From contig NC_057923.1 of assembly GCF_018873765.1 (NCBI RefSeq), positions 7,266,413-7,330,412 of the forward strand: a stretch of 64,000 bases of DNA, in the 5' to 3' direction. Each line of letters begins with the position of its first letter. Position 1 is the first letter of the stretch. The notes under the pieces are model-generated. The model did no database searches, was not told the DNA's origin, and saw only the letters and a program-made list of their open reading frames with translations. Origin of the DNA: Telopea speciosissima (lineage: Eukaryota; Streptophyta; Magnoliopsida; Proteales; Proteaceae). Below, piece after piece: positions 1 to 64,000 of this stretch. The position numbers were made by a program, and so were the translations under genes.

Positions 1-1301
1 ATAGGTTTTGTAGGTATCCGAGGTGGCAAATCTTCAAGGCTTCACCTACTCCCTCACCTATACCCACCAAAGTCTTTTCATGTTGCACAGGTTATGGATT
101 GATTAATCTCAAATTAATTTTAATTTGGTTTTGGGTTAAAAGTTATGCAAAAAGTTTCTCAAATGATTATTAAAGAAAAGAATCTTTTTAATGAGCACAC
201 TCAATCTTTTGATGAGGAAGAGTGATGCGGTGAATCCGACCGTTGGATGATGTGTTGAATCTGAATGTTGGATGTCACGATTCACGAGAATGATTTGAGA
301 AGGTCATATATATCAAATTTTAGCCTTAAAACCAACCATTGGAACTTAGTGTCTATCTATCTACAAAATTTCAGTCTCATCCTACTTTATGCCTATTAAC
401 GATATTCTTTCCTTAATGACTGTGTAGGAAAACTAGTCATGCGTTTTGGTTAATATCGGATTTAAGTTTTCCTCGATGATGTTACATTGTGATTAGACTA
501 CGAAGTCATCATATTGGCACTCCCACCCCCTAGTATAGGGTTGAATACCATTCTCCATGCTAATTAGAAGGTTCAGATCTCTAAGGTGAGAAGATTCTTT
601 CTTCACCATGTTTGAAGGGAAATTGAGTCATTTAATAGTCATCAATGAATATGAAAAGACTAAAAAAACACAATCAACCTTATGGCTCATCCCAATGGTT
701 TGGCGCATTTGTGGATCTTGCGCAACACAGCTAAGTCCGAGAAAAAAATATGATGTTATAACCAAAATCACACAATTGTTGAAGAAAGAAGATTGAGCAT
801 TAAATGAAGTGTATGAAAAGACATAAAAAAATATAAAAATAAGTGAGAAGTGAAAACCTGACCAGCATGACTAATGCTTTATATATGAATTAAAAAAAAC
901 AATAATTTAAATATCTCTTAATATCCTCAATTTAGATAAAACATTGACAAATTTGGCAATTAAAAGTGTCCAATTGACAAACCCAATTTTGACTTGGTTT
1001 TCTGATTAGGAGATAAAGGAGAGGGTGAAAACAATTTGGAGGATAGCAGACCTTTTGCATAGCAATATAAGCATAAGCCAATAATCAAGGTTTAAGAACA
1101 TGGAAACAGACATGAAATCAAAATGGTTTTGATTCAAATCGGATCTTAATTAGCCTGGAATCATCCAGCATTGGACGGAACCCTAGAAATCGAAGAAAAA
1201 GAAACAAAGATTTTTTTTATTTTTTTTTATTTTTTATTTTTTGTAGTTTTGTTTTTTTGGGTAGAAATAAGTAGACCAATAGTCTGATATGTCAAGTAGT
1301 A
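1..1301. other. Intergenic, no gene seen
   Basis: AT-rich plant intergenic sequence. Small open frames, such as one at 608-796, have no recognisable domain, no splice-site support and no family resemblance. A T-rich tract lies near 1211-1255. I see nothing functional here. Confidence 0.6.
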
Positions 1302-1453
1302 ACAAATGAGATAGATACCCCAAGGGGTCAGCTCAGTTGGCAAAAGACCAACTCCTCAAATAAGAGGTCATGAGTTCAAACCACCTTAGGGCCTATCCCC
1401 CCCCCCTATTAAAGCTTTCCAATTCACAAAAAAAAAAACAAATGAGATAGATA
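1302..1453 (+). mobile_element. SINE (tRNA-derived) with perfect TSD
   Basis: The body is about 1318-1437. An A-box-like CAGCTCAGTTGG lies at 1329-1340 and a B-box-like GAGTTCAAACC at 1372-1382, with RNA polymerase III spacing. The element ends in an A-rich tail. It is bounded by a perfect 16-bp direct repeat, ACAAATGAGATAGATA, at 1302-1317 and 1438-1453, which is the expected target-site duplication of LINE-mediated insertion. It is a non-autonomous retroposon with no coding capacity. Confidence 0.85.
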
Positions 1454-1511
1454 TGTAACATCTAAAACTAACCCAAGGCGTGCTGATTGAAGAGTAACAA
1501 AAGGCGTAGTT

Positions 1512-1952
1512 AGGCAGTGTTTGGTAACGGCTCAAGAACGTTTTTTAAGAACAATCTTGTTTGGATAATCGATTCGTTCTTTTGGTCTTTAAGAACGAAC
1601 CGGATGAAATCTTGATGAAAAGAACGTTCTTTACAGACCGCCTCAGACATGGTCTATAAAGAACGAGAACAAATTAATTGAGCTATCTCTTTTGGTCTAC
1701 AACCGGAGACTTGATGAACTTCTTCGCCCCCCCCCCCCTATAAACAGAACAAATTAATTGAAGTTATCATCGAGAAAAAGGGAAAAATCCCGTGATTTCT
1801 TTGTTTGAAGTTCGGAGGGCTTCTTTCTTGCAATCAAGTGGGGAAGAGGAGACCGCACGCCAGAGCTTCAAGGTGAGTTCTCTCTCCTCGAGAAAGCGTG
1901 ATTTCTTTGTTGGGTTTGAAGTTCGAAGGTGAGCACACCACGAGCTTCAAGG

Positions 1953-1984
<32 letters not shown>

Positions 1985-2450
1985 TGTGGAGTTTTTTGAT
2001 GGTTTTGCAAAGCCAACATCTGACATACACGTTACTGTTACTCTCATTTTGTCTCAGGAATTGGATTACCATCACTATAATTCGAAGAAATTAGTCAAAA
2101 AAGTATGGATTTTAGGGATTTCTTGAGCAAAATTGATTTTTAGGTATGGATTTTAGGGATTTTACTGTTGCTAGATTGATTTGTATTTTAGCTACTGTTT
2201 TATATGTAATATGATGTCTGATTTTGTATAATCTATGTTGGATTTTTATTTGGGATTTGATAGGAAGAAAGGATAGTGTTCAACGGTATTTGATGTCTGA
2301 TTATGTGTGATCTGTGTTGAGATTTTGTATGACCATTTTCATTCTTGTCTTTGCCATTTTGTGCAATGTAATGTGATTTAGAAGACCAGGTTTTACCAAA
2401 CATCATTTTCGTTCTGAACACGTTCTTGAAACCATTACCAAATAGCCGTT
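1512..2450. mobile_element. Candidate DNA transposon with imperfect terminal inverted repeats
   Basis: The left end reads GTGTTTGGTAACGG then TCAAGAACGTT. The right end, read in reverse complement, gives ATTTGGTAATGG then TTCAAGAACGTG, so about 35 bp form an imperfect inverted pair. The interior holds a CT-repeat tract (1952-1973) and several GAACG-rich segments but no transposase reading frame. I could not define a clean target-site duplication, so superfamily and exact ends are uncertain. It could be a hAT-like or other non-autonomous element. Confidence 0.45.
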
Positions 2451-2692
2451 TTCATACATAGAATGACATTCCAGACTAGAAATGCCAAAGAACTGTTCTG
2501 ATCAAGAACGGCCATTCTTTACTCAATTACTATATTTCCATAACAAAACAAAACACATCTTGCCCGTTGGCCCCTTCCCTTACAATTCAAAAAAATATAA
2601 ACAAATGGAAATACAGTTAGGTGCCTCATCATTCCGTCTGTATAAAAGCTCGTCACAATACATTGGCAATTATTGTAAATATATATATATAA

Positions 2693-2888
2693 CTAATTAT
2701 TAAATTCCACATACTCTTGCGCGTTTCGTAGAGTTCATGAAGCCCATAAAAGAAAAGAATTTTTTTTTCCCTTATCTTTACTGTTTACACTCCATGACTA
2801 CCAAGATATCCAACTCAGGGAAAGAAAGAGAGAGAGGAGCGGAAATAAAATCATAAGACTTTGGGATGGAATCACAGAGAAAAGCGCT

Positions 2889-2923
<35 letters not shown>

Positions 2924-3793
2924 AAAAGTGAAGGTCACGAACAACGTCATCTTCGAAATCATTCCACAGAAAGAGAGAGTCTCTCTCGCTCTCTCTGCTG
3001 TGAGTGGTGAGTGGTGCTCATAGTCTCCTCCACCATTAATATCGTCGCGTGGATTTCAGCGTTTTCAAACCGCCATTCATAGGCGCGCAAAAAAGCATCT
3101 CATGAAGAAAGAAAAAAATGGTAATTCACTGGATTGATCAATCTCTACAACTCGAAGTTTGAGATTCCAATACCATACGATCTTCTCTACAGAATCGCGG
3201 TTTTGTTCTTTTTATGCAAACTCTTTTCCAGCTCGATGTCCTCGGATCCACTGTCTCTCCGGATTTAGATACGTAGGTAGGCCTCTAATTTTCCTAAAGG
3301 AAATCATCTTGTATCAGTGCCGGATGGGTGCATGGCCATTACTGTAGGGACATTTCCTGATGATTTTAGGCATTCAAAGTAGAAATTCCTCTGCTTTTTG
3401 GTCCATAAGGAAGGAACGATTTCTAAGTTTTTATTGTTGTACTTGATTCAGTATTTGATCGTTTTTCCATGTTCTACTTGTAGTTCTCCTTTCTATAAGA
3501 ATATTGAGAATTGTTTTGATTGTAATGATTTTCACAATTTTTGAGGGAAATTGAGATCAAAGGTGATTGGAAAGTTAGGATCCTATGCAATTCGGTGTTT
3601 GAGACTGAGTGCTTGAGAACTTTGTTGGAGCTGCTGTTCCCGTTTTGAAAGGAACAGTTCCCTGTAAAGACGAACATTCGGAGGCCAACCGCTCCCTTAA
3701 CCCCTTTATATATCATATAAAAAGCCTCCGCTTTAACATGCGGGTAGCTCTTCATAAAGGAAGAAGGAACGTGGAAAAACAACGAAGGAAACC
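2693..3793 (+). promoter_or_regulatory. Upstream and 5' leader region of MYB copy A
   Basis: About 1.1 kb before the MYB start codon. It contains a GA microsatellite at about 2893-2920 and further CT/GA-rich tracts near 2980, as is common in plant promoters and 5' UTRs. The same layout recurs in copy B. No TATA box or transcription start can be fixed by eye, and small ORFs here have no support. Confidence 0.4.
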
Positions 3794-6700
3794 ATGCGGA
3801 ATATGAAGCTCCATGACGCTCCCAAGCCTGAGACCACCAAACAGAAGGAGCGTCACATCGTTACCTGGACCCAAGAGGTTCCATCTTACTTCCTCTGTTT
3901 CATATTTCTTCTCATTTTCATTTACTTAAGCTCCTTTCTGTATCTAACATGGAATATCTCAAATGCAGGAAGATGATATTCTTCGGGAGCAAATTAGCCT
4001 CAATGGAACTGAAAAGTAAGAGTTTTGCTTCATCTATACTCTGTCTCTCTACTTACTGGTTTAAGAACAATACTCTGTTCTCTGTTTTATGGATGGTTCG
4101 AGCTCAAATCTTTGGTGGTCGCGTTCTTGAGTGCAGCTGGACGATAATTGCAGCTAAATTCAAGGATAAAACAACCAGACAATGCAGAAGAAGGTCGTTC
4201 ATTCATAGGAGATATTTCATTTACCTTTGGGTCCTCGCCATTTTCTGTGACTCTGTTTATGCTGATTCCGTTATAAACAATGATTCTACAGATGGTACAC
4301 TTACTTGAATTCAGAATGCAAGAAAGGAGGATGGTCACCAGAAGAAGACATGATCTTATGCGAGGTAATTGAGGCTCTAACCTTTGCTTATAGGAACTTC
4401 TATACAAGGTCACTAATATCACAGCTCATAAAAATACCTTATTCCTGTGAGTTTCAGAACTCCAGAATATGATTCTTCTCTTCTAGGGTGAGATTTCATT
4501 TCTATAAGGGTGATGCCCAAATGTGATCCATGTGTGGCAACTTTTTGCATGGAGTAACTTGTTTGGTGGGTTGACAAGGTTTTTTAACCTTTTGGGGACT
4601 CCTCCAGTGAAATGGGTTGCTCTGTTCCGTCCAACTGATTGTTCCAAATAGTTTGTAAACCATTAAACGTGGTTGTGATCTCATTGCCTAGAAATGATCT
4701 GCAGGCCCAGAAGATATTCGGTAATAGATGGACTGAAATAGCCAAGGTGGTTTCAGGAAGGTAATTAAGCCCCCTTTGTGGTATTCGATATATAATTCCT
4801 TGTTTCTTTCACTACTAACGTATTAGATGACTGACTCTGAATCTCTGCTAATGCAGAACGGATAATGCAGTGAAAAACCGATTCGCCACCTTGTGCAAGA
4901 AAAGAGCGAAATGTGAAGCCTTATCGAAGGAGAACAACATTTCATGTATAAACCCAAACAATAAGAGAGTAATACTTCAAAATGGGTTTGTAATGAGTGA
5001 TTCATCTGATTCCACTCCACCCCTTAAGAAGATGAGGTACAGTGGAGAAACTTTTCCATGTGTATGTCAACAAGAAAACCATGCTTTACATATGACACTC
5101 TTAAGTTGTTATGTAGGACCCAAATCTTGGATCTGACCAAAAACTGTATCACCAAAGGAGGAACTTTGAGGGAATGCTCAGAGAATCACCCGCTGAGAGC
5201 TCCCTTTGCAGTATTGCTTCAAAACTCCCACAATGTTGGCACCTTGGCAGCTCAGCAGCAAGTCAGCAACAACACCAAAGTAGCCTTTAATGATGGTAAA
5301 CCACCTCTCAAACCTGTGTTTGTATAAGTACAAAAGAAAAAGATATTTCTGTAATATACATTATAAATCTTACATGGAAGGCTGAAACATTGAACGAGAA
5401 TGGACATATATGCTTTGAAAATCACAGTGAAAGAGTATAACATTAGTGGAAGACAGGTTCACCTGACCAGGCCAAAGTTTCCCCACTGTATTTTTTGTTT
5501 TTTTTTTGGGTCCATTATCCCTTCCTTTCTTGTTATCTTCTTCCTCTTAATAGAACACTATCATTTCCTTCAAGAGAAGTTAACACAATTTCCCCTTCTG
5601 ATCAATGGCAGCTGAAGATAACAAGGTCCGGGGAACATTTCTTAAAAGGGATGATCCAAAGGTCACTGCTTTGATGCAGCAAGCAGAACTGCTCAGCTCG
5701 CTTGCACTGAAAGTTAACACAGATAACACCAACCAGAGTCTTGAAAATGCCTGGAAGGTGAGGAAAATAATCGTACTGGCTCAGATTTCCAAGCGGAGGT
5801 ACTGGATGTAATTCTTTAGTAATGGTCTACCAACAGTCCACTACCACATCTAGTCCATGCATCACATATCTAATACAGTGGCCAGGAAATTCTAAGGCCC
5901 AAAGATCAATATATTTGACTAGGCCTTGGACCTCTTGGGCTTAGAGGTCAACAGTCCAAGCAGTCAAATGGCAAAAGTCTAAGCTAAATGAACAGGAAAA
6001 TCGTGCTTGGAAGTCCCTGGACTGAGCAATTCTAAGCAGACCAACCTAGGGTTGGCTCAGGAGAAAAAGAAAAACTACAGATAGCAAAATTTTGACTGTC
6101 CAATTTAACCGATTCTGTCCAACCCAGCAAAAAGCAAGTTTGAACAAGAATACTATTGAATTATTTATCCACCCGTGTCCCCCTTTAGATAGTCCGCCAT
6201 GTTAGAGCTCCTGTTTGATATACCTATTGTTTCCTCCCTTTCCTACAAGGTCGGCCCTTTAGAGGAAACGGTTTCTACATGGTATCAGAGCAGGCAGGGG
6301 TCACGGTATCGAGTCCCCTTGGGAGCGGGCAGGTGTTGAATTATTTTTCCACCCGTGTCCCCCTTTGGATAGTCCGCCGTGTTAGAGCTCCTGTTTGATA
6401 TACATATTGTTTCCTCCCTTTCCTACAAGGTCGGCCTTTTAGAGGAATCGGTTTCTACAAATACCTTTTCCAAATAAACCAGGTCAAGTTTAGTTAGACA
6501 ATACGGATATATGACACTGTTTGTCTGAATTTGAAATACTAACATATGAAACATAATAAGATTATATAGGTTAAAATATGGGTATTATCTTGATAAGAGT
6601 TTTGTCATTTGACCATCAGGTTTTGAGTTCAAATATACTCAATAACAATAGTTTGTACAATAAATTATATAAATACGATATTTGAGGAAAACCATGTCAG

Positions 6701-9700
6701 ATATGGACATCCCACAATGAAACCAGGGTCAGACATGGGTATTTGTCCTTGTTTGCAATCTGTATTAGAAACCGGTCCGGATTGGACAAATAGGCAACCA
6801 GCCATACATGATGCATCATTTGACCTGGACCAAGATTAGTCAGATTAGGGAAGGTAATGAATAGGTTAAATGAGAACCATGTCCCAGCCAGCCCCCTCAA
6901 GACTAGGTTACAGTTTGGATTGGACTTTAAAAAAATAAAACAATGGGCCACACCCTGCCAGACTTCATGTCAGCCTGCAGAGGCCCTGATGCAGTACAGG
7001 TATGCACATAGGAGGAAGAAGGGAGGCTAGCAGACCATGGTTAAGTTCCTAGGCCAGAACCAGGCCCATAACAGTGGCCACAGTTCTGGTTCTGGTCCTT
7101 AAGGTCAGGCTGTGTGGACCAAACTTGGGTCTCGCATGGCCTAGTGTAGGTCCCATGAGGACAGATGGCATGGGAAAGAATGGGAGCAGCCAAGATCTTT
7201 TTGGAGTTACTAATTACTTGGTTTCTGTTTTCAGGTAATAGCTACTTAGTGAATATATTAAGCTAAGTAGGAGTTTCTATTTTGGATTACTCTATATCTA
7301 TTGTAATTGTTTTCTTTTTTTTATTTGCTTTGCAGCCAAGCTACTCCCCACGCTCAAGGGCGTTTCTTTTCCTTGTAATGCTCCATTGCTTATTATAAAT
7401 AAAGAGGTAGGGCTACTACAGCCCACGATTTTGGTTGTTTGATAATTCTTGCGCCATGAGAGGATGTGCTGTGGTGAATCAGTCACAGCCAAGGTGGTGA
7501 AGCCTTGGAGGGAGGGTGGTGGAGCCCAACCACAGGCCATAGGTGGTGACGCCTATTGGTCATGTCTTCTTCTTCCTTTCTTCCTCTTCTCCTTGTTCTT
7601 TCTTCCATTGATTCTGTCAGATTTTTTCCAGAAGGTGAATCACTTCTACCGAGGCCATCCTCTAAGTGTTCTCTCACTTTTATTTTGAATATTTTTTATT
7701 ATTCTACCATTCCTATTTTCCATAAAAGTTTCTGCAGGTTTCCAGTAAAGAACCATCCCCCACAGTTTCTGTTTCTTTACTTTCTTTTCCTATTTTAGTT
7801 GTCATCTAACATCCCTCGATTCCTAGGGTTGCTAGCTTTCTTCTCTGTCTTTTCCATCCATCCCCTATTGTTCTAACAATTTTTTTGTCACTATTTACAT
7901 ACTGATCTGCAGGTCAGAGTTCTCTGTTCTGTTGTTTTTTCTAATTCTGGCTGCAGGGATTCAAACTGACATTCTAGTCAATCCAGACCTTGGATCGACC
8001 TCATCTTTTGATATAGCCTTCTTCCCTGCTAGTACTATATCTGATCATAATTTGAGGATCATCAGACCCATCTGACCGTTGAATCCTGGATTATTTGACT
8101 TTCTCTATTCTGCCATATTGTGTACTTACTTGGATTGCTGTGTTTCTGTCCTGTGGGTATTGTGTTCTATAATCTTATCTTATCCACCCAAGAGCATATC
8201 AGGCCCTGTCCTGTTGCCTTATGAAATGGGTAAGCCCCCCATATCTGTTTCATGGGGTGGAGTGGGTCCTGGTTGAGCAATGTTTTAAATGGGTCGGGTC
8301 GAATATTGGATAAACTCCACCCCCATTGCTGCCCCTGGTCAGAACTTTTGCAAATTCCCTGCCCAACACCCAGTCCAACTATTCCACTAGGACACAGTTA
8401 AAAATCAACCTGTTAACTCTAATCATCATACCTAATACATTTACACCATCAATAACCTGAGTTGATTTCAGGGAAATTTGCAAAAAGGTGGCAATGATCA
8501 ATTGATCATTACGTAGGTTGACTTGATTATGATATCTTCAAGCTAGAAATATAGAATGACCAAAACAACCCATAGATCTATGTGCCACATGTGTTGGTAG
8601 GCTGTTGGTCGAGTGTTCTCAGGGTCTGTGGAATGAGTATCTTAGTTTTGCAGTTTCCTTGTAAAGAACATCAACAAGATGGAACCAGAATTTGCAAGTT
8701 CCCTAATATCATTTTTTAATTTTCAGGAACTGCAAGATTTCTTAAACCAAAACAAAGATAGCAATCTGCTAAACTACAGAATCTCAGAAACGGATTTTCT
8801 ACTCGATGATTACAGAGACTTGGCAGGGGAATTAGCCCGCGGTAATATGGGAAGTCAACCATCATGGAGGTAGTAATAGCATAAAAATATGCTGATGTAA
8901 GTAGCTTATGACAATTTATGAGGTCTAACTGGTTTCAATTATGTAGGCAACACGATTTATATGAGGAGTCTCCAGGCAGTTCTGGATACAGCACAGGATC
9001 AACTCTCCAGTCCCATACAGCAGCTGATAAAACAGAACATCAAGCTGAAGTATGTTCACTGCACCAGGATAATATTTGTACGCAACAGATAGCTCATACA
9101 AGAGAAGTACAGAATGATCTTAGTGGTTGTGATGATGGGATTTCTATAAGCAATACTCAAGGTAATCAAATATCACATACCTATGAATTTGTTTATTATT
9201 CTGATCCTCTGTTGGATTTCACAAGAGGTTATCTGGTTTGTTATGGAAAAGTTAAATCTATCCCATTGCAGCAGAAATCTTCCTCTCTCATGAAGACTCA
9301 AAAGAAAACGGAGTCATGCATGTCTTGTCAAACACAGAGTTCAGTTCCCCTCTCCAAGTAACTCCACTGTTCCGATCATTGGCACCAGAGATCCTGAGCC
9401 CCAAATTCTCAGAAAGTGTAAGTTTTTTGGATACCAAGTCTTCTAACCATCATGTTATCAGCTTTCTAGGGTTATGATCTCTAATAAAATATTTACAAAC
9501 TAGGTCCATGTTACAATTCCTGCCCACTTAAAAGTGGTGAGGAGAAAAAGAGAAAACCTGATAGTTTACTTTTATAATAACATCACTAAACAGTCCATGC
9601 ATCTTCATGCTATGAAGCTTCATTGCATGGCATGAGACTTGATAGGAGAAACGAACAACACAGAATCTCAAGAAATGTAGTCAGTGTTATAGAAAGCAAA

Positions 9701-10326
9701 ACCTTCACTAGAAGCTCCATTAATGTTGATACCTAGCCATGAGAGTTTTTGAAATTGTGTGGCCCTATACAAATTTAGAGTCACCTAATGTTTTGTGGCC
9801 ACATAATTCAAAATAAAGTTCTCAGAGAACTAGAACTAAAAAAGATAATCTTGTGAACCTGTTTAAATTAAGAATTTATTTATTATGTTTAACAGTGTGA
9901 AATTTCAAACCCCCCCTCCCCCACGAAAAAGAAGAAAGAGGATTTTAAACAACTTATGAAGCTGTATTAATGTTGATACCTAATAGACGTTGATGATTTG
10001 AAAGCTTATGACCTGCTATGAACTTTTCCATCTACTTTGCCAATATTTCGAGAGGTTCTACAGCCTCACCTCACTACTTGTCTTTTAAGACACTGCAAAT
10101 AAGTGGAATTTTTTTCCATTAATGTTAGAACGCCATGATTTCAAGGTTAAAATTTTTCCTTCTAATATTAGAATTATGATGCAAGACTGACTATGTTTTT
10201 GAACACATTATGCAGGAGAGGAACTTCCTACTGAAGACACTTGGTTTGGGTTCCCCACCTCCTCACCATAGCACCAACCCATCCCAACCACCTCCTTGCA
10301 GAAGGGCACTCCTCCATAGTCTCTGA
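3794..10326 (+). CDS. FLP: R2R3-MYB transcription factor, FOUR LIPS/MYB88 type (copy A, intact)
   Basis: Twelve exons: 3794-3877, 3969-4015, 4137-4193, 4292-4364, 4705-4760, 4857-5036, 5117-5295, 5612-5757, 8727-8869, 8947-9161, 9272-9417, 10216-10326. They total 1437 nt, one open frame of 478 aa, with GT-AG junctions throughout. The R2 repeat (about residues 19-68) has W25, W45 and W64; R3 (about 69-120) has W77, W96 and F115. Distinctive FLP/MYB88 signatures are ERHIVTW before R2, KNRF.TLCKKRAK after R3, LMQQAELLSSLALKVN, and a C-terminal VTPLFRSL...SERNFLLKTLG block ending in LLHSL. The family acts in the nucleus, limiting divisions of guard mother cells in the stomatal lineage and acting in root gravitropism. 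The frame depends on an 80-nt intron at 5037-5116. Length is close to Arabidopsis MYB88. FLP versus MYB88 orthology cannot be separated by eye. Confidence 0.92.
6149..6464 (+). mobile_element. Miniature LTR retrotransposon (TRIM/SMART-like), 306 bp
   Basis: Complete element inside MYB intron 8. The 5' LTR is 6154-6279 (126 bp) and the 3' LTR 6334-6459 (126 bp), with seven differences between them by eye. The 54-bp interior starts with TGGTATCAGAGC at 6280-6291, the primer-binding site for initiator tRNA-Met, and ends in a purine-rich GGGAGCGGGCAGG. The 3' LTR is TG...CA; the 5' LTR begins TA. A 5-bp TSD, AATAC, flanks it at 6149-6153 and 6460-6464. Copy B of the duplication has a single AATAC at this point, an intact empty site (near 23310). 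No coding capacity. Confidence 0.95.
7140..8290 (+). repeat. Dispersed LTR-like repeat in MYB intron 8
   Basis: This part of intron 8 contains an AATAAA-type signal followed by CCCACGATTTTGG and a G-rich GCCAAGGTGGTGAAGCCTTGG block. A similar arrangement recurs at about 61640-62390 outside the gene, so it looks like an old repeat, possibly LTR-derived, rather than unique intron sequence. It is present in both duplication copies (B about 24000-25130) and therefore predates the duplication. Boundaries are not resolved. Confidence 0.4.
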
Positions 10327-11440
10327 CCAACTGCTCCAAATTTCATAGTGAATTTGTGCCCTAGACTATTCTCAGAATTTTAGCATGTCATGAGGTTTTG
10401 ACTTCATTCTTCTACTTCCCAGTTCCATTTCATTACACTTCAAAAGTGTGCTTGAGAATGTGCTAGTACATCCTCTATGCATCCCAACATACCTGCCCAA
10501 GCTTACAGTTACACTAGCAGAGTTCAAAACTTGCATTGAACTTTCCCATTGTTTGTTGAGTTGCACCATTTTTCCGTTCTTTCTTCTCAAAAGATGTGAT
10601 CTGGTCATTGTTTTCAGCCCCAGTTTTTGGTATTTAATTTGTCATTTGTACAGAATCTGCAGTACAAAACCCTAGCTCCTTTCAGAGTGTAATTAAACGT
10701 CGGCAGTTTGGCATCTCTCATATAAATAGCAGGAAAAAAAGAAGAGCTAAGAAGGATCAACCAGTTGTACGGGATACCTATAGATTTGATTTTGGTGTGG
10801 ATAGGGTATAGAATAAGAGTTTTGTTCTTTTTGAGTTTTCCTTACGGATGTAATGTATTGAATGTAAACCTTCAAAGGTTTGAGAGCATAATGTGTTATG
10901 GGCTTTGTATGTTCAAATGTTTTTCTGTTATCTGTCTTCTATTTCTGGGATTCTATTTCATGAGTAGGGAAACAAATATGAACCAAAAAAGAAAATCGGA
11001 GAAAGAAAACACTGAGAAATCACGAAGTAAAATGAATGAAATAACAGAATACCTAAATTGAGAAAAAGGAAAATTACCAGCAGAAATGTATTATGAATTT
11101 CTCTCTTCCATCTTCGAAGAAGAAAGAAACAAATAGGAGAAAGAGAAGGGAAAGGTGGTTAGTTCACTTACAGCTACTGTGGACTTACGACCATGGTTTT
11201 GTTGGGAAATCTCTATCTCCATCTCACCCTTCCTTCCCGCTGTTTTCCTTGCGGTGATTGCTAATGGAGAACAGTTCTGAGAAATCTGCAATTAAGGTTC
11301 GATCATTCAAGGAAGGAAGGCGACCAGTGTCATTATGAAGAACACAAAAGCTTTAGGTGAAAAGTTCGAGTTTTCATTTTAATGGTGGAGTCCTGGGAGG
11401 GAAGCCAACACAAAATAAAGCGCATTCTCGGGTAAAGTTT
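10327..11440 (+). other. 3' flank of MYB copy A
   Basis: Contains the probable 3' UTR and spacer. Small ORFs on both strands (for example 10765-11061 and 11091-11291) recur in copy B, but only as part of the duplicated block, and none resembles a known protein. No separate gene is supported. Confidence 0.5.
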
Positions 11441-12334
11441 TAACAACATGGAACAAGTTACTACTAATTTTTTGCCATTTTTTTTTGTGGAAATTACATT
11501 CCCCTCCCTGTACTTTGCCTAAATGTCACTCCCCTCCCCTACATATTGACTATTGAAACTCCCCTCTCGTAAGTTTAAAAGATTCTGTCATTTTAATCTA
11601 TTCCATGAAAAAACATTATTAAGTGATGACATCAGCCTTAATATATTTATTTAAACTCAAAATGCCCTTCTGTAGTGTGATGTTCCAATATGTTCTTCTT
11701 CGTTCATTTGAACACTCTCTTCTCCATTATAATCAGACCTTGGAAGCACTCTCCGGTGAGAATCTTCCTTATCCAAACATCCCTCGTCTCCGACGACCTA
11801 CGAGCTTAACATCCCTTATTTTGTACTCTCTTTGGCAACCTACGAGCTTCGGAAGTTGCCTGTGGTGCTTTGTGTCCCCCCTGCGAGCTACAAATCGTTT
11901 AAGTTGAGGTGAAGATCTTGATCTCTAGCCAAAAACCCTAGGAGCTAAGAAGGTTGGCAAAGCTTATTGAGGGTCATTGTTATCCACAAAAAATGATAAA
12001 CAACATAAATTAGAATTTGATCAATAAAGGAACCTGGTTAATGGAAGGGAAAGAAAGATGGATCGGCTTGTGCAATCCCAAAAAAAGGAACCTGGATGTG
12101 ATCTCTTGGTCCTCTTCCTATTCTCTGCAGGATTGGAGGAGTCCACGTGGCACACAATGGAAGCCGCACTGCCACTACACCGCCAAATCTTGCACTGTAG
12201 AGGATCTTTATCCATTATTTAGTCCTTATTACTGATGGGAGCTTTAAGAAGGAGCTTTAAGAAGGAAACAAACGAGATTGGTTGGGCATCAATTTTATCC
12301 TAAGAACATAAGGATTATATTTTTTTGGGAAAAT

Positions 12335-13525
12335 TTCTTAGATCCAGGAGATTAAAAAAATAATTACAAGATAAGTATGTTTAAAATTTGTTTTACATCC
12401 ACCAATAAAGATTTTGAAAAGATTTACCTAAGTTCCAAATTAGTTACGGCTCATCCCACCCAATAATAAAATCGAATTAAACTTACTAAAATACCCTTTG
12501 ACGTCACTTGTATAAAAAATTTTAAGATTAAAGATAAGACTAATCGATAAACTCATATCAATTGCATAACTGCCGGTTTCCTCTTTGTTTAGTTTGACGG
12601 GAAACTTGCAGAGAATAGTAGAAGTCTTGTTGGCCAGTGCTTCTCTCTATCTCGTTATCCCACTGGAGGATCCTCTAGTGGTTACCACATGCAGACCCGG
12701 TGAATATTGGCTCTCTCTCTTTTTCTCTTATCAAAAGTTTAAGTGAGTCGCGGTGGATACCAACTCAAAGAGAAATAATTTACAGGGTGTTTAGTATCAT
12801 CGATTTCTTACGAGAAAACGACCTGATTGTTGAAGCCTACACGGGGATTTATACAGTTGGGAGTAGAAACCGTACAGAATAAAACTATGCAGCATGTCAT
12901 GGGTGCAAGGAGTTCTCCTTAAGAAGGAAAACTCTTTTAACTTCTGTAGTTGTGAGTTGTAACCTTCTTGCTCCAGGATGTGGATGTGAAAGCAGAATGA
13001 GAACATCCTCCGGCAATCCAACTCAGTTGCGGATTGCCTAGCTTCTTTCGGGGCCTCTGTTCAAGATGACTTTGTTTGGTTCCAAACTCCCCCCCACTGT
13101 TTAAACTTGCTTTTGTACTATGACTCTTCTGGAACCTTGTTCCATCGTTAATAAATTTATTTTATCAAAAAAATTGAAAGCAGAATGAGTAAAAGTAAAG
13201 TTACTTAGAACAATAAGTTATTTAATGAGAGAGAGAGAGAGAGTTTAATACAAAGCCACGATAAACTGAAATGAGTTTATCGCCAATCGGTTAATCTAAT
13301 AAGCTTATCTTTAATCTTAAAATTTTTTAAAAAAATGAAATTAAAGTGCATTTTAGTAAGTTTAATTTTATTTTAATGTTGGGCAGGACGTGTCGTAAGT
13401 CGTAACTAATTTGGCGTTTAGGTAAATCTTTTCAAAATCTTTATTTATGAATGTAAAATAAATTTTAAACGTACTTATCGTATAATTATTTTTTTAATCT
13501 CGTAGATCTAAGAAATTTTCTTTTT
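12335..13525. mobile_element. Long-terminal-inverted-repeat element (MULE-like, non-autonomous)
   Basis: Sequence 12341-12560 is repeated as its reverse complement at about 13256-13525. Both arms share AAATTTCTTAGATC, AAAGATTTTGAAAAG, AAATTAGTTACG and TTTTAAGATTAAAGATAAG in inverted order. Arms of over 200 bp suit the Mutator-like class, but no clear 9-bp TSD was found because the outer flanks are poly-T. The roughly 700-bp interior has no transposase. It carries a small LINE remnant inserted later. Confidence 0.7.
12987..13189 (+). mobile_element. 5'-truncated LINE nested in the inverted-repeat element
   Basis: The body, 13002-13174, translates to the end of a LINE-type RNase H domain (SVADCLASFG followed by a short tail and stop) and ends in an A-rich tract. 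It is flanked by a perfect 15-bp direct repeat, TGAAAGCAGAATGAG, at 12987-13001 and 13175-13189. This is the typical result of incomplete reverse transcription at insertion. It is younger than the element it sits in. Confidence 0.85.
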
Positions 13526-14244
13526 TTTTTTCGAAAAAATTACACTGCCACCCCCTGAGATTTATATTAAATACAGAACAACCCCCTGTATTTCTAAATT
13601 ATACAACCACACCCCCTGAATTCTCACTCCATTAGTTAGGTGTTACAATATTGGTTAAATTTACCTTCAAATGATTAATAGTCTAATATACCCCTTTAGG
13701 GTGAACTTACCATTTTGCCCTTAGGGCATCATCCCTAACTTCACAACCCCCTCTTCCCCTGTTACTCGAATCAGGGTGGTTTCATCCTCTTCAGCATCGC
13801 TTCTGTACCTTTCAATGAACTATCCATCCGCATGGCTCGTGAACTCTTGCAACACAACCCATTGAAGGAAATTCATCTTCTCAATGGGTCTCGATGTTTG
13901 CAAAATTAAAAAAAGAAAAAATGTCTGCAAACTGAAGATGCTTTTTAGCTTTTTATCAACTGCGATGGCTTAATGCTCAGTGATTGGAAGGAATTTACAC
14001 TCAGTGGAGTAATGTTTTGGAAGACTGGGACTTTCCCTAATAATGCTTTGAAAGCCCTCTTCTCCAAATGCATAAAATGGAAAATTAGATCAAACCAAAC
14101 TTTAAAATGGTAATTAAAAAAGAAATTGAGGCTTCCATTCTTTTCTACATCGTGTCACATTTCGTTTCCAACAGTGTAGAACTAGGTTCCAACATTTTTG
14201 GAAGAAAAGAGCTTGTATCCATCCCCATTATATCCTCAACACAA

Positions 14245-14450
14245 GGCACTGGTGGCGGAAGTTTTCACTTTTCATCATGTCAATATCTGGGCACAACTTC
14301 ATGGTGTGCCATTGGAATTCCATTCTATGAATAGTTTCTGCCACCTTGCAACCAAGATTGGTCGGTCCTCCAAAGCAAATCATAGAGATTCAATCTTCCA
14401 CAGATGGGCAATGGAAGATTTACCATCAACATATGCAAGGATAGATTGAA
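14245..14450 (+). pseudogene. LINE ORF1 fragment (DUF4283-like), copy A
   Basis: A reading frame containing VFTFHHVNIWAQLHGVPLE then a short HLATKIGR block resembles the DUF4283/zinc-knuckle N-terminal region of plant LINE open reading frames, where a W-hydrophobic-GLP-type motif is typical. Only about 65 codons remain and no reverse transcriptase is attached. The same fragment is at 30384-30590 in copy B. Confidence 0.55.
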
Positions 14451-14497
14451 ATATAGTTTTCACACCAAATAGGTTACAAGGTGTACAAAAACTTAGA

Positions 14498-14696
14498 AAC
14501 TAAACAGGGATCTTTATCCCCTGTGATTCCCTGCCCCCGTACAATTCATGCAATCCCTCTCATAGGGGGCAGAAATGACCACTCTACCCCCTGCCCGAAC
14601 ACACTGTCCAAGTGGGATCCACTCCCCCCTCTTATTAGAGGCACCAGGGAACTGTACCGGACAGGGAATCACAGGAGATATTTTTCCAACTAAACT
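14498..14696. mobile_element. MITE, 9-bp TSD family (copy A)
   Basis: The body is about 14507-14687. The left end reads GGATCTTTATCCCCTGTG and the right end, inverted, GGAAAAATATCTCCTGTG, continuing inward with GATTCCCTG on both sides. The flanks are AACTAAACA (14498-14506) and AACTAAACT (14688-14696), a 9-bp duplication with one mismatch. The duplicated copy lies at 30647-30829 and a divergent relative at 49211-49387. The 9-bp TSD suggests a Mutator-superfamily MITE. Confidence 0.85.
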
Positions 14697-15489
14697 GTTA
14701 TTTGTCTATCACAATGTTCTTTCTTCTTTCTTTGAAATACATTTTTTCACTTTAAATTTATCATCATCCATGTATCATTTTCAAGAGTATTGAATACACA
14801 AATCCATATTTTTGAAAATGGAGATAAAGAAAGGGGAAAAAGTTGTGCACAATGCCAGATCAAAAATGAATTTCACACTCCTCACTTATCATTGTTCATG
14901 TGAGAAGATGAAATGTCATAAATGCCCCTCTCCTTTTGTCAAATTCCAAAAGGTTTAGGTTTCCTCATTCGCCTAAAACTGCATTCAGGCAATATAGGGA
15001 GCCCTCTCCCTAAAGAAAGAGACGAGGAAGGGCTGTTTTTTCATTTCTAATAAGGGAAAGTCATTCCGAACAAGCGGCATGCTCTACTAGCCTACTCCCA
15101 TAATTTTTCATTAATTCTTTTGACAAGAGAAAAATGAATAGAACAATTTTAATTGTAAGGGGCATATGCTATACCCACTTGCTCTAAAACTCTCTCTCTC
15201 AAAAATATTGAGAAAAAAATCACTTACTTTAAATCCATACAAAATTCAAAAAGCATACACTGATATCATTCTACTTACAGAACTTTTTTTTTTGGGTAAA
15301 TACTTACAGAGATGAGATGGAGAGAAAGGAAGAGGGAATCAAAATCTTATTCTTTTAAACAATGAGTCTTCTCCTGCCCATAAATCTGGAAAATGTATCC
15401 AATACATTTTGAGCTCTAATCTCCATGTTTCCAAAACATAATCAGTCCTTTGGATATGACTTACTTATTCCACCTTTGTAGTCCCATTT

Positions 15490-15560
15490 TGTCTCGTAGA
15501 TTCATGTAGCCGACCGCATTAAGTTGGAATAAGACTAAGATGATGTTGTTGTTGCTGAAC
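15490..15560 (-). repeat. Dispersed plant repeat overlapping the CSLD stop codon
   Basis: The plus strand has GTAGCCGACC then ATTAAGTTGGAATAAG then a GTT-repeat. I recognise this as a motif scattered through many plant genomes. It covers the last few CSLD codons and the 3' UTR of both copies, so the encoded Thr/Ser-rich tail and stop codon appear to come from the repeat. Recognition is from memory. Confidence 0.55.
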
Positions 15561-18500
15561 CCCCCGTACTAGCATTAGTTGAATTATCATCTGGTGGACT
15601 AATTGTAATCCAAAGCAAAGAGACAGTAATGGCCACAAGCCCTGACCAAACATATATAATTGTAGGCATCCTACCTTTTCTGCCCATCAACCCTTTGCAA
15701 AAAGGCCACATGTGACATAACACCCATGCACTAAAGAAGACTCCACCAATGAGCTTGTTCCATTGTGGAAGCACACTGTAGAGAGTCCTTGTAGATGCAA
15801 TAAAAATAGCTACAAGGTTAACTACAATTATGGTGAGTGGCATTATGAAGAGACTGGTCCATTTCACAACATATAGGTCAGCATATATGTCTTCTTCATC
15901 TTCTGCTGTTGACTTAGATGTCAAGGTGAATGAAATCTCAATTCCTGCAAGTACCTTAAGGAGACCTTGTAGTACAGCAGCTAGATGTGCACTTGAGCCA
16001 CCAATGACCCAAAACTGTTCATTACGCCACCAATCTTCAAGAGAAACCCCGGACCATTTGACTTCAAGAAGGGCTAGACAGCAGAGTGTGATGGTGATGG
16101 CGAGAAGGTATAAAAGAAAGGCAACATTAAGGGTTTCGACGATAAAGTGTCCAGAGAAGAGAGAGAGTGCAGGAATAAAGCAATAGACAACAAGGAAGAT
16201 GGAAGTAAAAGGATAAACTCCGACATTGAAGTACGCAACACGTTGTAAGAACTTAAGACGTGGGCTAGCAAGGATGGGATTGTTTCTTGAGAAGAAGATC
16301 TCCACTGATCCTGTAGCCCATCGAAGGACTTGGTGTAATCGATCAGTGAGATTGATGGGTGCAGTTCCACGAAAAGCATCGCGTTTTGTGACACAGTAAA
16401 CTGATCGCCACCCACGATTATGCATTCGGTATCCAGTCACCACGTCTTCTGTCACTGATCCATAAATCCAACCAATCCTATCACCCCATTCGGTGTTGTC
16501 CTCGTACCTACGTTGTGTTCATGAAAACAAGATATGAAATAGACGTAACAGACCCACACCCAATAGACAGTAAAATCCATATTAGGAACTGATCCAAAAA
16601 CTCCTATATTACAAAAAACACCAATAGCAAATGTCAAACACTAAAAATTTACCAGCATGAGATGACAGCAACAGCTTCAGCAACAGTTTGTGCATCAAGT
16701 GGTGGACGTGGCACAAGCAAAGCACCGGGAGGCCTTCCATTTTTCACACTAAAGTGATCAGCAAGTGGACGCCCTTGAAATTCAGCAACAGCTATAGAGT
16801 CAGTGAAAATAGTAGAATTCCCAAACTTCTTAGGCAAGTTTAGGTCTGGATGTGCTGTTAGTGGCTGTGAATCTGATTCTTCCTCCTCTGATTGCAGCTG
16901 AATTTGTGCGGCTGGACTCTTGTGCTGTCCAAACATACCTGTGAGAGAGAGACAGAGAGAATTTGCTCAAATGCATTGTGGGTTTTTTTTTTGTTCTTGT
17001 ATTTGATTTATGGGAACAATGGGAGTACAGACGGAAACATCAATAGGAACAAAATTTCCACCTTTCCTGAGAGGTGGAGTTGTCATTTCCCCATTCTGTG
17101 TGTGTGTGTGGGCGCAGGGGCTACAATGCTCCCGATTTGAGTCCATTTTCCCTTGATTTATATATTCATAAAAGGGAAGCAGTTTTTTTTATCTATGCCA
17201 GCACTCACATGTGTCTATCTTTCTCTTCTTTAAAACAAAAAGGCAGATGTGTCTTTTCACATAAGAATAAGAGAGAGAAATTTATGGGAATGTTGATGTG
17301 GGCCACACTGCTGGACAGAGATCTTTTTCCCTTTATAAAATGGAAGAAAAGAACACACCTGAATACTCATTAGCTCGGGGAGGATGAAACCCATAAAGCG
17401 CAAATCGTCGAAATAGACAACCAGTCCCAACATAAACTGGACCTTGGAGACCGTCTAGGGCTCGCATGTTCCCATCAAAGAAAACCGTATTATGATTTGC
17501 GTATCGATCCGACGGATCAATCCCTTCGAATCGTTGTGGGAATTGGATGTAGCAGATACGATCTCCTCCACGGTCCATCATGAAACACATCCCCTCACGT
17601 AATGCGAGTGAGTTATAGAAGTAATGGTCACAATCAAGATTCAAAATGAATGGACCGTTGGATAGGATTGCTGAGGCTCTAACCATGGCATTCATGGCTC
17701 CAGCCTTCTTGTTATGATCATATCCTTTCCTCTTCTCACGTGACACGTAAGCAAACATTGGGACCCGCACGTCAACCCCAGTGAAGTCTAGGGTCTTCTC
17801 ATCTGGGTGACCATACACTGGATCAGGCTCAGGAACCTTACTCATAACCTGTATGATCCCAGCGTGATCTCCTTTTTTATGATCTGGTGCAGGATCAAAC
17901 CACGTGCCCGGCCAGTGGGTCCCATCGGCCATCCACGTGGCCTTCTGGATATCCACGGCGCCTTCCGCTGGAACTTCACCCCCATTATGATCACGTGCTT
18001 CTTGTCTCGCCTTACGTTGTTCTCTCTTGTTGTACGTTTCACATCGTTTCTTGATCACATCAGGTAAACCGTTGATGCGAACCTTGAACTCGTCATACTC
18101 ACGCTTGATCCAACGACGGTCCTTGACGAAATCTGGTCGTTTCTTGTTCTTTGTGGGGTCTCTCTTGATGTTAAAGTAGCTGTCAGGGTTACGTGGTTCG
18201 ATATTATGCTTTCGACAGAATGGGACCCATAGATGTGCGAAGTTTACAGCTTCTGCCATGGCTTCGAAGGTGAGGATGGCTGCTCCATCGTCAGATATAT
18301 AAGCAGAGACCTTGTCAACAGGATAATCAACGGCTAGGATTGAGAGCATTGTGTTGGCTGTGACGAGTGGGGGTTCTTTATCTGGGTCGGCGGTGGAGAC
18401 GAAGACATCTACACCAGGGAGGTCAGACCGGCCGTGTGGGTTATTTGGGGAAGGGGTTTCGAATTTGTCACGAAGAGCAGCAAGGTCGGTAGACCGGTTA

Positions 18501-19225
18501 ATCGGGTTGAGCTTAGGGAGCTGATCCAGAAGCCATGAAAAAGCGAACCACATCTCACACGCAATTGACATACCCCAAAGCCACATTGCGTCTGAGTTCG
18601 GGTTTCGAACCCGCCAAGTACAGAAAAGCCCGAGTGCAATCAGGCGCAACACCACTAAGAACCTGTAAGGGCTGAGAATAGAAGAGGGAATATGAATCTT
18701 CCTTGTTAACGGTTTCCATGGCTTATCGATGAAATCAGAAACGTTCACACCTCCATCGGGCCCACCATAGTCATCAGGATCTGTCCATACAACATTCCCT
18801 ATACCGTACGTTCCCTTAGTCTCGAACAACCAACGGTTATGATCAAAGTCTCCTGTTTGACTCCTCAACAGCATCGATTTGCTCGATTTCATCACCGACA
18901 TCCTCCGGTCCATCTTTGCCTCTCCTCCGTTACTATTCCCATCACCGACCCTTCTTGTAATTCCAACCCGTGAACCCGGTCCGGAGGGAGATGGACCAGA
19001 AGCCGAGCCGGCACCCATGGGTTGGTTATCAGGGGTTGGAGGCATGAGAACCGTGTAATCGATATAGTCGCTTGAACCACTAAATTCTCCCGGAATATCC
19101 AAATCCTCGTCTCTTGACAGGCTGACGACTCTTCCGGAAGATGTTCGTCGGGCGAATTTCACGGCCGTCGGCGGCCGGCTGGAGGAGGAGGAAGATAATT
19201 TTGTGGGGCTGTTGGAAGATGCCAT
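15535..19225 (-). CDS. CSLD: Cellulose synthase-like protein D (intact)
   Basis: Three exons on the minus strand: 19225-17359, 16938-16653, 16507-15535, totalling 3126 nt, 1041 aa. I chose the ATG at 19225 because MASSNSP starts the CSLD-like N-terminus; an in-frame ATG lies 7 codons upstream. Two N-terminal membrane segments (about 182-205 and 213-233) precede the GT2 catalytic loop, with six predicted C-terminal segments after it. Catalytic motifs are all present: D312-D313-G, D531-C-D533, T737-E-D739 and Q777-[19 protein letters not shown] and the PRAN...KKFGNST region are CSLD-specific. CSLD proteins make beta-1,4-linked wall glucan (or mannan) in tip-growing and dividing cells. Unusually, the N-terminal Cys-rich RING-like domain of most CSLDs is absent: about 34 residues and no cysteines lie between PPTPDNQP and the MDRRMSV block. 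The C-terminus also differs from the usual FQFP-type ending. The D subgroup is not assigned. Confidence 0.93.
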
Positions 19226-19905
19226 TTCTCGATGTTTGATGAACAAACAGACCCTTTTGTTTATTGTTTGCCCTTCGAGAATCGAGAGAGAGAGAGAGGA
19301 TCACCTACAGATATCCATTGGGTGTCTGATTCCATGAGAGAGAGATTAGAATGGGAAGTAGTTCCCAGAAGACAAACGGAGATGGAAATGGAGATGAAAA
19401 CAAGGAACAACAGGGAGTTTAAGGGGTGAGCAGCGGAGTTTGTGGGATTTGTGGGTTTGGGAGGTAATGGAGAGAAGAACCTCTCCATGGGAGGGAGCGA
19501 GAATATGGTTGGTTGAGAAAGCAGAAGAGAGTCCGAGAGAAGCGGGGAGAGTGTATTGGGTTTCTAATTTTGGATTGGTGGGGAGTGGATTTCGGTGATA
19601 ATCAAAGCGCCCATTTTGGCGTTGGATCTACAGTGGAGAGAGACGGTATGGGTTTTTTTTTTAGAGCCTGTAAATCGGAAGTCGAAACACAAAAATCGCC
19701 GCTAGTTATTAAATTCCGCATACTCTTGCGCGTTTCGTCGAGTTGATGAAGCCCATAAAAGAAAAGAATGTTTTTTTCCTTATCTTTACTATTTACACTC
19801 CATGACTACCAAGATATCGAACTCAGGGAAAGAAAGAGAGAGAGAGAGGAGCGGAAATAAAATCATAAGACTTTGGGATGGATGGAATCACAGAGAAAAG
19901 CACTG

Positions 19906-19943
<38 letters not shown>

Positions 19944-20821
19944 AAAAGTGAAGGTCACGAACAACGTCATCTCCGAAATCATTCCACAGAAAGAGAGAGT
20001 CTGTCTCTCTCTCTCTGCTGTGAGTGGTGAGTGGTGCTCATAGTCTCCTCCACCATTAATATCGTCGCGTGGATTTCAGCGTTTTCAAACCGCCATTCAT
20101 AGGCGCGTAAAAAAGCATCTCATGAAGAAAGAAAAAGGGGGAAAAATGGTAATTCAATGGACTGATCAATCTCTACAACTAGAAGTCTGAGATTCCAATA
20201 CTATACGATCTTCTCTACAGAATCGCGGTTTTGTTCTTTTTATGCAAACTCTTTTCCAGCTCGATGTCCTCGGATCCACTGTCTCTCCGGATTTAGATAC
20301 GTAGGTAGGCCTCTAATTTTCCTTAAGAAATCATCTTGTATCAGTGCTGGATGGGTCTATGTCCATTACTGTAGGGACATTTCCTGATGATTTTAGGCAT
20401 TCAAAGTGGAAATTCCTCTGCTTTTTGATCCGTAAGGAAGGAACGATTTCTAAGTTTTTATTGTTGTACTTGATTCAGTATTTGATCGTTTTTCCATGTT
20501 CTACCTGTAGTTCTCCTTTCTATAAGAATATTGAGAATAGTTTGGATTGTAATGATTTTCACAATTTTTTAGGGAAATTGAGATCAAAGGTGATTGGAAA
20601 GTTAGAATCCTATGCAATTCGGTGTTTGAGACTGAGTGCTTGAGAATTTTGTTGGAGCCGCTGTTCCAGTTTTGAAAGGAACAGTTCCCTGTAAAGGCGA
20701 ACATTCGGAGGCGAACCGCTCCCTTACCCCCCTTTATATATCATACAAAAAGCCTTCGCTTTAACATGCGGGTAGCTCTTGATAAAGGAAGAAGGAACGT
20801 GGAAAGACAACGAAGGAAACC
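19226..20821. promoter_or_regulatory. Divergent upstream region between CSLD (-) and MYB copy B (+)
   Basis: CSLD and the second MYB copy are head to head, separated by 1.6 kb. Sequence 19226-19701 is the native CSLD upstream region. At 19702 the tandem junction brings in the duplicated MYB leader, with its GA microsatellite at about 19910-19938. GA/CT tracts occur on both sides. No specific motif could be assigned. Confidence 0.5.
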
Positions 20822-23800
20822 ATGCGGAATATGAAGCTCCATGACGCTCCCAAGCCTGAGACCACCAAACGGAAGGAGCGTCACATCGTTACCTGGTCCC
20901 AAGAGGTTCCATCTTACTTCCTCTGTTTCATATTTATTCTCATTTTCATTTACATAAGCCCCTCTCTGTATCTAACATGGAATATCTCAAATGTAGGAAG
21001 ATGATATTCTTCGGGAGCAAATTAGCCTCAATGGAACTGAAAAGTAAGAGTTTTCCTTCATCTCTACTCTGTCTCGCTACTTGTTGGTTTAAGAACAATA
21101 CTTTGTTTTATGGATGGTTTGATCTCAAATCTTTGGTGGTCACGTTCTTGAGTGCAGCTGGACGATTATTGCAGCTAAATTCAAGGATAAAACAACCAGA
21201 CAGTGCAGAAGAAGGTTGTTCATTCATAAGAGATATTTCATTTACCTTTGGGAAGAGTTGTTTCTACATATATATTTTTCCTCCCAATTTTCTGTGACTC
21301 TGTTTATGCTGATTCAGTTATAAACAATGATTCCACAGATGGTACACTTACTTGAATTCAGATTGCAAGAAAGGAGGATGGTCACCAGAAGAAGACATGA
21401 TCTTATGCGAGGTAATTGATGCTCTAACCTTTGCTATAGGAACTTCTATGCAAGGTCACTAACATCAGAGCTCATAAAAATACCTTATTCCTGTGAGTTT
21501 CAAAACTCCAAAATATGATTCTTCTCTTCTCGAGTTAGATTTCATTTCTACAAGGGTGATGCCCAAATGTGATCCATGTGTGGCAACTTTTTGCATGGAG
21601 TCATTTGTTTGGTTTGAAATTATTTTACTCTGTTTTATAGCTTTTTTTAGTTTTATTTTGTGGGTTGACAAGTTTTTTTTTTAACCTTTTGGGGACTCCT
21701 CCAGTGAATTGGGTTGCTCTGTTCCTTTCAACTGATTGGTCCACATAGTTTGTAAACCATTAAACGTGGTTGTGATCTCATTGCCTAGAAATGATCTGCA
21801 GGCTCAGAAGATATTCGGTAACAGATGGACTGAAATAGCCAAGGTGGTTTCAGGAAGGTAAATAAGCTCCTTTTGTAGTATTCAATAATTCCTTATTTCT
21901 CAGATAAATCCCCACACATTACTTATTCACTACTAACCATTAGATGACTGACTCCGAATCTCTGCTAATGCAGATCGGATAATGCAGTGAAAAACCGATT
22001 CACCACCTTGTGCAAGAAGAGAGCAAAATGTGAAGCCTTATCGAAGGAGATCAACATTTCATGTATAAACCCAAACAATAAGAGAGTAATACTTCAAAAT
22101 GGGGTTGTAATGAGTGATTCATCTGATTCCACTCCACCCCTTAAGAAGATGAAGTACAGTGGAGAAACTTTTTCATGTGTATGGCAACAAGAAAGCCATG
22201 CTTTACATATGACACTCTTAAGTTGTGATGTAGGACCCAAATCTTGAATCTCACCAAAACCTGTACCACCAAAGGAGGAACTCATAAGGGAATGTGCAGA
22301 GAATCACCAGCTGAGACTTCCCTTCGCAGTATTGGTTCAAAACCTCCATAATGTTGGCAACTTGTCAGCTCAGCAACAAGTCAGCAACAACACCAAAGTA
22401 GCCTTTAATGATGGTAAACCACCTCTCAAACCTGTATTTTTATAAGTAAAAAAGAAAAAGATATTTCTGTAATATACATTATAAATCTTACATGGAAGGC
22501 TGAAACATTGAACAGAGAATGGACATGAACCTGTCTTTACCTGGATACTCTTATTTTCAAAGTAGACTTCACAGTGAACCATGTCCTTGCCATATATGGG
22601 TAACATTAGTGGGAAGAGTAGCTTGTATGTTACGCTGACCAGGCCAAAGTTTCCCCACTGTATGTTTTGTCCATTATCCCTTCCTTTCTTGTTATCATCT
22701 TCCTCTTAATAGAACACCATCATTTCCTTCAAGAGAAGTTAACACAATTTTCCCTTCTGATCAATGGCAGCTGAAGATAACAAGGTCCGGGGAACATTTC
22801 TTAAAAGGGATGATCCAAAGGTCACTGCTTTGATGCAGCAAGCGGAACTGCTCAGCTCGCTTGCACTGAAAGTTAACACAGATAACACCAACCAGAGTCT
22901 TGAAAATGCCTGGAAGGTAAGGAAAATAATCGTACTTGCTCAGATTTCCAAGCGGAGGTACTGGATGTAATTCTTTAGTAATGGTCTACCAACAGTCCAC
23001 CACATCTAGTCCATGCATCACATATCTACTGCAGTGGCCCTTACTAGGAAATTCCAAGGCCCAAAGATCAATATATTTGACCAGGCCTTGGACCTCTAGT
23101 GCTTAGAAGTCAACGGTCCAAACAGTCAGACGGCAAAAGTCTAAGCTAAATGAACAAGACCATCGTGCTTGGAAGTCCCTGGACTGAGCAATTCGAAGCA
23201 GACCAACCTAGGGTTGGCTCAGGAGAAAAAGAAAAACTACAGATAGCAAAATTTTGACTGCCCAATTTAACCGATTCTGTCCAACCCAGCAAAAAGCAGG
23301 TTCGAACAAGAATACCTTTTCCAAATAAACCAGGTCAAGTTTAGTTAGACAATACGGATATATGACATAGTTTGTCTGAATTTTAAATACTAACATATGA
23401 AACATAATAAGATTATATAAGTGAAAATATGTGTATTATCTTGATAAGAGTTTTGTCATTTGACCATAGGTTTTGAGTTCAAATATACTCAATAACAATA
23501 TTTTGTACAATAAATTATATAAATACGATATTTGAGGAAAACCATGTCAGATATGGACATCCCACAATGAAACCAGGGTCAGACATGGGTATTTGTCCTT
23601 GTTTGCAAGGTGTTTGCAATCTGTATTAGAAACTGGTCCGGGTTGGACAAATAGGCAACCAGCCATACATGACATATTATTTGACCTGGAGCAAGATTAG
23701 TAAGGTAATGAATAGGTTAAATGAGAACCATGTCCCAGCCAGCCCCCTCAAGACTAGGTTACAGTTTGGATTGGACTTTAAAAAAAAACCAATGGGCCAC

Positions 23801-26800
23801 ACCCTGCCAGACCTCATGTCAGCCTGCAGAGGCCCTGGTGCAGTACAGGTATGCACATAGGAGGAAGAAGGGAGGCTAGCAGACCATGGTTAAGTTCCTA
23901 GGCCAGAACCAGGCCCATAACAGTGGCCACAGTCTGGTTCTGGTCCTTAAGCAGGCCAGCTTCTAGGCTAGGCTGTGTGGACAAGACTTGGGTCTCGCAT
24001 GGCCTAGTGTAAGCCCCATGAGCACAGATGGCATGGGAAAGAATGGGAGCTGCCAAGATCTTTTGGAGTTACTAATTACTTGGTTTCTGTTTTCAGGTAA
24101 TAGCTACTTAGTGAATAAGTTAAGCCAAGTAGGAGTTCCTATTGTGGATTACTTTCTATATCTATTGTAATTGTTTCCTTTTTTTATTTGCTTTGCAGCC
24201 AAGCTACTCCCCATGCTCAAGGGCGTTTCTTTTCCTTGTAATGCTCCATTGCTTATTATAAATAAAGAGGTAGGGCTACTACAGCCCACGATTTTGGTTG
24301 TTTGATAATTCTTGCTCCATGAGAGGATGTGCTGTGGTGAATCAGTCACAACCAAGGTGGTGATACCTTGGAGGGAGGGTGGTGGAGCCCAACCAAAGGC
24401 CATAGGTGGTGACGCCTATTGGTCATGTCTTCTTCTTCCTTTCTTCCTCTTCTCCTTGTTCTTTCTTCCATTGATTCTGTCATATTTTTTCCACAAGGTA
24501 AACCACTTCTACCGAGGTCATCCTCTAAGTGTTCTCTCACTTTTATTTTGAATATTTTTTATTATTCTACCACTCCTATTTTCCGTAAAAGTTTCTGTTT
24601 CTGTACTTTCTTTTCCTATTTTAGTTGTCATCTAACATCCATCGATTCCTAGGGTTGTTAGCTTTCTTCTTCTGTCTTTTCCATCCATCCCCTATTGTTC
24701 TAACAAGTTTTGTTGTCATTGTTTACATACTGATCTGCAGGTCAGAGTTGTCTGTTCTGTTGTTTTTTCTAATTCAGGCTGCAGGGATTCAAACTGACAT
24801 TCTAGTCAATCCAGATCTTGGATCGACCTCATCTTTTGATATGGTCTTCTACCCTGCTAGTACTATATCTGATCATAATTTGAGGATCATCAGACCCATC
24901 TGACCGTTGAATCCTGGATTGTTTGACTTGCTCTATTCTGCCATATTGTGTACTTACTTGGTTTGCTGTGTTTCTGTCCTGTGGGTATTGTGTTCTATAA
25001 TCTTATCTTATCCACCCAAGAGCACATCAGGCCCTGTCCTGTTGCCTTATGAAATGGGTAAGCCCCATATCTGTTTCTTGGGGTGGAGTGGGTCCTTGTT
25101 GAACAATCTTTTAAATGGGTCGGGTTGAATATTGGATAAACTCCACCCCCATTGCTGCCCCTGGTCAGAACTTTTGCAAACCCCCAGTCCAACTGTTCCA
25201 CTAGGACAGTGTTAAAAATCAACCTGTTAACTCTAATCAGCATACCTAATACAACCTGAGGTGATTTCAGGAAAATTTGCAAAAAGGTGGCAATGATCAA
25301 TTGATCATTAAGTAGGTTGACTTGATTATGATATCTTCAAACTAGAAATATAGAATGACCAAAACAACCCATAGATCTATGTGCTACATGTGATGGTAGG
25401 CTGTTGGTAGAGTGTTCTCAGGGTCTGTGAAATGAGTATCTTAGTTTTGCAGTTTCCTTGTAAAGAACATCAACAAGATGGAACCAGAATTTGCAAGTTC
25501 CCTAATATCATTTTTTTAATTTTCAGGAACTGCAAGATTTCTTAAACCAAAACAAAGATAGCAATCTGCTAAACTACAGAATCTCAGAAACGGATTTTCT
25601 ACTCGATGATTACAGAGACTTGGCAGAGGAATTAGCCTGTGGCAATATGGGAAGTCAGCCATCAAGGAGGTAGTAATAGCATAAAAATATGCTGATGTAA
25701 GTAGCTTTTGACAATTTATGAGGTCTAACTGGTTTAGTTTCGATTATGTAGGCAACACGATTTATATGAGGAGTCTCCAGGCAGTTCTGGGTACAGCACA
25801 GGATCAACTCTCCAGTCCCATACAGCAGCTGATAAAACAGAACATCAAGCTGAAGTATGTTCACTGCACCAGGATAATAGTTGTACGCAACAGAGAGCTC
25901 ATACAAGAGAAGTACAGAATGATCTTAGTGGTTGTGATGATGGGATTTCTATAAGCAATACTCAAGGTAATCAAATATCACATACCTATGAATTTGTTTA
26001 TTATTCTGATACTCTGTTGGATTTTACAAGAGGTTATCTGGTTCGTTGTTGTGGAAAAGTTAAATCTATCCCATTGCAGCAGAAATCTTACGTTCTCATG
26101 AAGAATCAAAAGAAAACGGAGTCATGCATGCCTTGTCAAACACAGAGTTCAGTTCCCCTCTCCAAGTAACTCCATTATTCCGATCATTGGCACCAAAGAT
26201 CCCGAGCCCCAAATTCTCAGAAAGTGTAAGTTTTTTGGATACTAAGTCTTCTAACCATCATGTTATCAGCTTTCTAGGGTTATGATCTCTAATAAAATAT
26301 TTACAAACTAGGTCCATGTTACAATTCCTGCCCACTTAAAAGTGGTGACGAGAAAAAGAGAAAACCTGATAGTTTACTTTTATAATAACATCACTAAACA
26401 GTCCATGCATCTTCATGCTATGAAGCTTCATTGCGAGGTAGGAGACTTGATAGGAGAAACGAACAGCACAGAATCTCAAGATATGTAGTTAGTGATATAG
26501 AAAGCAAAACCTTCACTAGAAGCTCCATTAATGTTGATACCTAACCATGAGAGTTTTTGAAATTGTATGGCCCTGTACAAATTTAGAGTCACCTAATGTT
26601 TTGAGGCCATATAATTCAAAATAAAGTTCTCAGAGAACTAGAACTTAAAAATATAATCTTGTGAACCTGTTTAAATTAAGAATTTATTTATAATGTTTAA
26701 CAGTGTGAAATTCAAACCCCCTCCCCTCCCCCGCGAAAAAGAAGAAAGAGGATTTTAAACAACTTATGAAGCTCTATTAATGTTGATACCAAATAGACGT

Positions 26801-27134
26801 TGATGATTTGAGAGCTTACAACCTGCTATGAACTTTTCCATCTACTTTGCCAACATTTCTAGAGGTCCTACTGCCCCACCTCACTACTTGCCTTTTAAGA
26901 CACTGCAAATAAGTGGAATTTTTTTCATTTATGTTAGAACACCATGATTTCAAGGTTAAAATTTTCCTTCTAATATTAGAATTATGATGCAAGACTGACT
27001 ACGTTTTTTAACACATTATGCAGGAGAGGAACTTCCTACTGAAGACACTTGGTTTGGATTCCCCACCTCCTCACCATAGCACCAACCTGTCCCAACCACC
27101 CCCTTGCAGAACGGCACTCCTCCCTAGTCTCTGA
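20822..27134 (+). pseudogene. FLP: FLP/MYB88-type MYB, copy B, frameshifted (R2R3 part intact)
   Basis: All twelve exons align with copy A: 20822-20905, 20997-21043, 21158-21214, 21339-21411, 21802-21857, 21974-22153, 22234-22413, 22771-22916, 25527-25669, 25752-25966, 26080-26225, 27024-27134. Every exon has the same length except exon 7, which is 180 nt instead of 179. A single extra base near 22281-22283 (ACTCATAAGG against ACTTTGAGG) shifts the frame, giving a stop at 22349-22351 and a 204-residue product. That product keeps both MYB repeats but loses the conserved C-terminal half. Other changes are few: T to S after R3 exon 5, a W to R in exon 9, and LLHSL to LLPSL at the end. The donor of intron 6 is AA|GTACAG rather than AG|GTACAG. 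It may be a young pseudogene or still be expressed as a truncated MYB. Confidence 0.85.
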
Positions 27135-28246
27135 CCAACTGCTCCAAATTTCATAGTGAATTTGTGCCCTAGACTATTCTCAGAATTTTAGCATGTCATG
27201 AGGTTTTGACTTCATTCTTCTCCTCCCCAGTTCCTTTTCATTACACTTCAAAAGTGTGTTTGAGAATGTGCTAGTACATCCTCTATGCATCCCAACATAC
27301 CTGCCCAAGCTTACAGTTACACTAGCAGAGCTCAATACTTGCATTGAACTTCCCCATTGTTTGTTGAGTTGCGCCATTTTTCCGTTCTTTCTTCTCAAAA
27401 GATGTGACCTGGTCATTGTTTTTCAGCCCCAGTTTTTGGTATTTAATTTGTCACTTGTACAGAATCTGCAGTACAAAACCCTAGTTCCTTTCAGAGTGTA
27501 ATTAAACATCGGCAGTTTGGCATCTGTCATATAAATAGCAGGAAAAAAGAGCCAAGGAGGATCAATCAGTTGTACGGGAGACCTATAGATTTGATTTTGG
27601 TGTGGATAGGGTATAGAATAAGAGTTTTGTTCTTTTTGAGTTTTCCTTACGAATGTAATGTATTGAATGTAAACCTTCAAAGGTTTGAGAGCATAATGTG
27701 TTATGGGCTTTGTATGTTCAAATATTTTTCTGTTATCTGTCTTCTATTTCTGGGATTCTATTTCATAAGTAGGGAAACAATTATGAACCAAAAAAGAAAA
27801 TCGGAGAAAGAAAACACTGAGAAATCACGAAGTAAAATGAATGAAATAACAGAATACCTAAATTGAGAAAAAGGAAAATTACCAGCAGAAATGTATTATG
27901 AATTTCTCTCTTCCATCTTCGAAGAAAGAAACAAATAGGAGAAAGAGAAGGGAAAGGTGGTTAGTTCAATTACAGCTACTGTGGACTTACGACCATGGTT
28001 TTGTTGGGAAATATCTATCTCCATCTCACCCTTCCTTCCCGCTGTTTTCCTTGCGGTGATTGCTGATGGAGAACAGTTCTGAGAAATCTTCAATTAAGGT
28101 TCGATCATTCAAGGAAGGAAGGCGACAAGTGTAATTATGAAGAACGCAAAAGCTTTAGGTGAAAAGTTCGAGTTTTCATTGTAATGGTGGAGTCCTGGGA
28201 GGGAAGCCAACACAAAATAATGCGCAAATTGAAGTTTTAACTACGG
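27135..28246 (+). other. 3' flank of MYB copy B
   Basis: Duplicate of 10327-11440. No independent gene is supported. Confidence 0.5.
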
Positions 28247-29925
28247 CTCTGTTTGGTTGCAAAAGCAATGAAAATTTGTTGATGTAAAGTGAAATTTATT
28301 TTTCAAGAGAAATAATTCTAGGTGTTTGGTTGCAAGGGGATTGTTTTTCCCATTGGGAATAAATTTCATTTTTCAAATAACATTGCAATTTTTATTTCCC
28401 GACAAAAATGCAAGTAAATTAAAAACCCAGGGATTCTCGACTTTGGGGTTTTTTTCTCGATTGAAATATCAAATACTTTGTAGAACAGCTGAAGGCGATC
28501 GTTATCTCTCTCTTGAGATCGAAGCTCTGAGCAAGGTTGGAAGATTGAGCATGCGTTGGTTCTCTCTCCAAGAAGCTCGGAAGCACCAGTTCTCTTTCTG
28601 TGTGAGAAGCTTGGAAGCTCTGAGCAAGGCTGGTTCTCTATCTAAGAAGCTTGGTAGCTTTGATTTGATCGAAAGTTCATCAACTCTGCTCTGATCAGGT
28701 TCATCAACTCTACTCTGCTTTGCATTTTAATGATTTGAATATAAATAAAATGAATGGAATTTTTTAATGATTTGAATATAAATAAAATGAATCGAATTTG
28801 CTGAGTGAAAAAACCCTAAGTTCCCCCTGTCGTCTCTTTGATGCAAGCAAACAAAGATGCAAGTCATGCAACCTCCTCCTTATTTTGTGTCTGGCGCAAC
28901 GCCCTTCTCTTCCTTGGCTTTGGCGATGGTGGTAGCAGCTGCTCTTACAACCTCCTCCTTCTTCTTCTTCTTCATCTTTTGCTCCTTGAACACCATCGCA
29001 ACCACTCATTTTGCGAGTGGTATTTCATCATAATCCGTCTGATCTCATCCCATAAATATTCAGAGATATCGGTTCAGAATTGGTAACTTCAGTTAGAACG
29101 ATAGATCCAATCCTTGGGAAGATTCAGATTGTAACTTCTAAGGTTTGTTAACGATGGAACGAACCCCTACTACTACTGCAACTCAAATATGGTATTTGAC
29201 TGGTTGTATTTCAAATTTATCTAGTCAAACTTGGTTGCATGCTGTGTTGTATATATTCCTTTAGCTTCCTAGTTCTCTAGTCAAATTTCTCTGTATCTGA
29301 TCAGTGTTCATAATCTCAATATAGTTAAATGTTGATGGAGATTATTTGGTATGTCAAAGAATCTGTAACTCTTTATGGTGTTTCTCTATATTCAATGAGC
29401 AGTGATATTAGGTATTAGTTAGGAGCTTAAGTAGAAATAAATGAGATGCTTGTGTGGTGCACCCAAAAGTGACAGAATTGCTATGTATATTTTCTCAATG
29501 ATTCCCCCCTCCCCTTCTCTACAACTATTGAAAACAGAGTTAACTATATAGCATGGATTTGTAGTCGTTTTGTGTCTAAAGTTGAAAACGGAGTTAACTA
29601 TATAACATTCCCACTTGGCAACCAATGACATTTTAGCTGTTACAGCTTTTTTAGTACCTAATGGCAAAGCAATTTATTAGATTAGTATTACATCTAATAA
29701 ATTCTTTATTTTTCTTTTTTCTTATTGAATGCATCAAGTAAGATTAAATTAGATCCCATTGTACATAGTCATGGGAGAAGCTGCACTTCATTATCATCTT
29801 ATTTCAACTTCTGGAACCCTGTGCCTAGATGGTGAACCTTAATTGGGTCACTACAGATGACGAATGTAAGACATTGGGTCACTGTGTCTAGTTTTTATTT
29901 AGATGGATTCAAGAGTTTCTTTTTT
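28247..29925. mobile_element. Insertion present only in duplication copy B
   Basis: About 1.7 kb with no counterpart in copy A. It starts with GGCTCTGTTTGGTTGC, a type of end common among plant non-autonomous DNA elements, and a similar GTGTTTGGTTGC recurs at about 28321. No matching inverted end or TSD was found at the right border. A short Lys/Glu-rich minus-strand frame near 28850-29000 could be a captured exon fragment, but I do not recognise it. Confidence 0.5.
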
Positions 29926-30383
29926 CTGCGGAAATTACACTCCCCCCCTGTACTTTCAATGAACTAGCATCCGCATGGCTCGTGAACTATTGCAACACAA
30001 CCCATTGAAGGAAATTCATCTTCTCAATGGGTCTCAATGTTTGCAAAATTAAAAAAAGAAAAAATGTCTGCAAACTGAAGATGCTTTTTAGCTTTTTATC
30101 AACTACGATGGCTTAATTGCTCAGTGATTGGAAGGAATTTACACTCAGTGGAGTAATGTTTTGAAAGACTGGGACTGTCCCTAATAATGCTTTGAAAGCC
30201 CTCTTCTCCAAATGCATAAAATGGAAAATTAGATCAAACCAAACTTTAAAATGGCCAAAAAGAAATTGAGGCTACCATTTTTCTCTACATCGTGTCAGAT
30301 TTCGTTTCCAACACTGTAGAACTAGATTCCAACATTTTTGGAAGAAAAGAGCTTGTAACCATCCCCATTATATCCTCAACACA

Positions 30384-30590
30384 AGGCACTGGTGGCGGAA
30401 GTTTTCACTTTTCATCATGTCAATATCTGGGCACAACTTCATGGTGTGCCATTGGAACTCCATTCTATGAATATTTTCTGCCACCTTACAACCAAGATTG
30501 GTCGGTCCTCCAAAGCAAATCATAGAGATTCAATCTTCCACAGATGGGCAATGGAAGATTTACCATCAACATATGCAAGCTTAGATTGAA
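30384..30590 (+). pseudogene. LINE ORF1 fragment (DUF4283-like), copy B
   Basis: Duplicate of the fragment at 14245-14450, with HVNIWAQLHGVPLE preserved. No functional LINE is attached. Confidence 0.55.
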
Positions 30591-30637
30591 ATATGGTTTT
30601 CACACCAAATAGGTTACAAGGTGTACAAAAACTTAGA

Positions 30638-30838
30638 AACTAAACAAGGATCTTTATCCCCTGTGATTCCCTGCCCTGTACAATTCTTGCAATCCCTCTC
30701 ATAGGGGGGGCAGAAATGACCACTCTACCCCCTGCCCGAACACACTGCCCAGGTGGGATCCACTCCCCCCCTCTTATTAGAGGCACTAGTGAACTGTACC
30801 GGACAGGAAATCGCAGTAGATATTTTTCCAACTAAACA
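30638..30838. mobile_element. MITE, 9-bp TSD family (copy B)
   Basis: Body about 30647-30829, the duplicated counterpart of 14507-14687. Its flanks are perfect: AACTAAACA at 30638-30646 and again at 30830-30838. This confirms the 9-bp target-site duplication seen with one mismatch in copy A. Confidence 0.85.
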
Positions 30839-31436
30839 GTTATTTGTCTATCACAATGTTCTTTCTTCTTTCTTTGAAATACATTTTTTCACTTTAAATT
30901 TATCATCATCCATGTATCATTTTCACAAGTATTGAATACACAAATCCATATTTTAGAAAATGGAGATAAAGAAAGGGGAAAAAATTGGGCACAACGCTAG
31001 ATCAAAAATGAAATTTCACACTCCTCACTTATCATTGTTCATGTGAGGAGGTGATATGTCATAAATGCCCCCCTTTTTTTGTCAAATTCCAAAAGGGTCA
31101 TTTCCCCTCAGTCGCCTAAAACTACATTCAGGCGGCATAGGAAACCCTCTTCCTAAAGAAAGAGAGGAAAAAGGGCTGTTTTTTCATTTCTAGTAGGGGA
31201 AAGTCACTCCGAACAAGCGGCATGGTCTACTATCCTACTCTCATAATTTTTTCATTAATTCTTTTGACCAGAGAAAAATGAATAGAACAATTTTGTCAGG
31301 GGCATATGCTATACCCACTTGCTCTGAAACTCTCTCTCAAAAATATTGAGAAAAAAATCATTTACTTTAAATCCACACAAAATTCAAAAAGCATACAATG
31401 ATATCATTCTACTTACAGAGCTTCTTCTTTTATTCT

Positions 31437-31752
31437 GGGTTTTTGTCAAATGCCCCCCTGAAAATGTCTATTTGTCCAAATGCCCCCTTACAACTTTTCT
31501 AATTGTAAATTCTCTCTATTTTAAACAAATTGTAGCATTTTGGTCCTGTCCGTTAATTTGGGACATTAGACGTTAGTTTTAGGGACTATAATGACCAAAA
31601 TGCCCTTGTGACAAAAACCGACCAAAATTAAAAAGTAAAGTGACCAAATTGTCCTCATTTTCCCCAAATGGTTTAGGGTTTGAAACTGAAAATTGAAAAA
31701 ACCCTAGATCTATCCAAAAACCCATTTTTAGGGGGGCATTTGACAAAAACCC
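31437..31752. mobile_element. MITE with perfect 22-bp terminal inverted repeats
   Basis: 316-bp element with ends that are exact inverted copies over 22 bp, starting GGGTTTTTGTCAAATG and followed by a C-run. It is absent from copy A at the same place (near 15290), where only a poly-T tract is seen. No coding capacity. The TSD is hidden in T-rich flanks. Confidence 0.8.
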
Positions 31753-32007
31753 TTTTTTTTTTTTTTGGGTAAATACTTACAGAGATGAGATGGAGAGAAA
31801 GGAAGAGGGAATCAAAATCTTATTCTTTTAAAAAATGAGTCTTCTCCTGCCCATAAATCTGGAAAATGTATCCAATACATTTTGAGCTCTAATCTCCATG
31901 TTTCCAAAACATAATCAGTCCTTTGGATATGACTTACTTATTCCACCTTTGTAGTCTCACTTTGTCTCGTAGATTCATGTAGTCGACCCCATTAAGTTGG
32001 AATAAGA

Positions 32008-32707
32008 CTAAGATGATGTTGTTGTTGCTGAACCCCCAGTACTAGCATTAGTTGAATTATCATCTGGTGGACTAATTGTAATCCAAAGCAAAGAGACAGT
32101 AATGACCACAAGCCCTGACCAAACATATATAATTGTAGGCATCCTACCTTTTCTGCCCATCAACCCTTTGCAAAAAGGCCACATGTGACATAACACCCAT
32201 GCACTAAAGAAGACTCCACCAATGAGCTTGTTCCATTGTGGAAGCACACTGTAGAGAGTCCTTGTAGATGCAATAAAAATAGCTACAAGGTTAACTACAA
32301 TTATGGTGAGTGGCATTATGAAGAGACTGGTCCATTTCACAACATATAGGTCAGCAAATATGTCTTCTTCATCTTCTGCAGTTGACTTATTAGATGTCAA
32401 GGTGAATGAAATCTCAATCCCTGCAAGTACCTTAAGGAGACCTTGTAGGACAGCAGCTAGATGTGCACTTGAGCCACCAATGACCCAAAACTGTTCATTA
32501 CGCCACCAATCTTCAAGAGAAACCCCGGACCATTTGACTTCAAGAAGGGCTAGACAGCAGAGTGTGATGGTGATGCCGAGAAGGCATAAGAGAAAGGCAA
32601 CATTAAGGGTTTCGATGATAAAGTGTCTGGAGAAGAGAGAGAGAATGCAGGAATAAAGCAATAGACAACAAGGAAGATGGAAGTAAAGGGATAAACTCCG
32701 ACATTGA
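32008..32707 (-). pseudogene. CSLD: Truncated CSLD, copy B
   Basis: Matches 15535-16229, the C-terminal part of CSLD exon 3, with nearly identical sequence through the QFWVIGG and last four membrane segments to the same stop. Exons 1 and 2 and the start of exon 3, including the TED and QVLRW motifs, are missing. A 2-base insertion in a GA run near 32640 shifts the frame relative to the intact copy. Upstream it runs into Gypsy RNase H sequence. It cannot encode a working synthase. Confidence 0.93.
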
Positions 32708-35148
32708 GCAGTGAGCTCTTTTAAACTACGTTGATCGATCTTGACGATAAACTTGCGGCCCAACAGATATTGCCGCTATCTCATTACAGCCTGTGTGGTA
32801 GCATACATCTCTCGTACGTATGTGGAGGACGCTTGCATCCTAGGGGACAACTTCTTACTAAAGAAAGCTATCGGATGCCCTTCTTGGGATAAGACTACTC
32901 CAATGTCCACACTGGAAGCATCTGTCTCTAGCACAAAAGGTTGAGAGAAGTTTGGTAAATCCAGAACCGGTGTCGTTGTCATTGTGTGTTTTAGTGTTTC
33001 AAATGCCCCTTGACCAGTAGGGGACCATAAAAAAAGCTCCCTTCTTAAGAAGATCAGTCAATGGGCCGGTGTATAAACCGATGGTAATACCCGGTCAGGC
33101 CTAAGAATCCTCTCAACTCCCTCATGGATGTAGGAATGGACCAAGATATCATGGCTGAAATCTTATTAGGGTCCATCTCAACACCACGGGTTAACACAAT
33201 ATGTCCCAAGTATTCCACGGTTTGTTGGTCAAAAACACACTTGGACTGCTTTACATATTACTCATGGGCTTATAAAATTTATAGCACTTGTTTCAAATGC
33301 TGGAGATGGGCCGCCCAAGATGGGTTGTAGACTAAAAGATCATCGAAGAAAACCAACACGAAATGATGCAAGACTAGCCTAAAAATACGAGGATTTGGAG
33401 CAGTTGTCCAGCAAGATGCCCGGTGAAGCAGAGAGTGGTGGGTGACGCTTCTCCAGTCAAGGAATAGTAGGATAATTCTATAGCCTGGGTAGCTTCATTC
33501 TGAGTGCTACCTGTGGATCATCATAACCCGAAGGGCCAAATCGAACTTCTAGGACTCTTGTATAGGCTGCCCAGGTCGTGAACTGCTCTGATCGATGCAT
33601 CCATTGGAACCACTGCAGAGCAGCACCGTCCATATGGAAGGAGGAAACGAGTAAACGTTGCTCGTCTGGTGTGTCGTGGTAAGTGAAGAAACGCTCTGCC
33701 TTGAATATCCATTCGGCGGGGTCACTACCATTGATGAGGCATAAAACACCCCACCTATCAGAGTCTGCCACGTGGCCGACCCGACCTCAGTCCGAGAACC
33801 GAGTTGGGCCGAGCAGGAAATTGGGCCGACCCCATATCCGAGAAATCACCTGACAAAGCCTGGTTTGAGCGAGCTGGCCGGTGACTGAGGCCGAGATTAT
33901 AAGGGTCAGCCAGGGACTCCTTGCCGACCTCATGGCCGAGACCAACCTCCTCTCGGGCCGACCTCCATGGCCGACCCCACGGGCCGACTTCGTAGGCCGA
34001 GCCCTCCTCCATCGAGGCTCCCATAGCACCCCTCCGGGGATCTCCGGGTCACGTCAGCACATCCCGAGAATCACGGGATAAGGACCGAGCCACGATCCCA
34101 GCCAACACGTAATCACACTCTACATGGACTCTTACCTTAATAAGAGTCCGACCAAAAATAACTCTCCACTCCGCTCTACGCGAGAGAACCTTCCGAAAGA
34201 AGGACTCCTACCATACTAGGACTCTCCCAACCGTCTCATCTCCTCCTTACTCTATAAATACCCAGGTATGGAGCTCTATTCCAGATCTTGCTTTTTACTA
34301 CGCAGTTACGCTGTCGCGTTGAAGACCTGACTTGAGCATCGGAGAGTCCTAGGCCGGAGCCACACCGGCCCTCTTGCGCTCATTGCTTGGTTTTTGCAGG
34401 TTCATCCACAGACGAACCAAGTACCGGAGGTTTTCGCACGCAACAACCATCAAAACGGGGAAACTCGAGGCGAATGGTTCTGGTTTGGATAGAGGTGGTG
34501 GCTACAGCGGGGTCAACAAGGTGTTAGGGGCAGCTGGGTGGGTGATTAAGTCAGAATGACTTTCTGGAATTGAATGAGTCAGCTGGCGTAATCTGTTCTA
34601 CTCAACCATCGAGAGCTGTGAGCCGAAACACACCAGATCAGAAAGGGATTATTGCTGGCCATTGACGCTAGTTTGTAGGGCTTCCGGTTGTCCTCCTAGA
34701 GTAGTCGAAGCCTGAGTGAAACGCTTCACAACTTCATCGATCCAACAAACGAAGGCGAGTTCCATCGGCCATAATTGCTACCGTCGGTAACGAAACACTC
34801 TCAACAAAACAAAAGCACCAAATTGAATTGTTAGGTTGAAAAGTTACTTTAGAGGCAACCTCCTCCTCCTAGAAGACGAGATTAGAGAAGGGAATATAAT
34901 TTCTTTTTGATATCCTCTCATTACAGAAGTGTCTCTTATATATAGATCCTTACAAACTTTGTCACTACTCTCATCATGGGACCATTATTGGCAGAAGAGA
35001 ATGAATATTCTTAACGGTATACACATTATCTCCTAAAGCTGCTGGCCTATTCTTCTTTCTCAGGGATCTTCGTATATACCGTGGCTCCTGTGGTCAAGTC
35101 GATCATGTGCCAACTCCTCCGTTCCATCCTCGTCATATTGTGGCATCA
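32708..35148 (-). mobile_element. Truncated Ty3/Gypsy LTR retrotransposon
   Basis: Reads on the minus strand. A probable 5' LTR lies at 35148-34829 (TG...CA ends, 320 bp, TATATATAA inside). It is followed by a decayed gag start and a gag domain (33771-33478; PAEWIFKAERFF, LQWFQWM). Reverse-transcriptase remnants include a catalytic FFDDLL near 33353-33331, an EYLGHI block and a RELRGFLGLTGYY block, and then the RNase H start (PFVLETDASS, KKLSPR). Frameshifts and stops are frequent, and protease plus most of the RT are deleted between gag and RT. RNase H stops after KELTAQ where the CSLD pseudogene begins, so integrase and the 3' LTR are absent. Confidence 0.88.
33727..34450 (+). mobile_element. 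Solo LTR inserted into the Gypsy gag region
   Basis: A 714-bp LTR at 33732-34445, TG...CA, with a CTATAAATA promoter box near 34251 showing plus orientation. A 5-bp TSD, ACCAT, occurs at 33727-33731 and 34446-34450. It is GC-richer than its surroundings, with many GGCCGA-type motifs. No internal domain remains, so it is a recombination product of a full element that landed in the older, oppositely oriented Gypsy copy. Confidence 0.92.
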
Positions 35149-35826
35149 CCATAAATATGTTCGTTAATTTGTCAGTTCATGTTTATGCTCTCCACACTTT
35201 GCTGTGGACGACTGGATGGGTTTCAATCCCTTATGATTAATTCAGATATGGCATGCATTTTTGTCACTTGGTTGCATTTTCTTCAATACTACAATAATGG
35301 AAGTAAGAACAGTCAAATTTCAGCATAAGTAGGTTATAGTTAAAGGTAATAATCAGAACATCCGGTCTTTTCCCCTGATAATATATATTTACATTATAAA
35401 GATTTAAAAGCAAGGATTGAAGAGTCTCAAAATTACAAAATTAATCATATACCATAAGTTAATGAATTTTGGATGTGATCTCCAAACGAAAAGAAAAGGT
35501 ACTCCAAATATTTTATAATTAACATTACAACATAAATGTAGCCAATAATGCATTAAGGCCTCCACATGTACGGATGTATCTACCCTCAAGTCCTACAAAA
35601 TTGTGTTCTAAAGTCTATTATTTCTCTTTCTATAATAGTTGCTCCTTTAATTTGTTGGTTCAATGGAACCTCTAAGTCCTACAATATATTCAAAAGTTAT
35701 TATAAAGAACACTACTTGGTCACATCATCGTTAAACAATAAATAGAGAATAAATGAGAGCATGGTAAAATAAACCTGTTGAAATTGAAAACCAGCACCGC
35801 AAAGGAATGGCACTTGATAACGTAAT
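35149..35826. other. Intergenic, AT-rich
   Basis: No gene, domain or clear repeat recognised between the Gypsy LTR and the LINE insertion. Confidence 0.5.
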
Positions 35827-36209
35827 AATTGTGATAGGAAGGGCCATGGAAGCAAGTCACTCTCAAGTAATGGTCGAATCTGATAACGCTGAACTGGTTA
35901 CTTTCCTTACCGAGCCAGCATATCACCCCCCGACTTCCATTTCAAACATCTTATATGATATCCGATTGTTGATTCCCCATTTCAGCAGTTGCACTTTCTC
36001 TTGTATTTATAGAGATGCGAACCATGTGACGCACTCTCTAGCTCAGAAGGCCTTGTCTGTGGCAAAACAGACTATATGGCTTGTTTCATTTCCTTAGATC
36101 CTGGACCTTTGTAATCATGATGCCTTGTGCTCTTCTTGCCGCCCCCCCCCCCCCTTTGAAATAAAGTTTCTATTTACCCCAAAAAATAAAAACAATTGTG
36201 ATAGGAAGG
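35827..36209 (+). mobile_element. 5'-truncated LINE with RNase H end and 16-bp TSD
   Basis: The body, 35843-36193, encodes the end of a plant LINE RNase H domain (VMVESDNAEL, then IYRDANHVTHSLAQKAL), a stop, a C-run, an AATAAAG and an A-rich tail. It is flanked by a perfect 16-bp repeat, AATTGTGATAGGAAGG, at 35827-35842 and 36194-36209. Its reading frame appears to start upstream only because flanking sequence happens to be open. Confidence 0.93.
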
Positions 36210-36533
36210 TCATTGAACCCTATAAAATTTTGGAAACATATTAAATAGAATTAAAACTTTTACTTTATTTTTTTTCAATATACAAAAATATTATTTAAAT
36301 ATTAGTGAGCCATGGCACCACTTACATGGAAATTTGAACGTCGTTGTTATTAACTATTAACCAATGGTAGCAACTTAAATGTGTGCAATTTTTTCTACTA
36401 AATTAATGAAAAAAGTAGTTCACGCATCAAAAATGTAAATTTACACATTTTTACTGTTCGTACTCATGAATAATCTAATTCATGAGGGCTACTAAACCTT
36501 AGGCTTAGACCCATATTTCAACGAAAGGGGAAC

Positions 36534-36638
36534 AAAAAGACAACATTGTAAATAATTCTCTCCTTACATTGGCTTTTTCTAAAAAGAGTTAAAAAAGACA
36601 ACATTGTAAATAATTCTCTCCTTACATTGGCTTTTTCT
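36534..36638. repeat. Tandem duplication at the transporter 3' end
   Basis: A unit of about 46 bp, starting AAAAAGACAACATTG and ending GGCTTTTTCT, occurs at 36534-36580 and again at 36592-36638 with a 58-bp period. The second unit contains the stop codon and last codons of the transporter gene. The first therefore duplicates the end of the coding sequence into the 3' UTR. Confidence 0.9.
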
Positions 36639-39600
36639 TCTCCTTTCTTTGCAGCTTTCTCCACTTGAGGTAGATCTGGTATGACAACCCAGAGAAGACC
36701 AAGAAAACACACCCCCATTGCTTTGATGACAGGGGATTCCCACTCAGGAGTGAGGACACTACAATGCTCACAAACTTGCGTGTGGTGGTGATGGTGGTGT
36801 TAGCAAGTGAGCCAAAGCGGCTGATAGTTAGGAAGATGAAGTTCTGGCCCACCGCTCCACATAGACAGTAGACAAAAATGTCCCATGCTGCCTCAGGATG
36901 CTGCTTGCAGAACTGGACTGCCTCAAATCCACTTCCATGCGGCCAACCAAACATGTAGATCAAGTTGTAAATGGTACCCCATAGATTCATTCCCAACATT
37001 ATATCCCAAGCACTTGTTTTTGGATACCTGTTTCAAGAGGAAGCAATTTGGTTCAAAATGGTACATGCTTTCCATACATACGTAGAAGGTGCTAACCCTC
37101 TACGCATATATAGAAGATTAGATGAATGCAGAAAGATGGTTGGATTCATCTTGAAATTAAATAAATTCTCTTGGTACTTTGCACAGTGAAAGGGAAAGAA
37201 ATTTAAAATGATATTTCCCACGTATAGCAGGATTACCTGTGTTATCTCTTCTTAGGTATTTATAGAACTGCTAAGTTTTTTAACATAACTAGTTTCCATT
37301 AATACTTTTTTAGTTATCTTTGCAAATAAATATTATGGTCAAGGGACTTGTATCCACAGCACCATATTTTTTGCCAATAGCTAAATTCAAGGGACCTTAT
37401 CAATGGTGTTCAATTTTATAGCACGTGGGAAATGCCAAGAATCAACAGTTTCAAAGCGGTTACGCATCCTACCAAATAGTCATCTCTCAATGAAGCCAAT
37501 ATAACTGGTAGTACCTTGCTGTTATTGAGTCCTGAGTAGCATTTGTAAACCCATCAAAAGCTAAGTTCAGGAAACATAGCCCGTACCCAAGGGGGGCATT
37601 TGGGTGTGCTAGCTTGCTTATGGTCTTTGAACTAGTCTGTAATCAACCCAAATGGACAAGAACAAAAAATGATAAGAATCAGAGCCAAGGATTAACAGGT
37701 ATGTCTACAGTTTTCTAAACTAGGTTCAAATCATGCAGAGAAACTTTTCTGCAACTATATAAGCACATACATAACCAAGAGAAGGCTAAAACTCCTCACC
37801 TTTAAAAGTGCAAATGCTGATACCCCTCCAGCAACAAGGAAAGTGCAGACATACTCAGGAAAAGTGTATTTAATACCATAAACTAGGGTTCCCATCAGCA
37901 TCACTGCATGAATGTCAAATCAATAAATTTATAAGAATCTCAGTGCAAAATGCATCTGTAATTCTAACTTAATATAAATCATTCATCACTAGTTGAAACT
38001 TGAAAGCATTGAGCAGTAAGCCTATCACAGAACATGAATGTTTTTTCTTGAATTGTCACAAAGTGAAAGGCTGAAATTCCATTTTTTTATGCCACAACTC
38101 CTCAGATGTCCAGACTTCAGGGTTCACTTACCAATTTTTGGTAATTCTAGCTCAGTATTAACCCGCCCTATTTTGTGGGGGAAATCAATTTATTAATATC
38201 CAAAATCATGGGTTAGAAAGCAAATTGGAATGCAATACCATGCAATTGCCATTCAATAGTTCTATTAAATTCTTTCTGTTCAGTATTTATGCTAATTAAA
38301 GTGTCTTTAAATTAATTGTTAATATGAAAGAAATCCTTATCAGAGAACTACCAAAATTTCTCCATCATTTATTAAAAAATAAAAACCTGAAAACAAACCA
38401 AAATGTCACCTGAGATTTCTGTAAAACCCAAATTTTCTCTTCCCTAAAGTTTCCCCCTGGAAACCAATTATTCTCAATATATTTTTTCAAATTATAGAAC
38501 TCAGATTATCTTTGATCTTATAAACCTGAAATCCCGGCAAAGACATGATTAATAGCAGTTTTGGATTAACACTGCTTGTCTCACTTCACTCTATTTACTT
38601 TGTCTGAGCAAGATCAGTAAGAATGGACAAAGAGCCACAAAAACAACAGATCTAGGACTCTTGTCTGTTTGCTAGATAGGCTCCTAAGACTCTCTTGCAT
38701 TCCCTGGCACAATAAATTGCTTTGAAGAAGTCACCTTTCTACTACCCAAACGTTATTATTAGATCAACGTACCTTCTCCTATTGAACCCAACATCCTTCT
38801 TTTGTCTTTTTGACTCATAAATTAATGAACACAAGAGGTCAACGGTAGAGCTTGCCAAAAGAGGCCACATCATCAAGCAATAAAGTAGGAAATATGATGT
38901 TATCGTATTAGTAGAAACACAGGTTTTTATAAAATATGTCAAGCATAACTCCTACAACTTGAATCAAGATAATATGGTAGCAACTATGCTATTCAAGTAA
39001 ACTGCATGTGGAGGCACTTAAACACCTCACCTGGGATCATTTTTGAGGATTTTGCCAGGACCTGCAAGTTAGAGAATAGCGTCAGCATAAGAAGTCTAAT
39101 TCATTTGGTTAATTGGTTTTAGCCTCTTATTTTCATATTTACAGCATTCATGAGATAAAAGGACTATACAGGAATAGCCACCCATGTCAGAGCATGATTA
39201 AGTCTCCAATATGCAACTATCATTCTCTATAGAACATCAATGACTTTAAGATACTTTTTTTTAATCCATATAAATATCAATATACTAAAAAGGCAATGAA
39301 AACAATGAAAAAACCAAAACATTTAAGTTCAAACTGGTCAAGCTGTCCCAAAATAACTCTGCCAGTATTAAGACCCAGAAAAGGTTTCAAGATGATTTAT
39401 ATCTCCTTTTGACTACGACATGTTCTTTCACTTGTAAGAATGCTTACAGATTGTTAATTATAACACTACTAGGATTTGGGAAACACTTTGGAAACTCGAA
39501 GACATTCCAAGGATCAAAATTTTCTTTGGAAACATTTTGCTGACTGTTTTCCTACTTAAATCATTCTTTTCCAGTAATAGAAGGGGGATCTGAATTTTTC

Positions 39601-42600
39601 ATTCAGTTTTGGTCCTTGGTGGGTCCAAATTTAATGCATTTTCAGTTGCACAACCTCTTTTCAGCTTTTGACAATTGGGTCTCTCACATAGTAGAATAAA
39701 TATGAAAAAACTTACAGATACTGACTGCCATGGGGATGATGATGTCTGGAATCTGGACACAGAATGAGATGATGTATTCACAGCAACAGGTGCAGATTAA
39801 TGACTTGATGAACAGAATCTAAATAAGGAACACTAAGCAGCGATGTCTAAAATTTTGGTGGGATGCTTCCAAACCAGTAAATGAGTAGGAGGATAACTCA
39901 TGACAGACAATTGTCCACATTAAGACCCCATGTTCTAATTCTGTCAAATTAAACACTGAGGAGAGTTACTTGCAGGATTTTTTCGTTTTTGCAAAAAAGG
40001 GAATCACAACTGTAACTTTTGTTTATAATGGGATTTCTATTGCAGCACATAGTGAATCCTTTGATGTGGAGTCAGCTGAAGAAGTGGAGCTTCAGGCACT
40101 CACCATGTGAATATTATATGCTCAATACATAGGAGTGAGTTCCATCCAGTTCAACTACAAATGTCAGTATTTTAGCCAAAAAAAACCCACAAGAGTTAGA
40201 CACGTACTGACTGGATATCCTGCATAGATTGTTCTCTGATGACTCAGCCTAAGGTAGGACACATCCCAGTTCTACCAGACTAAACAACAGCAGCCATCAA
40301 CCTTTATTTATTGAGTTACAAAATTTCAGGCCCACAAAAACCTGTATGCATCTCTGTTCCTGTTAATAAACTAGGAACTCAATGTAGTTGAAGTTTTGGT
40401 AGTCATAGAGTAGTACATTTCGTTTCTGGAAGGGTGGGTTGGGGGTGTATTTAGACAGGTATGGACTCGATATCCTGCATAGATTGTTATCTGATGAGTC
40501 AGCCTAAAGTAGGGCTCATCCCAGTTCTACCAGACTAAACAACAGCAGCCATGTTACGTGTCTTTATTTTATTATTAGGATAATTTTAGTTATTATTAGT
40601 TATTTATTTATATACATCGTGGAAGGGAGTTAAGGGATAATTGGGTTGTGTTGTACATGGGTCTTGTGGAGAGGTTATAGGAGTTATGACTACTTCTTAG
40701 CCTATATAATAGGTAGATATTAAATGAATAGATATGATTTGAATCCCCTAATTTATCTCTTAGAGATGAGGTAGGCTTCCTCACCCAAGCCAGACGCCAT
40801 TGCTTCGGAGAGTTTGGCTGAATTGAGGAAGAAGAAGAAGAAAAAGAAGAAAAAGAATAAGAAGAAGATGAACATGAAGAAGAAGAAGATGATGATAAGG
40901 ATGAGGAAGACAAAGAAGACGAAGATAACGAAGAAGAAGAATTTGAACCAATGCAAATCAAGCACCAGTACTTCCTTCAAAGTGATACGAGTCCCTACAA
41001 TGAAATCGTCCTGTCATGAGATGACCAATCTTGACTCATTAATTTGGATTTTTCCTATTACGATATGGGATCCTAGCGGGCGCTTCCTCAATTTCATTCA
41101 TCGTCCTTGAGGACAAGGACGATTCAAAAAGGGATGGAATGTTAAGTGTCTTTATTTTAATTATTAGGATAATTTTAGAAATTATTATTTTAGTTATTAT
41201 TAGTTATTTATTTATATATATCGTGGGAGGGAGTTAAGGGATAATTGGGTTGTGTTGTACGTGGGTCTTGTGGAGAAGTTATAGGAGTTAAAACTACTTC
41301 TTAGCCTATATAATAGGTAGATATAAAATGAATGGATATGATTTGAATCCCCTAAAATATCTCTTAGAGATGAGATAGGCTTCCTCACCCAAGCCAGACG
41401 CCATTGTTTCGTCTGTAAAGCATATTCTCTCTCTCTCTCTCTCTTCCTCTTTCTCTCCCTAATATTTCTCTCTTTTATTTTATTTTATTTTTAGATTACT
41501 TTGCATGTATCAAGCCATCCAACCTTTATTTATTGAGTTACAAACTTTGAGGCCCACAAAAACCTGTATTCATCTCTGTTCTCGTTAATAAACTAGGAAC
41601 TCAAGGTAGTTGAAGTTTTGGCAGTCATAGATTAGTACATTTCGTTTTTGGAAGGATGGGTTGGGGTTGGGGGTGTATTCAGACATGTTTCCAACTTACA
41701 TAAATCAAGGAAACGTTAAGGAGCAACAACATAGTAAAGATAAAGAGACATGCCAAAATTTCCCTAAAGTAGTGAAATATTATCATCAAAATCAAAATGA
41801 GGCAATAAGCTACACATGCCTGGGCTGGGTAACTGATGTACTTTAAAGCTTCAATTCCCATAGCTGGACCAATCGTGTTGGTGATCCCTGCACTCCAAAA
41901 AGTCCACCATGGAGCACCCCTGGCTCTGCTTCTAGACCAGAGTTTAATCACTGTAGAAAAGCCAAAGAAACAAGTCAAATACTGAATTCGGAAAAAACCA
42001 GCCTTGTCTTCCCTCTACATTAAAAGATCCACGAAAACTGGAATTTGAGTATATAACTAAATGCAAACAAATAAAATAAATGAAATGATATGAATAAAGC
42101 AAAGAAGTGAATCAAGACTTACTCATAAATGACCAAATTAAACAAACTACATTTTGTGCCAGGTTCAAAAATGCAAGATGCTCAAACCGTTTCCCATCTG
42201 GTCCGAACCGCTTGGTAGACCTGAAAAACCAGACGAAACAATCATTGAGAATCTGGTTCCCCTTTTATCAATCCAGGACAACCCTATGGTGTCCAATGCA
42301 ACAGAACTCTCTTGAAATAACACAGCAATGAGAAGAATTCTAGTAACTCAGCAGACGGCACTTCCTAACCAAATATTTCTAATTTATAAAATAAGCACAA
42401 AATTAAAAGTGAAAAAATGAATCCCTCTTATGGACGCAATGAGCAACACTTTCTGAGGCAAAATTCTTCCACACTTTTCAGTATAAATGTCATCACTATT
42501 TTCTCGAATCAAAATCATCACAAAGCCCCATATCCCAATTAACAGAATTTCAAATTTCATAAACAATAACTTTCTCTTCTTCAATGAGTTCAGTTCCATA

Positions 42601-42972
42601 GGTTTGAAGAACTGAACCTAGTGCCTGAGGTTTTGCAAATTTTAGATCTTAACTCTCGTCCCACAGACCGTCATTCACTCAATGTAATCATATTAGAGGA
42701 AAAATACATGGAATTCGAGTCACTAAATCCCGATTATATTCAAAAACAAGAAAGGAAAGGGTTAGCTAAGTGCACAAGTAGTAAAATCCAACAGGGCCAA
42801 ATTAAGAAGAGATCAATTGAAACAAAAGATAACAAATGTTGATGAATTAAAAGTCTCCGTTGACTCACACAGTTTCCTGAAGCACTCCTTGAGTGATATA
42901 AGCTGACCAAATTCCAGCGACGCAAAAGATGAGCACGAAGACGCGGCCGAATCCGGAGCTGTGACCCTCCAT
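36622..42972 (-). CDS. UTR1: UDP-galactose/UDP-glucose transporter, UTR1-like
   Basis: Seven exons on the minus strand: 42972-42869, 42220-42123, 41950-41820, 39061-39031, 37903-37800, 37636-37515, 37027-36622. Total 996 nt, 331 aa, essentially the length of Arabidopsis UTR1. The start is the MEGHSSGFGR methionine. Conserved blocks include STKRFGPDGKRFEHLAFLN, a WWTFWSAGITNTIGPAMGIE stretch, VLAKSSKMIPVMLMGTLVYG, TNATQDSI, and a GQNFIFLTISRFGS stretch followed by TTTRKFVSI. The family (drug/metabolite transporter fold, about ten membrane helices) exchanges UDP-sugars across the ER membrane for glycosylation and ER quality control. The protein ends KKPM, a KKxx-type ER-retrieval signal. Intron 3 (41819-39062) seems to use a GC donor. 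That intron carries a tandem repeat and an LTR element. Confidence 0.93.
40204..41690. repeat. Approx. 250-bp tandem repeat in transporter intron 3, second unit interrupted
   Basis: Unit 1 (about 40207-40458) runs from GATATCCTGCATAGATTGTT to a GGGGGTGTATT motif. Unit 2 starts at about 40466 with the same sequence, breaks at 40551, and resumes at 41513 to about 41690. The break is exactly the LTR element below. The repeat is non-coding. Confidence 0.85.
40547..41517 (+). mobile_element. Small non-autonomous LTR retrotransposon in intron 3
   Basis: The element is 40552-41512. The 3' LTR (41140-41512, 373 bp) begins TGTTAAGTGTC and ends GTATCA. The 5' LTR (from 40552, TGTTACGTGTC) matches it for about 255 bp, then is lost. 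The interior is about 330 bp with a GAA-repeat tract and ends in GAGGACAAGGACGATTC followed by an AAAAAGGGATGGAA polypurine tract, typical of Ty3/Gypsy-type 3' ends. The TSD is AGCCA at 40547-40551 and 41513-41517. It has no intact gene; the Lys-rich frames come from the GAA repeat. Confidence 0.88.
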
Positions 42973-43581
42973 TCCAGAAGAGAGCTCACCGGAACCTACA
43001 GATCCGGCACCAGACACAACACCCGGCGGTTCTCCGTGAGATCAGAAAGAAGCAGAGATCGTCCAGATGATGGAAAAAAGAAGAAGAAGAAGAAGAAGAA
43101 TAAGAGAAGGAGAGGGGCACAGCCGCACAGAGGGGAGGGAAGGTGGCAGATCGAATGAGGAAGTAACGGCCAATACCTTCCACATGGACGATGATGGTTT
43201 TATACGGGGCGCGCCAAGCAACAACTAGGTACACGTGGCGCTCTCTTATTGATGGAATTACACAATTCTGCCTTTCTATTGGCTAGAAAGACGCGGACAG
43301 TCCACAGACCAGAGGTGCGGTAGCATAGTAACTAAGGTTGTAAGGTTGTAACTTGGGCCTGAAAAATCCCAAGCCCGCCTGAAGCCTGCCCAAAAATTAC
43401 TGATCTTCAGTTAGGTTTCCAACTTGTGGGCTGGACTCAAGCTAGGAACCTCAGCCCAAGATCGGGCTGGGCTTCAAGTTGAGGCCTTAGTTTTCTACCT
43501 AGCCAGAAAATTTATGCATTTATATGGGATAGGTATACGATGTGATGTAGGAGAGCATATACATAGTTTTATGGGTCCGTG
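42973..43581. other. Upstream region of the transporter gene
   Basis: Probable 5' UTR and promoter of the minus-strand transporter gene, with a GAA repeat at about 43078-43101. Sequence 43340-43480 is rich in GGGCC and GGGCTGG-type repeats that recur at 45330-45460, suggesting a dispersed repeat. No other gene seen. Confidence 0.45.
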
Positions 43582-43722
43582 TTCTCTGAGGGGGAGCATG
43601 GCCTCCGCGTGTGAGAGCGCACTCATTGGCATCATGGGGTTGGGTTTCCCGCCTTTCAAGGGGATCATTTCGCCCTCCCCCCCTTTGTCTAGGTGTTGGC
43701 GGTGCACTCCCCACACAAAGAA
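43582..43722. mobile_element. MITE family 2, copy 1
   Basis: The left end reads TTCTCTGAGGGGGAGCATGG and the inverted right end TTCTTTGTGTGGGGAGTGCACC. The interior (ATTGGCATCATGGGG, CGCCTTTCAAGGGG) is shared, partly in reverse orientation, with 46173-46326, 48527-48687 and 52797-53007. Non-coding. Confidence 0.65.
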
Positions 43723-45071
43723 TTTTTATTCTAATTTATATATATTACTTTTAGTGGCTACAATAATATAATAATAGATTTGTTATATTGAAAAGCTATT
43801 TCACATATGGGGGATAGTTTTCTGTCCGAGATTGTTACCCCTGTGTCAGTGCAAGGGCCAATGAGAACAAGCATGGAATCATCAACGGGGGAGAAATTTT
43901 TCATTTTTCATGGGGGCCAGTCTAGACCTGGGTTTTGCCCCAATCCCTACTCTTAAATCTAGGCCTGGCCAAACCCACCTAGAATATAACTATTATTCTC
44001 ATATCTAACTTGTATGGTGAAGCCCAGAATTCGCAATTCCTCGTATGCATGTTGCTTGTGACCAATGGAAAAATTAGAAGATGCGAAGAATTTTAGACAG
44101 CCTTGTTACCGAGCATAGCAAGTACTACTACCTGGTTGCATGGCCCTTGCGTCTAGACATGGGGTATAGAATGACCGCCCTGCCCCTATGGAACGGCAAA
44201 AATCCTGCCTCCCTAACATTGTGTGCATGCTCTCATTGGCCACCGCGCCACATGACTAGATAGCATTCTTTTTCATGAAAGAAAATTTTCAAACTTTTGT
44301 GACCTTCCACTCCCCCCATGCAACTCTATGTTGAACAATCTCATACCTCTCAAAGTCCAAGACCAAAAGGTAAATATGTAAACAACTTTCTTTCAAATAT
44401 TCCTCAAACATATCATTACTCATACTATTCATACTATTTGCATGTCACCACAATGTTCTATTTTCCTACCCCTTAGAAAAGAAGAAAAAAAATTGTTCTA
44501 TTTTGGCAATCAAGTGAAATTTGTATTACCTAATTTACCCCTGTTCATTTAGAGTGTATAGTTCCAACGTTACCCCTCTCCTCTCCCATAACTAGGTATT
44601 CTAGACATTGAAAGGAGCTATAGGTACTTATCACATAATGTTCTATTTGGAGAGGGGAGTGTCTAAATGACACCTCTGTATTTAAAATTTGACACCTTCA
44701 TTTAATTACCCTTTGTCGAGGTATAAAAAAATATTCAAAATTAACTTGAAAGCAACTTATCTTTTTTATTTTTGGTAAGATTTGAAAGCAACTTATCATG
44801 ATGTCATTCCAAAGAGTTGTCATTGTCTTACATATTTTTCTAGCATATATGTGAATGATAATATTTATCTTCATTTGGATTAAAAAAACAAAAAAGGTTA
44901 CAATCTATTGACATTGATGTTAATAAGAAACTTGCTTTAGAGAAAGAAGATAAAAGCTCGTTGGATACTATCACACCAACCACTATCCAAGTTAGTTATA
45001 AACTTATAAATTTATAATGAAGTAATGAACGAAAGAAGGCCATGTTGTATTCAAACATTATCCGATTTAAG
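43723..45071. other. Intergenic, repeat-rich
   Basis: No gene. Two further stretches (43800-43920 and 44120-44270) resemble decayed relatives of MITE family 2 (TGCATGGCCCTTGCGTC, CTCATTGGCC). The rest is AT-rich without recognised features. Confidence 0.45.
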
Positions 45072-45312
45072 GTAGGTATTATTAGTGAACAGCCGCTAGC
45101 TCGGTTGGTTGGAGACTTCTATTTAAAGTGCTTGCCCCCAAGAGGTCTTCAACTCTTTTGGTCACATTTGTGCCATATTAAGGCACCATTTCTTCCCCTC
45201 CTCCTTGATAGTTGTAGATCTATTGGCTTGTCTTAGCCTTCCCTCTCCCCTATTAGCCATGGGCCCTTGAGTAGGATAGTCCAAAAAAAAAAAAATAAGT
45301 AGATATTACTAG
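45072..45312 (+). mobile_element. Second SINE, degenerate TSD
   Basis: The body is about 45086-45298. It has an A-box-like TAGCTCGGTTGG at 45097-45108, a weak B-box-like GGTCTTCAACTC at 45144-45155 and a poly-A tail. The flanking direct repeats GTAGGTATTATTAG (45072-45085) and GTAGATATTACTAG (45299-45312) match at 12 of 14 positions, which fits an older insertion than the SINE at 1318. Confidence 0.75.
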
Positions 45313-45569
45313 GGTGCAACCAAGCTGGATTGGGGTGGCTTTTCTAAAGCCCAACCTGACCTTGGGGTCCCCTTAGCTCAGCCCAGGCCCAGCTTGGCCC
45401 TAAAAGCCCAATATTGGGCTGGGCTGGGCCAGGCTAGCCCTAACTAACCCTAGCTGCTCCTGTTTTTGCAATGTTCTGTCCTTATCTATTGCATAAAAAC
45501 TAGTGAATTTGATATAAAAATAGAAATAAAAAATCAATTTTTTTTAGGTTAATGGAACTCAAAAATCTT

Positions 45570-45740
45570 TCAAAACCCAAAGGTGAACTCTTTTTCACCT
45601 TGATAAACTAAACTTTTGGAGTTTTGGTACCTCTCACGTAACCATCATATATATAAAATGTGTGTGTGTGAGAGAGAGAGAGAGAGGTGAACTCTTGATA
45701 TACTAAACTTTTGGTACATTTCACGTAACCAACTATCATA

Positions 45741-45778
<38 letters not shown>

Positions 45779-45905
45779 GGGTGAACTCTTCTTTCACTTT
45801 GATAAACTAAACTTTTGGTACATTTCTCGTAACCATCATTTGTGCGTGTGTGTGAATTGAACTCTTCTTTTACCTTGATAAACTAAATTTTTGGTACATC
45901 AAACT
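45570..45905. repeat. Minisatellite of about 100 bp with embedded TG/GA microsatellites
   Basis: Four imperfect units each hold GAACTCTT, a GATA(A/T)ACTAAA block, TTTGGTAC and CGTAACCA(TC). The first three end in TG or TG-plus-GA runs (about 45660-45686, 45742-45779). Likely grown by slippage or unequal exchange. Non-coding. Confidence 0.8.
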
Positions 45906-46172
45906 ATCAAAGTGAGGGAATTTTCACCTCTAATCCTTACTTTTGGGTTTAATATAAAAATTGAACACATACCATGCGTTAATTTGGAATAATCCCCTTC
46001 TTTTTTGGGTTCACAAATACCTCTTAGGCTTTAATATTTTTTATATCTTTTCGGATTTCAAGTCAAGTGTCTACGATTGGGGCAGTAAGAATATATCTGC
46101 AACCCGTCCAACAAAAACTTAAAAATAAGGGGAAATGGTTTCTGTGGAGGATTGGAGTCCAATATCCAAAGT

Positions 46173-46326
46173 GGCTTGTGTGGGGTAGTGTGGTCCCTGC
46201 GCCTAGACATAGCGAAATGACCACCCCACCCCCATAAAAGGCAGAAATACCCGCCCAATTGATGCTTTCGTGTATACTCTTATTAGCCCTATGTCCATGC
46301 AAGGGCCACACTCCTAGCACAGAGAA
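46173..46326. mobile_element. MITE family 2, copy 2
   Basis: The left end is CTTGTGTGGGGTAGTGTGG; the inverted right end is TTCTCTGTGCTAGGAGTGTGG. The interior shares CCCCATAAAAGGCAGAAAT and TTATTAGCCC with the copy at 48527-48687. Confidence 0.6.
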
Positions 46327-48526
46327 TTCTTTCCTTTAAATAAAATTAAAAAAAGGAGAAACATGTAACATACAAAGAAGCATCAACACACAGACAGAAT
46401 TTTCACCTTTCATGGAAGGCGTGATGGTCATTTTGCACAGCTTGTGTTTAGGTGCAGAGTCCACAGTTCCGGACAGCTCTTTTTTCCCCCAATAGGTACA
46501 TAGAATGAACAACACAGTTTGCATGTTGACGTGGTGTGTCATGTGTGAAGTGTTTTTTTCGTAGTCAGTGGTGTGTTTATGTATGGAGTGTTGACAGGGC
46601 AAGAAAGAACGTGCGTGTAAAACCAGCAATTCGGGGTCAAGCCATTCATATCAGGTTGTCACTATTGAAAAGGTCAGCCAATTTTATTTAGCCCCATAGA
46701 CTTCATTGAAATAGACAAGTTCAAGCTTTAATTTGAAAAACTCTTAGAAACCCTCGTTGATGGGTGGAGACAGATTTGAACCCTTCATGGGGTGTGGGAC
46801 CCACATCTCATGGAGGGGTCAAATCTGTCCCCACCCGTCCCCATGTGGGTAGCTGATCCGGAATCCGTTGAAACAATCATGGGCTTGGTTTTTCTCTGGG
46901 TAAAGGGAGCCTCTACGTTAACAGTTGACAGTATAAAAAAGACCATTCCAACACTCTCCTATTTGTGTCATATTTTATTTTTTATGCAAATACCCCCACA
47001 GGGTCCTGGATACTCCGCAGCCCGACAGGGCCAAACGCCCTGCTGCACTGCAGAGAAGCCCAATCCCCCCTCCCACAAAAAGGGGGACTTTATGAAGTCA
47101 CCACAGGAAAAAACAGTTGCCACATTTAATCATATAAAAGAAATGAATTGAGTTTAGTGGTCTATCTTAAGCATATGGTCCACACTATATTTTTCGTTGT
47201 CTTTTTTAGGGTTTCATGCTCTCAAATATTGCTTAATTGTTCAAACAAATTTAAAACATTATTTGATTATGTGATTTTGTTTGACTTAGACCAAGAGTCA
47301 TCATGACGAGTAGAGTAAAATAAATGATAATATTGATTTGATATCTCTAAGCCTCCAATAAAAAATATTATCATTTTATAGAAATAGTCGCCAATGCGGA
47401 ATGAAACAACCTCCTAATCAGCAATTGTGGGTTTATTGACCTTAAATTTTTTTCTTATTTTCATTTTTTTTTTTTTTACTTCCATGCATGAGAAGGGAAA
47501 ATTTTATTTTTACAAATCAGATATCTTCCATGTCACATATAGCGCGTCTATTAGTATTCAAAATTTTATGGATATACTATGCACATAATCATTTATTAGT
47601 TTGGTAGTTGTATCCCAATTTGATTTTCTTACATGGAGGACAAAGATATGAAAAAATAATTTCGACTTTGATCATTTTGGGATAACTTCAATCCAAGCTT
47701 AAAAATAAATAATAAATATCCCAACAAATAGATCATAAAATAGAGTTGAAACTCAAAATTATCGCATGGCTAATCCAAAAGGAAACCTTCCCATCCAATA
47801 TATATACATCAATCAAGCAGTATATTGCATATGCTAAAACCTATCTTCTGTTATCTATCAGATGGAACAAAAAATTATTAGACAAAAAAAGGACTAATTT
47901 TAACCCACATGGAAAATAATGTAAATTCTTTATTTATGAGAATTCATTGTGGTTCAATGTGAAATTCAATTATCCAAATTTTTTAGGAATATATGTGTGT
48001 GGAGAATGATGTATGGAGATACGTAAATGATTTTTATTTTTTGTATTTTGTATTGTTGTCATCTTGGTAACCTATTTTAATGCAGTCTTTGTTCTATTTT
48101 CTTAAAAAAATTAGCAAAAATTTAGGTTCTATTTGTTTTAATACAAAATAAACAAAAGAATTCTTAACGAATCACGAGATAATTTGACAATTTATTTTGA
48201 AATAAGGGAGGTACGTAGTTGAAATACAACTTATATAATAAATCAATTTCCTTTCAACATGGCATACATAATTATACCAAACATTTTTTATTTTTATGAC
48301 ATTATTAGATTCAGAGTGGCATGTTTTTAAATTTATATTTTTTATAAAATTGGTTACAGTTTTTTAAGTATATTATAAAACTAGATTTTTAATAAATTAA
48401 TATTTTACATTTAAATAAAAAACTAAGAGGTGGCATATACGCATTTACAAAAGAAAAGATAGGTGTACAAATCATAAGAATCAACTAGTTGATAAAAATA
48501 TAAGATATTTCTAATATGGAGAAAAA
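46327..48526. other. Intergenic, AT-rich
   Basis: About 2.2 kb, strongly AT-rich from 47160 on. ORFs at 46336-46629 and 46792-47151 have no recognisable domain and lie in repeat-like sequence. Nothing else seen. Confidence 0.5.
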
Positions 48527-48687
48527 TTCTCTACAAGGGAGTGTACCGTCACAACTAAAAACAAAGGAGGGGGGAAATGATTGAGCCGCCCCCATGAAAG
48601 GCGGAAATCCCACCCCCATGATGTCAACGCACATTCTTTCATTAGCCCCCCCACACGTATGCAGGGCCACGCTTCTCCACAGAGAAC
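48527..48687. mobile_element. MITE family 2, copy 3
   Basis: The left end is TTCTCTACAAGGGAGTGTACC and the inverted right end TTCTCTGTGGAGAAGCGTGG. The interior CCCCATGAAAGGCGGAAATC and CATTAGCCCC match copies 1 and 2. Confidence 0.65.
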
Positions 48688-49201
48688 ATCGACCCTTTCA
48701 ATATTAACAACAAAACATGCAAAAATGCTAGTTGATGGTATTGTTGCTAGACCTAGTACACTTATGTTCACTTTTTTTTTTTTTAATAATACATGAAAGA
48801 TAAAGTGATATTCTAAAATTAATATTTTATCCTAACTGGCTATATACTTTTCTCCATTTTACACAAACTCATACTTAATTCATAATCCATAGTGGATGCA
48901 TTGGAAGCAATGAATACAATCTTGGATTGGACTACAACTTTTGTGGATATATAGGTAGTGACTTATTCAAATATGTTTCAATCCAAAATAGACAAAATTA
49001 AGTTTTAAAAAATCCACAACAAGGCAATAATTATCATTTCTATAAAGGTACTTTGATCCAATTTTATGGAAGAGGGATCTCTTATCATGCAGTATTGAGG
49101 ACCACAACAATAAAATATAATGGAATGTTTTCGTACATATGAGGATAGTGAAGTTAACTCATTTAAAAAGAAAAGAAAAGAAAAGAAAAAGAGAGAGCCC
49201 A

Positions 49202-49396
49202 TTATTTTTGGGATCTTTATCACCTCCAATTGGTTGCTCGGTTTAGTTCCCCAGTTCCTCTAACAAAGGGGGGCTGAAATGACCTCTCTACATATGCCCA
49301 AACACTCTGCTCGGATGAGGTCCACCATCCCCCTATTAGAGGAACTGGGATCTAGGCCGATCAGCAAACTGGAGGTGATAATTTTCCTTACTTTTG
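49202..49396. mobile_element. MITE, 9-bp TSD family, third copy
   Basis: The body, 49211-49387, starts GGATCTTTATCACCTCCA; the inverted right end reads GGAAAATTATCACCTCCAG. The core (GAAATGACC.CTCTAC, CTATTAGAGGAAC) is shared with 14507-14687. Flanks are TTATTTTTG (49202-49210) and TTACTTTTG (49388-49396), again a 9-bp TSD with one mismatch. This independent insertion validates the family and its TSD length. Confidence 0.85.
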
Positions 49397-51150
49397 GGGT
49401 TGAGTGAGATCAATTTGCTAGTCCAGCGAGCACTAAAAAAATATTTAATTAATTAACATTCTGGTAGTCACAACTTTCGATAATCCTTAATAAGGTTCGT
49501 CTGATTTGAGAGGAATGGAATGGGAAAACCGAAAAGTTAACAAATGGTCCCACATGTTGGTGAAATGAAAGACAAGGATGAGTTACGGTAGGAAAATTAG
49601 ACTATCATTCCCATAAACTGTGCATATGTTAGGTTGGTTTCACGGGGAGAGGGAGAGGGAAAGGGAGAGGGCAATGGAGTATTGTGGACATGGTTTTAGA
49701 TGTTAGTTGGAGGATCGAGTTTCCCTCTACCCAAAGGGTTAGGAGAGGGTTGGAATGAGTATCAGGAGGGTATTTTGAAAAATAATAACATTCTAGAAAG
49801 GGTTTGTGAACCCCTAGGATGGTGGGTGGACGGACCATCGTTTTCAATAGGTGGAGGAAAATTTTGTCTTTCAATATTAGTATGAACAGAGACTAGATCG
49901 GATGGTTTTGCCTCAAGGATATCAATACCATACTCTTTTTTTACATCTTTATCCTTTGATTGTGTTATATCGGTAATTCGTATGGAAACGATAGTGGTAT
50001 CATTGTTGACCAATACAAATATGGATTGATTGATACAACCAATTTTAATACTCGTATCAGTACTAATACGATACATTTTTTTTTTGATAAAATACTAATA
50101 CGATACATATTGGCTTGATAACAATACCTAATACCATGATTATGATGCACATGATGTATGTAGACTTTTCTATTTAGTGACTAGTACTAAAGTATTTGAT
50201 GAGACTTTGGAAATAAAAATAAAAAGAGAAGACACATAACTACAAGAAAAAGTGATTATCCTGTTCCCTAATTTTTTGTTTATCCCTACCTAATTAAAGA
50301 TCTCAATATTTTATGGAGAATAGAGAAATAAATAGGCAAAAAGGTCACAATACGTACTTAAGAATTAGTTTACGGAACTTTCTTCTCTCATTACCGTCGA
50401 TTTCATCAAATAAAATCTGAACCCTAAAAATGTATAAGCCTGGTAGTGTTAGACTGGTTGTCTTCGTGACAGCCAGTTTCTATGATTATCAACAACCTTA
50501 TCGTTTAATGGAGATATCCCTCCCTCAATCCCCTTCCCTGCTCTCTCTTTGATCGGCGATGGCAATATGGCATTGCAGAGATATCTCATTTCAAACCCTC
50601 TCTCTTCTCTCGTCTGCCCTAATTGGTTCAAATATAGTTTTTTTTTTTTTTTGGGGGGGGGGGGGTTAGGCGGGGTGGGGTGGTGAACTAAACTCGAACC
50701 CTAATGAGGAGCGAGTTTTTTGAGCACTAGCAAAAACCCCAAATCACTTTTGACACATTAAAGAGAAGAAGAAAAAATAACGAAGAATCATGGGGAGAAC
50801 GGAATATTCGCTTCTTGCTCCTCTCTTGGACTTCAATCCTCGTTATGCGAACAACTCTGAGGTTTCTCTGTCTCTAACTCGTTTCTGCTCTGAACTGGTT
50901 ACTCGTTATTCTAAAATAATTACAGTAAGAAGTGAAAATCTGTGCCGACATGTATTTCATCAAAACAAAGAAACCCTGCAATCTTAACCGATCCCAAAAA
51001 ATAAAAATCCTGCTCTAATTCCCCTAAAAAAATTGTTAATTCATCTTAGTCAATTGTTTGGATTTCCGATCCAATTTTGTGAACATTTGCATTTTTTTTG
51101 TTTTATCTCATTTTCTTTTAGATGGTACGGATTGCTATATTCTTTGATGG
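49397..51150. other. Intergenic
   Basis: No supported gene. A short frame at 50790-50987 starts in a plausible context (MGRTEYSLLAPLL) and ends near a possible splice region, but I do not recognise it and it may be a captured or dead exon. A T-run followed by a G-run lies at about 50638-50667. Confidence 0.4.
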
Positions 51151-51275
51151 AATTTGTAGACTTGTTAATACGGCTACTGGCATTGGCAAGACTGTTACCT
51201 ATCTGGCTCTTATCATCCATCATCACCTTCAAATGTATGATCCTCGAATACCAGATGCCATCTGTGGGTTCTCCA
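51151..51275 (+). pseudogene. DEAD-box RNA helicase fragment (motif I region)
   Basis: About 38 codons reading LVNTATGIGKTVTYLALIIH followed by HLQMYDPRI resemble the ATP-binding motif I (A.TG.GKT) region of plant DEAD-box helicases of the RH17 type, where LVNAATGTGKT and an IHHLQ block are expected. A Gly/Thr of motif I is replaced by Ile, the sequence on both sides is unrelated, and no other helicase motifs are present. It is a stray exon remnant. Confidence 0.65.
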
Positions 51276-51875
51276 AAATCAAGTGATCCAATCACTCTAC
51301 AACAATTGACTGAAATAGTCAAAGTTTTATCTGAAGATGTGAAGACCATCAAGCAATAGGTTACTATACTGTCACAACAAGGGCTTGCTACACTTCCACA
51401 ATAAATACCACAAATTGAAGTTGCTGTTTCCTACACCAACAACCTACACCCACATAGGTTACCACAGAGCAAGCTATGGCTTTAACTCCATTGGGTTGGG
51501 ATGGGGTTTTCAAATAATGACCGGTGACAGCCCATTTCAGGTGAAGTAGTTCAAAGACTCAGATTCTGCTTCGTAAAATCGATGGTTACCAGATAAGGAC
51601 GTTCTGCAAACTAATTCTAACGTACGTACCACCACCAGTCACCCAAATAAATAATTATTTTTCTTTCTTTAAATCCCACTCCACCAATATGTCCCACTCC
51701 ACCAATATGCGATCGACCAAAGCTAACGAGGAGTCCGGGGTAAACGACAGGAAAGGCAAAGTAGACTAACTCACTTTGTGTGGGGAAACGTTCAGACGTC
51801 ACAGAGATGAATGAAGAGAAAGAGAGAGAGACGTAGGTGGCGTAGTTGTGTATCCCAAGAAGGAAGAGACTTTTT

Positions 51876-52044
51876 TACTTTCAAGGCGGGTTGTATTTTC
51901 ATGCGCCCAACTTTACCCCACATACAAGGTTGCGAAAAGTATAATTTTGCCTCTGCCCGAACGCGGATAAGGCGATACTTTTCACCCGCCTTGTATGCTG
52001 AGCAAAGTTGGACACACGAAAATACTACCCTGCCTTGAAAGTAG
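51876..52044. mobile_element. Foldback (hairpin) MITE
   Basis: The two halves, 51876-51955 and 51965-52044, are imperfect inverted copies. Each arm reads ACTTTCAAGGC.GGGT.GTATTTTC at the outside and ACAAGG...GAAAAGTAT toward the centre, leaving only a short loop. The whole 169 bp could fold into one hairpin. No TSD is obvious. Non-coding. Confidence 0.8.
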
Positions 52045-52796
52045 AGGAATCGGATCCCCCAAGAAAACGGTGCCTACTGCCTAGCCGTCTATTTTCAGGA
52101 CCCAACACAAAAGCATTAACTCTCTCGCTGTTAAAATGTCAAAAAAAAAATAAAAGAACTAATAAAGTTTCAAATTTCTTCAAACATGTTAGTATGTTAG
52201 CACGTGCCAATTTTTATTTTAAGCAAAAGGTTATCTGAATCCATCATAGAGGGTGGTCCAACAAATAGAGAATTTTTTTTGGAAAAGGTTAGGAAATGCT
52301 AGCGGTATACTCGATACTAACACCCTATGTGTATCTCTCTGTTCTTCCTTATAAAGGGTAGGGGAATCATTTTAAAGGATAGAAGAGAGAGATAGACACA
52401 TAAGTTGTTAGCATATAATATATCACTAGCATACCAATCCCTCTCCCATGTTTTTTTCTCGTTTGAAATGATCTATTTGTCTCATATATATATATGAAGC
52501 CGTTTCATGTAGCAATCTCTCTCGTTTGCCAATTGACTTGGTATGGGAGATATTGGTACATTCAATCAACATTTATCTTCGATAAAAGAAAAGGTAAAAT
52601 GTTTAATGTTCCACAGTACAACTAAAGAATCTATGGTTTGAAGCAATAAGCCTTGTAAATGAAATAAAACTCACGCCCTCTTATTATAAGAAGTATTCGA
52701 AATGTCTTCAAATTTATGATTTTATCTTGAAATATTTCAATCCTTCATCGGGGCCATACCTCAAAAAATAAAAATCATTTTATATAAAGGTTGACA

Positions 52797-53007
52797 TTCT
52801 TTATGGGGAAACGTGACCCCTACATGCACGGGGCCAATGAAAATTATTTGCATTAATATCATGAGGGTTAGGGCGATCATTTCATCCCCTTTGAGTCATT
52901 TTGCATGTCGTGTCTGCTATTCAACTTTTTTTGGACATTGAGAAATTTGAAGGCTTCATAGTTCATAGTCATCTGGGCGTGGGTGATACATTTCCCTCAC
53001 AAAGAAC
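52797..53007. mobile_element. MITE family 2, copy 4
   Basis: The left end is TTCTTTATGGGGAAACGTGACC; the inverted right end is TTCTTTGTGAGGGAAATGTATC. It shares ATCATGAGGGTTAGGGCGAT-type interior sequence with copy 1 and is longer than the other copies through an internal AT-rich insert. Confidence 0.6.
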
Positions 53008-53532
53008 TTTTCTCCTCAGATTTGGTCAATCCATAGGGGAAAAGATATGCGTGTGAGTCTTCCCTGATAGAACCCACGGGAAGACTTTCATCAAAAAAAC
53101 AAAAATGTATTCCCTGATAAGCACTTTGTTATCCTTATAATACTATTTGAAGGGTAATTTAGATATTTTACAATATTGAAGGGTAATGTACACCGTTCTA
53201 GTATATATTCTACACGAGAGTGATAGATGGAGAGAGAGAGTCCCACACGCTTGTCGTTCAGACGGGAAGAAGAAGAAGGCTCTGTTACTTCCGAGCGTTT
53301 TCGCCTCTGCTTCCATAGCTGCTTCTGTACAGAGAATTTCCTTTTTTTTTTATTTTTTTATTTCTCCACTTCGCTCATCTACTTACCAGAAGTGAATGAG
53401 AGAAGGAGAATCTGATTCCAGATAATCTTTGTTGGGTTTCCCTTTCCGGAGTCTGGAATTCAAAGAAACTATAGTGGCCATCGTTTTATTGGGAGGAGCT
53501 ACTGTTCGTTCGTTGTGAGGCTTTAGGAATCC
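53008..53532 (+). promoter_or_regulatory. Upstream and 5' leader of the PBL3-like kinase gene
   Basis: Contains GA-rich sequence near 53225-53240 and a long T-run at 53342-53360. The short frames at 53186-53395 and 53227-53415 look like leader shadows. The kinase ATG at 53533 is the first one giving an N-myristoylation sequence. Confidence 0.45.
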
Positions 53533-56500
53533 ATGGGTAACTGCTTTGGTTCTTCCGCCAAAGTAGACAGCGCTCACACTACTCAGAATGCTTTTGGTAG
53601 TGATTCTTTCTTTATTATTTTTCTTTCTTCCTTCTTCATGATTCTAGCTCGCTTCTTTCGGCTGCTTTAGTTCCGTGTTGAAGTGATGAAGTTTCATTAC
53701 TTATTGTTCTCTTTCAATTATGGGTCCTGTTAAGGTATTGGTTTATGATGTTTTATTAACAATTTGATGAAAAGTTGTTGAAATGAATCTTTTTCTATAC
53801 GGATTCTGATGGGTTCTGGTCATTTTTGAGCTTGAATTTCGGTTTTAGCGTCTTACCTTCTCGTAAGGCAAATTTTTTATTTGCCTGTACTGGAATTTTC
53901 TATTATTGGTCTTGGTTGCGGTCCTGTTCCTGGTTGGTAGCCTTTAGATGCAGAAGATATATGAGGTGCTTTCTATGCTTTTAAAATGAAAGTACTGTGA
54001 ATTGTTTTGGCTGGTTTAAGTTGTGGTTTGTCTCTTTGAATTTAAAATTTGTTCGAGATGTAAGTATGGAAGTAATTGTCCAGAGCTATAACTCAGTCTT
54101 TGTGTATTGTAATTCTTGTTGGCAGTCTATGGTTTTAAGTTTAGAGGACCATAAATGGTCGCCATGGCCAATTTTTAGAAGGAAATGTATATTACTTCTA
54201 TTTAAAAAAAAAAATTTCATTCTTAAATTAAGTTTTGAACTGTCTCATGATGTTCATCAATTCAAAGGGTTTCATGTTTAAACTTCTGGAAAGAAGTGAA
54301 ACCATCAACTATAGTTAGTGTCTTTCCCCCCCCCCCCCTCCCCCCTTTAACTTGTCTATGAAGAATGAGGTCTGAGAAATTTAGATCTAACTATCATTCT
54401 TCACCAATTTTTTTTTTTGGGGTTTAATTTTTATAAAATTTTAACCAATTAAAGCATTCTCTTATTTGACAGCCCTGGAGTCTACATGTTGTTCATGAGA
54501 CTAGGAAAGTAAATGTCGGATCTCTGGATTTTAATGATAGGAGGTCTTTCATATGTTTTTGTTAGAAATGAACACTGTAAACTTTCTCTTGTCAATATCA
54601 TGAAGGCATGAAATTGAAGAACCATGGTTAGATAGGATGGTATATTATGGAGAATTCTAATAATTGGGAAATATCCTCCCTTATTACTGAAACTACCCTT
54701 GGACCCATTTAAAATTAACTCTTTGTATAGTGTTCTTATTCTTGGAAATCATCTACCTCTTTCTGTTAGGTTGCAGTACTAATGTTGTTGTTGTTTTTTT
54801 TTTCTTTGACCTTCAGGCAACTCAAAAGCTACAACTAGAACTACTTTATCTTTAGCAGTTTCTAGCTCAGCAGTTTCTAGCCTGACAGTCTCATCTTGTG
54901 GTGAAAAGATTACCACTGAAAGTCTTCCTACCCCGAAGTCTGAAGGTGAAATATTGTCATCGCCAAATTTGAAAGCATTTTCTTTTAGTGAGCTGAAAAA
55001 TGGCACTAGAAACTTCCGTCCTGATAGTCTTCTTGGAGAGGGAGGATTTGGCTGTGTTTTTAAGGGATGGATTGATGAACAAACCCTTGCAGCTGCGAAG
55101 CCTGGATCTGGAATGGTTATTGCGGTCAAGAAACTTAAGCCAGAAGGTTTCCAAGGCCACAAGGAATGGTTGGTAGGTTCCACCCTTTAATTTTACTGTC
55201 TTGCTTTCTCTTTTGTTTCCTCTTCCCTTTACTGATGGACAAATTGATTGCTTGCAGACAGAAGTGAATTATCTTGGCCAACTTCATCATCCAAATTTGG
55301 TTAAACTTTTTGGTTATTGCTTGGAGGGAGAGAATCGGCTTTTAGTTTATGAGTTCATGCCAAAAGGCAGCTTGGAGAATCATCTTTTTAGACGTAAGTA
55401 AATCCATTCAGCAAATTCTTCGGTAGAAGTCAAAAAGCTTTCCTTGGACAGTGAGATTCCAAACAGCTGGGAATTTCCCTGCTTTAGGTTAGATAATGTA
55501 GTGATCCCTGGGCATCATGGAATTGTGTCCTCCATTTGGTGCTTCAAATCCCAAAGTCCAATAATTGAGATCTCTAATGGAAGTTGTGGAGTTCGATTTC
55601 TATTTAAATTCACAAATTGATTGCTTAATGGAAGTCTAATCTTTGGGTTGGATTACTTATTATTGCCAAATTAAATAAAAAAAAGTACTAATTTGCTTCT
55701 GTTTATACTCTTGTAATCCAAACTGAGTTGAAATTTATCAGCATTCAGAAATTTCCTTTATTTAAGGCTACATCTTGTGTTACTTCATAAGCATTCATAT
55801 CCATCCTGTTCAACTTCTCTTTTCTTGTCCTAAGTACTAATCTTAAGTTCTCTTCAACAAGCTTGTTTCTGATTATATGCTTTCTAGTTCTGCCCTTTGT
55901 CCATCTCAGTTGTACTTAGTTTGAATACTTGTATCTTTATTTTTCAACTTTCAACTTTCAACTTTCAACTTCCGACTGTTTTATCTGTCTTATGGAGTTC
56001 ACCTTTTGGGTTTGATAGGAAATGTCAATCATTTCGCGATTCATATTTAAAAGGTTTGGCCACAGACCTCAGATTGCTGGGTTCCAACATGATGCATCTG
56101 TGCTTGAGACTAATAAGCACTGATACGTGCACCTTTTCTCCCCGCCCCCAGGGAAAATCTTGGGTGAACATTCTGCCAACTCTTGTTGGAGGATGCTCAA
56201 ACTTTTGAAGTCCACTCATAAAATAGGTTTTGTGGGTCAAAGATCTTGAAGTTTCTCTGGATATTGCACTGCAACAAGTTGCTCTTATAATCATTAACTT
56301 CCAAATGATGCCTTGTTTTTCAGGAGGGGCCCAGCCGCTATCTTGGGAAATAAGGATGAAAGTCGCCATAGGTGCTGCTAGAGGTCTCTCTTTCTTGCAT
56401 GATGCCGAATCACAAGTTATATACAGGGACTTCAAGGCTTCTAATATTCTTCTGGATGCGGTATGCTGACTAAAAGAGGAGCACACACCTTGGCGCCTTA

Positions 56501-57260
56501 GATTCTACATGGATGTTATCTTCTGACATGTTGCTAATATTTTCGTGCTTTTCCTTATGCAGGAATTTAATGCAAAACTTTCTGACTTTGGCTTGGCCAA
56601 GGCAGGCCCCACTGGTGATAAGACTCATGTCTCTACTCAAGTCATGGGCACTCATGGCTATGCAGCACCTGAATATGTTGCCACAGGTTCATTTACTTAC
56701 TTACACATGCTTAAGAGTTGTTAATATCAAACTTCTTAGTTCCTTCACTTTTTGTACTCATTCATGACTCCTACCTATACTAATGTCTAAAATGATGAAC
56801 AACAGGTCGGCTCTCTGCAAAGAGTGATGTATATAGCTTTGGGGTTGTACTGTTGGAATTGTTGACTGGGCGCCGTGCTGTTGATGAAACAAAAATTGGG
56901 ATAGAGCAAAACCTGGTGGGCTGGGCAAAGCCATATTTGGGTGACAAACGCAAGTTATTCCGGATTATGGACACCAAGTTGGAGGGCCAGTATCCCCAGA
57001 AAGGAGCCATCATGGCTGCCAACCTTGCCTTACAGTGCCTCAGCAGTGATGCAAAAGTCCGTCCACGTATGGCTGAGGTTTTATTAATTCTGGAACAAAT
57101 CCAAGCCCCAAAAAATGCTTCCAGATACTCCCACCCGGAACAGAAAAAGGCCTCTAATCCGGCCCACAGATCCCCACTGAGACACCGTCCTTCACCTCTC
57201 AATCTTGCACCTCGTGGTTCTCCGTTGCCATCACGCCGGCAATCCCCACGAGTTCGATAA
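53533..57260 (+). CDS. PBL3: Receptor-like cytoplasmic kinase VII, PBL3-like
   Basis: Six exons: 53533-53596, 54817-55172, 55258-55393, 56324-56460, 56563-56686, 56806-57260. Total 1272 nt, 423 aa, GT-AG throughout. The N-terminus MGNCFGSS gives a myristoylation Gly2 and palmitoylation Cys4, implying plasma-membrane attachment. Kinase features: glycine loop GEGGFGCV (95-102), catalytic-lysine motif IAVK (K126), YRDFK with D221, DFG at 239-241, APE at 266-268. The [16 protein letters not shown] and [17 protein letters not shown] blocks are diagnostic of RLCK subfamily VII, and the [13 protein letters not shown]-type tail matches PBL3. These kinases relay signals from surface receptors, notably in pattern-triggered immunity. 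The specific partner is not predictable. The gene is complete, with no missing catalytic residue. Confidence 0.94.
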
Positions 57261-58989
57261 GCAGAGATTTGCCATTCAATCTGGTTTTTTATGTAAATTA
57301 CTTTTTCCCACTTTTTTTTGGGTTTATTGACAGACTGATGCTTGTTTAGTGTAACATTGCATCATACAAAATGTTTCTCTTTCCTCGATCAATGTAATCA
57401 TTTTTATTTACTTCTATTAAGTAATATAAATGAGATGTTTTCTTTTATATTGTGATCATCCCACTTTCTATATGGAAATGATGTGTTTCTCAAATGTAGT
57501 TCAGTGGCTAGACCACAGTCTATTCAATGAACGTTATTATTTAGATTATTCTCCTTTAGTCTTAAATGTTCTGTAACATATGCAGCACAGTATTTTTTAA
57601 ACGCATGCTAACTGATCCTTCGATTTATATGTGGAGAATATGTTTTAATGAGAGCCACATCATTTTCAGAAAAACTGGCTGTCTGTGTTGATCTGTACCC
57701 TCTTATTATAGACCAGAATAAATGAAATACTTTACAAGAAAGAGAAGTACATCAAAAGGAGTTGAGCTCCAAGGAAAGGAAAAATGATAAGGTGAAAAAT
57801 CAATCTCAAGGCAGCAAAATATATGTGAAGATGCAGTTCAATTTACAAATGTAAAGAAATTGTAGTTTTAGATGTGTTTCAAAATATATTAATAATCTCA
57901 TCACCATTGTTGAATTATTGGGATTTTTTTGGATGAGAAAAATATCATTTACTATTGATTAAGAGGAATATTATGGCAAACTGAATCTTTCCTCAAATAT
58001 AGATAGTAGAACCAGCATGTGTATTTGTAGTTTATTAAGAAAGCAAAATAAAGATTACAAAGAAAAGAAAATTTTATTCTGTGCAAGTTAAATCTCATTT
58101 ATTTAAGCTGGAATTGTGAGGTCATGTTAGGCCCTTTAATGCAAAGAGATGATAGGAGGAGAGGAATTACCTGTTCTAGCTATCATCTTAACATAATGTT
58201 AGACTGTTGTGTCTGATATGTTGTTTCAGTTTTCTATAAGCTATTAACTGGTTGTGTTAATTGTTCTTGAAATAGCTTGATCTATGACTTTTGGTTTTGG
58301 TTATTTGGATTTAGAGCCAAATTCGGCATATACACAAATGATGTGAAATTGCTTTTATTTCTCTATGAATGATGGAACATTTCAAGGTGGAAGGGATGAA
58401 TTCAAAAAGCAAACATAAACAATTTCTCTTTATAGGCTTAAGATAAAGAAAGAAGAAAAAGAAAAAAAGGTACTCCAGCTCTTCATATGGTAGTATTGAC
58501 TTATCTATGACCATGTAAGAGCTGAATGTGAATCCTGAGGGCCATATATGGCAAGAAGTGATATGGCTGAAAAGGGTGGCAACCTTGTGGAACCTGTGAT
58601 ATATCTAGACGTATTCCTGTTATGAGCATGATCAATGGGACAAAGAGAATGGTCAATTTATCAATTCATAAGACTGTTTGAAGGGAAGGCATTTGGAGTA
58701 TTAACAGTTCTTTCATCCAATTTTTGAATCATCCAACAAATGCATCCACAGATGATTTATGTTAGACCTAACATGGCATTGTTGATGCACCTATGAAACA
58801 TGTATGTGTCTATTCAATTGTTTCTCTCAGATCAATATCCTATGGTTATTAGCTTCAATCATGCTGGGCTAGATTTTTTTTGGGTGCTCTGTTGGGATAA
58901 TTAATTCTCTCAGAATATAACTTCAATCTTCAAACATGACCAAAAAATAGAAGGAAGAAACACAAGTGCACAACACAAACACGCTCTTG
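57261..58989. other. 3' UTR of the kinase and intergenic sequence
   Basis: The first roughly 170 bp are the likely 3' UTR (AATATAAATGAG near 57422-57433). The remainder is AT-rich without recognised genes or repeats. Confidence 0.5.
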
Positions 58990-59150
58990 TCGGAGGCAGC
59001 CACACTGCCCATTTGTTGTGGCCTTCACTTCTTCCTTTTTGAGCATCTTCACTGCAATAGCAAGTCCCATGCTTGATCTTTGCTGCAGTTGTGTTGAAAC
59101 AATGTATCTGGCCTTTATAAACATCTCCTAAATCGCCTTTACCAACAGGA
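58990..59150 (-). pseudogene. Decayed RLCK-VII kinase N-lobe fragment
   Basis: On the minus strand three overlapping frames give VGKGDLGDVYKGQI, then SMGLAIAVKMLKKE, then EGHNKW. Joined across two frameshifts, these follow the glycine loop, catalytic-lysine strand and GHKEW order of RLCK-VII kinases, and parallel residues 93-139 of the intact PBL3-like gene 2 kb upstream. No other kinase part is seen. It is a relic, in inverted orientation to the intact gene. Confidence 0.7.
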
Positions 59151-60514
59151 TTTTATTATTGAGTTTATAGTTGCAGCATCAAGATACTATAGAAAAATGT
59201 TGAGCTTGCAGCAGTTACGCTCCCACCCGTAACTCAAATTTGGAAGTGCCTAATTCTCAGTGATGTGCAGGAAGTGGAGTCCTATTCGTTTATTAGGCAT
59301 TTCTGAAACAAGTGCATGAAAAAAATGTGAGCACTCGAGTATAATTGATTTATGGCTCTAATATGTGGGAATTCATTAACAAGTTATAATTTTTGCGCAG
59401 TCAATGAGCAATTTAAGTGGTATTCAGTTACAGTGTTTTCTCAGTTGTAGATATCATATTTCCAAAAGATCATGCTTATATGCTTGATATTAGAATTTAG
59501 AAAGATACCAATACAATAAATATACAAATCATTATGCTGAAATAAAATTTCATGGGGAAAATGTTACCCATAGAGTTTCACTTTATTTGGACTGAAAATG
59601 GGGTGCTTTCCTTCTATATGGCCATATTGCTAGAAGAACAAATTCCTTATCCGATGATTAGAAGAGTTTGTGTGTGTGTGTAATTTACAACTTAAATAAC
59701 TTATTATAACATGAAAAATTATGAGGCATAATTTGAGAACTCATTTTCAAATTGATTTATGCACGTCTGGCATAATGAGCACACACCACAAAGTGTAGTG
59801 TTCCCTGTTCAATTTTACTGTGTTTGGTAACTAGTTAGAGAGATGGACCAAGATTTGCAGGTTTCTTCATTAGATAAAATTTTCTATAATTTTACTTTCG
59901 GACTTCTTACAGGTAAATCTAGAAATCCAACTATGCAGTTTATCTGTATGTGACAGCCTCATGAAGTTTCTGCTGATGGTCCACCTAATCAATATTCTCC
60001 TGTGGATTGTTTAAAAATAGATATTCAGTCACATTTTCGTTCTTTCTGTTTTATAAGATATCTATACCTTTCCTAGATTCCAAAATTTAAATTAAAATCA
60101 TGTATTCCTTGACCTAGGTTGCCACATTTCTCCAATACAATTTCAGTTTTCTTGTTTGTTACGGTCAAGCTTGAGTTGGTATTGTGGATTTGAAAAGACT
60201 ATTTTCATGCATCTTTTTTCTGGTAATATTCCATTTTTATCTTTAATTTTCATTATTAGTTTTGTTGGTCTCAAATATTAAAATGTTTGAGGTGATGATG
60301 TTGACATTTTTGCTGCAATAACACTTTTGGTCTAAGCAACTCCAAATATAGATTCTTAATGAGCTGGTTGGTTAGCGGCCGCCCAGCTACGCATTGGCGA
60401 GAATGTCCAATCTCATACCATTCTTGAACTGCAGACAGGGCTTCGGAAAGAGAAGACACAAGTTCTCATTTTTCTTCATCATCTTCTCATTTTAAAGGTA
60501 CATTTAATTTTACA
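59151..60514. other. Intergenic
   Basis: No gene or clear repeat recognised; AT-rich. Confidence 0.5.
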
Positions 60515-60603
60515 CTCTGAATCATAGTTGTCATGGTGACAAGGCGAACCAAGGCGGAGGGATAAAAAAACCAAGGCGACGCCTTGACAACTATGCTCTA
60601 AAT
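60515..60603. mobile_element. Very short MITE (73 bp) with 8-bp TSD
   Basis: The body is 60523-60595. The ends are exact inverted copies over CATAGTTGTCA and continue as AAGGCG on both sides. The flanks CTCTGAAT (60515-60522) and CTCTAAAT (60596-60603) form an 8-bp TSD with one mismatch, in keeping with a hAT-type origin. Non-coding. Confidence 0.75.
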
Positions 60604-61299
60604 TTACAGTTGGTTGGGATTATCAGTTATTATGCTCTGAATTCAACATTTACAGTTCGTTGAGATTATTCTTTCCTCTTTCATCTATCCTCCCCTCCTT
60701 TCTTTTTGCAGATGGTAATGATATTTGAGCATTGAGCTGACCTTGTAAAAAGTTCAGAATGGTGCTAGTCTGAGCCCTTTGGGGTCTTCATATTCCTCTT
60801 AGAGCACTTGATTTGCCAGTGAAATTGAAATGCTTGTTCTAGGAAGGTTGACTGCATTATAGATGCTGAAAATCTTTCTGACAAAGTAAGCAGCTTTGAG
60901 AATGTGCTTTTTCTTTCCTTTGTTCTTCTTGTTCTATTTAATTTCTTTTTCCCAAATCAGTTGTAATATTATCCTTATTTTCATTTGCACCTAATAATGG
61001 AAATGTTGGTGAAAGTGTGAAACATAGTGGTATGAAGTAGCAATTAATATCCTTCTATATTTTTTGGTTCCTGAAGATCTCCTTGTCTGTGAGGCTTTTC
61101 TATGCAAGAGGGAGAACGTAGAGTCAATGAAAAAAAGGCTGTGTTGGCACAGGTGGGATATCACTCAAGAGTGTCTGGGAGAAACAGAGAAAGGGGCCGG
61201 GGGATAGTTGAGTCTGCATTGGCATCCAAAGAGAGCGGCGAAGTTACTTTAGGGTGTTGACTGAAGCTGGCTGGCACTCAGGATGAGAGGTTCCTGATG

Positions 61300-62990
61300 C
61301 AGAGCTGAGGGTATACCAGTGTAGGAAGAAGAAATCAGGCCTATTTGAGGCCCATTTGGTTTAAGTCATAGCCCAGTCAAGTCCTATTCTGGCCATCAGT
61401 GAAAGTTGTGTTCAGGCCCACACTTAGGCCCATATTTTGGTTACAACTTAAGCCCATCATAGGCCATTGGTTACACTACATTGAGGCCCATATTTTGTCT
61501 TCTAATGACCCATCGGTTGATGGAGATTCTGGACATCAAATCTTGTGGTCTCATGTTGGGAATATCTACTTCTATACTTTCTATTTTATTGTTATTGTTT
61601 TCCTCTTTGGTGCAAGTCATTAGATTTCCTAGAAGTTTCTATTTTTGATTGTAGGCTTACTTGGCAGCCAAGAATTTCTATTTTATTTGATTGTAGGCTA
61701 CTTGGTAGCCAAGGTTTCTATTTTTGTATTACATCTATTTCAGTTAATAAATCGAAGAGAAGGGAGACCCCTCCCATGATTTTGGAGAAAAAAGTGTATT
61801 GTGAGTCTTCTTCAATGAGACAGCTGCTCCTATGGTGAAGTAGTAGCAACCAAGGTGGTGAAACCTTGCAATGGTGGGTGGTGAAGCCTTACCTAGGTGT
61901 TGGTGGTGAAACCAGACCATATTCCCCCTCTCTTTTTTTTTTTTCCCCTCTGTCCTTCGTATCCTTCTTTGTCTACTGATTCACTGCACAACACCTACTG
62001 TCGTGGGAGTCCTTCACTGTTATAAGGATTGAAGTCTGAAGTTTGAAGAGCCTTACAGCTTGAGGCACAGTATTCTTCAAGTTCTGATTTCTGTTTTGGT
62101 TGTGTTCTAACAGCCATTGGTTCCTAGATTGGCTTTGGTTTTGCACTCTTTATGTCCCTACATTCCTTTCTATTCTACTGGTTGTTCTATCGTTATTTAT
62201 TCGTTGTTCTGCAACATTCTTCTTCTGTTCTAAGTCTACTGTTGCTATACTAATCTATTCTGGTTTCAGGATTTCATGTCATTATTCTCGCCCATCCAGC
62301 CATTGGATTGGCCTATTTTCTGACCCTATTTGCTTCTCTGTCCCCCCTACCTTCATCCAGAATTGGAGGGTCATCTGACCCATTGATGCAGATACATCAC
62401 CAACAGAGGCTTATTTTAATGGGAATAAGTTTAGAGTTGGGTTATCTACATGTTGGGTCTTTGATCCATGGGTTTCCAATGTACTTTTTCACTTTAATGG
62501 ACCTAAAGTATGGGTAATAAGGTTGCATACGGGATTAGCTGTTTCAATTCGCTAGTTTTATTTTTATGTAATTAGTGGTCATGTGACTTGGTTAAGTGGT
62601 CATGTGACAACTTAAGTGGTCATGTGACTCAGTTTAGGTTACGTAGTAGGTTAAGGATTGAGTTAAGCCTTTCTTTTTTAGTGTAAGAGTCTATTTTTGA
62701 GTCTTTTATATAAGGTTGTAAGAGGGGCAAGTATTGGACACGAATTTTTTATTAATGAAAAGTTTTTTGCTGCTCTTCTTTTCCATTGAAGATTTTTGTC
62801 TTGTGTTTGATCAAGGCTAAAGGAATCGGTGTTTGATCCGATTGACACCTTGCGGTGGGAAGCCCAAGTAGTTCGAACTGGTTACTTGTTTTCTCCATTG
62901 CTGTTACATTCAAGTTCTTGTTCAAGTTCTGGTTTCAAGAGTTGTTCTACATCAACAAAGAAATTCTGTTCAAATTTGTTCTTCAATAAC
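61300..62990 (+). mobile_element. LTR-type retroelement sequence, unresolved
   Basis: The block at about 61640-62390 is related to MYB intron 8 sequence (7140-8290): a TTGGCAGCCAAG-type repeat, a CCATGATTTTGG signal and a CCAAGGTGGTGAAACC block. At 62576-62632 three TGGTCATGTGAC repeats precede a TATATAAGG box (about 62707) and a TTAATGAAAAG region, an LTR-promoter-like layout. No gag or pol frame was recognised and the ends were not found. Confidence 0.45.
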
Positions 62991-64000
62991 CAAGTAAGTT
63001 GAACCTGAACCAAACCCTAACCACTCTCTTCTTCTCCTCTAGACCACCCATAACCTGCCCAGCATAACCTAACCATCAGAACACTACCGCCTCGACTGAG
63101 TGTCCTTCCAGACCTTTGGAAAACTCGATCCAACCTGGTCCTATTCTATCCACTCTAACCCTAGAATCTCCACTCATCTCTCTTTCCAAAACCTAACCCT
63201 AACTCAACCAACCTTGCTGCTGATTCTGTTCAGCAGCCTTAAACTGGTTAATTGTTAACGTGACTTTCACTGAAGACTTTCCTACATCAACTTACCTTAA
63301 CCCCAGACCCCACTAAACCCTAACCCTAAATTTGACATTTTCCATTAATTTAACCCTAACCGAATCTCCCTTTGAAGAACAGATCCTGGTTTTGGCTTGT
63401 AGTTGAATGATATTCAATGGGAGATATCATTGGTCTTAGAAGTTGCTAAATCCTATTTTACTAATGTTTTTATTTTCTGTTATATACTATTCCAGAAGAT
63501 CCAAACATTGGATCAGCTTGATATTTAGAGGGCTCAAACAATCTATGGAGAAGTCTAATCAACTCTAATTTCAGCCCCATCCAACCACTAGATTATGAGA
63601 TATCTTAACCTTCTATATTCTATCCTTTGTTTCTTTACTTGGATAACCATGATTCTATCCTGCAGTTATTAGTGTTCTCTAAACCTAGTTTTGATTACCT
63701 AGAACACATCACTCCCACTGCGATATCTATGGGGTGCCCACTTTGCCGCTGGCTGACTTTGCTGAATGGGGTTCGACAATATCCTGCCCTGTTATTCTTC
63801 ACTGCAGTAGTTATAAATATTGACTTTTTTTTTCTTAAATACAGTGGTTGACGGGCAATTTAGATCGTTCTTCTTTTGTTTCTTGGGGGTTGGGGTGTTA
63901 ATTTTAGGCCTTCGTGATGTAGGATGTAGTATCCCACAATGGATTTGCGTTTTTTAGGAGGTAAGTATATATCATTTGATTAATGAAAACAAAAGAGCAA
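62991..64000. other. Intergenic to window end
   Basis: Contains a CCCTAA-rich patch (63290-63360) and further sequence resembling the leader part of the preceding LTR-type repeat. A frame at 63627-63851 has no recognisable domain. No gene supported. Confidence 0.45.

Follow-up and report, generated by a model that had tools for sequence, protein, structure and literature searches.

Two genes of the FLP/MYB88 type lie in tandem in Telopea speciosissima, and the reading frame of the second, copy B, ends after its MYB repeats; the question raised by this locus is whether such a copy could act as a regulator or is a duplicate in decay. FOUR LIPS/MYB124 and MYB88 are R2R3-MYBs that limit terminal division in the stomatal lineage. 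The names given here to copies A, B and C come from Arabidopsis sequence and from the label of an earlier sequence-only reading rather than from a database match, and we take all three to be FLP/MYB88 genes. A review describes FLP and MYB88 as R2R3-MYBs whose role in the terminal symmetric division of this lineage is semi-redundant with that of FAMA, as well as an RBR-FLP interaction in maintaining guard-cell identity (PMC8542704); OsFLP is described as a nuclear transcriptional activator (PMC9180394). The stretch of DNA that was analysed, referred to as the window, is 64,000 nt long (C8:7266413-7330412) and belongs to an assembly whose 1287 contigs total 822.9 Mb; positions given without a contig are those of the window.

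Gene structure and the premature stop in copy B

Copy A (3794-10326, plus strand) has 12 exons and an intact frame of 478 aa. Copy B (20822-27134, plus strand), delimited by alignment to copy A with GT-AG borders, also has 12 exons, namely exons 1-6 at 20822-20905, 20997-21043, 21158-21214, 21339-21411, 21802-21857 and 21974-22153, and exons 7-12 at 22234-22413, 22771-22916, 25527-25669, 25752-25966, 26080-26225 and 27024-27134 (all plus strand). The alignment agrees with the sequence-only reading that 11 of the 12 exons are equal in length in A and B, exon 7 being 180 nt in B versus 179 nt in A. All 33 introns of copies A, B and C are GT-AG, and the retained structure of copy B, with 12 exons and 11 GT-AG introns, indicates that it is not a retrocopy. 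The R2R3 MYB repeats of copy B (20894-22019, plus strand; approximately residues 25-121, the extent being that given by aligning copy A with c-Myb) are spread across exons 1-6, and the Pfam Myb_DNA-binding profile scores 102.2 bits in B and 101.5 in A, with two stretches (R2 and R3) in each. The C-terminal half (exons 7-12) is encoded in A and C and lies past the stop in B; Pfam and the frame thus bear out the earlier claim that B kept both MYB repeats and lost this half.

In a three-way alignment, exon 7 of copy B (22234-22413, plus strand; 180 nt, compared with 179 nt in A and 173 nt in C) carries an extra base about 50 nt into the exon, which is absent from A and C and does not lie within a homopolymer. 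The frame ends, where it had been predicted from the letters, at a premature TAA (22349-22351, plus strand) after 204 codons, with 62 nt of exon 7 and five introns downstream of it; this is the only frame lesion found in B. Since exon 7 of C is in phase with that of A and lacks the extra base, the frame of A is ancestral and B alone carries the extra base. The opposite reading, in which A is broken and the frame of B is ancestral, came from a plausible frame in B on read-through of intron 6 and was rejected on the same evidence from C.

Tandem duplication and the homeologous copy C

Self-BLAST of the window revealed a tandem duplication in which 2693-16229 matches 19702-32707 (unit 2, no strand assigned) as four long segments that are 90-98% identical. 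Both units hold an FLP/MYB88-type gene and cellulose-synthase gene sequence, so the likeness of A and B is not due to chance. The cellulose-synthase sequence of unit 1, a Pfam Cellulose_synt match between the two FLP copies (15538-19228, minus strand), comprises two open frames corresponding to positions 1-301 and 422-717 of a profile of length 722, and that of unit 2 is a C-terminal fragment beside copy B (32011-32707, minus strand; self-BLAST and Pfam), which covers profile positions 509-717 only. Similarity to unit 1 stops at 32707, beyond which lies sequence that by eye resembles the RNase H region of a retrotransposon; at the other end, just upstream of 19702, the copy B unit abuts the region where the cellulose-synthase gene starts. 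Approximately 1.1 kb of upstream sequence is common to A and B (self-BLAST). Intron 8 of copy A also contains a 124-bp repeat (6156-6459), 95% identical and with starts 180 bp apart, which sits at a break of the A-B alignment in self-BLAST.

A protein search of the whole genome identified a third copy, C (C3:11164146-11169761, minus strand), with 12 exons and a full frame. The intact FLP frames remaining are therefore two, A and C, in a copy count that is a lower bound, as 89 of the 300 candidates in that search were scored. The right side of the window (36.6-53.9 kb) matches C3 sequence lying beyond C, and the 10 kb to the left of the window match C3 on C's other side, save for two short out-of-order matches. 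Given this colinear block, we infer that C is a homeologue derived from whole-genome duplication. The left neighbourhood shared with C3 has been kept by A and the right one by B. A search for cellulose-synthase sequence in the C3 stretch 11142600-11192200, less 99 bases, gave no match at E 1e-5. Of 1668 sites in the introns apart from 7 and 8, 83 differ between A and B and 360 between A and C, which makes the tandem duplication young relative to the A-C split.

Across introns and flanks, divergence between A and B amounts to 291/6862 sites (4.2%), with 47 gaps. The possibility that A and B are two alleles misplaced in tandem was rejected, as this divergence far exceeds the heterozygosity of 0.76% given for T. 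speciosissima in PMC13080361, and as the left neighbours in the C3 block match beside A and the right ones beside B. FLP/MYB88 copy number varies, PMC6068134 reporting four copies in Kalanchoe laxiflora and listing two entries prefixed NNU, which are taken as Nelumbo; by that account, an extra FLP copy is nothing unusual. Among the titles and abstract starts listed in a literature search, none concerned a tandem, frameshifted, truncated, dominant-negative R2R3-MYB copy.

Loose FLP fragments were observed elsewhere in the genome. Two 5' fragments, which span upstream sequence together with exons 1-2 or 1-3 and match A at 95% and 92% identity, lie on other large contigs (L031, C1:81908000-81917900, at 3993-4857; L032, C6:26464500-26474400, at 3972-4985). 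Two more, around exons 10-11, are nearest to homeologue C, at 93% (L033, C8:25369500-25379400, at about 4867-5364) and 89% (L034, C2:82838800-82848700, at about 4605-5094). The latter two sit in a 1.5-kb stretch common to L033 and L034, and about 220 bp further on in L033 recur in L034 and L031 (approximately 79%); these common stretches suggest that the fragments were captured by one family of mobile elements.

Direction of change and selection in the two copies

With C as outgroup, the differences between A and B were polarised; 57 of the 58 were counted, one being dropped because its codon has a gap in C. In exons 1-6, A has 0N and 4S changes and B has 6N and 2S, with 2N unassigned; in exon 7 the counts are 9N and 4S for A and 2N and 3S for B; and in exons 8-12 they are 3N and 6S for A and 11N and 2S for B, with 1N and 2S unassigned. 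Outside exon 7 this gives 3N:10S in A versus 17N:4S in B (Fisher p=0.0014; unassigned 3N and 2S). The sequence-only reading had proposed a dN/dS comparison of the R2R3 exons with copy A as a check, and the outcome (6N:2S in B, 0N:4S in A) is that B shows no constraint there. One of the B changes falls within the GRTDN motif of R3, which is common to A, C and the c-Myb chain.

A custom-written, branch-specific codon model was fitted to 476 of A's 478 codons, gap codons being left out. For all codons, omega was 0.256 in A, 1.048 in B and 0.397 in C; equality of A and B had p=0.039 and B=1 had p=0.93, and one common omega was not rejected (p=0.10). Without exon 7, the estimates were 0.077, 2.414 and 0.375, respectively, with A=B rejected (p=0.0006) and B=1 not rejected (p=0.27). 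Both versions are reported because the exclusion of exon 7 was decided post hoc, after its different behaviour had been seen. In exons 1-6, with only 8 assigned B changes, omega was 0.019 in A and 2.53 in B (A=B, p=0.022; B=1, p=0.52), and in exon 7 alone, where changes are few, it was 0.84 in A and 0.20 in B (A=B, p=0.25; B=1, p=0.12).

Neutral simulation of 21 changes outside exon 7 gave means of 14.9N, 5.2S and 0.9 stops, and of 8 changes in exons 1-6 means of 5.7N, 1.8S and 0.4 stops. Lineage B outside exon 7, MYB exons included, therefore looks neutral, and A is constrained in its MYB and C-terminal exons. In simulations of 26 neutral changes, 31.5% of runs had no stop, and B has acquired none by about 26 substitutions. 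One indel was observed in B versus approximately 4.9 expected under neutrality (P=0.043, a rough value because the expectation comes from introns and flanks that hold simple repeats). Constraint on B may have been lost gradually or late, or the deficit may be due to chance.

The intact copy A carries a divergent patch comprising exon 7 and intron 7 (5117-5611, plus strand), in which A-lineage substitutions are in excess, at 26/414 sites compared with 47/2926 over the other parts of the gene (excluding intron 8). This is about four times the per-site rate of the remaining gene, and stretches within the intron have been replaced; the B lineage has no excess in the same region (9/414 versus 58/2926). 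For exon 7 alone, A has 13/179 versus 13/1258 in the other exons (p=3e-6). B and C differ at 20/173 sites in exon 7 and 140/1258 in the other exons, and since this rate is alike inside and outside exon 7, the excess lies on A's side; gene conversion of B exon 7 from C was rejected on these counts. Because the intron carries the excess as well, the patch more likely arose through local mutation or conversion than through selection.

Fate of copy B

In plants, an mRNA is marked for decay when its stop precedes an exon junction by more than about 50-55 nt. In B, 62 nt separate the stop from the exon 7/8 junction and five introns follow, and NMD is thus predicted for B mRNA. Copy B is quite probably an unprocessed (duplicated) FLP/MYB88 pseudogene in an early stage of decay. 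A segment with FLP and cellulose-synthase gene sequence underwent tandem duplication; the frames of A and of homeologue C were retained, while amino-acid constraint was lost along most of B, and the extra base in exon 7 now ends the B frame after the MYB repeats. The mRNA of B, if still made, would be subject to NMD, so that little or no 204-residue protein is expected, and B would presumably have no function. Decay is also supported by the neighbouring cellulose-synthase copy in B's unit, which is a fragment too. Against full neutrality stand the single lesion, the lack of a stop, the few indels and the GT-AG borders at all introns, together with the MYB score of B, slightly above that of A, and exon 7, in which B has stayed nearer to C than A has. 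Copy B resembles unprocessed pseudogenes after tandem duplication in its kept introns, broken frame and neutral N:S proportion outside exon 7, and differs from them in having only one lesion so far.

A rival view, that the plant itself has an untruncated copy B and that the extra base is an assembly or polishing error or private to the sequenced individual, is unlikely. Long reads do contain single-base indel errors, and B has no second frame lesion, but the site is not in a homopolymer; moreover, the neutral N:S proportion in B is independent of the extra base, so B would look unconstrained even without it.

Two readings of copy B had been offered from the letters alone, a dominant-negative R2R3-only MYB and a silent young pseudogene. 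Under the first, B would be expressed as a 204-residue competitor of intact FLP (A and C) at target promoters, acting as a dominant-negative or dosage modifier, and its whole MYB repeats with scores like those of A, the upstream sequence shared with A and the six lesion-free exons available to it would fit such a role. The very part that this role needs shows no constraint, however, with B at the neutral proportion in exons 1-6 and A at 0N:4S, and one change has entered the GRTDN motif; with NMD predicted from the stop position in addition, the dominant-negative reading is not supported and must be considered very unlikely. B shares with FOUR LIPS/MYB124 and MYB88 the R2R3 repeats, and it differs from them, and from A and C, which retain the whole coding frame, in that its frame ends in exon 7 with the remainder lost. 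CAPRICE-type truncated or single-repeat MYB competitors are selected, expressed genes; B would be like them in keeping DNA-binding repeats without an effector half, and differs in that its MYB exons show no constraint. A version in which the shared proximal promoter drives transcription of B and the mRNA partly escapes NMD, the 204-residue R2R3 protein tuning FLP dosage in the stomatal lineage and the C-terminal loss being too recent for visible selection on the MYB exons, is highly improbable. Of the two readings, that of a young pseudogene is the better one, and its pseudogene part is supported, B having about the neutral proportion in both the MYB (6N:2S) and the C-terminal exons (11N:2S).

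Adaptive change towards a new function in B before the frame broke is likewise highly improbable: the omega point estimate of about 2.4 outside exon 7, the few indels and the lack of a stop codon for the divergence of B would agree with such a phase, but omega does not differ from 1 (p=0.27), and B no longer has an open frame.

Splice sites were scored with a matrix built from the same 33 real introns (A, B and C) that define the range of real scores. Sixty-seven GT-AG pairs could replace intron 6 with an open frame, and others lie inside or across exon 7; among the 33 of the 67 that were scored, which cover every donor and acceptor, none has both sites in the real-intron range. Three of the 67 use the normal donor; their acceptors (22289, 22316 and 22385) would give a frame-restoring exon 7 boundary, and each scores below all 33 real acceptors. 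The exon 6 donor scores 5.42 in B versus 8.63 in A, and an alternative B donor at 22229, which looks unused, scores 6.43, its frame-restoring acceptors scoring 0.6 or less. A B transcript that retains intron 6 runs into a TGA, and one that skips exon 6, exon 7 or both also ends in a stop. Alternative splicing at intron 6/exon 7 that restores the frame and yields a nearly full-length B protein is thus scarcely credible, even with the open-frame pairs and the weaker exon 6 donor in its favour.

What began as speculation on a stomatal regulator has become a well-supported case of tandem-duplicate decay, in which most changes can be polarised with the intact homeologue C. Should B be expressed after all, FLP dosage and competition for DNA binding could be tested in a natural setting. 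The fast-changed patch in the intact copy A is a greater puzzle than copy B itself.
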